A stretch of 64,000 nucleotides of DNA, taken from assembly GCF_000711195.1 (NCBI RefSeq), contig NZ_JOMR01000001.1, forward strand, positions 1,736,001-1,800,000. Direction: 5' to 3'. The DNA comes from Thiomicrospira pelophila DSM 1534 (GTDB lineage: Bacteria; Pseudomonadota; Gammaproteobacteria; Thiomicrospirales; Thiomicrospiraceae). Made by a program: the position numbers and the translations under genes. The notes under the pieces are model-generated. The model saw nothing but the letters and a program-made list of their open reading frames with translations. It was not told the DNA's origin and searched no databases. Position 1 is the first letter of the stretch; each line of letters starts with the position of its first letter. Below are positions 1 through 64,000 of this stretch, piece by piece.

Positions 1-1
1 A

Positions 2-487
2 AAATCACCTTGGCAGCAACCCAAACACCATGCCGAGCAGGCGGTGATTGAGGAAGTCGAAGCCTTGCTAAAAACCCAATGCCAAGCCAAATTGGGTTTC
101 TACCAGGCATTAGACCTTTGCCGTCAACATGATTTAAAAGTCGGACTTGCCTCCAACGCGCCTTTGCGCTTATGTCGTGCCATAACGCAAAGCCTAAATT
201 GTGCCGCGGCGTTCGACTGTATTTTGTCGTCCGAGCAGGTTAAAGCAGGAAAACCCGCGCCGGACGTGTATTTACATGCACTCAAAACATTAAACGCCTC
301 CGCCGAGCTGACACTGGCTTTAGAAGATTCTATAACCGGGGCAAAAGCCGCGAAGTCAGCAGGCCTAAAGGTCATCGGCATTCCTTCTGAACACCATTAT
401 TACGAACCGTTAAAACATTTAGCCGACGTAACCTTAAGCTCATTATGCGAGCTGCGCCCTCACCACTTGATCGGAAAAACGTCATGA
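2..487 (+). CDS. HAD-superfamily (subfamily IA) phosphatase, 5' end missing
   Basis: The reading frame is open to the left edge of the window, so the N-terminus with the nucleophile motif DxDx is not visible. What remains has HAD motif II (LASNAP, Ser/Thr-like), motif III Lys in VKAGKPAP and motif IV acidic residues in LALEDSITG. This pattern is typical of beta-phosphoglucomutase / hexitol-phosphatase / phosphoglycolate-phosphatase-like enzymes that cleave small phosphosugars in the cytosol. The exact substrate cannot be told. The stop TGA overlaps the ATG of the next gene (ATGA), so the two are probably translationally coupled. Confidence 0.85.
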   Translation, partial: KSPWQQPKHHAEQAVIEEVEALLKTQCQAKLGFYQALDLCRQHDLKVGLASNAPLRLCRAITQSLNCAAAFDCILSSEQVKAGKPAPDVYLHALKTLNASAELTLALEDSITGAKAAKSAGLKVIGIPSEHHYYEPLKHLADVTLSSLCELRPHHLIGKTS

Positions 488-1155
488 CAGTCAAGGAAGA
501 ACAAGCTATTTTAAAGTCCTGGGACACCAATGCCAAAGCCTGGACGCAGGCGGTGCGCAATCAAGAAATCGAAAGCCGAAATCAGGTAACCAATCAAGCG
601 ATTGTCGAGGCAATCCTGGCACAAGACTTTCAATCCATGCTGGATGTCGGCTGTGGTGAAGGCTGGCTGATACGCGAAATCGCAAACACCAGGCCTGGTG
701 ATTATATGGGTATCGATGGCAGTGAGGATTTGATTCGCCTGGCACAGGAACTTGACCAGGAGCATAGCTACCTTAACCTGACTTACCAGGCGTTAAACAT
801 CGGCAGTTTACAACGCAAGTTTGATTTGATTGTCTGCAACTTCTCGCTATTCGGTAATGAATCGGTTGATGATTTATTGCTAAAGCTTAAAGGCTTGCTA
901 AACGAAAACGGCCGGATTTTAATTCAGACTTTATATGTTGAAGATGAACAAACCGGCTGGCAAGCCGGCTCCTGGCAAGGCTTTTCTAAACAATTTACCG
1001 ACCCAGCACCTTGGTATAAGCGTAATCACCAGGCCTGGATAAACACCTTTAAATATGCGAATCTATTGCTATTAAGGCACCAGATTAACTCACACCCAGA
1101 TACCCGAAAACCTTGTTCGGTTATTTTTCATCTTACAACGCAAACACAGGAATAG
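484..1155 (+). CDS. class I SAM-dependent methyltransferase
   Basis: A 223-residue soluble protein. Motif I is LDVGCGEGW near residue 50, followed by the acidic loop GIDGSEDLI, then FDLIVCNFSLF (motif IV) and a GRILIQTL strand, the standard Rossmann methyltransferase order. An upstream in-frame ATG at 445 exists. The ATG at 484 is preferred because it gives a 4-bp ATGA overlap with the phosphatase gene and a normal N-terminus. The substrate is unknown. The 667-700 part of the gene carries a copy of the CCAGGCCTGG palindrome (read as TRPG), and a near copy at 1027 is read as HQAW close to the C-terminus. Confidence 0.85.
   Translation: MTVKEEQAILKSWDTNAKAWTQAVRNQEIESRNQVTNQAIVEAILAQDFQSMLDVGCGEGWLIREIANTRPGDYMGIDGSEDLIRLAQELDQEHSYLNLTYQALNIGSLQRKFDLIVCNFSLFGNESVDDLLLKLKGLLNENGRILIQTLYVEDEQTGWQAGSWQGFSKQFTDPAPWYKRNHQAWINTFKYANLLLLRHQINSHPDTRKPCSVIFHLTTQTQE
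687..700. repeat. CACCAGGCCTGGTG palindrome (in gene)
   Basis: Perfect 14-bp palindrome inside the methyltransferase gene, read as T-R-P-G. Confidence 0.9.
1027..1038. repeat. near copy of the CCAGGCCTGG palindrome (in gene)
   Basis: CACCAGGCCTGG, truncated on the right, read as H-Q-A-W in the methyltransferase. Confidence 0.7.
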
Positions 1156-1156
1156 C

Positions 1157-1375
1157 ATGATGACCCTATTAATACGATTAAGCTTTTTATTAGCCATTAC
1201 GAGCCTAGCCGCATGTAGCGCAGAACAAGCTTATTATGGGGTGCAATTTAGCCAGAAAAATCAATGCCAAAAATACCTTCCCAATGATGAAGACTACCAG
1301 CGTTGCATTGAAAGTAACAATATGAGTTATGAAGAATATGAACGCCGCCGTCAAGAACTCAAAACCTCTCCCTAA
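1157..1375 (+). CDS. small lipoprotein of unknown function
   Basis: A 72-residue protein that starts one base after the preceding stop. Residues 1-20 form a lipoprotein signal peptide ending in the lipobox LAAC (Cys20 would be lipidated), so the mature product is a hydrophilic envelope lipoprotein of about 50 residues. The mature part has two Cys (NQCQKY and QRCIES) spaced 12 apart and is rich in Glu/Tyr/Arg at the end. I do not recognise a named family. It sits in a tight run with the methyltransferase and the SGNH hydrolase. Confidence 0.7.
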   Translation: MMTLLIRLSFLLAITSLAACSAEQAYYGVQFSQKNQCQKYLPNDEDYQRCIESNNMSYEEYERRRQELKTSP

Positions 1376-1388
1376 GACGACTTCAACG

Positions 1389-1970
1389 ATGCAAGACACA
1401 CGTATTTGTTTTATCGGTGATTCGTTCGTGAATGGCACGGGCGACGAAATGATGCTGGGTTGGGCCGGTCGTCTTTGCGCCGAAGCTCGACAACAAGGTC
1501 ACGACATCACCTATTACAACTTGGGCATTCGTCGTCATACCTCGACCGACATTCTGCAACGCTGGCCTGAGCTTGCCCTACGCCAGCATCCAGATAGCGA
1601 TAACCGCATTGTACTGTCATGCGGTGTGAACGACACCATGATGGAAAACGGTGCCTTGCGTGTCGATTTCGAAACGACGATAGATAACATGCGTGAATTA
1701 TTTAAACGTATGGAATCATCACCAGGCCTGGTGGTTGGCCCGCCGCCCGTTGGTGACGCCCCACAAAATCAACGTATCCAAACCCTCTCCAATGCCATGC
1801 AGATCGAAGCTGAAACGGCTGGGTTGCCCTTTATTCCACTGTTCGATCATTTGATTCAAGATAGCGCTTACCTGGCTGAAATCGCGAAAAATGACGGCGC
1901 ACATCCAAAATCGACCGGCTATAACAAAATAGCTCGTATTATCTTAGACTCTGAAAAATGGTGGTTTTAG
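1389..1970 (+). CDS. SGNH/GDSL-type hydrolase (esterase/lipase fold)
   Basis: About 193 residues. Block I is IGDSFVNG with the nucleophile Ser, the Gly of the second block lies around YNLGIR, block III is GVNDT (Asn), and block V is DGAHPKSTGY with the catalytic Asp and His. This is the complete SGNH set of an intracellular or peripheral esterase/acyl hydrolase. An in-frame start at 1329 lies inside the upstream lipoprotein gene. The ATG at 1389 places IGDS right after the N-terminus, as is usual. Its stop overlaps the stop of the convergent MFS gene by 3 bp, so no terminator fits between them. Confidence 0.85.
   Translation: MQDTRICFIGDSFVNGTGDEMMLGWAGRLCAEARQQGHDITYYNLGIRRHTSTDILQRWPELALRQHPDSDNRIVLSCGVNDTMMENGALRVDFETTIDNMRELFKRMESSPGLVVGPPPVGDAPQNQRIQTLSNAMQIEAETAGLPFIPLFDHLIQDSAYLAEIAKNDGAHPKSTGYNKIARIILDSEKWWF
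1720..1733. repeat. CACCAGGCCTGGTG palindrome (in gene)
   Basis: Perfect copy in the SGNH hydrolase, read as S-P-G-L-V. Confidence 0.9.
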
Positions 1971-3169
1971 CCACCAGGCCTGCTGAGGGTTTTGCGAACA
2001 CTTAACCACAGCAAAAGTGCCACCGCGAACAATGAAGCTTGAGCTACCGCCATCGCTTGCAAACTATGGTGCACATGCGGCACCACCAGCGCAGCGACTA
2101 AACCAGCCATCCCCATTTGAAATAGACTTTGCACCGAGCTCGCCAACCCACGCTTGGTCGGCAAGCAATCCAAAGACACAATACTCAAACCCGGATTCAC
2201 CATTGCAAACGCGACCGCATATAACACCAAAGGGGCGACCACCGACCAGCCCTGAATTGGCAAATAGGTTTCAAACCCCATATTGATAATCACCGCCATC
2301 GCTGCCAATCCGAATGCGACATTAATTAAGCGAGTCGGTTTATACAAATATGTCAGTCTGTGAATCAAGATCGACCCCACCAAAATCCCGGACACCACCG
2401 GCACGAACAACACCCAAAAATCCTGTTCTCCTAATTTAAGGTGATCAAAAATAATACTCGCCGACCCAGCCACGTAAACAAAGAAACCACCGATAATAAA
2501 ACCTTGCGCCGCCACCAAACGCAAAAACTGTGGGTGAACGATACTTTGCCAATAGGATTTAACAATATTAATGGGATGAATCGATTGGATATGCTCTGGG
2601 TCTTGAGTTTCCGGCACACGCGCGGCAAACATCACAATAATCAGCAAGGCATATGCAGCAAGAAAATAAAACACCGAACGCCAACCGAGATGCACTTCAA
2701 GCCAACCGCCGATAATCGGTGCCATGGCTGGGGCGGCGGCAAACAGCATCATCATCAGCGCCATGGCTTTTTGCGCTTCATCACCTTGAAAGTAATCACG
2801 AATCATCGCTCGACTCGCCACTAAGCTGCCGGCAACCATAATGCCTTGCAGTGCCCGACCAAGCAGTAAAACTTCAATGCTTTGCGCCCATGCACTCAAA
2901 ACAGAAGCCGCTAAATACCCCGTCAGACTCAGCAGAATAATGGGCTTACGCCCCCATTTATCCGCCATTGGCCCCCAAATCAAGGTCGCTAGCGCAAAAC
3001 TAATTAAATAAACCGACAACGTCTGAGTTAATAACCCACGATCAATGGCCAGTTCCGCTTCAATACTGGGAAAAGAAGGCAAATAGGTATCAATAGTAAA
3101 CGGCGCCATCATACCGATAAGCGCCACCACAACAATCAAAAACTTGGGAGATAAGGCACTGGGAGACAT
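1967..3169 (-). CDS. Bcr/CflA-family MFS drug-efflux transporter
   Basis: About 400 residues with twelve hydrophobic segments. The MFS signature WGPMADKWGRKP lies in loop 2-3, and the motif DTYLPSFPSIEAEL in TM1 is typical of the Bcr/CflA group, which expels bicyclomycin, chloramphenicol or other small compounds by proton antiport at the inner membrane. An in-frame start 18 bp upstream (3187) is possible. MSPSALSPKF was chosen because it leads straight into TM1. Neither start has a clear Shine-Dalgarno. The last codons (SRPGG) come from a half copy of the CCAGGCCTGG palindrome. Confidence 0.88.
   Translation of the reverse strand: MSPSALSPKFLIVVVALIGMMAPFTIDTYLPSFPSIEAELAIDRGLLTQTLSVYLISFALATLIWGPMADKWGRKPIILLSLTGYLAASVLSAWAQSIEVLLLGRALQGIMVAGSLVASRAMIRDYFQGDEAQKAMALMMMLFAAAPAMAPIIGGWLEVHLGWRSVFYFLAAYALLIIVMFAARVPETQDPEHIQSIHPINIVKSYWQSIVHPQFLRLVAAQGFIIGGFFVYVAGSASIIFDHLKLGEQDFWVLFVPVVSGILVGSILIHRLTYLYKPTRLINVAFGLAAMAVIINMGFETYLPIQGWSVVAPLVLYAVAFAMVNPGLSIVSLDCLPTKRGLASSVQSLFQMGMAGLVAALVVPHVHHSLQAMAVAQASLFAVALLLWLSVRKTLSRPGG
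1971..1982. repeat. half copy of the palindrome at a gene end
   Basis: CCACCAGGCCTG, intact on the left and decayed on the right. It supplies the C-terminal codons of the MFS transporter and lies next to the convergent stop codons. Confidence 0.7.
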
Positions 3170-3300
3170 AAAAACAACACCGCTCAAAAAATCGATTCTA
3201 ACAAATTGTAATGCCCGCTACACAATTTGTTTAAAAATAGCTTGTATATAAATAATGTAAAATCGAGCTTTGAATCAGCCAAAACCAAGAGTAGATAAAC

Positions 3301-3660
3301 ATGAGCCATCCAAATGTTATTAAACTTCTTGAAGACTGGCAAAGCACTAAGCCTGAGCTTTATCCGATAGCGGCGGCGATTTTTCAGCGCATCAGGCAAC
3401 AAGCGCCGGAACTTATTGAAACGCCAAAGTATGGTGGGATCTTGTTCTCTCGAACGAAAGCTGAATCTTCAACTATTTGTGGTGTGTTTGTTTACAAAGG
3501 GCATGTCACGTTAGAGTTCAGCCAGGGTGCGCAACTTAATGATCCATACCGAGCGTTGGAAGGCTGCGGTAAATATCGCCGTCATCTAAAATTCAAACAT
3601 CTGAATGATCTGGATGCGAAGCACCTGAATGATTATCTAACATGGGCAATCCAAGCCTAA
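3301..3660 (+). CDS. DUF1801-like protein
   Basis: A 119-residue soluble protein. The central pattern ETPKYGGILFS, a short beta-rich stretch (CGVFVYKGHVTLEFSQGAQL) and the final GKYRRHLKFKHLNDLD match the DUF1801/YdhG-like fold, whose biochemical role is not established. An upstream AT-rich region separates it from the divergent MFS gene. It ends directly at the 18-bp palindrome that separates it from the convergent cyclase gene. Confidence 0.65.
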   Translation: MSHPNVIKLLEDWQSTKPELYPIAAAIFQRIRQQAPELIETPKYGGILFSRTKAESSTICGVFVYKGHVTLEFSQGAQLNDPYRALEGCGKYRRHLKFKHLNDLDAKHLNDYLTWAIQA

Positions 3661-3678
3661 ACCACCAGGCCTGGTGGT
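3661..3678. repeat. 18-bp palindrome ACCACCAGGCCTGGTGGT, intergenic
   Basis: Full-length copy that begins at the base after the DUF1801 stop, between two convergent genes. There is no T-tract on either side, so it does not look like a standard terminator. Confidence 0.95.
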
Positions 3679-3699
3679 CTTGATAGACGCCATTGCTGG

Positions 3700-4938
3700 T
3701 TACGGCATTAGCGCCCAAGCTTCGATGCTTTGCTTTTTGCCTTTCACAGGAATTGGCCCTAACGACTGAAAAACCTCTTGAGTCTCCAGTGTCAGTTGCT
3801 GGTAAACGCGATCTGAAATTATCAACGATTGTTGATGGGTTTTACAGGCAGACTCTAAACGAGCGGCCAAGTTTACATCATCACCGATTACGGTATAACT
3901 ACGTCGGGCAAGGCTGCCCACATTCCCAATGATGACACGACCAAAATGGCAACCACAACCAAAGCGCTCTGGAATCGGCAGCCCTTGTTCGCGCAACTTA
4001 GCTTGAAAGTCAGGCCAGGTTTCTAAAAGTTCACGCGCGGTTCGCACCGCCGCTTCACATGCAAACTCCTTCTGTCGCAAGCCGAAAATCATCATCACCG
4101 CATCACCAATAAACTTGTCAATTACACCGCCGTTTTTACGTACGGCGCTATCCCAGAATTCAAAATATTCATTGAGCATACGTGTGATTTGTTCGGCTTC
4201 ATGGGTTTCGGTCAGTCCGGTGAAATTTCGTATATCCGCAAACAATACACAAAGCTCCGCCTTTTCGGCTTGAGCTGCCTGTCCAGAAAGAATACGATCA
4301 CGAATACGGTCATCAACATATAAGCCAAAAAGTAGATTCAACCGATCTTTTAAGCGGGTTATTTCCATTCGCCCCAACCCAAGAATCAAAGCCAGAACCA
4401 ATCCACCAAAGATGATATAAAGATGAGTCCGATCATCTAAAAACTCCGGAAGATAAGTAAATATTCCAAAAATGGTTAACTCAGCTTCAGGCACCCCTTC
4501 TTTAGTCACATCAAAATAAAAATACAGAAACAGAAAAATACTGATGGTCATAGCAACTAACGCCAGCTCTGTGAGCTGTTGGTTTTTGCCTTGTTCTTTT
4601 AAGTGCATAATATGTAATTGTAGCAACGCCGTTAGCAACGCATAAATCCAGAAGCCCATGTGGGCCGCATTAAAAAGATAACTCAACCCTTCGCTTATTT
4701 CAGAAAGACTATAAATTACAGGAACAAGAAAGGTACCTAACAAGCGAACCCAAAGTCGGTGACCCTGAATAGCCAGCCATGCGGATTGCACAATCAACGC
4801 AATCAAAAGCAACAAATGATCCGTCTCTAGAAGAAACCCTAACCCATTTTCCGACATGCGCATGACAATATAAAACAGCGCAAACTGACCGGAATAAAAC
4901 AGCAATTCATCCAAAAAGGATTTCAGGTGACGGTGCAT
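3700..4938 (-). CDS. membrane-bound class III adenylate/guanylate cyclase
   Basis: 412 residues. The N-terminal half has about seven hydrophobic helices (roughly residues 12-215), followed by a class III catalytic domain. Visible catalytic elements are the first metal Asp in FADIRNFTGLTE, Lys and the second metal Asp in DKFIGDAVMMIFG, and the transition-state Asn/Arg in GDDVNLAARLE. The domain therefore looks active and would make cAMP (or cGMP) in the cytosol under control of the membrane sensor. The start ATG has AGGA nine bases upstream. It is a single gene facing the DUF1801 gene. Confidence 0.88.
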   Translation of the reverse strand: MHRHLKSFLDELLFYSGQFALFYIVMRMSENGLGFLLETDHLLLLIALIVQSAWLAIQGHRLWVRLLGTFLVPVIYSLSEISEGLSYLFNAAHMGFWIYALLTALLQLHIMHLKEQGKNQQLTELALVAMTISIFLFLYFYFDVTKEGVPEAELTIFGIFTYLPEFLDDRTHLYIIFGGLVLALILGLGRMEITRLKDRLNLLFGLYVDDRIRDRILSGQAAQAEKAELCVLFADIRNFTGLTETHEAEQITRMLNEYFEFWDSAVRKNGGVIDKFIGDAVMMIFGLRQKEFACEAAVRTARELLETWPDFQAKLREQGLPIPERFGCGCHFGRVIIGNVGSLARRSYTVIGDDVNLAARLESACKTHQQSLIISDRVYQQLTLETQEVFQSLGPIPVKGKKQSIEAWALMP

Positions 4939-5094
4939 GGTTGGTATCCTCTATTGATTTTCAGATTTACACACCTGATATTACTTTAAACCATGTCAAC
5001 TGTGTGGTAATTATAAAACTTCAATCAATGGGAATTAGCTAATAGACAAAAAATAAATTATATTTTAGTGTCCAACTTATTCAGTATTGGAGAA

Positions 5095-5208
5095 ATGGTG
5101 CAGAAATCCGTAATGGCTAGAGTCGCCCAAAGGACTAACGATGAAGTGGTCTGTATATCCTATATGGAGGATAAACACTTCGCATTAGGTAGTAAAACAA
5201 CACTTTGA
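5095..5208 (+). CDS. possible 37-residue ORF, unassigned
   Basis: Short frame in the 290-bp gap between the cyclase and diguanylate cyclase genes. GGAG lies only 2 bases before the ATG, too close for a normal ribosome site. Composition is more GC-rich than the surrounding A/T-rich gap, which suggests a gene remnant rather than a functional small gene. Confidence 0.15.
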   Translation: MVQKSVMARVAQRTNDEVVCISYMEDKHFALGSKTTL

Positions 5209-5229
5209 ACGGGTTGCAACAAGAGCCAC

Positions 5230-6267
5230 TCAAGTGCGTACTTGAAACCCGCCATCTTTTTTAGCTTGGTACATTTTATCATCGGCTATTTTAATGAGTT
5301 GGTCACCATCAATATATTCATCTAGCCCTGTTTCGGCAATGCCTACACTAAAGCTATAGTCAGGATATTTTTCATTAAATTCGTTCATAATTTTTTTACA
5401 GATAACCTTAGCTTCATCTGCCCCACAATCCGGCAGGATGATACAAAACTCATCGCCGCCATATCGACAGGCTATATCCGTTGATCTCACATTATTAAGC
5501 ATGGCCTTACCGATGCTTTTGAGCACATCATCCCCTTTAAGATGACCATGTGTATCATTAATGTTTTTAAATTGATCAATATCAAAGTAGACCAAAGACA
5601 ACTTCACCTGTCGCCTTTTTGACGTTGCAAGATCCCGGCTAAGAAGCTCCTGCATGACTCTTTGGTTATAAAGATTAGTTAACGGATCGAGCTGAGCCTG
5701 TTCCTCTAGTTGCAAGGTGCGTTCAGCTACTTTTTCTTCTAAGCTTTTTGCATAAATTTCCGTTCTATTTTTAGCGTTTTCTATTTCACCGACCAAGCTA
5801 TCAATGTAGGTATCAAATACCAAGGTTGTGTCAAAATATAGCAATTTTTCAAGCGCATCGATTGTCCGATCATATAGATCCTTATCAGAAATGATTCTTT
5901 TTAAAGTTTTGATGATCATCTCTTTCAGTGTTCTAACCGCAGAAAGATAGAGTTTTGGTTCAACGCCAATACGTTTATGCACCATACCAATACGCAAGCG
6001 ATTATTAACATACTCACTGTCATAACTACCTGAAAACAAATCCATAACATATTTACGCTGAGCCGCGCGTAAACGCATTAAAGTATCCGCATCACCTATT
6101 AAAAGTGATATTTCATCAATTTCCGTTTGTTTCTCATAGAACTCATCCACAATCACATCAATATTATCTTCGATGATGCTTTTATGGCCGTGCAGTAAAC
6201 TTAATTCTTCACTGGTTAGACTCAGAAGGTTCATGCGATGTGATATTTCAACATCACTCATTTTCAT
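5230..6267 (-). CDS. globin-coupled diguanylate cyclase (protoglobin-GGDEF)
   Basis: 345 residues from the chosen start. The first 160 residues form a globin-coupled sensor: all-helical, with MVHKRIGVEPKLYL giving the proximal haem His followed by the usual IGV-P-Y pattern. A short coiled coil (KSLEEKVAERTLQLEEQ) leads to a GGDEF domain with active site RYGGDEF and an intact product-inhibition site RSTD five residues before it. The protein should make c-di-GMP in response to oxygen or another haem ligand. The frame extends upstream to a TTG at 6366. MKMSDVEIS at 6267 fits the usual short N-terminus better, but no strong Shine-Dalgarno decides it. Confidence 0.9.
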   Translation of the reverse strand: MKMSDVEISHRMNLLSLTSEELSLLHGHKSIIEDNIDVIVDEFYEKQTEIDEISLLIGDADTLMRLRAAQRKYVMDLFSGSYDSEYVNNRLRIGMVHKRIGVEPKLYLSAVRTLKEMIIKTLKRIISDKDLYDRTIDALEKLLYFDTTLVFDTYIDSLVGEIENAKNRTEIYAKSLEEKVAERTLQLEEQAQLDPLTNLYNQRVMQELLSRDLATSKRRQVKLSLVYFDIDQFKNINDTHGHLKGDDVLKSIGKAMLNNVRSTDIACRYGGDEFCIILPDCGADEAKVICKKIMNEFNEKYPDYSFSVGIAETGLDEYIDGDQLIKIADDKMYQAKKDGGFQVRT

Positions 6268-6593
6268 TTGTTCAAGAAGCGTTTGCTCAGTGCGTTTCAA
6301 TCTCAGTCTCCTATCTTGACCTAATGTTGAAGCTGTAAGGCATGATGCAATAAACGGCCGAGCCAACTGCCTGATTTAGAGCGATTAAGCATATAAACAC
6401 CAATGATTGTTATCATTTGTCACCGGCTAAAAAGACATGACAAAACACTCATAAAAACTAGTAACTGAGCCCATGTAAAACACAGTAAAATCTAGTTATA
6501 ACACTCATTAATATTTAGATCATACCAGATAGTTTAGCGGATAGAAATAACCATGTAATTAAGTAGGTTTTTTATAACTAGAGGATATCTAAG

Positions 6594-6616
6594 GGACAAC
6601 CACCAGGCCTGGTGGT
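6594..6616. repeat. 18-bp palindrome with shared left flank, intergenic
   Basis: The 18-bp ACCACCAGGCCTGGTGGT is at 6599-6616. The five bases before it (GGACA) are the same as at the copy ending at 8838, so these two copies are identical over 23 bp. Confidence 0.95.
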
Positions 6617-6686
6617 TTAAAAATTTTTATTGAAAACTGACATTAATAAAAAGCGGCACATAAAAGCTTTAAGATAAGGACGCATA

Positions 6687-6827
6687 ATGCTTACCAAGCA
6701 CGGGCTCCACGTATCCCTATATCCAGCATCACCCCTTGAAACTAATGTTTTAATAAAGTTAACACGACTTGATCAAAGAAAGTTTGCCATTAATCCAACT
6801 TTGACAAGGCAAATTAATGACAAATAA
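6687..6827 (+). CDS. possible 46-residue small protein
   Basis: ATG preceded by AAGGA with a 6-base spacer, an appropriate ribosome-binding arrangement. The frame runs 46 codons to TAA, 56 bp before the end of the convergent gene. The product is basic, without a membrane segment or recognisable motif. No homology can be claimed; the Shine-Dalgarno is the only support. Confidence 0.25.
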   Translation: MLTKHGLHVSLYPASPLETNVLIKLTRLDQRKFAINPTLTRQINDK

Positions 6828-6883
6828 TAATGAACACGACCGTAATTGTTTTACGTTTTAGAAAAAGATGAAAATTAACCTTT

Positions 6884-7702
6884 CTAACGCTTACGTTTGA
6901 TGTCTCGCAATTCAATGACATCAAAACCAGGAATAGGCCATGTGTCTGCACGTATCTCAGCCTTAAACACACCCCACATTTTCTTTCCGCTGTCATCGGT
7001 GCCGTTCCAGTTCACCCGCTTCGTACCCCCCTCATCAAAGTGCCAGTCCAGAGTTTTGCGTCGTTTCCAGAAAAACCAAAACATACGCCGATAGATCTGA
7101 ATACGACCACTCGCTTGAGTATCTAGTGTGAATTGAAACTGAGTGGTGCCAGAGGTTTTATTCTTAGGACTGAAACTGGCTTCTGTGACCAGGTCGGCGA
7201 CATTGGTATGGCGTGTCACAGATTGAGGTGTTACGTTGTTAGGAAAATAGGCAATGAGATTGACGGAACAAGTGCTAATTTTATCTTCAAAGGTGTGAAC
7301 AAGGCGCGCCTCACCTTTTTCGTCTGTAATAGCTGATCCTAGGGGGTATTCCCTACCTGCATGATAGACAATGGCAAACTTAACTTCCTTTCCAGCCAAG
7401 GCTGAGGTTTCCGTACCCTTGTACTCAATGTCTGCTTTTAATTCAAGCGGTTGGCCACGCGGAATATTAGTACTCCAATCGGCACTGCCACCCTGGTAAA
7501 CGAGTTCGAATTCAGATTCATAAGCAACAGCACGAGTCTGTCGTTCAAAAGGTTCACAGTGTCCACAAGGATCGTAGTCTTTTGCCGCCAGAGCCTCCTC
7601 TAAAGTCTCATAGCGTTCCTTGTGTTCTGAGCTCATGAGCCGCACCCAAGGGCAATAATTGTAGTGCAACTCTTTGCTGTGGGAGTTTCCTATGTAATAC
7701 AT
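6884..7702 (-). CDS. unknown protein with N-terminal CHC-type metal-binding motif and beta-rich tail
   Basis: 272 residues. The start is set by AAAGGAG six bases upstream of ATG. Residues 1-50 (YYIGNSHSKELHY, CPW, then DPCGHC) have the spacing of Ada-type / nuclease-associated small zinc or cysteine modules. Residues 75-180 look like Ig-like beta sandwich (LELKADIEYKG, EVKFAIVYHAG, GEARLVHTFED). The C-terminal part has a FlgD/Ig-like pattern, WNGTDDSGKKMWGVFKAEI. No signal peptide is seen. I do not recognise the full architecture as a named family, and function is unknown. Confidence 0.6.
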   Translation of the reverse strand: MYYIGNSHSKELHYNYCPWVRLMSSEHKERYETLEEALAAKDYDPCGHCEPFERQTRAVAYESEFELVYQGGSADWSTNIPRGQPLELKADIEYKGTETSALAGKEVKFAIVYHAGREYPLGSAITDEKGEARLVHTFEDKISTCSVNLIAYFPNNVTPQSVTRHTNVADLVTEASFSPKNKTSGTTQFQFTLDTQASGRIQIYRRMFWFFWKRRKTLDWHFDEGGTKRVNWNGTDDSGKKMWGVFKAEIRADTWPIPGFDVIELRDIKRKR

Positions 7703-7808
7703 GTCGATCTCCTTTCGTTGGGTTAACAACTACTTAACTATAGACCGACCCGATTCAAGCGTCAACCCAACGGCCTAACCGCTGGTTTTATTATGTTTTA
7801 TGAGCGTC

Positions 7809-7822
7809 CACCAGGCCTGGTG
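7809..7822. repeat. CACCAGGCCTGGTG palindrome, intergenic
   Basis: Perfect copy five bases beyond the stop codon of the SMR efflux gene. Confidence 0.9.
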
Positions 7823-7827
7823 CTTAG

Positions 7828-8160
7828 CTAATGCGCGGTCGAATTCGAAAAGAGTTGTAAGACTAAAACGCCGCTAATAATCAAGCCGATACCCAACCAG
7901 GCCGCCCAATCTAAGGTTTGCGAAAACATAACCCAGCCGATCAATGTAATCAACGCAATCCCCACACCCGACCAAACCGCATAGGCCACACCGACTGGAA
8001 TGTACTTTAAGGTCATCGACAACAAATAAAACGCAATCGCATAACCGACAACCACCACCAGTGACGGCCAAAGTTTGCTAAAGCCATCACTCATTTTTAA
8101 CGCCGTCGTGCCAATCACTTCCGCTGCAATCGCCAAACCCAACAATACCCAAACATTCAT
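7828..8160 (-). CDS. SMR-family small multidrug efflux protein (EmrE/SugE type)
   Basis: 110 residues, the normal length for this family, with four hydrophobic helices. The essential membrane-embedded Glu is in AIAAEVIGTTALK of TM1, and the TM3 signature VAYAVWSGVGIA is intact. It would act as a homodimeric proton antiporter for cationic compounds or guanidinium. The frame continues 47 codons upstream, but ATG at 8160 has a GGGG-type ribosome site (CTGGGGGCGGTT) and gives the canonical N-terminus. Confidence 0.92.
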   Translation of the reverse strand: MNVWVLLGLAIAAEVIGTTALKMSDGFSKLWPSLVVVVGYAIAFYLLSMTLKYIPVGVAYAVWSGVGIALITLIGWVMFSQTLDWAAWLGIGLIISGVLVLQLFSNSTAH

Positions 8161-8212
8161 AACCGCCCCCAGAATAATAAAAGAGAGTCTTATTCTAGCC
8201 GAACTAAAACCA

Positions 8213-8225
8213 ACCAGGCCTGGTG
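8213..8225. repeat. ACCAGGCCTGGTG palindrome, intergenic
   Basis: Copy in the 153-bp gap between the SMR and GNAT genes. Confidence 0.9.
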
Positions 8226-8234
8226 CAAACACCT

Positions 8235-8263
8235 CGTCATACTGAACAAAGCGAAGTATCTCC
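8235..8263. repeat. dispersed repeat resembling the GTCATTCTGA..GCGAAGAATCT family
   Basis: Reads CGTCATACTGAAC then AAAGCGAAGTATCTCC and contains the dyad ATACT/AGTAT. Similar phrases recur between genes in many unrelated bacteria. Seen only once here, so it is called on resemblance alone. Confidence 0.45.
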
Positions 8264-8313
8264 TTCAGGCTGCTAACGATTTTGCAGGGTTTATCTGGCA
8301 ATGGGTATTATAA

Positions 8314-8784
8314 TTAGCCGATTATATACTCCATAAAAACGGCTTCTGGATGAGGGTTAAAACGGTAAGGCGCAATTTCCTTGAAACCAAAAGCTTGGTA
8401 CAGTTTCAATGCTTTATCCAGCTCAAGGATACTGTCCAGCCGCACCGACTTATACCTCATTTCACTAGCCTTAGCCAAAAAAGCCTCTGTTAAAGCCCGA
8501 CCAATACCCATGCCGTGATAATCAGCCAGTACAAACATACGTTTCATTTCGGCTACATAGGGTTCAAATTCCCTAAGCCCTACGGCCCCCACATAAACAC
8601 CGCCTAGGTTTGCCAACAATAATGAGCCTTTGGGCGGGGCGTACATTTTAGGCAATGTCTCCAACTCATCGGCAAAACCCTGAAACGACAAGTCGTACCC
8701 CAAAAACTCAGCATAAGCGCGAAACAATTGACCACCTGCCTCAAACTGCTCCGTCGTCTCGGCTATCTCAATTTTTACACTCAT
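8314..8784 (-). CDS. GNAT-family N-acetyltransferase
   Basis: 156 residues. The acetyl-CoA loop is LADYHGMGIGRALTEAFL (R/Q-x-x-G-x-G/A pattern), preceded by the beta strands VGAVGLREFEPYVAEMKRMFV and followed by the C-terminal LYQAFGFKEIAPY. These are the standard GNAT motifs A and B. The substrate is unknown. The start was set to the second ATG because AGGAG is six bases before it, whereas it directly abuts the first ATG. Confidence 0.85.
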   Translation of the reverse strand: MSVKIEIAETTEQFEAGGQLFRAYAEFLGYDLSFQGFADELETLPKMYAPPKGSLLLANLGGVYVGAVGLREFEPYVAEMKRMFVLADYHGMGIGRALTEAFLAKASEMRYKSVRLDSILELDKALKLYQAFGFKEIAPYRFNPHPEAVFMEYIIG

Positions 8785-8815
8785 CTGCATCTCCTAACGA
8801 TTAACTGTTTGGTGA

Positions 8816-8838
8816 GGACAACCACCAGGCCTGGTGGT
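8816..8838. repeat. 18-bp palindrome with shared left flank, intergenic
   Basis: Full ACCACCAGGCCTGGTGGT at 8821-8838. Its last base abuts or overlaps the TGA stop of the CPBP protease gene. With the copy ending at 6616 it shares a 23-bp identity. Confidence 0.95.
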
Positions 8839-9401
8839 CAGATTAGGTTGAGTTTCCAACCCAATAAAATAATCAAGGTATGAGCCTCGCTTGCCCAAAG
8901 CACACCATAAACGATGCCATATTTCTGGCGCACATTTAGATATATCGCGCCGAGTAGAATCCCAGTTGCCAACACTATAACGCCATACAGGTAATCAGAG
9001 TAAATCGCCGGATGCACCAAGGTGAAAAACAAGGCCGTGCCTAAAACGATTTTCCAGCTCTTAATACCGCGTTTAATCAAGAGCTCAAACAACACGGCAC
9101 GAAGCAGTATCTCCTCCACCAAAGCCGTCATCACAAACGCCACCGCCACCCGAATTGGATCTAACTGCAAAACCCAACCCGCCAATAATGACAGACCAAC
9201 TAACGCAACAAATAAAGCCGCAACACGACCAAACTCAGAAAAAGTATGAGTATAAAAATAGAACGCCGCAATCACGCCAACCAGAAAAACCGCGCGCTCA
9301 ACATCCAGATAATAAACCCCAAAATCGAGATGAAAACCAGGCACAATTTTGGCAACAGCCAAACCTAGAATCGCAAAGATAAGAAAATGAATTGATTTCA
9401 T
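8838..9401 (-). CDS. CPBP-family intramembrane protease (CAAX-like)
   Basis: 187 residues, almost entirely hydrophobic, with six or more helices. The family motifs are present: EEILLRAVLF (two Glu and the Arg), FTLVHP (first His), and a final helix with EAHTLIILLG. CPBP proteins are intramembrane glutamate proteases, often linked in Gram-positives to bacteriocin self-immunity. The role in gammaproteobacteria is generally unknown. ATG at 9401 was chosen over an upstream TTG. There are no bacteriocin genes nearby. Confidence 0.85.
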   Translation of the reverse strand: MKSIHFLIFAILGLAVAKIVPGFHLDFGVYYLDVERAVFLVGVIAAFYFYTHTFSEFGRVAALFVALVGLSLLAGWVLQLDPIRVAVAFVMTALVEEILLRAVLFELLIKRGIKSWKIVLGTALFFTLVHPAIYSDYLYGVIVLATGILLGAIYLNVRQKYGIVYGVLWASEAHTLIILLGWKLNLI

Positions 9402-9516
9402 AAACAAACCTGGTTGTAAATGGGCGCTATGGATATTTTAAACACGCGCTTGACCTACAATCCACTACCCTCCTAAGTACCCAGGTAAAACATCATACAT
9501 TAAAAATAAAATCGCT

Positions 9517-9526
9517 AGGCCTGGTG
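9517..9526. repeat. decayed palindrome copy, intergenic
   Basis: Only AGGCCTGGTG of the element remains, shortly downstream of clpB. Confidence 0.5.
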
Positions 9527-9544
9527 ATTACTGAATTTCAGGCA

Positions 9545-9571
9545 TAAAAAAAACCCCGCTTTCGCGGGGTT
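9545..9571 (-). terminator. Rho-independent terminator of clpB
   Basis: On the minus strand an 8-bp stem AACCCCGC/GCGGGGTT with a GAAA tetraloop is followed by a run of at least seven T, starting 20 bases after the clpB stop. Confidence 0.92.
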
Positions 9572-9590
9572 AGGTTGGAGAGTGCTACAG

Positions 9591-12161
9591 CTAGTGGAAG
9601 TTGAGTTCGCCGTCTTCCAATTCGACGTGGATGGTCGAACCGGGTTGAAACTCGCCTTTTAGGATGCGTTGCGCGAGCGGGTTTTCCAGACGTTGCTGGA
9701 TCACTCGTTTTAGCGGACGCGCACCATAAACCGGATCGAACCCGGCTTCGCCCAATACATCCAGTGCCGGAATCGAGACGTCAATTTTCAGGTCGATGTC
9801 GGCCAAGCGTTTGCGTAGGCTTTCTAACTGAATATCGGTAATCGCACGAATCTGACTTTGACCAAGTGGGCGGAATACCACGATGTCGTCAATTCGGTTA
9901 ACGAATTCGGGACGGAAATGTCCACCCACCACTTCCATTACCGCCGACTTCATCGCATCGTAATTGCCTTCGCCGGCCAGTTCTTGAATGATCTGCGAAC
10001 CGAGGTTCGAAGTCATCACAATCACCGTGTTACGGAAATCAACTGTGCGGCCTTGACCATCGGTTAAACGCCCGTCGTCCAGCACTTGTAACAGGATATT
10101 AAACACATCCGGGTGCGCCTTTTCGACCTCGTCCAGCAAAATTACCGAATAGGGTTTGCGGCGCACGGCTTCGGTTAAGTAACCACCTTGTTCGTAACCC
10201 ACATAGCCGGGTGGCGCACCGATTAAACGCGCAACCGAGTGTTTTTCCATAAATTCAGACATATCCAAACGCACAATCGCATCCTGACTGTCGAATAAGA
10301 AATCCGCCAAAGATTTGGTTAACTCGGTTTTACCCACCCCAGTTGGGCCAAGGAATAGGAACGAACCATTGGGTTTGTTTGGATCAGACAGACCAGCGCG
10401 CGAACGACGAATCGCATCCGATACGGCTTTCACCGCTTCGTCTTGACCCACCACTTTGGCACTTAGGCTATCTTCCATGCGTAATAACTTATCGCGTTCA
10501 CCCTCCATCATGCGCGAGACTGGAATCCCCGTCCAACGCGAGACCACTTCGGCGATTTCTTCTTCGGATACCTTATTGCGCAACAGGTGCATTTCGCCCT
10601 TGTCTTCTGCGTTGACTTCCAGCTCATCGGCCGCTTTGATCTTGGCTTCTAAGTCGGGAATCACGCCATATTGCAACTCAGACATGCGCCCCAGATTACC
10701 TTCGCGACGCGCGGCTTCCATTTCGGTACGCGCTTTGTCGAGGGCTTCTTTATATTGTTGCGCGCCTTGCAAGGCGGCTTTGTCTTTTTTCCAGACTTCT
10801 TCAAAGTCGGAATATTGTTTTTCCAGTTCTTTGATTTGGTCTTTTAAGATTTCTAGGCGTTTTTTCGACGCCTCATCTTTTTCTTTTTTGAGCGCTACCT
10901 GCTCCATTTTGAGCTGGATTAAACGGCGATCAAGCTTGTCCATTTCTTCCGGTTTGGAATCAATTTCCATACGAATTCTTGAAGCCGCTTCGTCTATCAA
11001 GTCAATGGCTTTATCCGGCAACTGACGGTCAGTGATATAACGCTGCGACAAACGCGCCGCCGCCACAATCGCGGGGTCCGTAATCGCGACACCGTGATGC
11101 ACTTCGTAACGTTCTTTTAAGCCACGTAAAATCGCAATCGTGTCTTCTTCAGTTGGCTCGTCCACCAACACTTTTTGGAAACGACGTTCTAACGCCGCGT
11201 CTTTTTCGATATTGTCGCGGTATTCATTAAGCGTGGTCGCGCCGATGCAATGCAACTCGCCACGCGCTAAGGCTGGCTTCAGCATATTACCGGCATCCAT
11301 TGCACCTTCGGCTTTACCCGCACCCACCATGGTGTGGATTTCGTCAATAAACAAAATCACCTGACCTTCATTTTTCGACAGGTCTTTCAATACCGCTTTA
11401 AGACGTTCTTCGAATTCACCGCGATATTTCGCACCGGCCAATAACGAACCCAGGTCCAAAGACAACACGCGCTTGTTACGCAATCCCTCTGGTACTTCGC
11501 CATTAATAATGCGCTGGGCTAAACCTTCCACTATCGCGGTTTTACCGACACCAGGCTCACCGATTAACACCGGATTGTTTTTAGTACGACGTTGCAATAC
11601 TTGGATCGCACGGCGGATTTCGTCATCACGACCAATCACCGGATCAAGCTTGCCAGACTCGGCACGCGCGGTTAAGTCGATGGTATATTTTTCTAACGCT
11701 TGGCGCGTTGATTCTGCATTTTGATCTTGCACGCTTTCCCCTCCACGTACTTGTTGAATCGCATCGGCCAGCTTATTGGGCTGTGCACCGGCTTGTTTTA
11801 GTAGGTCGGCGACTTGATCTTTCGAATCTAACGCCGCTTGTAAAAACAATTCGCTCGAAATATAGGCATCGCCGTTTTTCTGCGCTTGCTTTTCCATTAG
11901 GTTTAAAATCGCACCGGATTGTCGCGATAATTGAACCTCGCCCCCTGTACCCGATACTTGCGGCAAAGCGCTTAGTTTAGTCTCAACCGCTTGGTTCAGC
12001 GCATTTACGTCCACACCGGCTAAACGCAGCAAGTGACCTTGCTCTGGAACTAACGCGGCCAGAATATGTAAAGGTTCAATAAATTGATTGTCGTTCGTCA
12101 CAGCCAGCGACTGTGCCTGGCCCAGAACGGATTGGAATTGTGTAGTAAACTTGTCCATCAT
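9591..12161 (-). CDS. clpB: ClpB disaggregase (Hsp100)
   Basis: 856 residues, the normal ClpB length. Order: Clp N-domain (1-145), first AAA+ module with Walker [10 protein letters not shown] and Walker [16 protein letters not shown], the long coiled-coil middle domain (about 400-530, [13 protein letters not shown] onward) that contacts DnaK, and a second AAA+ with [10 protein letters not shown] and [14 protein letters not shown]. The hexamer threads aggregated proteins in the cytosol together with DnaK/DnaJ/GrpE. There is no IGF/L ClpP loop, consistent with disaggregation only. GAGGTG lies seven bases before ATG. A sigma-32-like promoter lies upstream. Confidence 0.98.
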
Positions 12162-12190
12162 AGTGCGTCACCTCAGTTTCTATTGGTGGT

Positions 12191-12219
12191 TTTATAGGAC
12201 TTAGCGAGAGGTTTTCAAG
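12191..12219 (-). promoter_or_regulatory. sigma-32-like heat-shock promoter of clpB
   Basis: On the minus strand CTTGAAA (-35), a 14-bp spacer, then CCTATAAA (-10), 30 bp before the clpB start. The -35 is a perfect match to the heat-shock consensus. The -10 is a weaker match to CCCCATNT. Confidence 0.65.
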
Positions 12220-12264
12220 TAGCGCGCTTAAATTAATTTTTAATTAGTTGAAAATAAAAGAATT

Positions 12265-13089
12265 ATGGATACAGTTTTCTTTGTGTTATCAAAACTGGGC
12301 TGGATGATTTTAAGCCCAGGAAATTTGTTAGTTATTAGCTTTATATTAGGCACGCTACTGGTATATTTCAAGGCTTATTCCGCTTCAAAATGGATTTTAA
12401 TTCCGACCTCACTCGCGGCGGCTTTGGTACTGGTTTATCCAGTAGGTGACTGGCTGATTCAACCACTCGAAAAACGCTTTGCCAAACCTTATGTTATGCC
12501 TGAAAAAGTTGATGGCATCATTATATTGGGCGGTGGCGAGGACCTTAAACGTTCACTAAGCTGGGGCGTGGCCGAACTCGGTTTAGGCGGTGATCGTTAT
12601 ATTGCGACCAAATACCTAGCCGATTTATACCCCGATGCGCCTGTTATTTTTAGCGGTGGTAGCGGTTCGATTTATTTGCAAGATAGCGGGCGCGAAGCCA
12701 GTATTTCCGCCGACCTTTTCCAGCAGATGGGTTTGGATTCGCAACGTTTGATTTTGGAATCTAACTCACGCAATACCTATGAAAACTTCCGTAATCTGCA
12801 ACCCATCACCAGGCCTGATGGTCAATATTTATTGGTCACCTCAGCGTTTCACATGCCGCGTTCGGTTGGCATTGCACGCCAATTTGGCCTGAATGTCACT
12901 CCTTATCCGGTGGATTATCGCAGTAATCATGCCGATTATCGGCATCTGGATTTTGACTTGTTTGACCATTTAAAAGCGCTGGAATCGGGCTGGCGCGAAT
13001 GGATTGGTCTGAGCGTATATTATTGGACAGGTAAAACCAGTGCTTGGTTACCTGCACCTATGCCCCTTCACCCCGATTCCCCGTTATAA
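12265..13089 (+). CDS. DUF218 (YdcF/ElyC-like) membrane-anchored protein
   Basis: 274 residues. Two N-terminal hydrophobic segments (about 5-30 and 40-65) precede a soluble DUF218 domain with GIIILGGGED, VIFSGGSG, the Glu/Asn-rich ESNSRNTYEN and VTSAFHMPRS. This is the ElyC/SanA/YdcF arrangement. ElyC in E. coli is linked to undecaprenyl-phosphate and envelope homeostasis; whether this protein does the same is an inference. A palindrome variant within the gene is read as TRPD. Confidence 0.85.
   Translation: MDTVFFVLSKLGWMILSPGNLLVISFILGTLLVYFKAYSASKWILIPTSLAAALVLVYPVGDWLIQPLEKRFAKPYVMPEKVDGIIILGGGEDLKRSLSWGVAELGLGGDRYIATKYLADLYPDAPVIFSGGSGSIYLQDSGREASISADLFQQMGLDSQRLILESNSRNTYENFRNLQPITRPDGQYLLVTSAFHMPRSVGIARQFGLNVTPYPVDYRSNHADYRHLDFDLFDHLKALESGWREWIGLSVYYWTGKTSAWLPAPMPLHPDSPL
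12807..12820. repeat. palindrome variant CACCAGGCCTGATG (in gene)
   Basis: One base off the 14-bp palindrome, read as T-R-P-D in the DUF218 protein. Confidence 0.7.
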
Positions 13090-13090
13090 T
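13085..13090 (+). promoter_or_regulatory. candidate -10 box before the thioredoxin/TPR gene
   Basis: Perfect TATAAT, overlapping the stop of the DUF218 gene and 33 bp before the next ATG. No good -35 is visible, so this rests on the -10 alone. Confidence 0.3.
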
Positions 13091-13123
13091 GGGGCACATA
13101 ATTTTTAAAGACTAGGATTCAAC

Positions 13124-13990
13124 ATGGCGAAACAGGCTTATATTTTTGATGTAACAGAAGACAACTTCGACACACTGGTCGTGGAAAACTCAGCTCAAAT
13201 TCCGGTGGTGGTCGCGTTTTTAAACGCGGACACCGAATCACAGACCCTCGCCCAAGATCTGAGCCATTTTGCACAAACCTTTGCGCAACAATTTGTTTTC
13301 GCTAAAGTGAATGTTGACGAACAAACCGAGCTGGCCGGCGCCTTTGAACTCGAACAAACCCCGACCACGGTGATCTTTATCAACGGCGAAATTCAAAACG
13401 CAAAGCAAGGCGCCATCAGCCCCGAAGACATCGCTTTAATGTTGCGTCAGATTGGGGTTTATGATCCCGTTGAAGAGATGCGTTTGGAAGCGCACGATAA
13501 ATACATGGCGGGCGATCCGGCGGGCGCGGTGGCTTTATTAACCCAAGCAATTCAACTTGACCCAAGCCGCACCTTGGTCGCGTTAGACATGGTGCAAATC
13601 ATGCTCGACCTAGATCAAATCGAAGGTGCGACCAGCCTGTTTAATAAGTTGCCTGATGAAGCCAAGCAGAGCCAAGTCGGACGCAATATCACCAGCCAAA
13701 TGACCTTCAAAAAAATGGCGGCTAACACACCAGGCCTGGTGGCTTTAAGCGAACAAATAGAAGCCAATCCACAAGATCACGAGGGGCGTTTTAACCTCGC
13801 GATTTGCCACATCTCTAATTTAAACTTTGATGAAGCGATGACGCACCTATTCGAACTGCAAACTAGCCAACCGGATTTTCAGAACGGCGCGCCCAAAGAG
13901 ACCATTATCACCTTGTGCAATTTGATCACGGCGACTGATCCGGCTTTGGCAAAACGTTACCGTCAACAATTAAACAATCTTTTGAACTAA
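13124..13990 (+). CDS. thioredoxin-fold/TPR co-chaperone, CnoX (YbbN)-like
   Basis: 288 residues: thioredoxin fold (1-110; VAFLNADTESQ at the active-site position, then the cis-Pro loop EQTPTTVIF) followed by TPR-like helices (125-285; DKYMAGDPAGAVALLTQAIQLDP). This is the CnoX/YbbN architecture, a holdase that protects clients and hands them to GroEL or DnaK. The CxxC/SxxC redox pair is absent (A-D-T-E), so the protein probably acts as a redox-inactive holdase. It follows the DUF218 gene and lies two genes from clpB, which fits a protein-quality-control role. Confidence 0.85.
   Translation: MAKQAYIFDVTEDNFDTLVVENSAQIPVVVAFLNADTESQTLAQDLSHFAQTFAQQFVFAKVNVDEQTELAGAFELEQTPTTVIFINGEIQNAKQGAISPEDIALMLRQIGVYDPVEEMRLEAHDKYMAGDPAGAVALLTQAIQLDPSRTLVALDMVQIMLDLDQIEGATSLFNKLPDEAKQSQVGRNITSQMTFKKMAANTPGLVALSEQIEANPQDHEGRFNLAICHISNLNFDEAMTHLFELQTSQPDFQNGAPKETIITLCNLITATDPALAKRYRQQLNNLLN
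13728..13741. repeat. CACCAGGCCTGGTG palindrome (in gene)
   Basis: Perfect copy in the CnoX-like gene, read as T-P-G-L-V. Confidence 0.9.
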
Positions 13991-14010
13991 TAAGATTCGA
14001 TTAGCCCAAC

Positions 14011-14024
14011 CACCAGGCCTGGTG
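14011..14024. repeat. CACCAGGCCTGGTG palindrome, intergenic
   Basis: Copy in the 72-bp gap between two co-directional genes. Confidence 0.9.
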
Positions 14025-14062
14025 ACTTTGCCCGGCCAAACTCGCAATAAAAGGATCACAAC

Positions 14063-15601
14063 ATGAGCGATTGGACAGCCGGTTATGTCGCCGACATTGG
14101 TTATACCTATGGCTACTATAAAGAACTAAATCCATTGCGTATGCGCTTGGCGTTTTTAAATGCTGGCATCGCACCACCCAAACAAGCTAAAGCCTGCGAA
14201 CTAGGATTTGGACAAGGCTTGAGTGCGGCGATTCACGCAGCGGCTAGCGATACCCAATGGTTTGGTAATGACTTTTTACCAGCGCAAGCCGCATTTGCTC
14301 AATCTTTGGTTGAAGCATCAGGTTCGGATGCACAATTTAGTGATGAATCCTTTGCCGAATTTTTAGCGCGTGACGATTTACCAAAGTTCGATTTTATTAG
14401 TCTGCATGGGGTTTGGACCTGGGTTTCGGAGGATAATCGTCAACTGATCATGGACTTTATTCGCAAAAACTTAGCCGTCGGCGGTGTCGTTTATGTGAGC
14501 TACAACACCCAAATTGGCTGGGCACAAATGATGCCGCTGCGTCGTTTATTGGTTCAGCACACCCAACGCATGGGCGCCCCCGGAGAAGGCACGGCCCAAC
14601 GTATTCGCCAAGCCTTGCAGTTTGCCGATCAGGTGATGAAAACCCAACCTTTCCACGCACAAAATAACGCGCAGGTCGCCCCTAAGTTACAAGAATTGAT
14701 GAGCCAAGACCCGCATTATTTAGCCCACGAATATTTCAATCGTGATTGGCAGCCAATGGATTTTGCCGATATGGCCGAATACATGGAATTAGCTAAGCTC
14801 GAATATGCCAGCTCGGCGACCTATTTGGATTTAATTGAAGCGGTCAACTTAAGTGCTGAACAACAAGCCTTATTAGCGCAAATTGGTGATGTCGCCTTGC
14901 GAGAAAATACGCGCGATTTTTGTGTCGACAAAAAGTTCCGTAAAGACTACTGGGTGCGTGGTGCGCGTAATTTAAATCCGGTACAGGTGGTGGACGGTTT
15001 ACGCGCCGAACGCGTGGTGATGACCAAACCGCGTGGTGTGATTTCGTTGGTATTGGAAGGCGCGTTTGGTGTAGCGGACTTAGCCGCCGATGTCTATGAT
15101 CCTATTTTGGATTTCCTCGCCGATTACCAACCTCATAGTCTAGGCGAAATTGAACAAGCGATGGCCTCACACCCAAAAATCGGTTTACAAGAAATTGTGC
15201 AAGCCATGTTTATCTTCACCCATCGAGGCGAAATTCAGGCCGCCCAAGACGGCTCGGTAATTAGCCAAGTGTTTCAGCGCACCCAAAAACTTAACAACAC
15301 ATTAATTGAGCGCGCACGTGGTAGCAGTGATGTGCAATATCTTGCCAGCCCGGTCACCGGCGGTGGCATTGAAGTCAATCGTTACCAACAGTTATTTTTA
15401 TTAGGTTTGCAACAGGGCCACAAACAAGCCCCGGCTTTGGCTGAATTTGCTTGGTCAATTTTAGAACCCCTAGGCGAAGACATGATCAAATACGGTCGCG
15501 CTCTACAGACCGACGAAGAAAAACAGGCCGATTTAAACGAACGCGCCGAAGACTTCTTGCGCCGAGATTTGCCGATGTTACAAGGTTTGCAAATAGCATA
15601 A
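14063..15601 (+). CDS. class I methyltransferase with methyltransferase-regulatory domain
   Basis: 512 residues. The N-terminal SAM-binding domain has KACELGFGQGLSAAIHAA (motif I), WFGNDFLPAQ, and FDFISLHGVWTWVSEDNR. The middle (about 215-330) matches the regulatory domain found in proteins of this size, and the C-terminal third resembles PKMT-type helical domains. Such proteins are annotated as putative protein (lysine) methyltransferases; the target is unknown. AAAGGAT precedes the ATG. A palindrome and a strong bidirectional terminator follow it. Confidence 0.8.
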   Translation: MSDWTAGYVADIGYTYGYYKELNPLRMRLAFLNAGIAPPKQAKACELGFGQGLSAAIHAAASDTQWFGNDFLPAQAAFAQSLVEASGSDAQFSDESFAEFLARDDLPKFDFISLHGVWTWVSEDNRQLIMDFIRKNLAVGGVVYVSYNTQIGWAQMMPLRRLLVQHTQRMGAPGEGTAQRIRQALQFADQVMKTQPFHAQNNAQVAPKLQELMSQDPHYLAHEYFNRDWQPMDFADMAEYMELAKLEYASSATYLDLIEAVNLSAEQQALLAQIGDVALRENTRDFCVDKKFRKDYWVRGARNLNPVQVVDGLRAERVVMTKPRGVISLVLEGAFGVADLAADVYDPILDFLADYQPHSLGEIEQAMASHPKIGLQEIVQAMFIFTHRGEIQAAQDGSVISQVFQRTQKLNNTLIERARGSSDVQYLASPVTGGGIEVNRYQQLFLLGLQQGHKQAPALAEFAWSILEPLGEDMIKYGRALQTDEEKQADLNERAEDFLRRDLPMLQGLQIA

Positions 15602-15609
15602 TTAGGCTT

Positions 15610-15627
15610 ACCACCAGGCCTGGTGGT
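15610..15627. repeat. 18-bp palindrome ACCACCAGGCCTGGTGGT, intergenic
   Basis: Full-length copy eight bases after the methyltransferase stop and just before a separate true terminator. Confidence 0.95.
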
Positions 15628-15640
15628 TATTTTCAAGTAT

Positions 15641-15672
15641 AAAAAAAGCAGGCGCCAGGCCTGCTTTTTTTT
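15641..15672. terminator. bidirectional Rho-independent terminator
   Basis: A-run, GCAGGC, a 5-nt loop GCCAG, GCCTGC, T-run, so it works for both convergent genes. The loop plus right arm contains CCAGGCCTG, part of the repeat core. Confidence 0.92.
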
Positions 15673-15706
15673 ATTTCGCTCGACCAAGCCGAGCTTAAAT
15701 CATCGC

Positions 15707-16321
15707 TTAGCTGTCTGACTCTTCCGACAGAAGCGAACTTTGCGTTTTGTCTTTTTTGTTCTTGGCAAAAGCAATGTGCGAAAAGTACAAGGTTAAACCA
15801 ACCAAAGCAATACCGATGGCGTAATACAATAAATCAATTGGCGTGCTCGGTTTTAAATAAATCGCGGCTTCAAAAAACATCACCACCAACACCAGCAAAA
15901 TCACTTTCGCCAACTTATCTTTTAAGTCGTCCAAGCTGTTAATCACCAGAATTTGACTCGCGCCATAGGCTTTTTTGGCAATGGTCAGTTTAGAAATAAA
16001 CAACTCATATAAACCCAATGAAAAAATCAACATAATCGCGCCAATCAAAAAGCCATCTACTGCGCCAATCACCGTACCGATCACCTTGGATTTAACCGCG
16101 GCACGCTCAGCATATTCCAAGCTGTGATACTCGCCTAAATAAGCCAGTAAATGAAAGACTTCAACAGAGGTAATATAAAACATCACAAACGCGATCACCA
16201 AGCTGGCAATAACCGCAGACAAAACCACCAGGCGACTATGCCACAATACCGCTTCAAAGCCTTTAACCCCTGAACTTTTGGTTTCACAAGCACCAAATGT
16301 TTCATTTATTTTGTCGCTCAT
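15707..16321 (-). CDS. YqhA-family (UPF0114) inner-membrane protein
   Basis: 204 residues with four hydrophobic segments. The signature region [23 protein letters not shown] followed by [12 protein letters not shown] matches the YqhA/UPF0114 family; function is unknown. About 25 residues of charged tail extend beyond the family core. Its ATG overlaps the hslV stop by 4 bp (ATGA), so it is the distal gene of the dapF-DUF484-xerC-hslV run. Confidence 0.8.
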
Positions 16322-16875
16322 TTTTCATCCCCTAATGTTTCAATCGTAAAATTGTGATTAGTGTAAATACATAAATCCGCCGCTATGGTTAAAGCGTTTT
16401 TAACCATGTCTTCCGCACCAATGTCGCTATGACGCATCAAAGCTTGGGCCGCTGCGTGTGCGTAACTGCCGCCTGAACCAATGGCAATAAAGTTGTCTTG
16501 CGGTTCGATCACATCACCAGTACCGGAAATTAACAACATGGTATCGGCATCCGCCACAATCATCATGGCTTCCAATTTACGCAGTGCGCGATCGGTGCGC
16601 CAATCTTTCGCCATTTCTACCGCAGAGCGCATCAATTGGCCATTATGCGTTTGCAAACGGCCTTCGAAACGTTCAAATAAGGTAAACGCATCGGCGGTGG
16701 CGCCAGCAAAACCCGCCAACACTTTGCCATCGTATAAGCGTCGAACTTTGCGTGCATTGCCTTTCATCACGATATGGCCCAACGTCACTTGGCCGTCGCC
16801 GCCGATCACCATTTTACCGCCGCGTTTAACGCATAAAATCGTGGTACCGTAAATTGTTTCTGGATGATGTTTCAT
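16318..16875 (-). CDS. hslV: HslV (ClpQ) peptidase subunit of the HslUV protease
   Basis: 185 residues. The catalytic N-terminal Thr lies in [13 protein letters not shown], so about ten residues form a propeptide that must be removed. VVIGGDG-type and [25 protein letters not shown] motifs are intact. The beta-ring dodecamer degrades proteins unfolded by HslU. It normally sits directly before hslU. Here hslU is 4.1 kb away on the other strand. No promoter of its own is obvious; it follows xerC by 12 bp. Confidence 0.97.
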
Positions 16876-16887
16876 GCCTAAATCCTT

Positions 16888-17856
16888 CTATTTCTTGCCC
16901 GTCTTGCGCGCTCTAGGATGCGCTTGGTCATACACCTGTGCGAGGTGTTGCATATCTAATTTGGTATAAATCTGAGTGGTGGATAAATTGGCGTGCCCTA
17001 ATAACTCCTGCACTGCGCGCAAATCACCGCTGGATTCTAACACATGCGTGGCGCAGGCGTGACGCAAGCGATGCGGCGACATTTTAGTGGCCAGCCCCGC
17101 TTCACGTGTGCGTTTGTCTAATCTTAATTGCACCGAACGCGTGCTTAAACGTTGACCTTTTTGGTTAATAAACACCGCTGGTTCATCCGATTTAGCCCAT
17201 TCGGCACGCGCTAACAACCAGGCCTGCATAGCGCTTTGCGCTTGTTGACCCACTAAAGCGACGCGTTGTTTATTGCCTTTACCTAACACCTTAATCGTGC
17301 CCGCACTTAAACCATCCAGGCCGGGTGATAAATCTAAACTCACCAGCTCGGCCACACGCAGCCCGGCCGAATAAAGCAATTCAAACATCGCTTGGTCACG
17401 AATCGCTTGCCAGCCTTCGATAGGTTGTTCGAGCAGTTGACGAGTTTGGTCTACATCCAAACTTTTTGGCAAGGGTTTGGGTTGTTTGGGCGCTTTAACG
17501 GTTTTGGCGGGATTATGTTGCATCAAGCCTTCGGTCAGTAAAAACTGAAAGAAACTGCGTAAAGCCGACAACTGACGTGCCACGCTACTGGCGCTGATGC
17601 CGATTTTAACGCGTTGCATCACAAAACGTTTGATATCTTTCGAGGTGAGTTCGTTCCAGTTCATTGTTGGCATTTGTTGCCATAATTCGTCAAACGACCA
17701 GGCCTGGTGCTCATCAGATTTATCAGTCGCACTTTGCGCTTGGACGCTCAAATAAAACGAAACAAACGTCAGCAAATCACGCTGATAATTGCTGCGCGTA
17801 TGCGCTGATTTATTATGCGCCTGCATCTGATCTAAAAAACGTTTAATCTGCTGCAT
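16888..17856 (-). CDS. xerC: XerC tyrosine recombinase
   Basis: 322 residues: SAM-like N-terminal DNA-binding domain (1-110) and catalytic domain with the Arg in LYSAGLRVAEL, His/Arg in SPHRLRHACATH, His in LGHANLSTTQ and nucleophile Tyr in IYTKLDM. It resolves chromosome dimers at dif with XerD. Placement between DUF484 and hslV is the usual gammaproteobacterial neighbourhood, which supports XerC over XerD. Start at 17856 chosen for AAGG five bases upstream. Two palindrome copies lie in the gene (HQAW and MQAW). Confidence 0.93.
   Translation of the reverse strand: MQQIKRFLDQMQAHNKSAHTRSNYQRDLLTFVSFYLSVQAQSATDKSDEHQAWSFDELWQQMPTMNWNELTSKDIKRFVMQRVKIGISASSVARQLSALRSFFQFLLTEGLMQHNPAKTVKAPKQPKPLPKSLDVDQTRQLLEQPIEGWQAIRDQAMFELLYSAGLRVAELVSLDLSPGLDGLSAGTIKVLGKGNKQRVALVGQQAQSAMQAWLLARAEWAKSDEPAVFINQKGQRLSTRSVQLRLDKRTREAGLATKMSPHRLRHACATHVLESSGDLRAVQELLGHANLSTTQIYTKLDMQHLAQVYDQAHPRARKTGKK
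17219..17228. repeat. half palindrome CAGGCCTGC (in gene)
   Basis: ACCAGGCCTGC, left half intact, read on the minus strand as M-Q-A-W in XerC. Confidence 0.55.
17697..17708. repeat. ACCAGGCCTGGT palindrome (in gene)
   Basis: Perfect 12-bp core in xerC, read on the minus strand as H-Q-A-W. Confidence 0.9.
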
Positions 17857-17874
17857 ACATGCCTTTTTGTTTTT

Positions 17875-17905
17875 GCACCTTCGCACACTTCGTGCCTTCG
17901 TGGTT
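17875..17905. repeat. degenerate CACGAAG-type tandem repeat between xerC and DUF484
   Basis: On the minus strand AACCACGAAG, GCACGAAG, TGTGCGAAG follow one another. Similar CACGAAG strings recur between genes in many bacteria. This fills most of the 55-bp gap. Confidence 0.4.
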
Positions 17906-17911
17906 CAAAAA

Positions 17912-18580
17912 TTAAAACAACCGATTCAACCTCGCGGTAATCAGCTCCGCCATGACCTTTAAAAAATAGGTCCCCAAATCTGGTTGAAAGCGATCGGTTG
18001 GACTACCGAGAGCCAACACACCCCAAACCCGATCCCAGCCTAGCGGTAAACAGCACACCGAATGCACATCCGACGCCCCATGAAATAAGCCGGTTTTCCA
18101 TTTCTCTTCAATCAAGCCGCACACTGGCTTGCCGGGCTGCAGCGTTTCGCGCAGGGTCTTAACCCAGTCTTGACGCACACCTAATTGGCTTAAGCCATGG
18201 ATTCCCTGATTGGGCACTTCCCAAGAAACCAGGGTCATATAGTCCACCTTAAAGACATCACGCATTTGCTCGTAAAGTGCATCCACAGCTTGCTGTTCGG
18301 TTTCCGCCGCCATCATCAGGCGTGTAAGCTGTTGCACTTTTTGCAATAAACGCCCGTTGTCACCCGCGATATCAACTAAAGAATCCACTTCGTCTTGCAG
18401 CTTTTCTTTCTGTTCGCGCAACTGCCAAACCTGACGTTCCAGCAAAGACACCGCTTTGCCAGATGCCGGATGCGGAATGCTTAATTTATCCAGTAAATTC
18501 GGAAACACATGAAAGAATTCAGGGTTGTGTGCCAAATAGTCAGCTACGTGTTCAGCGTGAATTTCATCGCGATCAATCAC
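17912..18580 (-). CDS. DUF484 (GAF-like) protein
   Basis: 222 residues. The start [29 protein letters not shown] and the [14 protein letters not shown] coiled coil are hallmarks of DUF484, followed by a GAF-like domain ([19 protein letters not shown]). The function is unknown. The family is almost always between dapF and xerC, as here. Its start overlaps the dapF stop by 8 bp. Confidence 0.9.
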
Positions 18581-19421
18581 CGACCACCTCGCCTGTTAAT
18601 TCCGCTTCAAATACCGTGGCCACCGGGCCAGTCATCCATAAAGGAGCTTGTGCTTCGCCTGTCCAGTGAATCAACAAATCGCCACCAGGCAAACTAACGG
18701 TAACCGAATCGTCTACCTTGCCCCATAAGCGCATCACCGCCATCGCTGCACACGCGCCCGTGCCACAAGCTTGGGTTTCGCCCGCGCCGCGTTCAAACAC
18801 ACGCAATTTTATTTGTTGAGGCGAGATGACTTGAGCAAATCCCACATTCACCCGTTCAGCAAAACGCGCATGCGATTCTAATGCCGCGCCCAAAGACTCA
18901 ACTGGCGCAGTCGTAATATTCTCTACCGCCAACACCGCATGCGGATTACCCATCGACACCGCACCAATGCACCAGGCCTGGTTGAGGGCTTCGATTTCGT
19001 ATTGCTCGGCTTGCGCTGGCGCATCAAACGGTAAGGCTTGGGGTGCAAACTTAGGCACGCCCATATTCACACGCACTTGGCCATCGTCCTCCAAATACAA
19101 CACAATTAAACCCGACGCGGTTTCGACCGGAATTTCGCGTTTTTGGGTTAAGCCTTTATCAAACACAAAACGCGCAAAACAACGCGCACCATTGCCGCAC
19201 TGCTGAACTTCTGACCCGTCCGCATTAAAAATCCGATAACGGAAATCAGCCTGATCATTGCTGGACTTTTCCACCACCAACAACTGATCAAAGCCCACAC
19301 CCGTATGGCGATTCGCCCAAGCTTTAACTTGTTTCGCGCTAAAAGTCATAGGCTGCGAAATGGCATCAATCACCATAAAATCGTTACCTAAACCATGCAT
19401 TTTTGTAAAACGTAAACCCAT
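18573..19421 (-). CDS. dapF: diaminopimelate epimerase
   Basis: 282 residues. Both catalytic Cys are present: [13 protein letters not shown] and [14 protein letters not shown]. The start [19 protein letters not shown] is canonical. It converts LL- to meso-diaminopimelate for lysine and peptidoglycan. It is the first gene of the minus-strand run dapF, DUF484, xerC, hslV, yqhA. A palindrome copy is read as N-Q-A-W in the linker between the two lobes. Confidence 0.97.
18970..18982. repeat. CACCAGGCCTGGT palindrome (in gene)
   Basis: Perfect 12-bp core in dapF, read on the minus strand as N-Q-A-W. Confidence 0.9.
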
Positions 19422-19725
19422 GCAATATTCCTAAAACCACCAGGCTAGGTGCTTGAACCACCCCAAAGCCTAATGAATATATTAAAAGAGACAGACAAAT
19501 TATAAACCACTTACCAGCAATCAAGTGGACTTACTAAGTTAACCCGCCCAGTTAAATAAACGACCAACTTATATCAACAATAGTTCAATACTGAAAACAA
19601 GATTTTCAATATCCTATCATCCGTAATTCATCTAGTAACGTCCGTTTTATTAATGTACTATCCTTAAAAGCAAGTTTAACTATGACCGTAAATTTTTAAA
19701 AATCATAGAAGCTATCTAAATCTAA
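19422..19725. other. AT-rich divergent gap between dapF and the orphan membrane gene
   Basis: 304 bp with no gene. It holds a mutated palindrome copy at 19436-19453 right before dapF. Otherwise it is AT-rich with no motif I can support. Confidence 0.5.
19436..19453. repeat. mutated palindrome CACCAGGCTAGGTG, intergenic
   Basis: The CACCAGG left arm and AGGTG right arm remain, but the centre is changed (GGCTAGG for GGCCTGG). It lies just upstream of dapF. Confidence 0.65.
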
Positions 19726-20865
19726 TTGGGGAGTTCGCTTCCTTTCTTTGAAATGTTAAATGGAAAAACAAGTTTGGAAACAATTCTCAACCCTCCATTA
19801 CCGATAGCCCTTGAAGAGTTTTATACGTTATTGCTCTCCGTATCTGGAGTTCTGTTCGGTATCGCTTTTGCTGCTATGCTATTCGTTTTGCAAAGCGGGT
19901 TTTCGTCGTTCAAATTCTCACGAAGAATGTTTTTGGAACTATATTTACACTTTGGACGCCAATTGCTCTACTCTTTAGCGTATCTGACAGCCGCACCTTT
20001 TTTAGTATTATTCTTTTCAGATAGTTTTGCGATGATTTCCTGGCTATACGCTTTGTTCTTTTTATATTTCTTGAGGGCCACATTGGATTATGCCAAACAA
20101 GAGGGGTATATATTAACCATACATTCCAATAAGCCTGTGCCCGGACATTATGGACCAATACGCACCTATTTCAGGTATATAGCCAATCGTGGCGCACTGA
20201 AGAACACCTTGTTTTTGCTTCCAGTCATTTTGTTTCTTGTATATCCCTACGCTATATCTATCATTGAAACTGGTTCGCTATACCTTACAAAGACCGCCAT
20301 CTTTTATAGTTGCCTCATACCACTACTTTACACTCTTTATAAAATCACAAAATTTATCCCAGAGTTCTTTGTTTATACAGGAATGGAGATGTCTGCAAGA
20401 TCACAAAATTATTCAGAAGAACAATCCGATGAACAAAAGCGGCAAAATATCATAGAAAAACAAGCGTTAAGTAAATTTCTAACTAATCATGGTGTTAGTG
20501 AGCTGAATGTCGCAACCCCGCGTCATTTTATTGATGGCGATATTTCTGTGAACTTTCTGGATAAACAAGATAATGACGAAGCACATTTTAATGTAAATGT
20601 GAATGTTTCTAATGTCACCCCCGAGCAAGTTCGAAGCAATGTATTAGAGTATGCACACGCCCTTGCAAAGCGATTGCATGAATCTAAAGTTTCAATTAAT
20701 ACCTTTGTGTTGTCATTTCATATTCGTATTGGTAACCAATCATCAAGAAATATTTTCTTACGAGTCTCTCGCAATGAGCTGGATAAGATATTTGCCATTG
20801 GAAAAGATCGTCCAGAGGATATGGCTAAATTAAAAAATGTATTGTTCGATGAGCTGTTTAGATAA
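19726..20865 (+). CDS. unrecognised multi-pass membrane protein with cytosolic C-terminal domain
   Basis: Up to 379 residues. Residues about 25-235 contain five or six hydrophobic segments (VSGVLFGIAFAAMLFVL, LYSLAYLTAAPFLVLFF, LLPVILFLVYPY and others). About 240-379 is soluble, beginning with a charged linker, then a stretch with VNVNVSNVTPEQV and SFHIRIGNQSSRN. No family recognised. The TTG at 19726 and the ATG at 19753 both lack a clear Shine-Dalgarno. Base composition is more AT-rich than the neighbours. It lies between the two halves of the split hslVU region and may be a late arrival. Confidence 0.6.
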   Translation: MGSSLPFFEMLNGKTSLETILNPPLPIALEEFYTLLLSVSGVLFGIAFAAMLFVLQSGFSSFKFSRRMFLELYLHFGRQLLYSLAYLTAAPFLVLFFSDSFAMISWLYALFFLYFLRATLDYAKQEGYILTIHSNKPVPGHYGPIRTYFRYIANRGALKNTLFLLPVILFLVYPYAISIIETGSLYLTKTAIFYSCLIPLLYTLYKITKFIPEFFVYTGMEMSARSQNYSEEQSDEQKRQNIIEKQALSKFLTNHGVSELNVATPRHFIDGDISVNFLDKQDNDEAHFNVNVNVSNVTPEQVRSNVLEYAHALAKRLHESKVSINTFVLSFHIRIGNQSSRNIFLRVSRNELDKIFAIGKDRPEDMAKLKNVLFDELFR

Positions 20866-20964
20866 AAAATCTTCCAATCCTTTCCCATTCTTACACGCCT
20901 ATTCTGCAAATTTGAACACATTATTTTCACTATGGCTGGTTTAGCAGGCTGCGTGCTTTTGCTT

Positions 20965-20970
20965 TATAAT
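20965..20970 (+). promoter_or_regulatory. candidate -10 box of hslU
   Basis: TATAAT, 41 bp before the hslU ATG, with a poor -35 (TTAGCA, 18-bp spacer). No heat-shock-type promoter was recognised here. Confidence 0.35.
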
Positions 20971-21011
20971 GCTAGGCTTTACTTGTTATTGATTTAAGGA
21001 ATGCGATTAGC

Positions 21012-22331
21012 ATGATGACGCCAAAAGAAATCGTTCACGAACTCGACAAACACATTATTGGCCAGGCTGACGCTAAGCGTGCGGTCGCGGTAGCCTTGCG
21101 TAACCGTTGGCGCAGAATGCAGTTAAGTAGCGATTTGCGCCCGGAAGTCACTCCAAAAAATATTTTAATGATTGGTCCAACCGGTGTGGGTAAAACTGAA
21201 ATTGCGCGCCGTTTGGCTAAATTGGCGAACGCGCCGTTTATCAAAATCGAAGCCACTAAATTTACTGAGGTGGGTTATGTTGGGCGCGATGTTGATTCGA
21301 TTATTCGTGACTTGGTGGATAACGCGGTCAAAATCCAGCGTGATTTAGCGATTAAAAATGTGAAGAACCGCGCTGAAGATGCGGCTGAAAACCGAATTTT
21401 AGACATTCTATTGCCGCCGGCTCGTGGTCGCGAGGAAGATAGTCACGAAGCTATGTCGGAAACGCGTCAGAAGTTCCGTAAAAAATTACGCGAAGGCGAT
21501 TTGGACGATAAAGAAATTGAAATTGATATTTTGATGGCGCCTGCGCATGTCGAGATTATGACGCCGCCCGGCATGGAAGACATGACGTCACAATTGCAAG
21601 ATATGTTTGAATCTTTGGGTTCAAGCAAAAAACAGAAACGCAAATTGCCGATTAAAAAAGCTTTCAAACTGTTAACCGAAGAAGAAGCTCACAAGTTGAT
21701 TAATGACGACGACCTCAAAAGCCAAGCGGTCGAAAACGTTGAGCAAAACGGCATTGTGTTTTTGGATGAAATCGACAAGGTGGCGAAACGTTCTGATTCG
21801 AGTGGTGGCGATGTGTCGCGCGAAGGCGTACAGCGTGATTTGTTGCCATTGATCGAAGGCAGCACCATCTCGACCAAATACGGCATGATCAAAACCGATC
21901 ATATCTTGTTTATCGCCTCGGGCGCGTTCCACGTTACCAAGCCGTCGGATTTAATTGCCGAGCTTCAGGGGCGTTTGCCAATTCGTGTTGAGCTCAAGTC
22001 TTTACGCGTTGAGGACTTTAAGCGAATTCTGACTGAACCTAAAGCGGCTTTAACCACCCAAGCGACGGCTTTAATGCAAACCGAGGGTGTGGAAGTGAAA
22101 TTCACCGAAGATGGTATTCAACGCTTGGCGGAAATTGCCTATCAGGTGAATGAAAGTACAGAAAACATTGGTGCACGTCGTTTACACACCGTAATGGAGC
22201 GTTTGTTAGAAGAGGTGTCTTATAACGCACCCGATCAAGCGGGTCAGACCGTGCTCGTGGATGGCGCTTTTGTAGACGAGCGCTTAGGCGAGCTGGCGAA
22301 AGACCAGGATTTGTCGCAATATATTTTATAA
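21012..22331 (+). CDS. hslU: HslU (ClpY) ATPase subunit of the HslUV protease
   Basis: 439 residues: [21 protein letters not shown] start, Walker [10 protein letters not shown], family signature [18 protein letters not shown], the I-domain with acidic/basic repeats (about 110-230), Walker [15 protein letters not shown], and a C-terminus ending SQYIL that docks into HslV. The hexamer unfolds substrates for HslV. Unlike the usual hslVU operon it heads a separate plus-strand operon with DUF971, ubiE, ubiJ' and ubiB. Two ATG codons stand together; the first was used. Confidence 0.98.
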
Positions 22332-22387
22332 AATCCGGCGAGTGAATACATTTCCCTCGCCCATAATTTAAAAGTTTGAACGCCTTT

Positions 22388-22771
22388 ATGCCTAACCCGA
22401 CCGATATTAAGCTGCATCAAAAATCACGCAAACTGGCCGTGAGTTTTGATGATGGCAAAGCGTTTGAATACACTTGCGAATTTCTGCGTGTGTATTCTCA
22501 GTCTGCCGAAGTGACCGGCCATGCACCCGGCCAGGAAGTGCTGCAGGTTGGGAAACAGGATGTGAATATTAAGGCGATTAGCCCGGTAGGCAACTACGCC
22601 GTAAGATTGCATTTTAGCGATGGCCACGACAGCGGTTTATACACCTGGGAGCGTTTATACGACCTGGGCGAACATTACCAATCTTACTGGGTCGCTTATT
22701 TACGCCAATTAATGCGGGCGGGTCACGACCATCCCGAGCTGACCAAACTCAAACAGGAGTCCGGCAAATGA
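22388..22771 (+). CDS. DUF971 protein (gamma-butyrobetaine hydroxylase-like N-domain)
   Basis: 127 residues. It reads [20 protein letters not shown], then [15 protein letters not shown], then [24 protein letters not shown], the DUF971 pattern, a small beta fold that can bind metal. The Cys in the middle and the HDSGLYTW segment are conserved in the family. It commonly follows hslU in gammaproteobacteria, as here. Its stop overlaps the ubiE ATG (ATGA). A TTG four codons upstream is an alternative start. Confidence 0.88.
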
Positions 22772-23526
22772 AGTCATCCAAACAGGATCAAACCATCGAT
22801 TTCGGCTTTAGCGAAGTGCCACTCAATGAGAAGGTTAAAAAAGTAAAAGGCGTATTTGATTCCGTCGCGCAGAAATACGATGTAATGAACGATGTGATGT
22901 CTTTAGGCATTCACCGTTTGTGGAAACGTCAAACTATTGAACTCAGTGGTGTGCGTGCCGGCATGAAAGTGTTAGATTTAGCAGGCGGTACCGGCGATTT
23001 AACCAAGGCTTTTGCTAAACGCGTGGGTGCAAATGGCAAAGTTATTTTGGCGGACATTAACGAAAGCATGGTGCGCGTAGGGCGTGATCGTTTGTTAGAC
23101 GAAGGCATTGGCGCGCAGGTGGACTATACCATCGCAAATGCCGAAGCCTTGGCCTTCCCGGACAACACGTTTGATGTGGTGACGATGGCGTTTGGTTTGC
23201 GTAACGTGACGCATAAAGACAAGGCGTTAGCCGAAATCGCGCGCGTGTTAAAACCCGGCGGTCAGGCGATGATCTTAGAGTTCTCTAAAGTACATCAACC
23301 TTTGTTATCTAAAGTTTACGATTTCTACTCGTTTAATATTCTGCCCAAAATGGGCAAATTGATTGCCAACGATGAAGCCAGTTATCAATATTTGGCCGAG
23401 TCGATTCGCATGCACCCGGATCAAGAAACCTTAAAGGGCATGATGCTGGAAGCCGGATTTGATAAGGCGGAATACATCAATATGAACGAAGGTATTGTCG
23501 CGCTCCACCGAGGTTGGAAGTTCTAA
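22768..23526 (+). CDS. ubiE: UbiE/MenG 2-polyprenyl benzoquinol C-methyltransferase
   Basis: 252 residues, the usual length. [30 protein letters not shown] at the N-terminus, motif [14 protein letters not shown], and [14 protein letters not shown] are diagnostic. It adds the C-methyl group in ubiquinone (and menaquinone) synthesis. It overlaps both neighbours by 1-4 bp and is followed by the ubiJ-like and ubiB genes, so it belongs to a ubiquinone operon. Confidence 0.97.
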
Positions 23527-23792
23527 TGGCTTCTCGTGATTGGGAAGAAGATTTAGCCCAGTTGATTGGCGATCCGTTGGCCTTTCAAGTGGGTTACCGG
23601 GTGCGTGAATTCAAAGATCAAACCCGTCATATCAAGCTTGATGCCCAACAAATGTTAAGCGAATACCTGCAATACGAATTAGATTTACTGCCCTCTTCTT
23701 CGCAAGTTAACACGTTTAACCAACATGTTGATCTGCTCGATAGCCGTTTGGCCGATCTAGAAACGCGGCTGAATAAGCTTATCCAATCCTAA
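23526..23792 (+). CDS. short UbiJ-like protein lacking the SCP2 domain
   Basis: 88 residues starting at the TAATG junction with ubiE. The sequence WEEDLAQLIGDPLAFQVGYR, a long helix, and the C-terminal coiled coil VDLLDSRLADLETRLNKL match the C-terminal half of UbiJ, which in E. coli is about 200 residues with an N-terminal SCP2 lipid-binding domain. That domain is absent here and is not encoded in the adjacent sequence. Position between ubiE and ubiB is exactly that of ubiJ. UbiJ is an accessory factor of the aerobic ubiquinone complex. Whether the short form works alone is unknown. Confidence 0.75.
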   Translation: MASRDWEEDLAQLIGDPLAFQVGYRVREFKDQTRHIKLDAQQMLSEYLQYELDLLPSSSQVNTFNQHVDLLDSRLADLETRLNKLIQS

Positions 23793-23813
23793 ATTCAACA
23801 GCAAAAGACCCTT

Positions 23814-25439
23814 ATGAATCCATTTAAACAACTGTTTCGCCTCATCAAAATCAACCGTGTCATCACTCACTATCGTTTGGATCATATGGTGTTGGCGAAC
23901 AGTAAATATCGCGCACTGATTTGGGTTAACCGTTTACTGTTTCCGTGGAACTGGCGACCAACCAACAAAGCGGATCGCGGGGTACGTTTGCGTTTAGCTT
24001 TAGAAGAACTCGGACCGATTTTTATCAAGCTTGGACAAGCTTTATCAACACGTAAAGATTTGCTGCCAGAAGACTTATCGGTTGAACTGACTAAACTGCA
24101 AGATGATTGCCCACCATTTGATGAAGATCACTCACGCCGTATTATTGAAAAAGCTTTAAAGCGTCCTATTAACGAAGCCTTCTCTCAATTTGAGGCCACG
24201 CCTATGGCCTCCGCTTCGATGGCGCAAGTGCATGGCGCGACGCTGCCAACCGGTGAAGATGTCGTAATTAAAGTGGTGCGCCCGAATATCAAACCCGTGA
24301 TTCAGCAAGACGTGTCGATTATGTATAGCTTGGCGCGCCTATTAGAGTTAGCGGTTAAAGAAAGCCGACGTTTGCATCCAGTCGAAGTGGTCGGTGAGTT
24401 TGAAAAAACCATTTTAGATGAAATGGATATGATGCGCGAAGCCGCCAATGCCGCGCAATTAAAACGTAACTTCGAAAACTCGGATTTGCTGTATGTCCCC
24501 GAGATTTATTGGTCGCATACCAACGAAAACGTCATGACGATGGAGCGCATTTACGGTATTCGAATTTCTGAAACCGAAAAGCTAATCGAGGCTGGTATCG
24601 ACTTAACTGATTTATCGGCTAAGGGTGTCACCATCTTTTTCACTCAGGTGTTTAAACATAACTTTTTCCATGCCGACATGCATCCGGGCAACATTTTTGT
24701 ATTGCCCGACGGGCGTTATGCCGCGATCGACTTTGGCATTATGGGTACGCTTACGCCGGAAGATCAGCGCTATTTAGCCGAAAACTTTTTGGCGTTTTTT
24801 AATCGCGACTATTTGCGTGTGTCGGAACTGCATATTGAATCGGCTTGGGTGCCACGCGATACACGTGTTAACGAGTTGGAGTCGGCCATACGCGCGGTAT
24901 GTGAACCGATTTGGGATCGCCCGTTAAAAGACATTTCGTTTGGTTTGTTCTTAATGCGTTTATTCCAAACCGCGCGTCGTTTTGGCATGGAAGTGCAGCC
25001 GCAATTGGTGTTGTTACAAAAAACGCTGCTCAATATTGAAGGCCTAGGGCGTCAGCTAGATGACGAGTTAGATTTATGGGACACGGCTAAACCCTTTTTA
25101 GAGGATTGGATGCAAGAGCGCGTAGGCCTGAAAAGCTTAATTAAAAACACCAAACGCAACCTGCCTTTCTGGATTGAAAATGCACCGCAAATACCAGGCC
25201 TGGTGCATTCGGTATTAAACAAAGCCGCGCATGGTCAGTTGGAGTTACATTCCGGCCAGTTATCTCGCTTAGAGAAAGCTTTAGAAAACCAAGCCAATCA
25301 GCAACGCCAACGTGGCATTGCGCTCGCTTTAATTGGCGGGGCGTTATATTTAGAGTTTCAAACCTGGGGATGGGATTGGGCGATTTGGGTGCAAGCCGGT
25401 TTGGTAGCGATTGCGGCTTATTTGATCGTTAAGAAATAA
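23814..25439 (+). CDS. ubiB: UbiB atypical kinase/ATPase for ubiquinone synthesis
   Basis: 541 residues. KxGQ motif IFIKLGQALSTRKDLLP, the Ala-rich loop MASASMAQVHGA, the catalytic-loop region FFHADMHPGNIFV and the metal motif AAIDFGIMG identify the ABC1/ADCK/UbiB family. Two C-terminal hydrophobic helices anchor it in the inner membrane. It is thought to extract or shuttle ubiquinone intermediates with ATP. Last gene of the plus-strand run; the next gene is convergent, 21 bp away. Confidence 0.97.
   Translation: MNPFKQLFRLIKINRVITHYRLDHMVLANSKYRALIWVNRLLFPWNWRPTNKADRGVRLRLALEELGPIFIKLGQALSTRKDLLPEDLSVELTKLQDDCPPFDEDHSRRIIEKALKRPINEAFSQFEATPMASASMAQVHGATLPTGEDVVIKVVRPNIKPVIQQDVSIMYSLARLLELAVKESRRLHPVEVVGEFEKTILDEMDMMREAANAAQLKRNFENSDLLYVPEIYWSHTNENVMTMERIYGIRISETEKLIEAGIDLTDLSAKGVTIFFTQVFKHNFFHADMHPGNIFVLPDGRYAAIDFGIMGTLTPEDQRYLAENFLAFFNRDYLRVSELHIESAWVPRDTRVNELESAIRAVCEPIWDRPLKDISFGLFLMRLFQTARRFGMEVQPQLVLLQKTLLNIEGLGRQLDDELDLWDTAKPFLEDWMQERVGLKSLIKNTKRNLPFWIENAPQIPGLVHSVLNKAAHGQLELHSGQLSRLEKALENQANQQRQRGIALALIGGALYLEFQTWGWDWAIWVQAGLVAIAAYLIVKK
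25193..25205. repeat. ACCAGGCCTGGTG palindrome (in gene)
   Basis: Perfect copy in ubiB, read as I-P-G-L-V. Confidence 0.9.
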
Positions 25440-25460
25440 CGCCTGTTTTTTAAGATTGCA

Positions 25461-25991
25461 TTAACGGGTGTCGGCTTCGATTAAAACCGGCATCACAGTT
25501 TTAATATCTTTATCCCGATCTAATTTACGCAATATCGCATCATAATCCAGCGTCGAACCGACTTGGGCATTCACATCAAACACCGCCGTAAAACGATTCG
25601 GTAAGCCCGAAATTAACTTAAAGCCATAACGTTGCGCCATGCGATGAATATCGGGTTCTCGATGGGTTATGATCATAAACAAGCCATTGATAACCGCAAA
25701 TCGGTTTTGAACTTGCAGCACCGGAAAGAACTCAACACCGGCTCGCTGAATGGGTGCGCAGGTTTGAAATGACTTTGGGTCACTTAATGATTGTTGTGGG
25801 TAGTCATACACATGCCAAATACCGACTTGTGTGAGTGGGTTGAGTGCCGCTTGATACTGCATACTCGCGGCATATTGCGGACTGGTCACATAGCCTTTAC
25901 CGGCTAACTGCGCCACTAACTCACAAGCTGACCAGGCCTGGTGGCTCATCAAACTTAAGCCCGCCAGCACACCAAACTGTTTAAAATTCAT
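25461..25991 (-). CDS. secreted protein resembling a subtilase-type propeptide/inhibitor domain
   Basis: 176 residues with a signal peptide (NFKQFGVLAGLSLMSHQAWSA). The mature part has no peptidase motif. Its end, GLPNRFTAVFDVNAQ, then DAILRKLDRDKDIKTVMPV, has the shape of the prodomain of subtilisin-like proteases (beta-alpha-beta with a final V-x-x-V-x-P). This is resemblance only. The ATG overlaps the end of the TonB-dependent receptor gene by 11 bp, so the two are co-transcribed. A palindrome copy supplies HQAW of the signal peptide, next to the cleavage site. Confidence 0.6.
   Translation of the reverse strand: MNFKQFGVLAGLSLMSHQAWSACELVAQLAGKGYVTSPQYAASMQYQAALNPLTQVGIWHVYDYPQQSLSDPKSFQTCAPIQRAGVEFFPVLQVQNRFAVINGLFMIITHREPDIHRMAQRYGFKLISGLPNRFTAVFDVNAQVGSTLDYDAILRKLDRDKDIKTVMPVLIEADTR
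25931..25944. repeat. ACCAGGCCTGGTGG palindrome (in gene)
   Basis: Perfect core in the signal-peptide region of the secreted protein, read on the minus strand as H-Q-A-W. Confidence 0.9.
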
Positions 25992-28161
25992 ACTGCATCT
26001 TAGCCCAAAACTGACGGCCAGTACCCGGGTAGTCGGCCTGATAGGCGGCGAGGTATTTATCTGCACCGGCTAAGTCAGATAGAGTGCCGTTTATTGGCGA
26101 AGCGTAGCGCTGATCGGTATCGGCTAAATTCTCCACGCCCAATCTAAAAATTAAGCCCTTAAACGTCTCACTAGCATAAGAAGCCGTCAAATTCGTCACA
26201 CTATAGGGTTTCAGGTTTTCCCGACCATCATAGGGTTCACGGAAACGTTCGCCGATATATTTCGACCAAACCGTCATTCTCCATTGCGAGTTAAGCTCAT
26301 AATTTAAACCGAGTGCCGCCATTCGATCCGTCGAACCGACTAAACGCACGTCATTATCAACATCTTTGGTATCTAGCCAACTCGCGTTCGCAAAACCAAT
26401 TAAGTCTTGTGCCAAATTAAATTCGGTATCCCATTCGACGCCTTTTGAGATCACATTTTTGAAAGGTTCAGCACTATAGTCTCCATCGAAATAACCGAAG
26501 TAAACACTACCTCTTGGCATGTTGTTATAGTCAGAATAAAATCCTGTAAATCTATGCGTTTGCTTTAAGCCTTGAAAAATATAGCCTAGTTCATAATGGT
26601 CGGTTTCGCTAACATAAGGTTTGGGATTAGGCGCTCCCCCTACATCCGTCACTTGACCAATTGGCGGTGTAATCAATGAGCGGCTGAACTGGGCTTTAAT
26701 GATGTGTTGATCGGTTAAACGCCAAACGCCTGCAATTTTAGGAGTGATATTTAGCTCTTCAAGCTTTTCAAATGGGTTGGTTTGAGGATCAGCTTCTGTG
26801 CGATCCTGGTAGCCTATAAACGCTTTTTGGGCACGAACACCAGTGGTCAAAGTAAACTGATCATTCGGACGCCATTCGTCCTGCACATAAACAGCAAACA
26901 CCAGGCGTAAATCACCCTCTGAACCTTGTTCTAGATCTTTTTGTATGTCATCGTCAGGATTCTCATTACCAAGAATCGAGTCTGAAGTTAACTTAATGAT
27001 TTCGACTCGCTCAACATCCGCGCCCAATAAGGCACGATGCTGCGAATTTGCATCGTATACCAAATGACCCGATAAATTCAGCACACGCTCGGTTAAATAG
27101 CTTTCAATCGGGCTTTGATGGGCTAAAAAACCAACGTCAGGGTCTGGTTGCATAAAACTGATATCTTCAGAAGTATAAAGTGTTTTAAGCTGATAATTTT
27201 TTTGCTGCGCACCTAGATGCCATTCATAATTCCAACCAGGAGTCAGATCGCTGGATTGACGTACGCCCAGCAACATATCGCGATAACGCTGGTTGTAATC
27301 TTGAGTTTCTTTAGGTAAAAACTCAATAAAACCAAAGTAATCACCGGTTTGATATTCCTGCGTTTGCCAATAAAATTCAGTGTCGTTATGAGAAAGGTTC
27401 ACTAACAGGTTACGAAAAGCTTTGCGGTCGTTCACCAGGCCTGGTGCTTGTGAGTAGCTTGCTAAATCAAGAGCTCCACCAGCTATCAGAGGGTCAGCCT
27501 CGGTTAACACATCCCCTTCTACTCTACGACCACTTTTGTCTTGCTGCCATTGCGAAAAGCTTAATGAAAGCTGACTTTGTTTTGACCCAGACTCAAACTG
27601 TTCGCTCGCACTAACATGATTGTAAGCACGGCTGCCAACACCAACTGAAAAATGGCGATCCTTTTTTGAAATAACATTCACCACACCCGAATAAGCAAAG
27701 TCACCATGCAAGACCGAAGCCGCGCCGCGAATGACCTCAATACGCTCGACCTGCTCGATCGGCATATGCAAAATGCCTTCGCTATAACCGGCCGAACTGT
27801 TGACCATGTTGACATTGTCTAGCATCAACTTAACCGTGCCACCAGAATAAGGCGTGCCTAACCCCCGCATAACCAAAACCGACTGGCCCAAGTGATTGGG
27901 CTGAACCTCAATCGAGGTCGTCATAGACAAGGCGTCTTTTACCGTTCGCACCCCATAACGCATTAACTCCGTGCCACGTAACACGCTAATTGAACCCGGT
28001 ACATAGTCCGCATTCACTTTGGTGCGTGTCACCAATTCGGTTTGCGCATTCAATAACGCCATTAACTCTTGGTAGGCTTGTTCATCAGAATCGTTTGCAT
28101 GAAGCTGGAAAGGTAGAATTGCAACAGAAAGACTTAAGGTGATTAATCGATATTTAAGCAT
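25981..28161 (-). CDS. TonB-dependent outer-membrane receptor
   Basis: 726 residues: signal peptide (1-22, ending LHAN), plug domain (about 45-165) with VRTVKDALSMTTSIEV, VLVMRGLGTPYSGGTVKLMLDNV and VERIEVIRGAASVLHGDFAYSGVVNVI, then a beta-barrel ending in Phe (AKMQYEF). It imports a siderophore, cobalamin or similar compound with TonB-ExbBD energy. The substrate is not evident and no Fur box was recognised. The first residues QELMALLNAQTELVTRTKVNADYVPGS are close to those of TonB receptors without a STN domain. Confidence 0.92.
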   Translation of the reverse strand: MLKYRLITLSLSVAILPFQLHANDSDEQAYQELMALLNAQTELVTRTKVNADYVPGSISVLRGTELMRYGVRTVKDALSMTTSIEVQPNHLGQSVLVMRGLGTPYSGGTVKLMLDNVNMVNSSAGYSEGILHMPIEQVERIEVIRGAASVLHGDFAYSGVVNVISKKDRHFSVGVGSRAYNHVSASEQFESGSKQSQLSLSFSQWQQDKSGRRVEGDVLTEADPLIAGGALDLASYSQAPGLVNDRKAFRNLLVNLSHNDTEFYWQTQEYQTGDYFGFIEFLPKETQDYNQRYRDMLLGVRQSSDLTPGWNYEWHLGAQQKNYQLKTLYTSEDISFMQPDPDVGFLAHQSPIESYLTERVLNLSGHLVYDANSQHRALLGADVERVEIIKLTSDSILGNENPDDDIQKDLEQGSEGDLRLVFAVYVQDEWRPNDQFTLTTGVRAQKAFIGYQDRTEADPQTNPFEKLEELNITPKIAGVWRLTDQHIIKAQFSRSLITPPIGQVTDVGGAPNPKPYVSETDHYELGYIFQGLKQTHRFTGFYSDYNNMPRGSVYFGYFDGDYSAEPFKNVISKGVEWDTEFNLAQDLIGFANASWLDTKDVDNDVRLVGSTDRMAALGLNYELNSQWRMTVWSKYIGERFREPYDGRENLKPYSVTNLTASYASETFKGLIFRLGVENLADTDQRYASPINGTLSDLAGADKYLAAYQADYPGTGRQFWAKMQYEF
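27433..27446. repeat. CACCAGGCCTGGTG palindrome (in gene)
   Basis: Perfect copy in the TonB receptor, read on the minus strand as A-P-G-L-V in a barrel loop. Confidence 0.9.
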
Positions 28162-28201
28162 AGAAAGTTCAATATATTATTTTTAGTAAGGTCATTCTAT
28201 A

Positions 28202-28498
28202 TTAACGTAACGATTTTTCCCAGATGACATGATTATGGCCGCGTTTTGCCGCATCCAATAAGTCTAATAACGGTTGTGCACGGTGCGCCAAACTCACTGA
28301 ATCGTCATCCCAACTATCCCCAGATTGAGCGGATGGATTAAGCACGGCCTCACTTAACTTACTTGACGCTTGCTCAACTTCTTCTTCGGTTAGGGCACCC
28401 GGCACACTTCCACTATGCCCCATTAGGCCAATTAACTTAAGTGCCACATGATCAAACATGCTGACATCGGCATGATTTTTAGTTTGAAATACGATCAT
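28202..28498 (-). CDS. DUF1840 protein
   Basis: 98 residues. It reads IVFQTKNHADVSMFDHVALKL, then GLMGHSGSVPGALTEEEV, then SLAHRAQPLLDLLDAAKRG and a final VIWEK, the DUF1840 pattern; function unknown. AGGAG six bases before ATG at 28498 decides the start over a longer frame. It lies 40 bp upstream of the TonB receptor gene in the same direction. Confidence 0.88.
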   Translation of the reverse strand: MIVFQTKNHADVSMFDHVALKLIGLMGHSGSVPGALTEEEVEQASSKLSEAVLNPSAQSGDSWDDDSVSLAHRAQPLLDLLDAAKRGHNHVIWEKSLR

Positions 28499-28708
28499 TT
28501 TAAACTCCTGTTTTAAGTCTTCAGTATGCCATAACTCAATCAAGACACCTTAAATTTATAAGCAAACTAAGAAGCTTTTGATTAACGCCACCATTGGCCA
28601 AAACGAGACTATAAAACAAAACCCTTAATTTGGGTCGGTTGATTAAATTATAGATAGGTATATGATTAATAGTGAAGTTTTCATTCGAATTCCGTTCAGG
28701 AGGTCACC

Positions 28709-29188
28709 ATGAAGTTCAATCAAGCCATTCTAGTTATTGGTAACTTAAGCCGTTTAACCGCTTACCGGGTTACACAGGCACCCGCCATTGATCGACACGA
28801 AACCAACCAAACAAGTCACACCCGAAACCAGGGCACACCTAAAACAACCACTCAACTGCATCTCATTAAAGAAATCGATTACAGCGAAGCTCGCCAAAAA
28901 ACCAGTGAACTACTGAGTGACCAAGCCGGAAACTTTAATAACGCCAGTGGTGAAAACCATAACCTAGAAACCGAAATGTCCAAACGCGGCCTAAATAAAA
29001 TCAGTGAGGATATTAAGGAACTGATTAACTCTGAATCACCCGATAGCTGGTATTTAGCCTTTCCCAAACAAACCCATCAGCAGTTAGTGAGTTCACTGCT
29101 ACCACTAACCCAGTCAACTTTAAAAAAGTCTTTACCCTTGGATTTAACAAAGACTGATAAAGAAAAACTTCTTACCCATTTTGATTAA
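28709..29188 (+). CDS. host-attachment (AtsE-like) family protein
   Basis: 159 residues. The N-terminal strand AILVIGNLSRLTAYRV, the central A-R-x-x-T region, WYLAFPKQTHQQLVSSLLP and the end DLTKTDKEKLLTHF match the family named after an Agrobacterium attachment factor; in free-living bacteria the role is unknown. A very strong ribosome site AGGAGGT lies five bases before ATG. An intrinsic terminator follows. Confidence 0.78.
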   Translation: MKFNQAILVIGNLSRLTAYRVTQAPAIDRHETNQTSHTRNQGTPKTTTQLHLIKEIDYSEARQKTSELLSDQAGNFNNASGENHNLETEMSKRGLNKISEDIKELINSESPDSWYLAFPKQTHQQLVSSLLPLTQSTLKKSLPLDLTKTDKEKLLTHFD

Positions 29189-29212
29189 CTTAAACACTAA
29201 ATTTTAGACAAT

Positions 29213-29241
29213 AAAAAAGCCCGTACAAGACGGGCTTTTTT
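29213..29241. terminator. bidirectional Rho-independent terminator
   Basis: AAAAAAGCCCGT, loop ACAAG, ACGGGCTTTTTT. It ends the attachment-family gene on the plus strand and the tRNA-Met transcript on the minus strand. Confidence 0.95.
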
Positions 29242-29248
29242 GGATATA

Positions 29249-29325
29249 TGGTGGCTACACCGGGATTCGAACCTGGGACCCCATCATTATGAGTGATGTG
29301 CTCTAACCAACTGAGCTATGTAGCC
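29249..29325 (-). tRNA. tRNA-Met (CAT), elongator
   Basis: 77 nt including encoded CCA. The cloverleaf is complete: acceptor GGCTACA/TGTAGCC, D-loop AGCTCAGTTGGTTAGAGC, anticodon CTCATAA, T-arm GGTTCGAATC. Very close to E. coli elongator tRNA-Met. The acceptor starts GGC rather than with a C-A mismatch, so it is not the initiator. Confidence 0.97.
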
Positions 29326-29398
29326 GAAAGATGCGCGTATTATAAGGAAGTTTCAGATTTTGTCAAAACTTTTATGCGGGTGACGAGCGTTTGCTTGC

Positions 29399-29412
29399 CA
29401 CCAGGCCTGGTG
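29399..29412. repeat. CACCAGGCCTGGTG palindrome, intergenic
   Basis: Copy eight bases beyond the ychF stop, between ychF and tRNA-Met. Confidence 0.9.
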
Positions 29413-29419
29413 ATCTTGG

Positions 29420-30511
29420 TTATACGTTAAAACGGAAGTGCATAACATCGCCATCTTGCACGATATATTCTTTGCCTTCTAGGCGTAACTTGCCGGCTTC
29501 TTTTGCACCTTGTTCACCGTTGTATTTGACAAAGTCTTCATAAGCGGTCACTTCGGCACGAATAAAACCTTTTTCGAAATCGGTATGGATCACACCAGCC
29601 GCCTGAGGTGCGGTTGCGCCAACTTTAACCGTCCAGGCGCGTACCTCCTTCACACCGGCGGTAAAGTAGGTCTGCAGGCCTAATAGGCTGTAACCTGCGC
29701 GAATTACGCGGTTCAAACCAGGTTCGTCTAAGCCCATGCCTTGCAAGAAGTCCATTTTGTCTTCGTCATCCAGCTCGGCAATTTCAGATTCAATCGCAGC
29801 GCATACCGGCACCACTACCGCACCTTGCTCTTCGGCTATCTTGCGCACTGCGTCTAAATAAGGGTTGTTTTCGAATCCGTCTTCATTCACGTTGGCAATG
29901 TACATCATGGGTTTGATGGTTAATAGGTGTAAATCATAAAGTTCGGCTTGCTCGTCTTTGGTTAAATCGACATTACGAACTAATTTACCTTCCGCGATTT
30001 CAGCCGATACTTTCTCCAACACAGCCAAACGTGCTACAGCCTCTTTGTTACCACTTTTGGCCACACGCTGGACTTTTTGAATCGCTTTATCAATCGACTC
30101 CATGTCGGCCAAGACTAATTCCGTATTGATGATATCGATATCCGATAACGGATCCACTTTGCCCGCAACGTGCACGATATCATCGTTTTCAAAACAACGT
30201 ACCACTTGGGTGATGGCGTCGGTCTCACGAATGTTCGCTAGAAACTTGTTTCCTAAACCTTCACCTTTTGAAGCGCCTTCCACCAGGCCTGCAATATCGA
30301 CAAATTCCATGGTTGCAGATAAAACACGCTCTGGCTTCACAATGTCGGCCAGCTTGTCTTGACGTGGATCTGGCACAGGTACGATGCCAACGTTAGGTTC
30401 GATAGTACAAAATGGGTAGTTAGCCGCATCAATACCTGCATTGGTTAAGGCATTAAATAATGTGGATTTACCCACGTTTGGTAAACCTACAATGCCGCAT
30501 TTAATTCCCAT
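29420..30511 (-). CDS. ychF: YchF (OLA1) redox-regulated ATPase
   Basis: 363 residues, canonical length. P-loop [16 protein letters not shown]3 [24 protein letters not shown] in place of the NKxD motif (which is why this family prefers ATP), and a C-terminal TGS domain. It binds ribosomes and is implicated in the stress response. The order prs-rplY-pth-ychF on one strand is the standard gammaproteobacterial one. A near copy of the palindrome falls in the G3 region (A-G-L-V). Confidence 0.97.
30281..30292. repeat. half palindrome CACCAGGCCTGC (in gene)
   Basis: Left half intact, in the conserved G3 region of ychF, read on the minus strand as A-G-L-V. Confidence 0.6.
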
Positions 30512-30531
30512 CGAACACTCCTTAAAATTTG

Positions 30532-31110
30532 TTAACTGCGCGTATGAAGTTGATTCATCGCTTTGGCAAAATCACCCGCTAAAATATCGGGCAACACCCT
30601 TGAGGCATCATAGATAGCGTCATCTATTTTTTCGCGCTCAATTTTAGACGGGGATTTTAATACATAATTGACGACTTGATGTCGATCGCCAGGGTGATCA
30701 ATTCCTAAACGTAAGCGATGGAACCCAGGGCCACCTAAGGCGGCTATTGTATCTCGCAGCCCGTTATGACCACCATGCCCACCCGCGGTTTTAAGTTTTG
30801 CGACGCCAACCGGTAAATCGAGCTCGTCATGCGCGACTAAAACTTGGTCAATAGATAGACGATAAAACTTAGCGAGGGCTTGAATAGACTGACCTGAACG
30901 GTTCATAAAGGTCATAGGCTTGAGCAACCAGGCCTGGTGACCATTTAAATCAATCTTGGCCACCTCACCTAGAAATTTGGTTTCTGGACGAAACACCACA
31001 TTTTGTTGACGGGCTATTTCCTCCACAAACCAAAAACCAGCGTTATGTCGGGTCTGGTCATATTGTTCGCCCGGATTTCCCAGACCGACAATGAGTTGAA
31101 CAGAGGACAT
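30532..31110 (-). CDS. pth: peptidyl-tRNA hydrolase
   Basis: 192 residues. [20 protein letters not shown] has the catalytic His, MTFMNRSG the Asn, and HDELDLPVG the Asp; [11 protein letters not shown] is intact. It recycles peptidyl-tRNA in the cytosol. Sits 42 bp after rplY and 20 bp before ychF in the same direction. A palindrome copy encodes HQAW just before MTFMN. Confidence 0.98.
30927..30939. repeat. ACCAGGCCTGGTG palindrome (in gene)
   Basis: Perfect copy in pth, read on the minus strand as H-Q-A-W at a variable position of the enzyme. Confidence 0.9.
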
Positions 31111-31152
31111 AAACGCTGGTTCCTAGAGGTTAGGTTCGTGTGAACCGTTTAA

Positions 31153-31740
31153 TTAACCTTTGATTCTAACTTTACCAATACCGACAACGGCTTGGTCGTA
31201 GTCTGTGTTGCCATGTAACAAGGCTACGACTTCAACACCTTTTGGCAATTGAAGGTCAGACAAACGTAGGTTAGCACCCGCTTCCATTCCAGATACATCG
31301 ATTTCGATGGCTTTAGGAAGATTTTTAGCCGTACAACGAATTTCTACCGTCTTCTGGAAGAAAGTCATCAAGCCACCTAGCTTAACGCCTGGTGCTTTTG
31401 ATGCGCCAGCAAACTTGATTGGCACACGCTTAGTCACACGAGTCTTATCGGTTACACGCTGTAAATCCAAGTGCATAACATCAGCACGCGCCGGATGTCT
31501 TTGCATGTCTTTGATGATGACCTTTTCTTTGCTGCCACCTTGTACATCAACCGTAAGCACGGTGTTATACACATCAATATTTTCCAAGGCTTTTTTTACA
31601 AACTTGCCTTCAAAGGTGACCGATACGGCGTCTTTTTCAGAACCATAAATAATGGCCGGTACTTTGCCCGCATGACGAAGGCGGCGGCTCGCACCTTTCC
31701 CCTCAGTCGAGCGGACTTCTGCTGTCCATACTTCACTCAT
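31153..31740 (-). CDS. rplY: ribosomal protein bL25 (Ctc form)
   Basis: 195 residues, i.e. the long Ctc-type with the N-terminal L25 5S-rRNA-binding domain (1-92, GKGASRRLRHAGKVPAIIYG) and a C-terminal TL5/Ctc domain. It binds 5S rRNA in the large subunit. It follows prs after a 180-bp gap that contains an intrinsic terminator. Confidence 0.96.
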   Translation of the reverse strand: MSEVWTAEVRSTEGKGASRRLRHAGKVPAIIYGSEKDAVSVTFEGKFVKKALENIDVYNTVLTVDVQGGSKEKVIIKDMQRHPARADVMHLDLQRVTDKTRVTKRVPIKFAGASKAPGVKLGGLMTFFQKTVEIRCTAKNLPKAIEIDVSGMEAGANLRLSDLQLPKGVEVVALLHGNTDYDQAVVGIGKVRIKG

Positions 31741-31862
31741 AGTGATTACTCCGTTAACAGGGTTTCAACCCCAATTCAATAAGCCTTTAACCGCGACCAG
31801 ATAAAGGAAAGCGTGCATTATACTGATTTCGCACCTATTTTCCAATCTAAATTAACAAACAA

Positions 31863-31903
31863 AAAAGCCGATAAGCACCAGGCCTGGTACTTATCGGCTT
31901 TTA
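31863..31903. terminator. terminator hairpin built around a palindrome copy
   Basis: AAAGCCGATAAG - CACCAGGCCTGGTA - CTTATCGGCTTT. The repeat forms the upper stem, giving a hairpin of about 18 bp with a single mismatch and T/A runs at both ends. It lies between prs and rplY (minus strand), 20 bases after the prs stop, and carries an exact 12-bp core at 31877-31888. Confidence 0.85.
31877..31888. repeat. ACCAGGCCTGGT palindrome inside a terminator stem
   Basis: Perfect core that forms the top of the prs terminator hairpin. Confidence 0.9.
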
Positions 31904-31922
31904 AAACAAACTTAGTTAACGT

Positions 31923-32882
31923 TTAGATTTCAGGCATTAAAGCCGTAACCGACTCTTCGTTGTTCACACGGCGAATGGTTTCACCTAACATTGAGGCAAT
32001 AGACACTTGACGAATTTTATCACAAGCCATCGCTTCAGCTGAGCGCGGAATCGTATCCGTCACAACTAACTCTTTCAAAGCCGACTTTCGAATATTTTCT
32101 ACCGCCGGACCTGATAAAACTGCGTGAGTAGCATAAGCAGTTACACTTTTCGCACCGTTCTCGATCAAAGCCGCGGCGGCTTTACATAGAGTACCCGCGG
32201 TATCGACCATATCATCAACTACGATACAATCGCGACCTTTGACTTCACCGATCACATGCATAACTTGAGAAACATTGGCTTTAGGACGACGTTTGTCAAT
32301 AATCGCTAGATCGGCATTTAAGGCTTTCGCCACTGCTCGAGCACGCACCACACCGCCAACATCAGGCGAAACCACGGTTACATTACTCACGTCCAACTCT
32401 TTCAGCATATCTTCAACCAAGACGGGCGAAGCGTAGATATTATCCACAGGAATATCAAAGAAACCTTGAATCTGATCAGAGTGCAAATCCACTGTAATAA
32501 CACGGTCAGCACCCGCCAAGGTAATCATATCCGCCGCTAAACGTGCGGTAATTGGGACTCGTGCAGAATGAGGACGACGATCTTGGCGAGCAAAACCATA
32601 ATACGGCACAACAGCCGTAATGCGTTTGGCTGAAGCTCGCTTAAGTGCGTCAATCATCACCAACATTTCCATCAGGTTGACAGCCGGTTCTGGCGTACAA
32701 GTCGGCTGCAAGACATATACGTCTCTACCACGGACAGATTCGGTAATCTCGACCATGATTTCGCCATCGCTAAACCGGCCGACATTTGCTTTACCCAAGG
32801 GTTGATCTAAATAGAGGGAGATGTTCTCTGCAAGAGTGACATTTGCATTTCCCGCAAATATCATGACATTTTTGTTAGCCAT
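31923..32882 (-). CDS. prs: ribose-phosphate pyrophosphokinase (PRPP synthase)
   Basis: 319 residues. [21 protein letters not shown] (ATP loop), [15 protein letters not shown] (metal site), VVSPDVGG, and the PRPP loop [11 protein letters not shown] are all present. It makes PRPP for nucleotides, His and Trp. It follows tRNA-Gln by 51 bp on the same strand. Confidence 0.98.
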
Positions 32883-32933
32883 TAATGGCGGCTCCTGTCG
32901 AGGATAAACTGAATTTGGGGAATAAGGATGAGA

Positions 32934-33008
32934 TGGCTGGGCCGGAAGGATTCGAACCTTCGCATGACGGGATCAAAACCCGCTGCCTTACCGCTTGGCT
33001 ACGGCCCA
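32934..33008 (-). tRNA. tRNA-Gln (TTG)
   Basis: 75 nt with encoded CCA. Acceptor TGGGCCG/CGGCCCA, anticodon loop TTTTGAT (anticodon TTG), T-arm GGTTCGAATCC. The tRNA-Gln before prs is a conserved gammaproteobacterial neighbour. Confidence 0.97.
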
Positions 33009-33215
33009 AAAGATCTCTGTCGTAAGACAGGTGCGTATTATCCATTGATTAAGGAAAAGATCAAGTAAAAGTTGAGGTTTTTTTGAAATTTTATACGCTG
33101 AATCTTCATTCATTCTCACCTTGGTATAGAACTTAATCGAGTTGATAAATCCGATCGTCCTATTTAGGCTTCACTATACAATGAGGCCTGGCTAAGGACA
33201 AGCTTTCAAAATCAA

Positions 33216-34936
33216 TCACTTAGTTTTTAGTTCTTGCATTAAATTCGGCAGCACCGGATTATCGGGGAATTGCTTATGATGTTTTTGCCATAAGTTTTGG
33301 GCCTGGTCGTATTTTTTTAGCGCCCACTTAATTTTGATCATGTGTATCAGCACTTCGTCATTTTGATTAAGCGACCAGGCTTGCTCTATGTATTTTTCAG
33401 CCTCCACGTAGCGTCGCTCTTTATAAGCTAACCAAGCTAAGCTGTCGATAATATGAAAGCTATTGGGGGCAAGCTCTAAAGCTTTGTTTAACAAGCGCTC
33501 CGCTTCACCCAATTGGCGATTTTGTTCTACATAATAAAAACCTAGTGCGTTTAACGCATCTGGCTCGTTTGGATGATCCTTTAGAATGCCTTTAATAATG
33601 TCTTCATATTCATCATACGCCCCCAGCTCATAGAGTGCCATGGCTAAAGAATAGCTCATAGTTAGCTGATCAACCGATAATTCTAAAGCTAACCGATATT
33701 GATCCGCCGCACTGGCCCATTCGCCAGACTGCCCATAAAAAATACCGCGGGCGCGCAATATTTTGACTTGCTCTTGATCATCCGCCGGTTGCAACTGATC
33801 CAAATATTGCAATACCGCATCAAGACCTTGCGTTTCAAACAATATTTGTGAAATGAGCAAGTTCGCATCCAGCTGATAATTAGGGTGCACGACACGCTCT
33901 AATTGTGAACGCGCTTGAGCATAATCACCTTGGCTTTTAGCGATTACACCGAGATAGTAATAACTGACATCTCTGTAACCTTCGACTTTTAATAGTTTTT
34001 CCAATTGTTTTTTTGCAACACCTAAATCCCCCTGCTCCAACTCCAGCAAGGCAAGTGAAAGCTTGGACGTATAAGCTTTGGGATTCGCCGCAACAATCCG
34101 ACTATAACGCTGCTTGGCTTGACTATAAAGCGAAGCTTTGGCTTCTAAACGTGCATAACGTTCCTGCATCATCCAATCTTTTGAATGGGATTGAACGTAA
34201 CTTTCTAACTTGGTTAACCCGCGCTGGATTAAATCGTTTTCTACATACAAGTTCGCCAACGCATAATAAACTTCCGCAGGTGCTTGGTGTCGTTCAATAA
34301 CCGCTTCGAGCATATCAACGGCTAACTCTACGCGGCCATATTGATCAGCCGCATAACCGTAAGCGTAACCAGCCGCCCATTCTTGAGGGTAAAGTTCGTA
34401 AAGCGCTTTAAAGAAATCCAAACCGGTATCAGTCGGGGTGGATTGCACCACTTGGGCGGCGGCATTTTTTAGGTCATCTTCTAGGCTAAGCTCGGATCTT
34501 GTTCGATAAGATTGCCAATAATCTAATGCCTCCGTTAACTTGCCCTGTCTTAGTGACATGATGTAACCCACCCTCCAAGGAGTGGCATCTTCCGGGTTCA
34601 TTTCACGCCACAAACGCGCGCTTTTATCAATACCTTCTGCGTAAAATGCACTCATTGCCAACTGAAAAGCGCGTTCAATTAGGACAGGGTCACGCGTATT
34701 TTCAGCCACTTCATAAATCAGGTTATATGCACTGAGTAAATCGCCTTTTTGTGCAAACATTTCCCCCATCATAATTTCAAACATCGTGGAGGGTTCAAGC
34801 TTGATTTTAGGTGTTTTATTGACGGAAGAGTTTGATGAAACGGCATGGTCTGCTGAGGTCGACTTGGTTTCCAATTGACTACAGCCAATTAGACCCAACA
34901 CACAAGCGCCCAAAATTGCCCGGCTAATTACTATCA

Positions 34937-34937
<1 letters not shown>
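33216..34937 (-). CDS. TPR-repeat outer-membrane-type lipoprotein
   Basis: 573 residues. The signal peptide ends in the lipobox LIGC (Cys19). The mature protein is a chain of TPR helices throughout; clear ones are DALNALGFYYVEQNRQLGEA and SLAWLAYKERRYVEAEKYI near the C-terminus. The usual neighbours of this protein (TPR, lolB, ispE, tRNA-Gln, prs) suggest an envelope/lipoprotein-related role, but that is inference. GTG start; its G is the last base of the parE stop TAG, so the two genes overlap by one base. Confidence 0.87.
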
Positions 34938-36838
<1,901 letters not shown>

Positions 36839-36847
36839 TCAACCATC

Positions 36848-36861
36848 CACCAGGCCTGGTG
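36848..36861. repeat. CACCAGGCCTGGTG palindrome, intergenic
   Basis: Copy in the 233-bp divergent parE/pdxH gap, 25 bases upstream of the parE start. Confidence 0.9.
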
Positions 36862-37056
36862 ATCCATTTATTCGTTTTTAAACAACCCATATTATTGGTG
36901 AGTCTCTACTTAAAGTAAAGCATTGTTAAAGCCTTACCCGTACAAAGCGTTTGAATAACGCATTTAAAAACCCTATTTTTTGCCTGAAAACCATAGAAAT
37001 AAAATACGATGACGTTTATTATGACTATTTATATTGATAAATAAGAGACTGAATCC

Positions 37057-37710
37057 ATGCCTAATCGCGACTATCACGACCATCGGTTAAACTACCAAAT
37101 GGGTGAATTAAGTGACGATTTTTTAAACCACAACCCTTATGCGTTGTTTCAAGAATGGATGGATGAAGCGTTCGAAAATAAAGTCGCTGAACCTACCGCC
37201 ATGACATTAGCCACAGTGGATGCCACTCAACAACCTCATGCGCGTGTAGTGCTTCTTAAAGCGTTTGATCGTGATGGCTTTGTGTTTTACACTCATTATG
37301 AAAGTGCGAAGGGACGTGAACTCATTACCTCTAAACGCGCCGCAATCAATTTTTTCTGGCCACAGCTAGAACGCCAGATTCGGATTGAAGGTTTGGTAGA
37401 AAAAATAAAACCAGAAGATTCGGACCGCTACTTTCACAGTCGCCCACTTGATAGTCAATTAAGTGCTTATATTTCTCGCCAAAGCCAAACAGTCGAAAAT
37501 CGCCAAGTGCTGGAACAACGCCTGGAAAAAGCCAAAGCCGAATTTGCTGGTAAAACCGTGCCGCGCCCTCAAACCTGGGGTGGTTATCGCTTAGTCGCCA
37601 AACGTTTTGAGTTCTGGCAGGGTCGCCCCAACCGTTTACATGACCGTTTACAGTTCTCGATCCACCCGACCGATCCACAGGCCTGGTCATCTGTGAGACT
37701 GTCGCCATAA
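37057..37710 (+). CDS. pdxH: pyridoxamine 5'-phosphate oxidase
   Basis: 217 residues. MTLATVDATQQPHARVVLLKAFDRDGFVFYTHYESAKGREL is the FMN-binding core, followed by RQIRIEGLVEK, FHSRP, and the C-terminal FWQGRPNRLHDR substrate segment. It makes pyridoxal 5'-phosphate with FMN and O2. It is divergent from parE and 5 bp upstream of ung. Confidence 0.97.
   Translation: MPNRDYHDHRLNYQMGELSDDFLNHNPYALFQEWMDEAFENKVAEPTAMTLATVDATQQPHARVVLLKAFDRDGFVFYTHYESAKGRELITSKRAAINFFWPQLERQIRIEGLVEKIKPEDSDRYFHSRPLDSQLSAYISRQSQTVENRQVLEQRLEKAKAEFAGKTVPRPQTWGGYRLVAKRFEFWQGRPNRLHDRLQFSIHPTDPQAWSSVRLSP
37677..37687. repeat. near copy ACAGGCCTGGT (in gene)
   Basis: Right half intact, read as P-Q-A-W in pdxH near the C-terminus. 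Confidence 0.55.
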
Positions 37711-37715
37711 ACTTT

Positions 37716-38402
37716 ATGCCTAACATTCAACTTGATCCAAGTTGGTTAAAGTACTTGCAACCGGAGTTTGATAAAGCTTATATGCACAAACTTCGTGCTT
37801 TTCTGGTGGGCGAAAAGCAACTCGGCAAAACCATTCTACCAAAGTCGTCAGAATGGTTTAATGCGCTCAATAGCACGCCATTTGAGCAGGTTAAAGTGGT
37901 TATTCTTGGTCAAGATCCTTACCCCACGCCCGGCCATGCTCATGGCTTAAGTTTTTCCGTGTTGCCGGATGTTAAACCCTTACCTAAATCGCTGCTTAAC
38001 ATTAATAAGGAATTACTCAGCGATCTTAATATTGATAATTCAAGCTGCGGCTATTTAATGCCTTGGGCAAAACAAGGAGTTTTGTTGCTAAATGCGGTGT
38101 TAACGGTTGAAGCTAACCAGTCCAACTCGCACCAAAAACACGGCTGGGAAGTATTTACCGATGCTATTATTCATCAGCTTAACCAACACCGTTCCAACCT
38201 TGTGTTTATTTTATGGGGTGCTTATGCTCAAAAAAAAGGCGCCTTCATTGATGAAAGTCGACACCTAATTATTCGTAGCCCTCACCCCTCGCCTTTATCC
38301 GCCCACCGCGGTTTTTTTGGTAGCCGACCTTTTTCACAAACGAACACCTATCTTTTGCAACACAACCTAACCCCTATTAACTGGTCGCTTACCAAGGCGT
38401 AA
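37716..38402 (+). CDS. ung: uracil-DNA glycosylase
   Basis: 228 residues. The water-activating loop is VVILGQDPYPTPGHAHGLSFS, and the DNA-intercalation loop with His is SPHPSPLSAHRGFFGSRPFS. Family 1 UNG, removes uracil in base-excision repair. Located 5 bp after pdxH, so likely co-transcribed. Confidence 0.98.
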   Translation: MPNIQLDPSWLKYLQPEFDKAYMHKLRAFLVGEKQLGKTILPKSSEWFNALNSTPFEQVKVVILGQDPYPTPGHAHGLSFSVLPDVKPLPKSLLNINKELLSDLNIDNSSCGYLMPWAKQGVLLLNAVLTVEANQSNSHQKHGWEVFTDAIIHQLNQHRSNLVFILWGAYAQKKGAFIDESRHLIIRSPHPSPLSAHRGFFGSRPFSQTNTYLLQHNLTPINWSLTKA

Positions 38403-38511
38403 CCAGTTCTTTTTTCGACCATAATTCACCTAAGTGTAAACTCTATACTTCTTTACATACTGCTTTCGATAAGAGTATGATTGCAACAGTATTTTTTGGG
38501 GAAAAACCATT

Positions 38512-40266
38512 ATGAAACAACCTGCTCACGCTTCGTTCTGGAGCCGTCTTAAAATAGCGAGTTTAATTCGTTTATTATTGATTTTAATGGTCTTTGCCGG
38601 TATTTTTTTCACCAGCGTATTTCTCTACTTAAAAAGTCAGTTACAGCAATTGGTTGATCAACAACTTATCAATGAACCCGACCTAGCGATTGATCCCACT
38701 CTTCAACATTTGTTAAACAGTCTAGATTTTTTCATTTTGGCTGTCCTGATTACAATGTCATTGTTTTTAGCCTTAATGGTCGCCACTCTGGTCGGTAAGA
38801 TTGCACGACCGTTAGCCGCGATGCAAAAAGGCATCGAAGCCATTACGCACTCAAACGACTTTTCAAAACCTTTACCGGTCAGTTATCAAGATGAAATGGG
38901 CGCCGTGATTACCGCTTTTAATGGCTTAACTCAAAACCTAAAATCGGTATTTGATCAAACCAATACCAGCCTGTCGAAAGTAGCTAAAGGAGATTATAGT
39001 CAGCGCCTCAGCGTGAATGTAGGTGGCGATTTATTAGTATTCAAAAATTATGTAAATGATGCCATCTCAAGCCTAGAACGCACCATGCAATCACTCCAAA
39101 CAATCGCGGGTGCGTTATCACAAGGTGAATTTGACCAGCGTATGGATCAGTCGGTAGAAGGCCAGTTACGCTTGGAAGTAGATGACGCCATGCAAAGCCT
39201 GGACGAGGTGGTTGAGCAAATTAACCAAGTTATGTCAGGTGTTTCTAAATGCCACTTAAGTGCCCGCATTGAAGTAGACGGTAAAGGCCAACTTGCCAAG
39301 TTAATCAATCACACAAACCAAGCTATGAATACACTTGAACAAGGCTTATCAGGTATTTTTGTGGCGATTGATGCTTTAGCAGAGGGCGATTTATCCCATC
39401 AAATCCAAGGCCAATTCAGTGGCGAAATGGAACGCTTAAAAACTCATTTAAACACCGCAATGACACAGCTTAACCAAGCCATGACTGGGGTTAAAAGTAG
39501 CACTCAAGCAATGGAAAATACGGTACACGATATTGTGTCTAGTAATCTATCTCTTGAGGAACGCACACGCCAGCAAGCCTTATCGGTTGAACACAGTGCA
39601 CGAACACTAGAACAAATTACAATTTGTATCCAACAAGTGGCCGATCATGCTCGCCAAGCTAACCAATTAACCTTGCATGCCCGCGAACAAACCGAACAAG
39701 GTCGGAATGTTATGCAAGAATCCGTCGACAGCATGCATTCAATCCAGGACTCTAGCAAAAAAATAAACGACATTGTTAGCTTGATTGATAGCATTGCATT
39801 TCAAACTAATTTATTGGCGTTAAATGCATCAGTAGAGGCGGCAAGAGCGGGCGAACAAGGTCGCGGATTTGCGGTAGTCGCCAGTGAAGTACGACAACTA
39901 GCACAACGCTCGGCTGAAGCGTCTACCAATATTCGTCATTTGATAGAGCAAGTAGTACAACAGGTGAATCAAGGTGCGAATAAACTTGAGACCACTCAAG
40001 AAGCCTTCGAAGCCATTTTTCAAAGCATGCAAAGTGTGAATGATATAGTGAGCGAAATTGCAGTAAGCTCAGGAGAGCAAGCAGAAGGCATTGGACAAGT
40101 TAACCAATCGGTAAATCAATTGGACGAAGCGATTCAACAAAACGCGAGGATGGTACAGAACAATACCTCACTCGCGAATAATCTACAGAGTTTAGAGCAA
40201 AACTTACGCACCGAATCAGAACGCTTTACAACTGGCACACAACCTAGCTTAACGCATAAGCCATAA
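38512..40266 (+). CDS. methyl-accepting chemotaxis protein with poly-HAMP chain
   Basis: 584 residues. TM1 (about 18-42) and TM2 (about 72-97) enclose only about 30 periplasmic residues, so no conventional ligand domain. The cytosolic part starts with HAMP and then shows four or five HAMP-like modules marked by repeated acidic turns ([36 protein letters not shown]). The signalling tip is [21 protein letters not shown]. No C-terminal CheR pentapeptide is seen. It would feed CheA/CheW. Adjacent convergent MotA/MotB-like genes fit a motility theme. Confidence 0.92.
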
Positions 40267-40279
40267 ATTGAGGTGCTGA

Positions 40280-40954
40280 TTATTTGCGGGTAAAGCCCGC
40301 ATTAATCACGATATTGACACGTCGATTTTGGCCTTTCCCTTCTAGGGTTTCATTACTCGCCACTGGACGGTGTTCACCAAAACCAGCAACCGAAAAATAG
40401 TCGTTACGTAAGCCGGAGTTTCGATGTAACAACTGCATCACATTTTGCGCTCGCATGGTACTCAAAAACCAGTTATTTCGTAAAATTGAACCGTTTGGAA
40501 TGGGGTCATTATCGGTATGCCCTTCTACCACCACCTCAACACGCCAATCCATACCATCTTGATCCGCCTCTTGAATAATACGTTGGCCTAGCTCAGTTTC
40601 ATGCGCATTAAACACGGCAATGCCTGACAGCAAGGTAGACACTTGAGATAATTCTGCCGCCAAACCTGGTGACACTTCAAAGCCACCCCGCTCAAACGCT
40701 TCAGGATGTGAAATTGACAAAAAAATCCCCTGTGTATTGCGGTTGACATTAATGTATTGCAGATTATAGCTTTGCACCGCTTGGGACAAACTTAGATAAC
40801 TTTGATCTAACTGATCATCTGTCCAGTTTTGAATGCGTGAGATTTCTGTATGATTGAGTGCCAACATCATAATAAAAAAAGTGATTAACAAGGTCACCAC
40901 ATCGGCGAAGGACAACAACCAGCCGTTGCGCGCTTTTAGAGAGGCCGCACTCAC
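40280..40954 (-). CDS. MotB-like OmpA-domain protein, copy 2
   Basis: 224 residues. One N-terminal helix carries the stator Asp (SFADVVTLLITFFIMML). The C-terminal OmpA/MotB peptidoglycan-binding domain has VVEGHTDNDPIPNGS, then LSTMRAQNVMQLLH, then VAGFGEHRP. It is the last gene of a three-gene run and overlaps the preceding MotB-like gene by 4 bp (ATGA). A stator subunit anchored to peptidoglycan is the natural reading. Which of the two paralogues pairs with the MotA-like protein is unknown. Confidence 0.88.
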   Translation of the reverse strand: MSAASLKARNGWLLSFADVVTLLITFFIMMLALNHTEISRIQNWTDDQLDQSYLSLSQAVQSYNLQYINVNRNTQGIFLSISHPEAFERGGFEVSPGLAAELSQVSTLLSGIAVFNAHETELGQRIIQEADQDGMDWRVEVVVEGHTDNDPIPNGSILRNNWFLSTMRAQNVMQLLHRNSGLRNDYFSVAGFGEHRPVASNETLEGKGQNRRVNIVINAGFTRK

Positions 40955-41694
40955 AGCTCAGGCTCCAAGATTGGAACCGGGTCAACCATTTGGGGTACCA
41001 GGTAGAGTTCGATGCGACGATTTTCGGCATCGTTTGGATTATTTGTAATTGGATGAAAACTGCCGTAACCAGCCATTGAATAAACACTCGGCTCTAAGTC
41101 AACACGAGCTTGCAAATATTGCATCAACTCGTAGGCACGGTGGGTACTAAGTTCGATATTGTCACGATAGCGTGCACCTGAGGCTAAAGGAATCGCATCC
41201 GTATGGCCTTCTACACTCATCGTAAAGGTTACCTCAAAACCCGCTTGCTCTATCATTTTGATCCAACGTTCATAGCGCTGATTAATGTGATCTAATTCCA
41301 ACTCATCTAAAACACGTGAGAGTTCATTTAGATACGGAAAATAACGTGGATTAATATCGGCACGAGCCGGTTCAAATAAAGGGGCACTCTCAAACAGTTC
41401 AGGGTCAATCGTAATACGGATACCCTTTGAATAGGTATTTTCTACCTCCATCCAGGCCAAACTGTCACGGTGTTTGATTTCACGGACCTCATTATGCAGG
41501 CCAGTCATTATTTTTTGATAAGCACGTTTGGGCGGGATGGTTTCCATTTCTGAGATGGTCATAATCAACACAAAAAACGTTAACAACGCGGTAAACACGT
41601 CCGCAAAGGTCATCATCCATATGCGGTTACGTTTAAAAGAACTGATTTGAAGTTGTTCATGAGTAATCAGAGCAGAGTTAGGTTTTACCGACAT
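40951..41694 (-). CDS. MotB-like OmpA-domain protein, copy 1
   Basis: 247 residues. N-terminal helix with the Asp (MTFADVFTALLTFFVLIMT), a longer linker than copy 2 (about 65 residues), and an OmpA-like domain with MSVEGHTDAIPLASG and MAGYGSFHPI. It lies 22 bp after the MotA-like gene. The two MotB paralogues are clearly divergent from each other, so a recent tandem duplication is unlikely. Confidence 0.88.
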   Translation of the reverse strand: MSVKPNSALITHEQLQISSFKRNRIWMMTFADVFTALLTFFVLIMTISEMETIPPKRAYQKIMTGLHNEVREIKHRDSLAWMEVENTYSKGIRITIDPELFESAPLFEPARADINPRYFPYLNELSRVLDELELDHINQRYERWIKMIEQAGFEVTFTMSVEGHTDAIPLASGARYRDNIELSTHRAYELMQYLQARVDLEPSVYSMAGYGSFHPITNNPNDAENRRIELYLVPQMVDPVPILEPEL

Positions 41695-41716
41695 CTCAGC
41701 CTCCTAAAGCTCATGA

Positions 41717-42541
41717 CTAATGACGATTTTCAAGCCGTTCTTTAGTTTTCTCATTTACAAAACTGAGCATGCTTTCCATGACCAGCATCGGCGATTGTCC
41801 CAATTTCAAACCGACAACCCCACGGATAATAACTTCATTCTTGAGTGTTTCGGCTTCGGATAACACCTTTAACTTTCCGGCTATTGGAATATAAAAAAGA
41901 TTTGCAAACAATACGCCATAAAAAGTAGTGACCAAGGCCAAACCCATGCCGGCTAACAACCCAGCCAACATATCTTCAGAGCCGCCTTCGTAAACATCGC
42001 CGCCAGCACCGCCAACGTGGGAAGTCATCATAATAATCAACCCCATCACGGTTCCCATCATACCGAAGGCGGGCGAATAAGATGCCATGTTATTAAATAA
42101 CTCTTGGCATTGCATGTGCCGAAGCTGGGTGTTGTATTGACGGTTATTCACACTCGCGAGAAGTTGACTTTGATCTTGATAAACCATCATTTCAGTCAGC
42201 GAGAAACGCAGAAAATCATCGTCCACATTATCAATCTCACGCTCTAAGCTGAGCAATCCTTGTTTATGAGAAATGTGACTCAAACGTTCAACTTCATGAA
42301 TGATATTATCAACCTTGCTAGGTTCCGACACCACCACCTTAACAAAACCACGAAACACACAGCCCAACATATTTAATGGGTAATTCACCAAGACAGCCGC
42401 CAGGGTTCCACCCAGTACCACCAACAAGCCTTGCCAGTTAAAAAACGAACCAATAATTTGACCACTATCTTTATCCACCATGCTTAACAGCACAATGATT
42501 AATCCAAATAACAAACCCAGAATAGTGGCTGACTTACTCAT
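41717..42541 (-). CDS. MotA-like stator protein
   Basis: 274 residues, four hydrophobic helices. TM1-2: ATILGLLFGLIIVLLSMV and WQGLLVVLGGTLAAVLVNYP. The TM3 proline region is MASYSPAFGMMGTVMGLIIMM and TM4 is MGLALVTTFYGVLFANLF. Such proteins form the proton- or sodium-conducting channel of the flagellar motor with MotB. First gene of the unit MotA-MotB1-MotB2. No other flagellar gene is in the window. Confidence 0.9.
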   Translation of the reverse strand: MSKSATILGLLFGLIIVLLSMVDKDSGQIIGSFFNWQGLLVVLGGTLAAVLVNYPLNMLGCVFRGFVKVVVSEPSKVDNIIHEVERLSHISHKQGLLSLEREIDNVDDDFLRFSLTEMMVYQDQSQLLASVNNRQYNTQLRHMQCQELFNNMASYSPAFGMMGTVMGLIIMMTSHVGGAGGDVYEGGSEDMLAGLLAGMGLALVTTFYGVLFANLFYIPIAGKLKVLSEAETLKNEVIIRGVVGLKLGQSPMLVMESMLSFVNEKTKERLENRH

Positions 42542-42550
42542 GATGAAACC

Positions 42551-43270
42551 TTATTTATCAGTTAAATGGGGTGTTTGATGGGATTGATACCAACTTCGTG
42601 CCGCTTGATTAATTTCTTCTACACTCATATTGGTTGTATCTAATGGCGGGCTGATATAAAGATCAATCACCCCCGCCGTTCGTATTAAGCTATTTTTAGG
42701 CCAAAACTGCCCAGCATTATGCGCAACCAAATAAACTGGCACGCCGGTTTCCTTAGCTAACATAGCCGCGCCCTTATTGATTTTTCCGGTAGTACCGCTT
42801 GGCACACGCGTGCCTTCGGGGAAAATTACCACCCAATCGTGCCGTTCTAATAATTGTGTACGCCCCTGGTCAATCAACTGCTTCAAAGCCTGTCTTCCGG
42901 CTTTACGATCAATCGCAATTGGCTTTAGCATCGCCATGGTCCAACCAAAAATAGGAATCTGTAGGATTTCTTTTTTCAAGACATAATTTTGACGTGGAAA
43001 CACGCGCTGAATCGCGATAGTCTCCCAAGCGGATTCGTGATGCGACATAATAATACTGGGTGTGCTAGTATCAATATGTTCTTTTCCATGCACCCGATAA
43101 GTCAGACCACAGGTCACTTTTAACCACCAGAGCGTGAGTCCTGTCCAATTTTGCAAAAAAGCATAACGCACTCTAACCGGCGCTACCCATAAAAGCTGAG
43201 CTAGAATGCCAAAAACAAAAATCAAAAGCCCGCGCCCAATTTCAAACGCTAACGAACGTAATAACAACAT
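42551..43270 (-). CDS. plsC: 1-acyl-sn-glycerol-3-phosphate acyltransferase
   Basis: 239 residues. Acyltransferase motif I SHHESAWET (HX4E, a variant of HX4D seen in one PlsC subgroup), motif III FPEGTRVPSG, and GVPVYLVAHNAG. N-terminal hydrophobic segment binds the inner membrane. It makes phosphatidic acid. An ATG at 43270, five bases after the gmhB stop, was chosen over upstream GTG codons. Confidence 0.93.
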   Translation of the reverse strand: MLLLRSLAFEIGRGLLIFVFGILAQLLWVAPVRVRYAFLQNWTGLTLWWLKVTCGLTYRVHGKEHIDTSTPSIIMSHHESAWETIAIQRVFPRQNYVLKKEILQIPIFGWTMAMLKPIAIDRKAGRQALKQLIDQGRTQLLERHDWVVIFPEGTRVPSGTTGKINKGAAMLAKETGVPVYLVAHNAGQFWPKNSLIRTAGVIDLYISPPLDTTNMSVEEINQAARSWYQSHQTPHLTDK

Positions 43271-43275
43271 GATTT

Positions 43276-43815
43276 TCAAGCTAACCACTCCTCAACGAAT
43301 TCGTATAAGTTCGCATAAACAGGGACATTTTGCAAACATTTATCACCCGAGGCTAAACTACGTTCACCCTTACCGGTTCGAACTAAAAAAGGCTGTAAAC
43401 CCAACATTTTGGCCGCCTGAATATCGGCTAAGCTATCACCTACCATCGGCATACCTTTTAAGGCACAGTCATAACGCAGCTCAATCGCGCGTAACATCCC
43501 GTCTAAAGGTTTACGACACACCGAACCGCAATCACTCAAATAAGGCGAATAATTCAACCAATCTACCCGACCACCATGTTCTTGCAGTAATTTTTGCATT
43601 TTCATATGCATTTGGCTTAGAGTGGCCCGATCATAATAACGGCGTTTAATGCCTGACTGATTGGTCGCTACTGCTACCGTCCAACCGGCTTTATTTAAAC
43701 GCGCAATCGCTTCTAAACTGCCTGAGATAGGTTGCCACTCACCAGCCGATTTAATGAAGTTATCTGAATCTTCATTTATCACGCCATCCCGATCCAGCAC
43801 AATAATTTTTGTCAT
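43276..43815 (-). CDS. gmhB: D-glycero-beta-D-manno-heptose-1,7-bisphosphate 7-phosphatase
   Basis: 179 residues. HAD motif I LDRDGVINEDSDNF, motif II ATNQSG, a Cys/His zinc loop (LSDCGSVCRKP) and motif IV VGDSLADIQAAK. It acts in ADP-heptose synthesis for the LPS core. It is followed immediately by plsC, both envelope-lipid genes. Order glyQ-glyS-gmhB-plsC is the usual gammaproteobacterial one. Confidence 0.96.
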   Translation of the reverse strand: MTKIIVLDRDGVINEDSDNFIKSAGEWQPISGSLEAIARLNKAGWTVAVATNQSGIKRRYYDRATLSQMHMKMQKLLQEHGGRVDWLNYSPYLSDCGSVCRKPLDGMLRAIELRYDCALKGMPMVGDSLADIQAAKMLGLQPFLVRTGKGERSLASGDKCLQNVPVYANLYEFVEEWLA

Positions 43816-43854
43816 GAGCGTCTGTTAGCTCCCATTATGTCTTTTTGTGTCTTA

Positions 43855-43880
43855 TAAAAAACCACCAGGCCTGGTGGTTT
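43855..43880 (-). terminator. palindrome-based terminator of glyS
   Basis: On the minus strand the 18-bp palindrome is followed directly by TTTTTTAT, 30 bases after the glyS stop. This is the clearest case where the repeat itself looks like an intrinsic terminator. Confidence 0.7.
43861..43878. repeat. 18-bp palindrome ACCACCAGGCCTGGTGGT, intergenic
   Basis: Full-length copy between glyS and gmhB. Confidence 0.95.
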
Positions 43881-43908
43881 CTTAGTAACTTGAATAATTC
43901 ATATCGAA

Positions 43909-45981
43909 TTACAAGCGCGATATATCAGCAACGGCCAAAAATAGCTGATGAATCTGGTTCAACATCGCTAGTCGGTTACGCTTTAAGGTTTCATCTTCGG
44001 CCATCACCATAACTTGATCAAAAAACTGATCGACCGGCTCGCGAATTTGTGCCAAGGTGGTTAACGCCTGGGTGTAGTTCCGATCGGCGATTTGCGAGCT
44101 AACTTGTTCACGCAAGGCTTCAATCGCCTGCCAAAGTTGAGTTTCAACGGCTTGTTCAAACAAGCTTGAGTCCACCTCTTGCGGCCATTCTCCTTCAATT
44201 TTGCGAAGGATATTCTGAATACGTTTGTTCGCGGCACTCAAGCTTTCAGCCTCAGGCAAGGCGGCAAACGCACGCACCGCATCGATACGTTTTGAAAAAT
44301 CAATCGGATGTGCCGGACGGCATACACGCACAGCTTCAAATGCTTCGGCACTAATGCCTTGATCGGCATAATAGGCTTTTAGGCGACTGATAATGAAATC
44401 ATAGATCGCATTCACCAACTCAGGCGACGACTCGACTTTAGGATGCAAGTTTAAACTGGCTTCAATTAAATACTGTAAATCTAGGTCCAGTTCTTTTTCG
44501 ATCATAATTCGGATCAAACCCAATGCGGCACGACGCAAGGCAAACGGATCTTTGTCACCGGTAGGTAATTCACCAATGCCATAAATACCGGTAATGGTAT
44601 CTAGTTTATCGGCAATGGCTAGTGTTTGCGCTAAGGCCGTGTCTGGCAAACCATCACCACCAAAGCGCGGCTTGTATTGTTGATCTAAACTGTCAGCCAC
44701 ATCCGCCTGCTCGTTTTGAGCTAACGCATAATAACGCCCCATCACGCCCTGCAACTCTGGAAATTCGCCCACCATCAAGGTCATTAAATCGCATTTTGAT
44801 AAACGCGCCGCACGCTCAGCCAACTCACTCGCTACGCCCAATGGACGCGCAATTTTGACGGCCAAACTTTCTAAACGCTCAATTTTGTCATACAAGGTGC
44901 CCAGTTTTTGTTGAAAAACCACGGTTTTTAAGCTCGGTAGTAAGTCATCCAGCGGTTGTTTTCGATCTTGATTCCAGAAAAATTTAGCATCCGACAAACG
45001 CGGGCGAATCACACGTTCATTACCGGAAATAACAGACTGCGGATTAGTACTTTCAATATTACACACCGTAATAAACTTAGCTTGCAATTTGCCTTTAGGG
45101 TCCAATAAATGGAAGAATTTTTGATGGCCTTTCATCGCTGAAATCAAACATTCTGGAGGCACGCTCAAAAAGTCTTCATCAAATGAGCCCACTACGGCCG
45201 TTGGCCATTCGTTTAACGCCGTTACTTCTTCCAGTAAATCTTCATCAATCACCGCTTCACCACCGGACTGGCTGGCGATAGCCAATACTTGCTGGCGAAT
45301 TACTGCTTGACGCTCGGCGAAGTCGGCTAAAACATAACCTTGCTTTTTGAGCACAGTTGAATAATCAGCCGGCGTATCAATTACAATCTCTTGTGGTGCA
45401 TGGAAACGATGGCCGCGCGTAACGTTAGAAGCTGTTTTACCTAAAATAGTAGCGGGCACAACTTGCTCACCTAATAACATTAATACCCAATGTACCGGAC
45501 GCACAAACTCAACATCCGAAGCACCCCAGCGCATACGTTTAGGAATCGGTAATTTAGCTAAAGAGCTTTCCACCAGGCCTGGTAATAGGTCGCCTGTTGT
45601 TTGACCTTTGACCGCCTGCTCATACACCATCCAGGTGCCTTTATCGGTTTCGATTTCCATCAAGTCATTGACACCTACACCGCATGAACGCGCAAAACCT
45701 TCTAAGGCTTTTGTAGGATTTCCTTCCGCATCAAAGGCCGCTTTTTTCGCCGGCCCTTTGCGCTCCACCACCTTATCGGCTTGTGCCATATCCAGTGCTT
45801 GAACCCACACCGCTAGACGGCGTGGTGCGGCGTAAATTGTAACCGTTTCAAAACTTAAATCGGCTTGCTCCAAACCTTCCGTTAAACCCCTTGCAAAGGC
45901 TTCTGACAATTTCTTAAGCGCTTTTGGAGGCAATTCTTCTGTACCGATTTCAACTAAAAAATCTTCGCGAACCGAACTCAT
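43909..45981 (-). CDS. glyS: glycyl-tRNA synthetase beta subunit
   Basis: 690 residues, normal for GlyS. The start [38 protein letters not shown], and RGHRFHAP are characteristic, followed by an HD-like region and a C-terminal anticodon-binding domain. It overlaps the glyQ stop by 4 bp (ATGA). The palindrome copy at 45571 is read as L-P-G-L-V. Confidence 0.98.
45571..45584. repeat. ACCAGGCCTGGT palindrome (in gene)
   Basis: Perfect 12-bp core in glyS, read on the minus strand as L-P-G-L-V. Confidence 0.9.
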
Positions 45982-46910
45982 ACTGATGCCTCCTGTGCAT
46001 GTTTCACTAAAGGGAAGCCCAAGGCTTCACGGCCTGTATAATAGGCTTCGGCCACCGCTCGCGCCATAGTACGCACTCGCCCGATAAAACGTGCACGCTC
46101 TGTAACACTTATCGCATGACGCGCATCTAATAAGTTAAAAGTATGAGAGGCTTTTAAAACCTGCTCATAAGCCGGTAGAGGCAACTTGGCTTCAATCAGC
46201 TGCTTAAAGGCTTGCTCACATTCATCAAATTGACGGAATAATACGTCGGTATTGGCATATTCAAAGTTATAGGTCGACATTTCGACTTCATTTTGATGAA
46301 AAACATCCCCATAAGTGACTTTTCCGCTTGTGCCATCCACCCAAACTAAATCGTATACGCTATTCACACCCTGCAAATACATGGCAATACGTTCAAGACC
46401 ATAAGTGATCTCGCCGGTAACTGGACGACACTCTAGTCCACCTACCTGCTGAAAATAGGTAAACTGCGTAACTTCCATTCCGTTCAACCAAACTTCCCAG
46501 CCCAAGCCCCAGGCCCCTAGAGTTGGGGATTCCCAGTTATCTTCAACAAAACGAATGTCGTGCTCTAACGGATCCAAGCCCAACATCTTTAAGGAGTCTA
46601 AATACAATTCTTGGATATTTTCCGGTGAAGGCTTCAACATCACTTGAAACTGATAATAGTGCTGTAAACGGTTTGGGTTTTCACCATAACGACCATCCGT
46701 TGGACGACGACTTGGCTGCACATAAGCCGCTCGCCATGGCTCTGGACCAATTGAACGTAAGAAAGTAGCCGGATGAAAGGTACCTGCACCCATTTCATTA
46801 TCATAGGGTTGCATCACGACACAGCCCTGTTCAGCCCAAAAGGATTGCAGGCTTTGAATTAAGCCCTGAAAAGTATGGATACCCGCTGTGCGGTTATTAG
46901 CGTTTGACAC
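45978..46910 (-). CDS. glyQ: glycyl-tRNA synthetase alpha subunit
   Basis: 310 residues from the GTG at 46910, which has GGGG seven bases upstream; a TTG six codons earlier is possible. It matches the family strongly: [55 protein letters not shown]. It forms the alpha2beta2 enzyme with GlyS, so the class II catalytic core lies here. Confidence 0.98.
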
Positions 46911-47033
46911 AAAAGAACCCCTAGACAATAATCTACGCCATCACATGACCTACGCTAACCAAGCGCGGTTACTAGGATTGACCGTACATTTCTAACAAAA
47001 AAATTAGCCTGATTATACCCTAAAGGAATCCTG

Positions 47034-47270
47034 ATGAACACGCATCAACTCAATGCAAAAGGCTTAAAGTGCCCAATGCCAGTTATCAAGCTTCAACAAT
47101 TAGTCCGCCAACTTTCAGTTGGAGATCAAATTGAAATCGCTTGTACCGACCCCGCCGCTGAAAAAGACATTCGAAGCTGGTGCAAAATAAACCGTCACCC
47201 ATTCTTAAACGTCAAATCAGAAATAGATCATCTGCTCATTTACATTCAAATTGATGGCAGAAAAAGCTAA
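47034..47270 (+). CDS. TusA/SirA-type sulfur carrier protein
   Basis: 78 residues. The conserved Cys-Pro-x-Pro is in LKCPMPVIKLQQLVRQL. It handles persulfide sulfur for tRNA thiolation or, in sulfur oxidisers, for rDsr/Hdr-linked sulfur metabolism. Which of these applies is not clear from context. AAAGGA six bases before ATG. Confidence 0.9.
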   Translation: MNTHQLNAKGLKCPMPVIKLQQLVRQLSVGDQIEIACTDPAAEKDIRSWCKINRHPFLNVKSEIDHLLIYIQIDGRKS

Positions 47271-47414
47271 TTTATTCGTTTTTTATAAAAAAACTTAACT
47301 TTTTTGACTTTCCTACTTCACTCGCACAACTTTTGTAAGCTATAATCGACGCACAAACACCATAATAAGATTTTTCTACTAGATTAGAAAAACGTGAAAG
47401 GAGTAGGCATTGCT

Positions 47415-48704
47415 ATGCAATATGAAGAAATAAACCCGTTTTGCCGGGCTTTACAATGGATTAGCTTGGCATTTTTGATCACCCTACCTGTCAACTTAGC
47501 GCACGCTAAAACCGAATTTAAAACACAGATTCTTGAGCTGCCAACCCAGCTAAAGGAATCTACAAATTCAACAGAACAGCTTGCTCAAAGCACTTCTTTA
47601 AATAAATTCGAATTTATTATTCGCCCAAATCAGACCCTAAGCCACGCATTAGACAAAGTAGCCGATACCGCACAAACAGCATTAAAAATTAGTCAATCTA
47701 ACAATTCTGAATTATTCACCAATCTTCGTGTCGGTGATAAACTCGTGATCTGGACAGACACAGATAACCAGTTACAAAAAATTGACATGGATCGTAGCCG
47801 CATCCTGAGCTACCACTTAGAAAAAAAAGACGATCAATTTCGTATTTACGAAAACCATAAAGTGGTTGATACCAAAATTAAAATGTCGTCTGCGACCATT
47901 CACGATTCCTTTTACATTGCCGGAGAAACCGCTGGCCTTAGCCCACGCACTATTATGAACCTAGCTGACCTGTTTGCTTGGGAGGTCGACTTTGTGCGTG
48001 AACTTCGTAGTGGTGATGAGCTTAAGATCATTTATGAACAACGCTACCTAAACGATGAATTTTTAGGGGATGGTAATATTCTGGCCGCAGAACTGACAGT
48101 TGGTGGACAACGCAAAGTGCGTGCTTTTCGCCTAGAAATTGAAAATCAATTGATTGGTTATTATGACGAAAACGGTCAAAACCTGCGTAAAGCGTTTATG
48201 CGTAACCCCATAAACTACACACGTATAAGCTCTCGTTTTCAACGTGGCCGACACCACCCAGTATTACAAGAAACCCGTGACCACAGAGGCGTAGACTATG
48301 CCGCACCGACTGGCACCCCCATTTATGCTGCGGGTGATGGCGTTATCAGTTACAAGGGCTGGAATGGTGGTTACGGCAAAAAAGTCGTGATCAAACATGC
48401 CGGACGCTATGAAACAGTTTATGCGCACCTATCTCGTTATGGAAAAGCCAAGCGAGGCCAAAGTGTTAAACAGGGCGATATCATTGGCTATGTCGGCAAA
48501 ACCGGATTAGCCACCGGCCCTCATTTGCATTATGAGTTCCGCATCAACGGCGTACATCGTGACCCTTTAAAAGTTAAGTTCCCTGATGCAGAGCCAGTGT
48601 TAGCAACATATCGAAATGACTTTGATCAATATGCCTCTATTATGCATAGTCAACTAACGCGCTTTGATCCTGAACTCACCCAACTGGCGTTAAACTTTGA
48701 ATAA
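47415..48704 (+). CDS. M23 peptidase (LytM family), OapA-like N-domain
   Basis: 429 residues. Signal peptide/anchor (about 15-35, ISLAFLITLPVNLAHA), an OapA/LysM-like region (55-110, RPNQTLSHALDKV), a middle domain, and the M23 metallopeptidase with HRGVDYAAPTGTPIYAAGDG (His, Asp), HLSRYGKAKRGQ and TGPHLHYEFR (His). All metal ligands appear intact, so it is a candidate DD-endopeptidase acting on peptidoglycan crosslinks. ATG at 47415 has AAAGGAG 11 bases upstream. Its end overlaps anmK. Confidence 0.93.
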   Translation: MQYEEINPFCRALQWISLAFLITLPVNLAHAKTEFKTQILELPTQLKESTNSTEQLAQSTSLNKFEFIIRPNQTLSHALDKVADTAQTALKISQSNNSELFTNLRVGDKLVIWTDTDNQLQKIDMDRSRILSYHLEKKDDQFRIYENHKVVDTKIKMSSATIHDSFYIAGETAGLSPRTIMNLADLFAWEVDFVRELRSGDELKIIYEQRYLNDEFLGDGNILAAELTVGGQRKVRAFRLEIENQLIGYYDENGQNLRKAFMRNPINYTRISSRFQRGRHHPVLQETRDHRGVDYAAPTGTPIYAAGDGVISYKGWNGGYGKKVVIKHAGRYETVYAHLSRYGKAKRGQSVKQGDIIGYVGKTGLATGPHLHYEFRINGVHRDPLKVKFPDAEPVLATYRNDFDQYASIMHSQLTRFDPELTQLALNFE

Positions 48705-49791
48705 GTCGCTTTTTATCGGACTTATGTCCGGTACTAGTGCAGACGGTATTGATGCTGCACTAGTACGCTTAAACAATGGTCATAAAATTGAACTTATCGA
48801 TTTTTTGACCTACCCGTCTCAACTTAAACCTCAGCTCACTAAACTAAATCTAGATACAAAAATCAGCTTAACCGAACTAGCAGAGTTACAGGTTAAAATT
48901 GCGCAGGAATTTAGTCAGGCCGCTCTGACACTTATCAAACAAAATGGCTACGAAACCGCTAACATCAATGCGATTGGCAGCCATGGCCAAACTATTTTTC
49001 ATGCTCCAGAGCTGGGCATGAGTATGCAAATTGGCCACCCCGCCATCATAGCCAAGCAAACAAACATTGCTACGGTCGCTGATTTTCGAGTCGATGACAT
49101 GGCTCTTGGTGGCCAGGGAGCACCGCTTGCCCCTTGTTTCCACCAGGCCTTATTTGACAAGCACCACAAGCCAATCTGCGTGGTAAATATTGGTGGCATC
49201 GCTAATATTAGCTATATAAATACGGATAACGACGTTATCGGATTTGATACCGGACCTGGTAACGCGTTGATGGATGAAGTATGCCAACAAGCCTTTAAGC
49301 TAGAATATGATCAAAACGGCGATTTAGCGGCGCAGGGCCAAGTAAATCATACATTATTAAACGCATTGCTGTCCGACCCTTACTTTGAACAACCGACACC
49401 CAAAAGCACCGGACGTGATAAATTTAACCAGGCCTGGTTGCTAAAACACCTTCCACGAAATATTGAGCCTAACGACCTACTCGCTACTCTTAACCAGCTC
49501 ACAGTTGAAAGCATTGGCGCAGAACTGATGAAACTTGATCTACCAAGCCAAACCGCTTGCTTAATTTGTGGCGGTGGCGCTTATAATCGAACTTTATTAA
49601 ACCGTTTACAGTCAAAACTACCCAATTTAAACATCCAATCAACCGAACAACTTGGTCTCAATCCCAATGCAATTGAGGCGATGATGTGTGCCTGGCTCGC
49701 AAAACAACGTTTAGATCATATTGAAATTGATTTAACCAAGATTACAGGCGCATCAAGGCCAGCTGTATTAGGCGGTCTCTGGCACCCTTAA
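48697..49791 (+). CDS. anmK: anhydro-N-acetylmuramic acid kinase
   Basis: 364 residues. GLMSGTSADGIDAALVRL start, SHGQTIFH, VADFRVDDMALGGQGAPLAP, and FDTGPGNALMD identify AnmK. It phosphorylates anhydroMurNAc from recycled cell wall. It overlaps the M23 peptidase gene by 8 bp, linking wall cutting and recycling. The start is TTG at 48697; ATG at 48724 is possible but would remove the first strand. Confidence 0.95.
   Translation: MNKSLFIGLMSGTSADGIDAALVRLNNGHKIELIDFLTYPSQLKPQLTKLNLDTKISLTELAELQVKIAQEFSQAALTLIKQNGYETANINAIGSHGQTIFHAPELGMSMQIGHPAIIAKQTNIATVADFRVDDMALGGQGAPLAPCFHQALFDKHHKPICVVNIGGIANISYINTDNDVIGFDTGPGNALMDEVCQQAFKLEYDQNGDLAAQGQVNHTLLNALLSDPYFEQPTPKSTGRDKFNQAWLLKHLPRNIEPNDLLATLNQLTVESIGAELMKLDLPSQTACLICGGGAYNRTLLNRLQSKLPNLNIQSTEQLGLNPNAIEAMMCAWLAKQRLDHIEIDLTKITGASRPAVLGGLWHP
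49141..49150. repeat. half palindrome CACCAGGCCT (in gene)
   Basis: Left half only, read as H-Q-A-L in anmK. Confidence 0.55.
49426..49439. repeat. ACCAGGCCTGGT palindrome (in gene)
   Basis: Perfect core AACCAGGCCTGGTT in anmK, read as N-Q-A-W. Confidence 0.9.
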
Positions 49792-49863
49792 TCTTTGTGG
49801 AGATCAAAGTCACCCAAACCCTTCCATACCAGTTCAAGCCGATTTAACTTAATAATTATAGAT

Positions 49864-49888
49864 AAAAAAGCAGGCCCAAAAGAGCCTG
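49864..49888 (-). terminator. Rho-independent terminator of the TorF porin transcript
   Basis: On the minus strand CAGGC, 8-nt loop, GCCTG followed by C and TTTTTT. It closes a series of three further hairpins. Confidence 0.75.
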
Positions 49889-49894
49889 AAGAAA

Positions 49895-49977
49895 CCCTGT
49901 CGAAACAGGGATACGAGGATACCAATTAGGAATTCCGACTGAGGAAGTCGGACGCGCTATTTAGGATAAATAGCGCG
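49895..49977 (-). other. three tandem hairpins in the porin 3' untranslated region
   Basis: Stems, in transcript order: 11 bp at 49953-49977 (loop 3 nt), 6 bp at 49935-49951 (loop 5 nt), 6 bp at 49895-49910 (tetraloop). They lie within 90 bases after the stop and end at the terminator. Looks like an mRNA-stabilising or sRNA-producing 3' region. Confidence 0.75.
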
Positions 49978-49985
49978 CTAAACAA

Positions 49986-50684
49986 TTACATAATGTCAAA
50001 CGATTTAGTGAAACCAACTACCATCATTAGATCGCCATCGCCATCTTTACCCAGACCTGTATCTTCACCCATTGTATTAATCAATGACAAACCCAAGTCT
50101 GCCCCTGGAGCTAGTTCAGCTGAGTAACCAACTTCCAACCAGCTATAATCTGTATCTTCACCAAGAAAATCTTGCGTGATGCCATATAAACCGTACACGC
50201 TACCGTATTCATATGAAGCCGTTAACACACTATAGTCATGTGCTTCTGCACCAACCGCTGGTCCAGTATGATTACCAACATCAATTCCAAGTGAAAAACC
50301 ACCATAAGAGGCTGATAAATTGACTTCATCATATTCCTTATCCCATACCTCTTCAGTATAACGATACAAAGTAACGCCAGCACTAAGGCCAACACCAGAT
50401 ACTTCGCCAGACCAGCCGCCGTATACATCATATTCAATTTCGTCATCTTGAACTTCAGATGCCCACAAACCTGCATATATGCCAGATTCGTTTTCATAAT
50501 CCACACCCGCTTGGGCGGCGGCTGCACCAGCAGATTGTGGCAAACCACGGAAAATATACTGGGAAACTAAACCGGCATTACCCGTCACACCAGCTTGTAC
50601 GCTAGCTGGGGCTAAAACGGCTAACGAAGATCCGGCCATTGCCATTGAAAGTACCAATGTTTTTAATTTAGCTGTCTGTTTCAT
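49986..50684 (-). CDS. TorF-family putative porin
   Basis: 232 residues with a signal peptide ending SVQAG. GLVSQYIFRGLPQSAGAAAAQAG is the family start, followed by alternating strands of a small outer-membrane barrel with paired acidic turns, ending FTKSFDIM. It is also known as TIGR02001 family; the transported solute is not known. Monocistronic, with a four-hairpin 3' end. Confidence 0.88.
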   Translation of the reverse strand: MKQTAKLKTLVLSMAMAGSSLAVLAPASVQAGVTGNAGLVSQYIFRGLPQSAGAAAAQAGVDYENESGIYAGLWASEVQDDEIEYDVYGGWSGEVSGVGLSAGVTLYRYTEEVWDKEYDEVNLSASYGGFSLGIDVGNHTGPAVGAEAHDYSVLTASYEYGSVYGLYGITQDFLGEDTDYSWLEVGYSAELAPGADLGLSLINTMGEDTGLGKDGDGDLMMVVGFTKSFDIM

Positions 50685-50840
50685 TTGTGTTTTCCTTTTT
50701 TGTTGTGAAAGACTTTAAATCTCAACAAACATAAAGCTTATTAAATGCCAACACATTAAAACTTACATAAAAAACAATAAGTTAATTAAAAAATAACGAG
50801 CATATTATTTTTATCACCGCTCCTTATGCACCAATCTGGT

Positions 50841-51233
50841 TCACTCATGCACCTTGATCTTGTCAAAACAACTTGACTCAGCCTCAAAAAACACTCGTAA
50901 GCGTGCATCCAACTCATGAAACTGCTTTATATAGGCTTTACCCAATGCTGTAACAAAAGTACCGCCACCCGATTTTCCGCCCTTTTCACTCAGAACCAAA
51001 GGATCATGCGTCAACTTATTCATATCCTCTACTAGCTTCCAGGCTTTCTTGTAAGACATACCCATCTCTTTTGCGGCGCGATTAATTGAACCAAAACGAT
51101 CAATATTTTCCAACAAAGTAATTCGCCCAATCCCTAAATAGCCCTCACCTTCTTCGGTTACTATCCAAAACCGTGCCCGAATGCGTTTTGAATAAGCGTC
51201 ACCAGGTAACTTTTGCACATTACTTTTCTGCAT
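50841..51233 (-). CDS. ModE-like winged-helix regulator without MOP domain
   Basis: 130 residues. IGRITLLENIDRFGSINRAAKEMGMSYKKAWKLVEDMNK is the ModE N-terminal winged helix, and GGKSGGGTFVTALGKAYIKQF completes it. The molybdate-binding MOP repeats of E. coli ModE are missing, so ligand control must differ. DNA-binding is inferred. No molybdate transporter is nearby; the porin and GGDEF genes flank it. Confidence 0.85.
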   Translation of the reverse strand: MQKSNVQKLPGDAYSKRIRARFWIVTEEGEGYLGIGRITLLENIDRFGSINRAAKEMGMSYKKAWKLVEDMNKLTHDPLVLSEKGGKSGGGTFVTALGKAYIKQFHELDARLRVFFEAESSCFDKIKVHE

Positions 51234-51395
51234 AAACCGACTTCCTAATATTCTATAAGCTACTTAAATAACCCCAAGGTGACAAATTCTGAATTAATTG
51301 CGATAATCAGCAGATAAATCTGACCTATGCCAAATATAAACAAAATCAACTTCGTGCATTAGATTCACGAGTGTTATTAACTTTGCGGACACACT

Positions 51396-52430
51396 ATGTC
51401 AAACAAAAGCTGTCGCTATACTGACAATACTCAGCAAGCCAAACAAACCACCAACCAGGTTTTACAGCGGTTAAACGAGCTGAACGTCCCGTCCACTCCA
51501 GTTCATTTTACGTTGCTTTATGAAATGGTTAGTCAAACTGATCCAGAGTTTGCCGAAGAACTTTCTAACTTAATCAAACACCATGATTATACCGATGAGT
51601 CAGTTCGTCCACTATTTCGCGAACTGCTCAAACGCATTATTAACCAACATCTTCCGACCGACGAGGTTAGTCAACTGATAAATGAGGTGCTAGAGCACCT
51701 TGAAAATTGGTCTTCAGAGTCTGAACACTATCATCAATTATTGATTGAGAATATGGCGTGTTTACAAGCCTGTCAAACACAAGACAAAGTCATGCAATGT
51801 TTAAATCAAAATATATTGCCGCCGATTCAAAAAATAACCAACAATAACCAAAAACTCCAGCAACAAATAAATGATTCTACACAGATAATAAAAAAGCTAA
51901 AGAGTGAACTAGAACACGTTACCACTCTAGCCAAAACCGACTCATTAACAGGCATTCCAAATCGGCGAGGTTTTAATGAACTGATTGAAGAGCAAATCAA
52001 AACGGTTCAATCAGAAGGCATAAGCTTGTGTATGGTACTGTTAGACCTAGACCACTTTAAAAAAATAAATGACACTTACGGCCATTTAGTTGGCGATAGT
52101 GTACTGCGTTACATTGCACGCACTTTACATGCAGAAACAAAAGGTCATGATGCCATTGCCAGACTGGGCGGCGAAGAGTTTGTGATCTTACTGTCTGATA
52201 TTAGTTATCAGAATGCACTCAATATCAGTGAAAAAATACGCCATCGCATCGCCAGCAAAGTGTTAAGCGTAAAAGGTCATACCTTACCATTAAAATTCAC
52301 CAGCTCTTTCGGTGTATCACAATATAAGGCGAGAGAAAGTGCGGATCAATTATTTGATCGAGCTGATCGCGCACTGTATTTAGCAAAACAAAATGGCCGT
52401 AATCAGACCTGCGGAGAACACCAGCTTTGA
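51396..52430 (+). CDS. GGDEF diguanylate cyclase with helical N-domain
   Basis: 344 residues. Residues 1-165 are helical without a known sensor; a coiled coil precedes the GGDEF domain, which has active site RLGGEEF and metal Asp in LLDLDHFKKINDTYGH. The inhibitory RxxD is replaced by KGHD, so product inhibition through that site is probably lost. The N-terminal domain resembles those of other GGDEF proteins of about 340 residues, without a known ligand. Confidence 0.9.
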   Translation: MSNKSCRYTDNTQQAKQTTNQVLQRLNELNVPSTPVHFTLLYEMVSQTDPEFAEELSNLIKHHDYTDESVRPLFRELLKRIINQHLPTDEVSQLINEVLEHLENWSSESEHYHQLLIENMACLQACQTQDKVMQCLNQNILPPIQKITNNNQKLQQQINDSTQIIKKLKSELEHVTTLAKTDSLTGIPNRRGFNELIEEQIKTVQSEGISLCMVLLDLDHFKKINDTYGHLVGDSVLRYIARTLHAETKGHDAIARLGGEEFVILLSDISYQNALNISEKIRHRIASKVLSVKGHTLPLKFTSSFGVSQYKARESADQLFDRADRALYLAKQNGRNQTCGEHQL

Positions 52431-52615
52431 GCTCGCTCATTAAATGAAATAGCCGCCAAATCATTGATAAAGCGGTTATCCAATTTCAAACCACCCCCCC
52501 CTCTTTTCTAAAAGTATGACCTTCACCCCCTCACTTAAACATAACAAATTCACTTAAAATTTTGATGAGCCAATAAAAATATATTTACAGCTAAACAGCG
52601 ACACATTCCACAAAC

Positions 52616-52624
52616 TTATCCACA
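52616..52624 (+). promoter_or_regulatory. DnaA box TTATCCACA upstream of nrdA
   Basis: Exact consensus 9-mer about 315 bp before the nrdA start. In E. coli nrdAB is controlled by DnaA boxes in its promoter. Confidence 0.6.
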
Positions 52625-52731
52625 ACCTTAAAGGCTGATTAACAAGGTTTTGATTGTATTTATACCGGTTAGAATTCTGCCTAAATTGTGTAAAACCCTA
52701 CAAAAATAGCACTTGCACAAGCGTCTAAAAT

Positions 52732-52778
52732 TTACTATATTTTGATACACATAAAAAACAAATCACTACATGTTGTGG
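52732..52778 (+). promoter_or_regulatory. tandem NrdR-box-like operator of nrdAB
   Basis: Two 16-bp sites resembling ACACWATATATWGTGT: TTACTATATTTTGATA (52732) and TCACTACATGTTGTGG (52763). They start 31 bp apart, three helical turns, the usual NrdR geometry. Confidence 0.65.
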
Positions 52779-52940
52779 AATTATGCTTGATAAGGCACAA
52801 CTTTATTATCGACAAAATTTAAATTCTGTTTTTATGAAGTACCGCTAAGCCAATGAAAAGCCAAGCGAAAAAAATTTCACACTATTAGCAGTTAAAAATT
52901 TTATACACAGCTAAAAACGTAGGTAAAAAAGTAGGACATC

Positions 52941-55226
52941 ATGACGAACCAAGACAGCGCTCCCAAAACCACTCTTCAGGTCACCAAACGTGATGGCCGA
53001 AAAGAGCCAATCGACTTAGAAAAAATTCACCGTGTTATCACTTGGGCCGCAGAAGGTTTAGAGGATGTATCGGTTTCTGAAGTTGAGCTGCGTTCACATA
53101 TTCAGTTCTATGATGGGATCAAATCATCCGATATTCATGAAACCATTATTAAATCCGCCGCCGATCTGATCTCTGAAACCTCACCTGATTACCAGCATTT
53201 ATCGGCACGTTTAGCGATCTTCCATCTTCGTAAAAAAGCATTTGGACGCTTTACCCCGCCTGCGCTATTTGAACAAATTAATAAAATGGTTCGGGCCGGG
53301 CGTTACGATGCTGAGTTGCTTGAAAAATACACAAAAGCTGAAATTGATGAATTGGATAATTACATGTGTCACGAACGTGACATGGAATTCAGCTACGCGG
53401 CGGTTAAGCAGCTAGAGGGCAAATATCTCGTTCAAAACCGAGTCACTGGCGAAATTTATGAAAGTCCTCAGTTTATTTATATGCTGATTCCTATGTCTTT
53501 ATTCGCACATTATCCAAGTGAGTTGCGAATGAATGTGGTCAAGCGTTTTTATGATGCCGCTTCGCAATTTAAACTGTCGCTACCTACGCCGATCATGTCT
53601 GGTGTTCGCACACCAACGCGCCAATTTAGCTCGTGCGTGCTAATCGAATGTGGCGATTCGCTAGACTCAATCAACGCGACCTCTTCATCTATTGTTAAAT
53701 ACGTCTCACAACGCGCTGGTATTGGCGTCAATATCGGACGTTTACGCGCGATAGGTAGCCCAATCCGCGGCGGTGAAGCCTACCATACAGGCATGATTCC
53801 CTTTATCAAACACTTCCAAACGGCGGTTAAGTCTTGTTCACAAGGCGGTGTACGTGGTGGTGCAGCCACCCTTTTCTACCCAATTTGGCATTTGGAAGTC
53901 GAATCTTTATTGGTGCTGAAAAACAACCGAGGCGTTGAAGAAAACCGGGTGCGTCATTTGGATTATGGTGTACAGATCAATAAACTCATGTATCAGCGCA
54001 TGATTGAAGGTGGCACCATCAGTTTATTCAGTCCTTCCGATGTGCCGGGATTGTATGATGCCTTTTTTGAAGATCAGGTTGAGTTTGAGCGTCTTTATAA
54101 GATCTATGAAGCGGATGAAACCATTCGCAAAAAACAAGTCAAAGCGATTGATTTGTTTACTCAATTAGCCCAAGAACGTGCTCAGACCGGTCGCATCTAT
54201 ATTCAAAACGTCGATCACTGTAATACCCACAGTCCGTTTGACCCGAAAAAAGCACCAATTCATCAGTCAAACTTATGCTTAGAAATCGCCCTACCAACCA
54301 AGCCATTAAACTCGGTTGAAGACCCAAACGGCGAAATTGCATTGTGTACACTGTCAGCCTTTAACCTAGGCGCGATTGAAAATCTAGATGAGCTGGAAGA
54401 TTTATCCGACTTGATCGTGCGCGCTTTAGATAGTTTGTTAGATTACCAAGATTACCCAATCGAAGCCGCACGTATTTCAAGCCACGGACGCCGTACTTTA
54501 GGCGTGGGTGTTACCAACCTCGCCTATTATTTAGCCAAACATAATGTACGTTATTCAGATGGCTCGGCTAATGGTTTAGTGCATCGTGCATTTGAAGCTA
54601 TTCAATACTATTTATTAAAAGCTTCTAACCAATTGGCTAAAGAAATTGCACCCTGTGATATGTTCTCAGACACGCACTACGCGCAAGGTATCTTGCCGAT
54701 TGATACCTATAAAAAAGAATTGGATGCGATCTGCGACGAACCACTGCATTACGATTGGGAAACCTTGCGTAGCGAGATTAAAAAACATGGGCTACGCAAT
54801 TCAACCTTAACCGCGTTAATGCCTTGTGAAACTTCATCACAAATCACCAACTCCACCAACGGCATTGAACCGCCGCGTGGTTATATTTCGGTAAAAGCCT
54901 CCAAAGACGGGATTTTAAAGCAGGTTGTGCCAGGCTTTAAAGAGGTCAAAGATAATTACGAGTTGTTATGGAAAATCCCAGATAACAAAGGCTATTTGCA
55001 GCTGGTGGGGATTATGCAAAAGTTTGTTGATCAAGCAATTTCGGCCAACACCAACTACGACCCAACTAAATTTGAAGACGAACGCGTGCCGATCAAACAG
55101 GTGCTGCAAGACTTACTTTACGCCTACAAACTGGGTCTAAAAACCTTGTATTATCACAACACTCGCGATGGCGCAGACGACTCGCAAGAAGATGATGACT
55201 GTGCAGGCGGTGCTTGCAAGCTCTAA
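52941..55226 (+). CDS. nrdA: ribonucleoside-diphosphate reductase alpha subunit, class Ia
   Basis: 761 residues. N-terminal ATP-cone (about 10-100, TKRDGRKEPIDLEKIHRVI), the redox Cys in QFSSCVLIECGD, the active-site Cys in SNLCLEIALPTKP, the second redox Cys in EIALCTLSAFN, radical-transfer Tyr pair near YHNTRDG, and the C-terminal swinging pair CAGGAC. Complete catalytic set. It reduces NDPs to dNDPs with NrdB. The intact ATP-cone implies dATP inhibition. AGGA precedes ATG. Confidence 0.98.
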   Translation: MTNQDSAPKTTLQVTKRDGRKEPIDLEKIHRVITWAAEGLEDVSVSEVELRSHIQFYDGIKSSDIHETIIKSAADLISETSPDYQHLSARLAIFHLRKKAFGRFTPPALFEQINKMVRAGRYDAELLEKYTKAEIDELDNYMCHERDMEFSYAAVKQLEGKYLVQNRVTGEIYESPQFIYMLIPMSLFAHYPSELRMNVVKRFYDAASQFKLSLPTPIMSGVRTPTRQFSSCVLIECGDSLDSINATSSSIVKYVSQRAGIGVNIGRLRAIGSPIRGGEAYHTGMIPFIKHFQTAVKSCSQGGVRGGAATLFYPIWHLEVESLLVLKNNRGVEENRVRHLDYGVQINKLMYQRMIEGGTISLFSPSDVPGLYDAFFEDQVEFERLYKIYEADETIRKKQVKAIDLFTQLAQERAQTGRIYIQNVDHCNTHSPFDPKKAPIHQSNLCLEIALPTKPLNSVEDPNGEIALCTLSAFNLGAIENLDELEDLSDLIVRALDSLLDYQDYPIEAARISSHGRRTLGVGVTNLAYYLAKHNVRYSDGSANGLVHRAFEAIQYYLLKASNQLAKEIAPCDMFSDTHYAQGILPIDTYKKELDAICDEPLHYDWETLRSEIKKHGLRNSTLTALMPCETSSQITNSTNGIEPPRGYISVKASKDGILKQVVPGFKEVKDNYELLWKIPDNKGYLQLVGIMQKFVDQAISANTNYDPTKFEDERVPIKQVLQDLLYAYKLGLKTLYYHNTRDGADDSQEDDDCAGGACKL

Positions 55227-55258
55227 AGGGCTGTTTGATCAACCTCTGATTTAAAAAG

Positions 55259-55276
55259 ACCACCAGGCCAGGTGGT
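55259..55276. repeat. variant palindrome ACCACCAGGCCAGGTGGT, intergenic
   Basis: 18-bp form with the centre changed (GGCCAGG instead of GGCCTGG), between nrdA and nrdB. Confidence 0.75.
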
Positions 55277-55334
55277 CTTCGCGTATAATTTTTTGATAAT
55301 TATTATCATTTAAAACCTATAGGAACACTGGATC

Positions 55335-56468
55335 ATGAGTTGCCAAGAAAAAATGACCTACTCCACTTTTTGCCGTAATCAAAACGATGCAATGAAAGAG
55401 CCGATGTTTTTTGGCCAAAACGTCAATGTGGCACGCTATGACCAACAGAAATACCCCATTTTCGAAAAACTGATAGAAAAACAGCTGAGTTTTTTCTGGC
55501 GCCCAGAGGAAATCGATTTATCGACTGATCGCGGAGAATACGCCAATCTTCCCGAGAATGAAAAGCATATATTTATCAGTAACTTAAAATATCAGACTTT
55601 GCTCGACTCCGTGCAAGGTCGTTCTCCTAATGTGGCGTTATTGCCCTTAGTATCGATTCCAGAACTAGAAACTTGGATTGAAACCTGGTCTTTTTCCGAA
55701 ACCATTCACAGTCGCTCTTACACCCACATTATTCGCAACATCGTGACCGATCCGAGCTTGGTGTTCAATGACATCGTTACCAATGATGAGATTGTTAAAC
55801 GCGCCATCAGTGTGACCGAACATTACGATCAGCTGATTTATCTGACTAATAAAATGTACGCCAATTCGATTGATATTGAAAAGGATGCTGAGTTCCGTAA
55901 ACAAATCAAAACCGCGTTATATTTAACGGTTGTGTCGGTAAATGTATTGGAAGCGATTCGTTTTTACGTCTCCTTTGCATGCAGCTTTTCATTTGCGGAA
56001 CGTTCTTTGATGGAAGGTAACGCTAAAATAATTAAACTGATTGCGCGCGACGAAGCCCTGCATTTATCCGGCACCCAGCATATGATTAATCTATTGCGCA
56101 GTGGTGAGGATGACCCGGAAATGGCGGACATTGCTAAAGAGCAACATGAAGCTGTGATCAGTATTTTCCGCGATGCGGCGGAACAAGAAAAACAGTGGGC
56201 GGCTTATTTATTCAAAGACGGCTCAATGATTGGTCTGAACACCAGTATCTTGCAGAGCTATGTGGAATACATTACCAATGTTCGACTCAAGGCCTTAAGT
56301 CTAGATCCAATCTTCCCCCAAAAAGGCAACCCTCTACCTTGGATGAATAACTGGTTGGTGAGCGATAATGTACAGGTCGCACCACAAGAATCAGAAATCA
56401 GCTCCTACTTAGTCGGGCAAGTGAATTCCAAAGTCAGCAAAGATGACTTTGGCGACTTCTCACTCTAA
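55335..56468 (+). CDS. nrdB: ribonucleoside-diphosphate reductase beta subunit, class Ia
   Basis: 377 residues, the usual size. Radical Tyr in [11 protein letters not shown], iron ligands in [13 protein letters not shown] and in the [14 protein letters not shown] helix, all intact for a diiron-tyrosyl cofactor. It supplies the radical to NrdA. It lies 108 bp after nrdA on the same strand; the gap holds a palindrome variant. Confidence 0.98.
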
Positions 56469-56486
56469 AGCACACTTAAAACGCCA

Positions 56487-56504
56487 ACCACCAGGCCTGG
56501 TGGT
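56487..56504. repeat. 18-bp palindrome ACCACCAGGCCTGGTGGT, intergenic
   Basis: Full-length copy between convergent nrdB and the DUF389 gene. Confidence 0.95.
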
Positions 56505-56529
56505 GACTAAAATATAATCGAATCCATAT

Positions 56530-58470
56530 TTAACTGGGTGGCTGATCAGGCATTAACAAAATTCGTCGGGTAATTTCCAACTCTATATCCCGCCCAATTT
56601 TCTGCTGCATTTGACGCTGGATCACACGCAAGGTTTCCGCACTCAAATCTTCGCGTGACGTAATATCTACCCAAACACGCACATCGCCGCCAAAGCGCGA
56701 CTCCACATCGGTCACATCTACCTCAACATCATTTTGTTTCGCACTCACCCACTCAACTTGATGCAATTGACGCATCAAGTTATTTTTCTCTACCAGCTCG
56801 TAAAAGGACATCAATAATGGAATCGAAATCAGCACCATTAAAATCAAGGTATAGCTGATGCCCTTCTTTGCCCGCTTAACCGGCGAATAACCCAGCACAA
56901 TGAAGGTGAAGGCGGCTGCCAAGGTAATACCGACTAAGTTAGTTAAAAACAATAAGAACGAACCTAAAACAATCGCCCAATCGCCCCAACCCAGGCCAAT
57001 ACCGGTCACCGCTAAAGGAGGAATTAACGCCACCGCAATCGCCACACCCGCCAGTGACTTCGCCACTTCGGCTCGGGCACTGGCATAAGCCCCCGCTATG
57101 CCGGAAATTACAGCCACCATTAAATCTAATAAATTCGGATTCAAGCGTGCTGCAATTTCAGGAGTGACGGTACTTAAAGGCATCAACCAGGCATAAATCG
57201 TGCCTACCAACAAAGCCACCGACGTACCCCAGAATAGCGTTTTTAAAGCGGTTTGCATCATGTTTAACTCATAACGCACCACTCCCATCGACAGAGAAAT
57301 AATCGGTGCCATTAATGGTGCCAGAATCATCGCACCAATAATGACCGGACCTGAACTCATAAACAAACCCGTAGCGCCTAACAGCGTACTCAACACCATT
57401 AAGACAATAAAACTTTCACTGAATAACGCTCCAGTGCGCAAAGTTACAAACAGATCTTTAAAATCTTCATCGCTGGCGCGTGGGAAAAAAGGCACGGGTT
57501 TGGTCAATAACGCACTGGTTAAATCGCCTTGTGGCAAAGCTTTAATGCGAACTTTATCTTTTTGATTTTTAAGATCTTCATCCTCAACTTCGCTCACTTC
57601 GATGTTACCCATGCCCCGTCCTAGGTGGAAACACACGGCTTTGGGATAAATCATTAAGTCTAGCTGATTTGCTTGATAAGAATAACCATCAATCCGATAT
57701 TCAAATTCGCGTCCACTAGAAGTCAAAGTTAATTTACTGGTTTGAATGACCCCCACAATTCTGGATAAATCGTCCATCGAAAAGCGGCGTACAAAAAACA
57801 CCACAAACATAAAATACAAATAGTTAATCAAGCTTTTAGGCGCCAATACAAAGGCATTTAACTTGCCATCTTGGCTGGATAAGTTTTCGTTCACATGATT
57901 CGCACCTTGGCTTCGGCTGTTATGCTCCAGCACCAAAATACCCGTGGCGGCCGTTTGAATATGTTGATCCTTAGCGGTAATTAAACTGTAGCTATCAAAA
58001 TGAATTTCATGCAGGTTATGCCAAAATGCTTTAATCTTGTCCCACATAGTGGCTTCAACCGCATTGTTTAAGCCAAATACATCCCCTGCTGTAACGTGTT
58101 GAAAAACCGGTTCTTCATTACAAATCAATACATCTACCAATTGACGACGATCAAGGTCCAGCGCATCCTCAAGTGCTTGGCTTAAATCCTTGCTGATCCC
58201 CATGCTTTTCATCGCAGCGGGGCAATGTTCGTTTGGTAAAATCGCCACACTAGGCGGTTGATCCAACAACTTAGCTTTATTCAGCCAACCTTTTAATTCA
58301 GCATCCGTCAGATAACTTAAAAATAAAATTTCACCTGTTTGCATAATCTCTGCATTAGGTTCAACAATATTCAGCGCCATAGCGCCATGTTGACTTAATA
58401 GCGATTTAATTTCATCAATGCGTTCTGATGTAGACAACTCACCCAGCAAAAGATAGATCGTTTGGTACAC
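56530..58470 (-). CDS. DUF389 (TIGR00341) membrane protein with DAGK-like N-terminal region
   Basis: 646 residues. C-terminal 300 residues hold the DUF389 membrane domain (LSTLLGATGLFMSSGPVIIGAMILAPLMAPI, then AYASARAEVAKSLAGVAIAVALIPP). The first about 260 residues are soluble. SVAILPNEHCPAAMKSMGI and the following LSQALEDALDLD have the spacing of a diacylglycerol-kinase-like catalytic domain, but the ATP-site glycines of that family are not seen, so it looks degenerate. Function unknown. It follows the SbtAB terminator, and any link to inorganic-carbon uptake is inference. Confidence 0.8.
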   Translation of the reverse strand: MYQTIYLLLGELSTSERIDEIKSLLSQHGAMALNIVEPNAEIMQTGEILFLSYLTDAELKGWLNKAKLLDQPPSVAILPNEHCPAAMKSMGISKDLSQALEDALDLDRRQLVDVLICNEEPVFQHVTAGDVFGLNNAVEATMWDKIKAFWHNLHEIHFDSYSLITAKDQHIQTAATGILVLEHNSRSQGANHVNENLSSQDGKLNAFVLAPKSLINYLYFMFVVFFVRRFSMDDLSRIVGVIQTSKLTLTSSGREFEYRIDGYSYQANQLDLMIYPKAVCFHLGRGMGNIEVSEVEDEDLKNQKDKVRIKALPQGDLTSALLTKPVPFFPRASDEDFKDLFVTLRTGALFSESFIVLMVLSTLLGATGLFMSSGPVIIGAMILAPLMAPIISLSMGVVRYELNMMQTALKTLFWGTSVALLVGTIYAWLMPLSTVTPEIAARLNPNLLDLMVAVISGIAGAYASARAEVAKSLAGVAIAVALIPPLAVTGIGLGWGDWAIVLGSFLLFLTNLVGITLAAAFTFIVLGYSPVKRAKKGISYTLILMVLISIPLLMSFYELVEKNNLMRQLHQVEWVSAKQNDVEVDVTDVESRFGGDVRVWVDITSREDLSAETLRVIQRQMQQKIGRDIELEITRRILLMPDQPPS

Positions 58471-58634
58471 CTAAAATCCTTTAAATATTATTTGTATTGC
58501 TAGTTAAAAACTCTGATTCAGATTCTAAACTACAAATCCTGATTCAATGCGGTTATTACAAAAGATTTATCATCCGCCTTATTTTGGTTAGCTTGAAGAA
58601 ACGGTCATTTAGGCTCTTTTCATAACGTTTAGAT

Positions 58635-58668
58635 CCAAAAAAGCCCGAACTAAGTCGGGCTTTTTTGG
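58635..58668. terminator. Rho-independent terminator of the sbtAB operon
   Basis: 14-bp stem CCAAAAAAGCCCGA/TCGGGCTTTTTTGG, 6-nt loop. On the minus strand it follows sbtB by about 90 bp and separates it from the DUF389 gene. Confidence 0.93.
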
Positions 58669-58756
58669 CCGTACAAGCAAAGATAGCTTTATCCTATCTT
58701 TACCAGAAGCTCCTAAGTTACGCAATTACAGATAAACGGGTTTGTTAACATTAACT

Positions 58757-59050
58757 CTAATGAATCACCCACATGGCATCTGAAACCAGACACATTCCAC
58801 CTAACTTTTTCAGTACGGGACGCACCGTTTCAATAATCGCAAAAGCTTCCTCTTCTGAACAGGCAATTAACACATAGCTGTTATCGAATATTCCACTTAA
58901 AATATCTCCACCTCTTAAGCCCCTCTCTCCATTACCATGAGCTTCACGTATAACTGTGTAGCTATTAATATTGATCTTAGCAAGTGATTCTAATAAGGCT
59001 TCAACCTCATGGGTATCAACAATAAATTCAACACGTTTTACTGGTTTCAT
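58757..59050 (-). CDS. SbtB-like PII-family regulator
   Basis: 97 residues. Ferredoxin-like PII fold: KRVEFIVDTHEVEALLESL, then a T-loop-like GNGERGLRGGDILSGIFDNSYV, then VRPVLKKLGGMCLVSDA. The tail is short and lacks the redox CGPxxC seen in some cyanobacterial SbtB proteins. GGAG six bases before the ATG at 59050 sets the start (a longer frame begins four codons upstream). It directly follows the SbtA gene, as in cyanobacteria, where SbtB controls SbtA with adenine nucleotides. Confidence 0.88.
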   Translation of the reverse strand: MKPVKRVEFIVDTHEVEALLESLAKININSYTVIREAHGNGERGLRGGDILSGIFDNSYVLIACSEEEAFAIIETVRPVLKKLGGMCLVSDAMWVIH

Positions 59051-59083
59051 TTTCAACTCCAATATTCTTTATTAAGGTTAACT

Positions 59084-60097
59084 TTAAGTCCACAACATAC
59101 TAATTGCTGCAAAATACAAAGGAATCCCAATCACAATATTAAATGGAAATGTGACACCCAGCGACATCGTAAAATAAACACCCGGCTTAGCCTCTGGAAT
59201 GGCATAACGACAAATCGCTGGAACCACGATATAAGAACCACTCGCAACCAATACTGCTAACAATAGAGCATCACCTTGTCCCATACCTAATACATAAGCC
59301 AAACCTATGGCTAAACTTGCATTCACTATTGGCATAAACGCAGCAAAACTCATCAAAAAAACATCCAAGTCTTTGGTTTGACGAAGTTGACGCGCTACTA
59401 ATAAACCCATTTCAAGTAAAAAGAAAGCCAACACTCCTTTAAAAATTTCACTCGTAAAAGGAGCCATCATGGCTTTACCTGCATCACCGGTTATATACCC
59501 GATTACCAAACTACCTATCAAAAGCAAGTGGGCGCCATCAGTAAAGGCTTCATGCAAAACGGCTTTCAGCGAAACAGAATTACCTGGCTGGTTTATAGCA
59601 ACCTGGCCAGCTCCTACCATCTCTGTTTGGCTTTGATGCTTTCTAACCAACGTAGCCAGCAAAACCGCCATGATAATGGCTGGTGATTCCATCAATACCA
59701 TTGCCACCGTCATATAGCCACCAAAATCAATTTCATTTTTAGTCAGGTATTGCTGTGCGGCGATAAAAGTTACCGCGCTAATTGAACCATAGGTAGCCGC
59801 AATCGCCGCTGCGTTAAAAGGGCTCGTCCTATTTCGCAAAAATAAAAACGTGTAGGCCGGTACTAAAAAAGCCATAAAAAGCGCGGCCCCTATTGCAATC
59901 AAAGCTGTACTACTAAAACCACTCGCCGAGAGAGCTACCCCTCCTTTAAAACCGATAGCAACGAGTAGATACAAGGAAAAAAACTTCGCAATCGGTGCCG
60001 GAATCTCAAGGTTTGAGCGCACCGCCGCCGCAAATAACCCAAAAAAGAAAAATAATATGGCTGGGTCGATCAGATTGTTAACCAATGATAAATTCAT
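59084..60097 (-). CDS. SbtA-type sodium-dependent bicarbonate transporter
   Basis: 337 residues with about ten hydrophobic helices. DPAILFFFFGLFAAAVRSNLEIP start, VAIGFKGGVAL in the first repeat and LLAVLVASGSYIVVPAICRYA in the second are SbtA hallmarks. It should import HCO3- with Na+ at the inner membrane for carbon fixation. It is upstream of sbtB (33 bp) and divergent from a LysR regulator 135 bp away. Confidence 0.92.
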   Translation of the reverse strand: MNLSLVNNLIDPAILFFFFGLFAAAVRSNLEIPAPIAKFFSLYLLVAIGFKGGVALSASGFSSTALIAIGAALFMAFLVPAYTFLFLRNRTSPFNAAAIAATYGSISAVTFIAAQQYLTKNEIDFGGYMTVAMVLMESPAIIMAVLLATLVRKHQSQTEMVGAGQVAINQPGNSVSLKAVLHEAFTDGAHLLLIGSLVIGYITGDAGKAMMAPFTSEIFKGVLAFFLLEMGLLVARQLRQTKDLDVFLMSFAAFMPIVNASLAIGLAYVLGMGQGDALLLAVLVASGSYIVVPAICRYAIPEAKPGVYFTMSLGVTFPFNIVIGIPLYFAAISMLWT

Positions 60098-60194
60098 TGT
60101 TACGTCCTCATGAAATTAAACACATCAAAAAAATTACTGTGCAATCATAATTTAATGCCATAAAATAAAATAATGAATTGTTTTGATAATAACC

Positions 60195-60210
60195 ATAGCC
60201 ATTTGGCTAT
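60195..60210. promoter_or_regulatory. LysR-type operator candidate between SbtA and LysR genes
   Basis: Perfect 16-bp dyad ATAGCCATTTGGCTAT (T-N12-A inside), 23 bases before the LysR start and about 98 before SbtA. Typical place for a LysR recall site. Confidence 0.6.
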
Positions 60211-60232
60211 ATAGATTAATAAGGATTTTGTA

Positions 60233-61132
60233 GTGAGAGTCACTTTACGGCAATTACAAACCTTTGAAGCGGTGGCTAGGCTCAACAGTTTTTCTCGAGC
60301 CGCACAGGAAATGCATGTCAGCCAACCAACGGTATCTAAGCAAATCAAGTTATTACAAGATGAAGTAGGCTTGGCGTTAATTGAACAGTTTGGCAAAAAA
60401 CTCTTTCTAACAGATGCGGGTAAGCTTTTATATCAGACTTGTGGAGACTGGGTAAAAACCTGGGATCGATTTGAACAAAACATTGCCAACATGAAAGGCA
60501 TGACTACAGGGCAATTGCGCATTGCGACTGTTACCACCACAAAGTATTTTTTACCAAAAATAATGGGACAATTTTGTCATACCTATCCAGGTGTTGATGC
60601 CCGTTTAGAAATTCTAAATCGAGAACGGGTCATGGAGCGCCTTGAGCGCAATGAAGATGATGTCTATATTATGGGCGTGCCGCCAGATAATCCCAATATA
60701 CTAGCCCACCCCTTTCTCGCTAACAGCTTAATGCTGATCGCACCACTGGACCATCCATTAGCTAAAAGGCGCTCTATTCCTATTCAGGAGATCGCCAAAG
60801 AACCTTTTATTATTCGCGAACCGGGTTCAGGCACACGTGTACAAATTGAAAGGCTTTTCAGTGAATTCAACCTACCCCTCAACATTCGGATGGAAATGGG
60901 GAGCAATGAGGCTATTAAGCAAGCGGTGGCAGGCGGACTTGGGTTATCGATCTTATCGAGTAGCACTCTAATTCATGAACAAAAAGCGAATGAATTGGCA
61001 ATACTCGATGTGCAGGGATTTCCGATTCAGCGCTATTGGTATTGGGTGCAACATAAGGATAAAAATCTATCACTCATAGCCCAAACCTTTTATGATTTTT
61101 TGCTGGAACACCTTGACCAATTCAAAGTTTAA
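60233..61132 (+). CDS. LysR-family regulator, CbbR-like
   Basis: 299 residues. HTH SFSRAAQEMHVSQPTVSKQIKLLQ, then a LysR substrate domain with GSNEAIKQAVAGGLGLSILS. The divergent SbtA/SbtB pair and the ATAGCC..GGCTAT dyad suggest it controls them; CbbR-type regulators respond to carbon status. GTG start. It ends 11 bp from the convergent DUF6671 gene. Confidence 0.88.
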   Translation: MRVTLRQLQTFEAVARLNSFSRAAQEMHVSQPTVSKQIKLLQDEVGLALIEQFGKKLFLTDAGKLLYQTCGDWVKTWDRFEQNIANMKGMTTGQLRIATVTTTKYFLPKIMGQFCHTYPGVDARLEILNRERVMERLERNEDDVYIMGVPPDNPNILAHPFLANSLMLIAPLDHPLAKRRSIPIQEIAKEPFIIREPGSGTRVQIERLFSEFNLPLNIRMEMGSNEAIKQAVAGGLGLSILSSSTLIHEQKANELAILDVQGFPIQRYWYWVQHKDKNLSLIAQTFYDFLLEHLDQFKV

Positions 61133-61143
61133 TTGACTAGGGC

Positions 61144-61992
61144 TTATGGATTACAAAAACCACAATATTGAGGGTCTGCCGTCGTTTTATTGGCAGGATG
61201 CATCTGCATTTGTTCATAATGACAATGCTGACAAATGTATACATGATTCAGAATTGATTGCGTTGGCAGCCCGCACTCAGCACATTGCAAGCCTGGGTTA
61301 GACTTAACAATATCAAAACCCGGCATTTCACACTGCGGGCAACAGGATGATAATTGTTTAACCAAGTTATGGGTAGCCGTTTCAATTACCTTCATCCGGC
61401 TCGGATTGTGCATCGCTCGCATATCCGTTTCAATAAAGGCCGAACCATACTGTTCAAACAAACTGCTAAAGTGATACTTTAATTCTTCAAGATCTTTAAT
61501 ACCTTTAATAATTCCCAAATTTTCACCCTGTGCTTTACGCAAGATAAGCCCATGAGAGGGAAACTTAACCGACTCGGCAAATGCCAGCAAATCAGACTCA
61601 CTGGTCACTTCTTTACCATTAAAATTGGTGTCGACGCTTAAGGCTCGCGCCAAAATTTCAAGGTTATGTTTTTTATCGATTAACATCACCAACTCATCAT
61701 CAGCACTCATAAAAAACATCTGTGGATGAGGCCCAAACGACCCTTCACTGGCAACAACCAAATCACCGCCTGTTTGATCTAAGGCCATTAAACATTTATT
61801 GCGCAAGGTCGTAATAGGATCATCTTTGCGCTCAACCTCACCCGAGAAAGTTCCAAGCAAATCCGTATCCAAGTCAGCAACAACTTCACAGCAAACATAC
61901 AACGCTTGCTCAAGTATCGGCGCAATCACCTGTTCTTTATGATGCTGCGTTGCAATCAATAAACGTCGTGTAACAAATAGATTATCCACCAC
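61144..61992 (-). CDS. DUF6671 protein with C-terminal zinc ribbons
   Basis: 282 residues. The N-terminal three-quarters (VVASEGSFGPHPQMFFMSADDELV core) match DUF6671; the last 75 carry repeated Cys pairs: SSCCPQCEMPGF, LQCAECGLP, YICQHCHYE, YCGFCNP, i.e. two zinc-ribbon modules. Function unknown. It begins with GTG, 6 bp after the dihydroorotase stop, so the two are co-transcribed. A role with pyrimidine or carbon metabolism is speculative. Confidence 0.75.
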   Translation of the reverse strand: MVDNLFVTRRLLIATQHHKEQVIAPILEQALYVCCEVVADLDTDLLGTFSGEVERKDDPITTLRNKCLMALDQTGGDLVVASEGSFGPHPQMFFMSADDELVMLIDKKHNLEILARALSVDTNFNGKEVTSESDLLAFAESVKFPSHGLILRKAQGENLGIIKGIKDLEELKYHFSSLFEQYGSAFIETDMRAMHNPSRMKVIETATHNLVKQLSSCCPQCEMPGFDIVKSNPGLQCAECGLPTQSILNHVYICQHCHYEQMQMHPANKTTADPQYCGFCNP

Positions 61993-61998
61993 TAGATC

Positions 61999-63339
61999 CT
62001 ATTCAACGCTTATAGCGAGCCCTTTAACCGACTCGTCAAACGCTCCACGGTCATAAACCAAATGACCATTCACCCAGGTGTGTGTAACCTGAGAATGAAA
62101 TTGCGTGCCTTCAAGCGGGGACCAACCACACTTGTACAAAATATTATCTTTATTAACCGTCCATTGCGCATTCAAGTCCACCAAAGTTAAATCGGCATAG
62201 TAACCTTCGCGAATAAAGCCTCTTTTAGTCATGCGATACAAAACAGCTGGGTTATGACACATCTTCTCAATAATTTTTTCCAACGAGATTTGGCCTTGCT
62301 GATAAAACTCCAACATCACATTTAGTGAATGTTGCACCATTGGCGCACCTGACATCGACTGAAAGTAAGGTCGATCCTTTTCTGCTTCTGTATGAGGGGC
62401 GTGGTCTGTGGTAATCAAATCAATATGATCATCTAACAACGCCTTTAAAAGGCCCTGACGATCTTGTTCGGTTTTAATTGCCGGGTTCCATTTAATTCGA
62501 GTCCCCAAACGTGCATAATCTTTGTCACTAAACCATAAATGATGCACTGATACCTCAGTGGTAATATTCTTTTCAGTTAACGGAATATCATTACGGAACA
62601 AAACGGTTTCTGCCGCAGTGGTTAAGTGCAAAATATGCAAGCGGGCATGATGTTTATTAGCTAACGCAATGGCTCTTTCAGTTGCCTCAAAACAAGCACG
62701 TTCGCTCCGAATAATGGGATGGTATTCAATCGGTACATTATCACCGTATTCTTGGCGAAAACGCGCTTCATTTTCCTCAACAATCTGTTCTTTTTCGGAA
62801 TGAATCGCAATAATTGACCGACAATTCGCAAAGAGTTTTTCCATTATTTCGGGATTATCGGCTAATAAATTACCCTTCTTAGTAAAATACAAACCATCAT
62901 CCGAAACGCCCAGCAACTTTGAGGTGTCCGTTTGAATAACTTCATCTATATTGTCGCCATTAACCCCAAGAAAAAAACCATAATTTGCTAAGGATTTCTG
63001 TGCCGCAAGGGCATATTTTTCTTCGAGAACTGACATTGAAAGCACATTCGGTACGGTATTAGGCATATCAATATAAGAAGTCACGCCACCGGCCACCGCC
63101 GCTCGACTCTCGGTCAGCATATCCCCCTTGTGAGTCAGGCCTGGATCACGAAAATGCACCTGGGCATCGATCACACCAGGGAATAAATACAGGCCCGTTG
63201 CATCGATCACTGTGGCACCCGGAACTTCACTAAGGTTACCGATTTTATGAATGAGCTGATCTACAATCAGCACATCAGCTATAAACTGCTGTCCTTCATT
63301 AACTAGGGTGGCTTTTTTGATAAGAAATTTTTGCGACAT
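61999..63339 (-). CDS. dihydroorotase (QVHFRDPG subtype)
   Basis: 446 residues. Metal-dependent amidohydrolase fold with VIDAQVHFRDPGLTHKGD, AIHSEKE, LHILHLTTAAE and LITTDHAPHTEAEK. The usual HxH metal pair is Q-x-H here. This matches a subfamily well known from Bacteroidetes (DDQVHFREPGL), so Q is not a random loss, but the metal site differs from E. coli PyrC. It closes carbamoyl aspartate to dihydroorotate. Other hydrolases (allantoinase, hydantoinase) are less likely given the DPGLTHK loop. Confidence 0.8.
   Translation of the reverse strand: MSQKFLIKKATLVNEGQQFIADVLIVDQLIHKIGNLSEVPGATVIDATGLYLFPGVIDAQVHFRDPGLTHKGDMLTESRAAVAGGVTSYIDMPNTVPNVLSMSVLEEKYALAAQKSLANYGFFLGVNGDNIDEVIQTDTSKLLGVSDDGLYFTKKGNLLADNPEIMEKLFANCRSIIAIHSEKEQIVEENEARFRQEYGDNVPIEYHPIIRSERACFEATERAIALANKHHARLHILHLTTAAETVLFRNDIPLTEKNITTEVSVHHLWFSDKDYARLGTRIKWNPAIKTEQDRQGLLKALLDDHIDLITTDHAPHTEAEKDRPYFQSMSGAPMVQHSLNVMLEFYQQGQISLEKIIEKMCHNPAVLYRMTKRGFIREGYYADLTLVDLNAQWTVNKDNILYKCGWSPLEGTQFHSQVTHTWVNGHLVYDRGAFDESVKGLAISVE
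63135..63146. repeat. near copy TCAGGCCTGGA (in gene)
   Basis: Core CAGGCCTGG in the conserved dihydroorotase loop, read on the minus strand as D-P-G-L-T. Could be fixed by protein function rather than by the repeat. Confidence 0.35.
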
Positions 63340-63496
63340 GGTTTTAAATCCGTCTAATGATTGGGCTTGTTCAAGATAAATTAAACCATAAAGTCTTTAG
63401 AAGATAACTAAAAAACAGTTCTGCCAATATGCCATTCAGCTCAAACCTATTTACACGATTTTAAATAAAGACCAAATACCTGTAAAAACACTACTT

Positions 63497-63526
63497 AAAA
63501 AAAAAGCTGAACATTTCTGTTCAGCT
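63497..63526 (-). terminator. Rho-independent terminator downstream of tRNA-Ser
   Basis: On the minus strand AGCTGAACA, GAAA tetraloop, TGTTCAGCT, then a run of T, starting 11 bases after the tRNA CCA end. Confidence 0.93.
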
Positions 63527-63537
63527 TATACGTAATT

Positions 63538-63628
63538 TGGCGGAGAGCGGGGGATTCGAACCCCCGATAGGCTATTAACCTATACGCGCTTTCCAGGCGC
63601 GCTCCTTCAACCGCTCAGACAGCTCTCC
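63538..63628 (-). tRNA. tRNA-Ser (GGA)
   Basis: 91 nt including encoded CCA, with the long variable arm typical of class II. Acceptor GGAGAGC/GCTCTCC, anticodon loop CTGGAAA (anticodon GGA), T-arm GGGTTCGAATCCC. Confidence 0.96.
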
Positions 63629-63676
63629 AAATTGTGTGCGGATTATATAGGCTATTCATATCTGTGTCCAGAACAA

Positions 63677-64000
63677 CTAGGGCACACGTATCACGCTATA
63701 ACCTAGCTTTTTATAGTCATTTAATTGGGCTGTCCCTGATGGGGCGACATCAATAAAAGACGGGAAATCATCAATGGTTTTATTAACCCGCCCCGCCACG
63801 ACTTCGCAAACATGAACCGTCACACCCTGCTGGTGCATTTGCTCAAAAGCCTGTTGATAAGGCTGACGGCTAAAGCTCTTACTGAACGCCTCCAGCTCTC
63901 GACCGTGACTAATGATAACCACGTCCAACTCTGCAAACGCCTGTTTTAAAGCCGTAACTTGATGTTGAATATAGGACGTGCGATTTTCAACAAAATTGGC
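63677..64000 (-). CDS. DsrE-like protein, 5' end beyond the window
   Basis: The frame is open to the right edge. At least 107 residues: a helix, the strand DVVIISHGRELEAF, another helix, VTVHVCEVVAGRVN, and a final VAPSGTAQLNDYKKLGYSVIRVP, the alpha/beta pattern of DsrE-like proteins, with one Cys at the position where some members carry the sulfur-accepting Cys. A role in sulfur transfer is plausible but not shown. Confidence 0.72.
   Translation of the reverse strand, partial: ANFVENRTSYIQHQVTALKQAFAELDVVIISHGRELEAFSKSFSRQPYQQAFEQMHQQGVTVHVCEVVAGRVNKTIDDFPSFIDVAPSGTAQLNDYKKLGYSVIRVP

Follow-up and report, generated by a model that had tools for sequence, protein, structure and literature searches.

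The 3' end of the mRNA of a TorF-family porin in Thiomicrospira, whose members are chemolithoautotrophic sulfur oxidisers, probably gives rise to a 3'UTR-derived small RNA, in which an exposed UAUCCUC motif would pair with mRNAs, presumably at their Shine-Dalgarno sequences. This reading was reached by sequence comparison and structure prediction for a porin locus within a 64-kb stretch of DNA from Thiomicrospira pelophila DSM 1534 (64,000 nucleotides, hereafter the window). The first-pass annotation of the window had suggested that a series of hairpins behind the porin gene either protects the mRNA or belongs to a small RNA derived from the 3'UTR. The small-RNA option is favoured here because the porin 3'UTR contains a conserved unpaired block that would be dispensable for decay protection and for termination alike, and the protection reading is less favoured.

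The porin gene and the hairpins behind it

The proposed parent mRNA is encoded by a gene for a TorF-family putative porin of 232 aa (49986..50684, minus strand), which matches TIGR02001 ('TorF family putative porin') with 91.5 bits at a cut-off of 47.15 and is also matched by PF09694. In a porin search over 57 kin genomes, 40 genomes matched, including eight of the nine Thiomicrospira genomes; the genomes compared in this genus include those of sp. UBA5634, ALE5, Kmv17, and T. microaerophila ASL8-2. The ninth Thiomicrospira genome (G006) encodes neither the porin nor the tail RNA element. A gene for Hfq is present in all nine genomes, in eight of them above the cut-off and in the remaining one at a contig end.

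Upstream of the porin gene, the motif TGGCAT-N7-GC (50736..50750, minus strand) is kept in the form TGGCA[CT]-N7-GC in all eight porin loci of the genus. It is labelled sigma-54-like by comparison with the sigma-54 consensus, and the tail RNA would thus be under sigma-54 control. Similar TGGCA elements were seen by eye upstream of the porin in other loci of the family. A consensus scan of the minus strand detected no sigma-70-like site inside the porin gene, so that processing of the mRNA fits better than a separate promoter. On the other side, the gene anmK converges on the porin gene and ends at 49,791; it adjoins the porin in seven of the eight genus loci. A short gene for a ModE-N-terminal-like regulator (50841-51233, minus strand) adjoins the porin in all eight genus loci and in 11 of 22 other kin loci. 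It matches TIGR00637 with 88.8 bits, which is below the cut-off of 98.5, and may tie the TorF porin to molybdate.

All four hairpins claimed 3' of the porin gene were found in the order given; they lie on the minus strand between 49,978 and 49,864. Their stems had been described as 11, 6, and 6 bp followed by a terminator, and stems of 12, 6, 6, and 7 bp were found, the last one with a U-run. The region is as annotated, except that the RNA has its 3' terminus, and not its start, at position 49,864, because the gene lies on the minus strand. In the MFE fold, stem-loop H1 (49952..49978, minus strand) has 12 pairs, or 11 without the outer G-U, and a 3-nt loop, and H2 (49935..49951, minus strand) has 6 pairs and a 5-nt loop. 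Stem-loop H3 (49895..49910, minus strand), which is indicated by folding and by compensatory changes, has 6 pairs and a UUCG loop. The Rho-independent terminator (49864..49888, minus strand), found by scan and fold, consists of 7 pairs (stem 49,888-49,871) followed by U6 and is proposed to be the common end of the mRNA and the small RNA. Scanning of positions 49,860-49,990 yielded two terminator-like sites, both on the minus strand.

The MFE of the minus-strand tail is -44.5 kcal/mol, whereas shuffles average -25.3 (sd 3.2), corresponding to z = -6.03 with none of 200 shuffles as low, despite a GC content of only 44%. When both strands of the window were folded in 129-nt segments, 23 of 2,972 segments reached -44.5 kcal/mol or less, the porin tail included. 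Based on these statistics, the observation of the hairpins is correct and goes beyond chance. In all eight genus porins, the element is part of the 3'UTR, and its 3' end is the intrinsic terminator of the mRNA. Stem-loops at the places of H1 and H2 are present with differing sequences in seven of the eight genus UTRs; both are absent from the remaining one (L003).

Covariation and conservation, which the first-pass annotation had proposed as a check, were both found for H3 and the terminator, in a count that covered these two helices and rests on eight related sequences only. On the model-fitted alignment, all 104 cells are paired in all eight species (100% for either helix), and compensatory changes occur in three of the six pairs of H3 and in one pair of the terminator stem. 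These 4 pairs compare with a shuffle mean of 1.7 (6 of 500 shuffles as high), and the 10 cells that are changed on both sides compare with a mean of 2.4 (reached by none of 500). For further pair types, 165 of 500 shuffles attained the observed count. The same 4 pairs and 10 cells were recovered with an unfitted MAFFT alignment, in which a shift of one terminator row lowers the share of paired cells to 97.1%. The AGGA loops on the plus strand resemble CsrA sites. Such a reading of the plus strand was rejected: the sequences of H1 and H2 are not kept, the terminator has the opposite orientation, and the minus-strand helices include G-U pairs in 10 of the 104 cells, which would be A-C mismatches on the plus strand.

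Conserved unpaired block and range of the element

The most conserved block of the porin 3'UTR lies in the 24-nt unpaired gap between H2 and H3 and is absent from the first-pass annotation. This mostly unpaired block (49913..49932, minus strand), delimited by the alignment of eight species, ends in GUAUCCUCGU and is proposed as the seed region. With columns of the eight aligned genus tails numbered from the stop codon of the window's porin, 14 of 20 columns are invariant in the unpaired block (positions 57-76). For comparison, this applies to 0 of 53 columns in H1, H2, and flanking bases (positions 4-56), to 6 of 24 in H3 and the linker (positions 77-100), and to 13 of 25 in the terminator (positions 101-125). 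The word GUAUCCUCGU is identical in the eight porin-bearing genomes among the nine Thiomicrospira genomes searched, and GTATCCTCGT is the same in all eight aligned tails. Within the porin tail, GUAUCCUC is mostly unpaired, with a mean unpaired probability of 0.60-0.92 across species, and partly paired in some of them (0.60 in L007 and 0.65 in L002). The core motif GTATCCTCGTA (49912..49922, minus strand) has two exact copies in its own genome, one being the porin tail and the other lying inside a coding region that is folD-like by eye.

A covariance model, R1, was built from block, H3, and terminator of the eight genus sequences. It matches once in each of the eight porin-bearing genus genomes with 80-96 bits, scores that are high by construction because R1 was built from these sequences. 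Under stricter filters, no further R1 match above 31.1 bits was found in 62 genomes of the family, including any second site in the eight genomes. Phage and plasmid collections contained no match to the element. A pattern scan of a contig collection, which included four of the eight porin-bearing genus genomes, returned 22 loci, 18 of which lie outside Thiomicrospira and are taken as chance. At gathering scores, Rfam families matched the 64-kb window only at two tRNAs located elsewhere, with no family for the porin-tail element, and at relaxed E-values the porin region gave weak matches of 15-21 bits, all below gathering. Among 21 porin tails with a terminator from other genera (loci L009-L030), GTTAGTTA precedes the terminator in eight (shuffle mean 0.27, maximum 2) and TCCTC in six (shuffle mean 0.65, maximum 3).

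The free-standing gene and the shared word

Eight of the 14 weak R1 matches in other genera were examined. In all four genomes of a sister genus (g2), these matches represent one element in four copies that is not located beside a porin gene. It comprises promoter elements resembling TTGCA...TATGGTA (by eye), the near-invariant GTGGTATTTTCTTCATGAGTATCCTCTTATG, and a terminator; a consensus scan of one of these loci (L041) found the terminator and no sigma-70 site. A second covariance model, R2, which was built from this sister-genus element, has matches with E <= 0.1 in 62 of 62 family genomes. A 17-letter pattern was preferred over R2 because many R2 matches are apparently simple terminators. 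Allowing up to one mismatch, this pattern has a single site in each of 54 of the 62 family genomes, including all nine Thiomicrospira genomes; it is missing from seven genomes of genus g3 and from a single genome of genus g7. In a class-wide sample of 369 genomes, the exact pattern was found in four, all belonging to this family, and in none of the other 365, with no mismatches allowed. The copy in the genome of strain DSM 1534 (L172) lies outside the window at C1:1,343,225-1,343,241 on the minus strand.

The family-wide form of this free-standing small-RNA-like gene consists of a promoter followed by a stretch starting with TTCATGTTTCTTCATGAGTATCCTCCT; in most copies, a second stem-loop comes next, and the end is formed by a stem with a T-run after it. 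Promoter-like sites are TTGACA-17-TACAAT in the genome of the window (L172) and TTGACA-17-TATACT in L118, each scoring 11 of 12. The consensus scan found a promoter in both of two family-type loci and a terminator in neither. For an alignment, 28 of 35 non-identical stretches were kept, and L045, L048, L119, L152, L154, L163, and L165 were dropped as near-duplicates by eye. Of the 23 consecutive positions of TTTCTTCATGAGTATCCTCCTCT, 20 do not vary among these 28 copies. According to single-sequence folds, TATCCTC is largely unpaired (0.68-0.97) and is located between two stem-loops in most copies. This is contradicted by RNAalifold, which gave a poor consensus for the 28-row alignment (-1.5 kcal/mol) with a 3-pair helix over part of the seed. 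Five of the free-standing loci all stayed below Rfam gathering scores, for example with 30.4 of 50. The gene is apparently undescribed.

The porin tail and the free-standing RNA have the word GUAUCCUC in common, which lies in the conserved part of both and is followed in both by a stem-loop and a terminator. The free-standing gene carries GUAUCCUC in nine of nine Thiomicrospira genomes. The porin tail has the variant AGUAUCCUC in six of eight species and GGUAUCCUC in the genomes of the window and of Kmv17. The longest word common to both RNAs has 8-9 nt, a length reached in 12 to 114 of 4,000 dinucleotide shuffles in six non-independent genomes. Taken alone, the shared word would thus be only modestly significant, and it is suggestive and not a proof because it was found through a genome-wide search. 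It is quite possible that the two RNAs converged on an anti-Shine-Dalgarno word. A third instance was found behind a ferritin-like gene, whose 3'UTR has a stretch starting with GTATCCTCCGTCTTTAG that is followed by a stem-loop and a terminator. It is present in two of the nine genus genomes (G007 and G001), and the ferritin tails of these two were examined. The two copies, L204 (G007:C1:2080466-2080529, minus strand) and L205, resemble the free-standing RNA. The ferritin-like gene itself scores 153.5 bits against NF007638 at a cut-off of 178.

Targets, rival explanations, and meaning

According to the proposed mechanism, transcription from the sigma-54-type promoter would yield the porin mRNA, which an endonuclease such as RNase E would cut 3' of the stop codon, in or near H1 and H2. 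A fragment of about 75-130 nt would persist, shielded by the stem-loops and the terminator and with Hfq on its U-tail. Its UAUCCUC motif would then pair with Shine-Dalgarno regions of the GAGGAUA type in other mRNAs, and translation of these would be blocked when the porin is made. The free-standing RNA, with GUAUCCUC at a similar place, would probably serve overlapping targets.

Candidate targets were searched with the patterns CGAGGATA-N1-12-ATG and GAGGATAC-N0-12-ATG in the nine genus genomes and with AGAGGATAC-N0-12-ATG in the four sister-genus genomes. The matches include identical sites that recur and, judged by eye, resemble copies of rRNA, the complement of the free-standing RNA itself, and sites restricted to a single genome. 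For GAGGATAC-N0-12-ATG, 61 matches were obtained in the nine genomes compared to 24 for the reversed pattern, an excess for which Shine-Dalgarno sequences alone may account. From these 61 matches, 45 sites (30 loci and 15 stretches) were examined, and none was a convincing target. Genes that recur at GAGGATAC sites encode a lipoprotein-like protein in two genomes and a tesA-like gene product in four, the latter being the most recurrent. Among nine tesA loci, the search word is present in seven, five of which have GAGGATAC. The site at the tesA-like gene overlaps an apparent conserved coding sequence of the divergent neighbour, and no gene is claimed as a target.

The rival explanations differ in how much of this pattern they account for. 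The 3' end could be purely mRNA-stabilising, with stacked stem-loops that stop 3'-to-5' exonucleases and secure termination and with no trans-acting RNA. The preservation of H1 and H2 in structure and not in sequence in seven of eight species is what a decay block requires, and the fold energy (z = -6.0) points in the same direction. However, the conserved unpaired block and the word common to a separate RNA gene are left unexplained, and species L003 has the block without H1 and H2, which makes this explanation rather unlikely. A comparably low probability is assigned to a reading in which the unpaired block, on several RNAs, is bound by a protein or by a sponge RNA; such docking would control the stability of the torF mRNA in cis, and the block would not be an mRNA seed. 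The same word is found in three RNAs beside stem-loops and a terminator and the target search produced no convincing target, as docking would allow, but the complement of the motif is a Shine-Dalgarno-like sequence. Such complementarity is a common property of seeds. This argument against docking is a weak one, and conservation is predicted by docking and seed alike.

A small RNA acting mainly on its own mRNA in OppZ/CarZ-type feedback has a known 3'UTR precedent (PMC7398697). Pairing of the porin tail with the porin's own start region does not stand out in seven of the eight species, in which between 13.5% and 69% of shuffles are equally good; only in L004 are as few as 4% of shuffles as good. 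Autoregulation of this type was therefore set aside as a candidate and is considered improbable. The seed of the free-standing RNA, used in one Thiomicrospira version for all species, beats 97% of shuffles against the porin start in L003 only, and 14-36% of shuffles are as good in the other seven. Tight palindromes in an intergenic stretch between convergent genes could also suggest a REP/BIME-like extragenic repeat or the remnant of a mobile element that folds by chance. Instead of the many copies expected of a repeat, there is one R1 match per genome in the eight genus genomes, the core word occurs elsewhere only inside one coding region, and phage and plasmid collections are without a match, so that this origin can hardly be considered. 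The reading as a 3'UTR-derived small RNA with an exposed seed is preferred.

Conserved sequence 3' of stop codons that extends beyond the terminator has been suggested in a review to mark possible seeds of 3'UTR-derived RNAs (PMC9438474). The porin tail resembles the RNase E-processed RNAs CpxQ, SdhX, OppZ, and CarZ in that it lies directly 3' of the stop codon, shares the terminator of the mRNA, has a conserved stretch before this terminator, and occurs in a host with an hfq gene. In contrast to these RNAs, it belongs to another host gene and self-targeting is unsupported; the likeness is one of anatomy. MalH is described as an RNA from the 3' end of the malEFG mRNA of E. coli whose over-expression lowers the general porins (PMC8081044). 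Like MalH as described there, the porin-tail RNA would come from the end of an uptake-gene transcript; unlike MalH, it belongs to another gene and lineage, and its host gene is the porin itself. The cyanobacterial RNAs Yfr1 and Yfr10 are described as otherwise dissimilar RNAs with one UCCU-containing motif in common, which in Yfr1 is single-stranded between two stem-loops (PMC6778093). The predicted layout of most copies of the free-standing gene is similar to that of Yfr1, and the pair formed by porin tail and free-standing RNA resembles the Yfr1/Yfr10 pair; in contrast to the cyanobacterial RNAs, the elements belong to another phylum, and the likeness concerns the way of working, with no kinship claimed. 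A literature search in titles and abstracts found no small-RNA study in Thiomicrospira, Hydrogenovibrio, or Piscirickettsiaceae and no report of either the porin-tail or the free-standing RNA.

The porin-tail RNA would belong to a known kind, the 3'UTR-derived small RNAs, and the seed-sharing network is possibly new. More tentatively, a family-wide core small RNA with the seed GUAUCCUC may have satellites, in that the torF 3'UTR and, in two species, the 3'UTR of a ferritin-like gene could have acquired the seed word. Making the porin or the iron store would then add RNA acting on the targets of the core RNA. For two RNA elements below Rfam thresholds, the sequence, structure, and range have now been described, and the free-standing RNA offers a good starting point for studying post-transcriptional regulation in this group. 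If both RNAs use the common word as a seed, the two elements provide a testable case of mRNA tails acquiring the seed of another small RNA, and if the satellite reading is true, Thiomicrospira would have a seed-sharing network that is built partly from mRNA tails.
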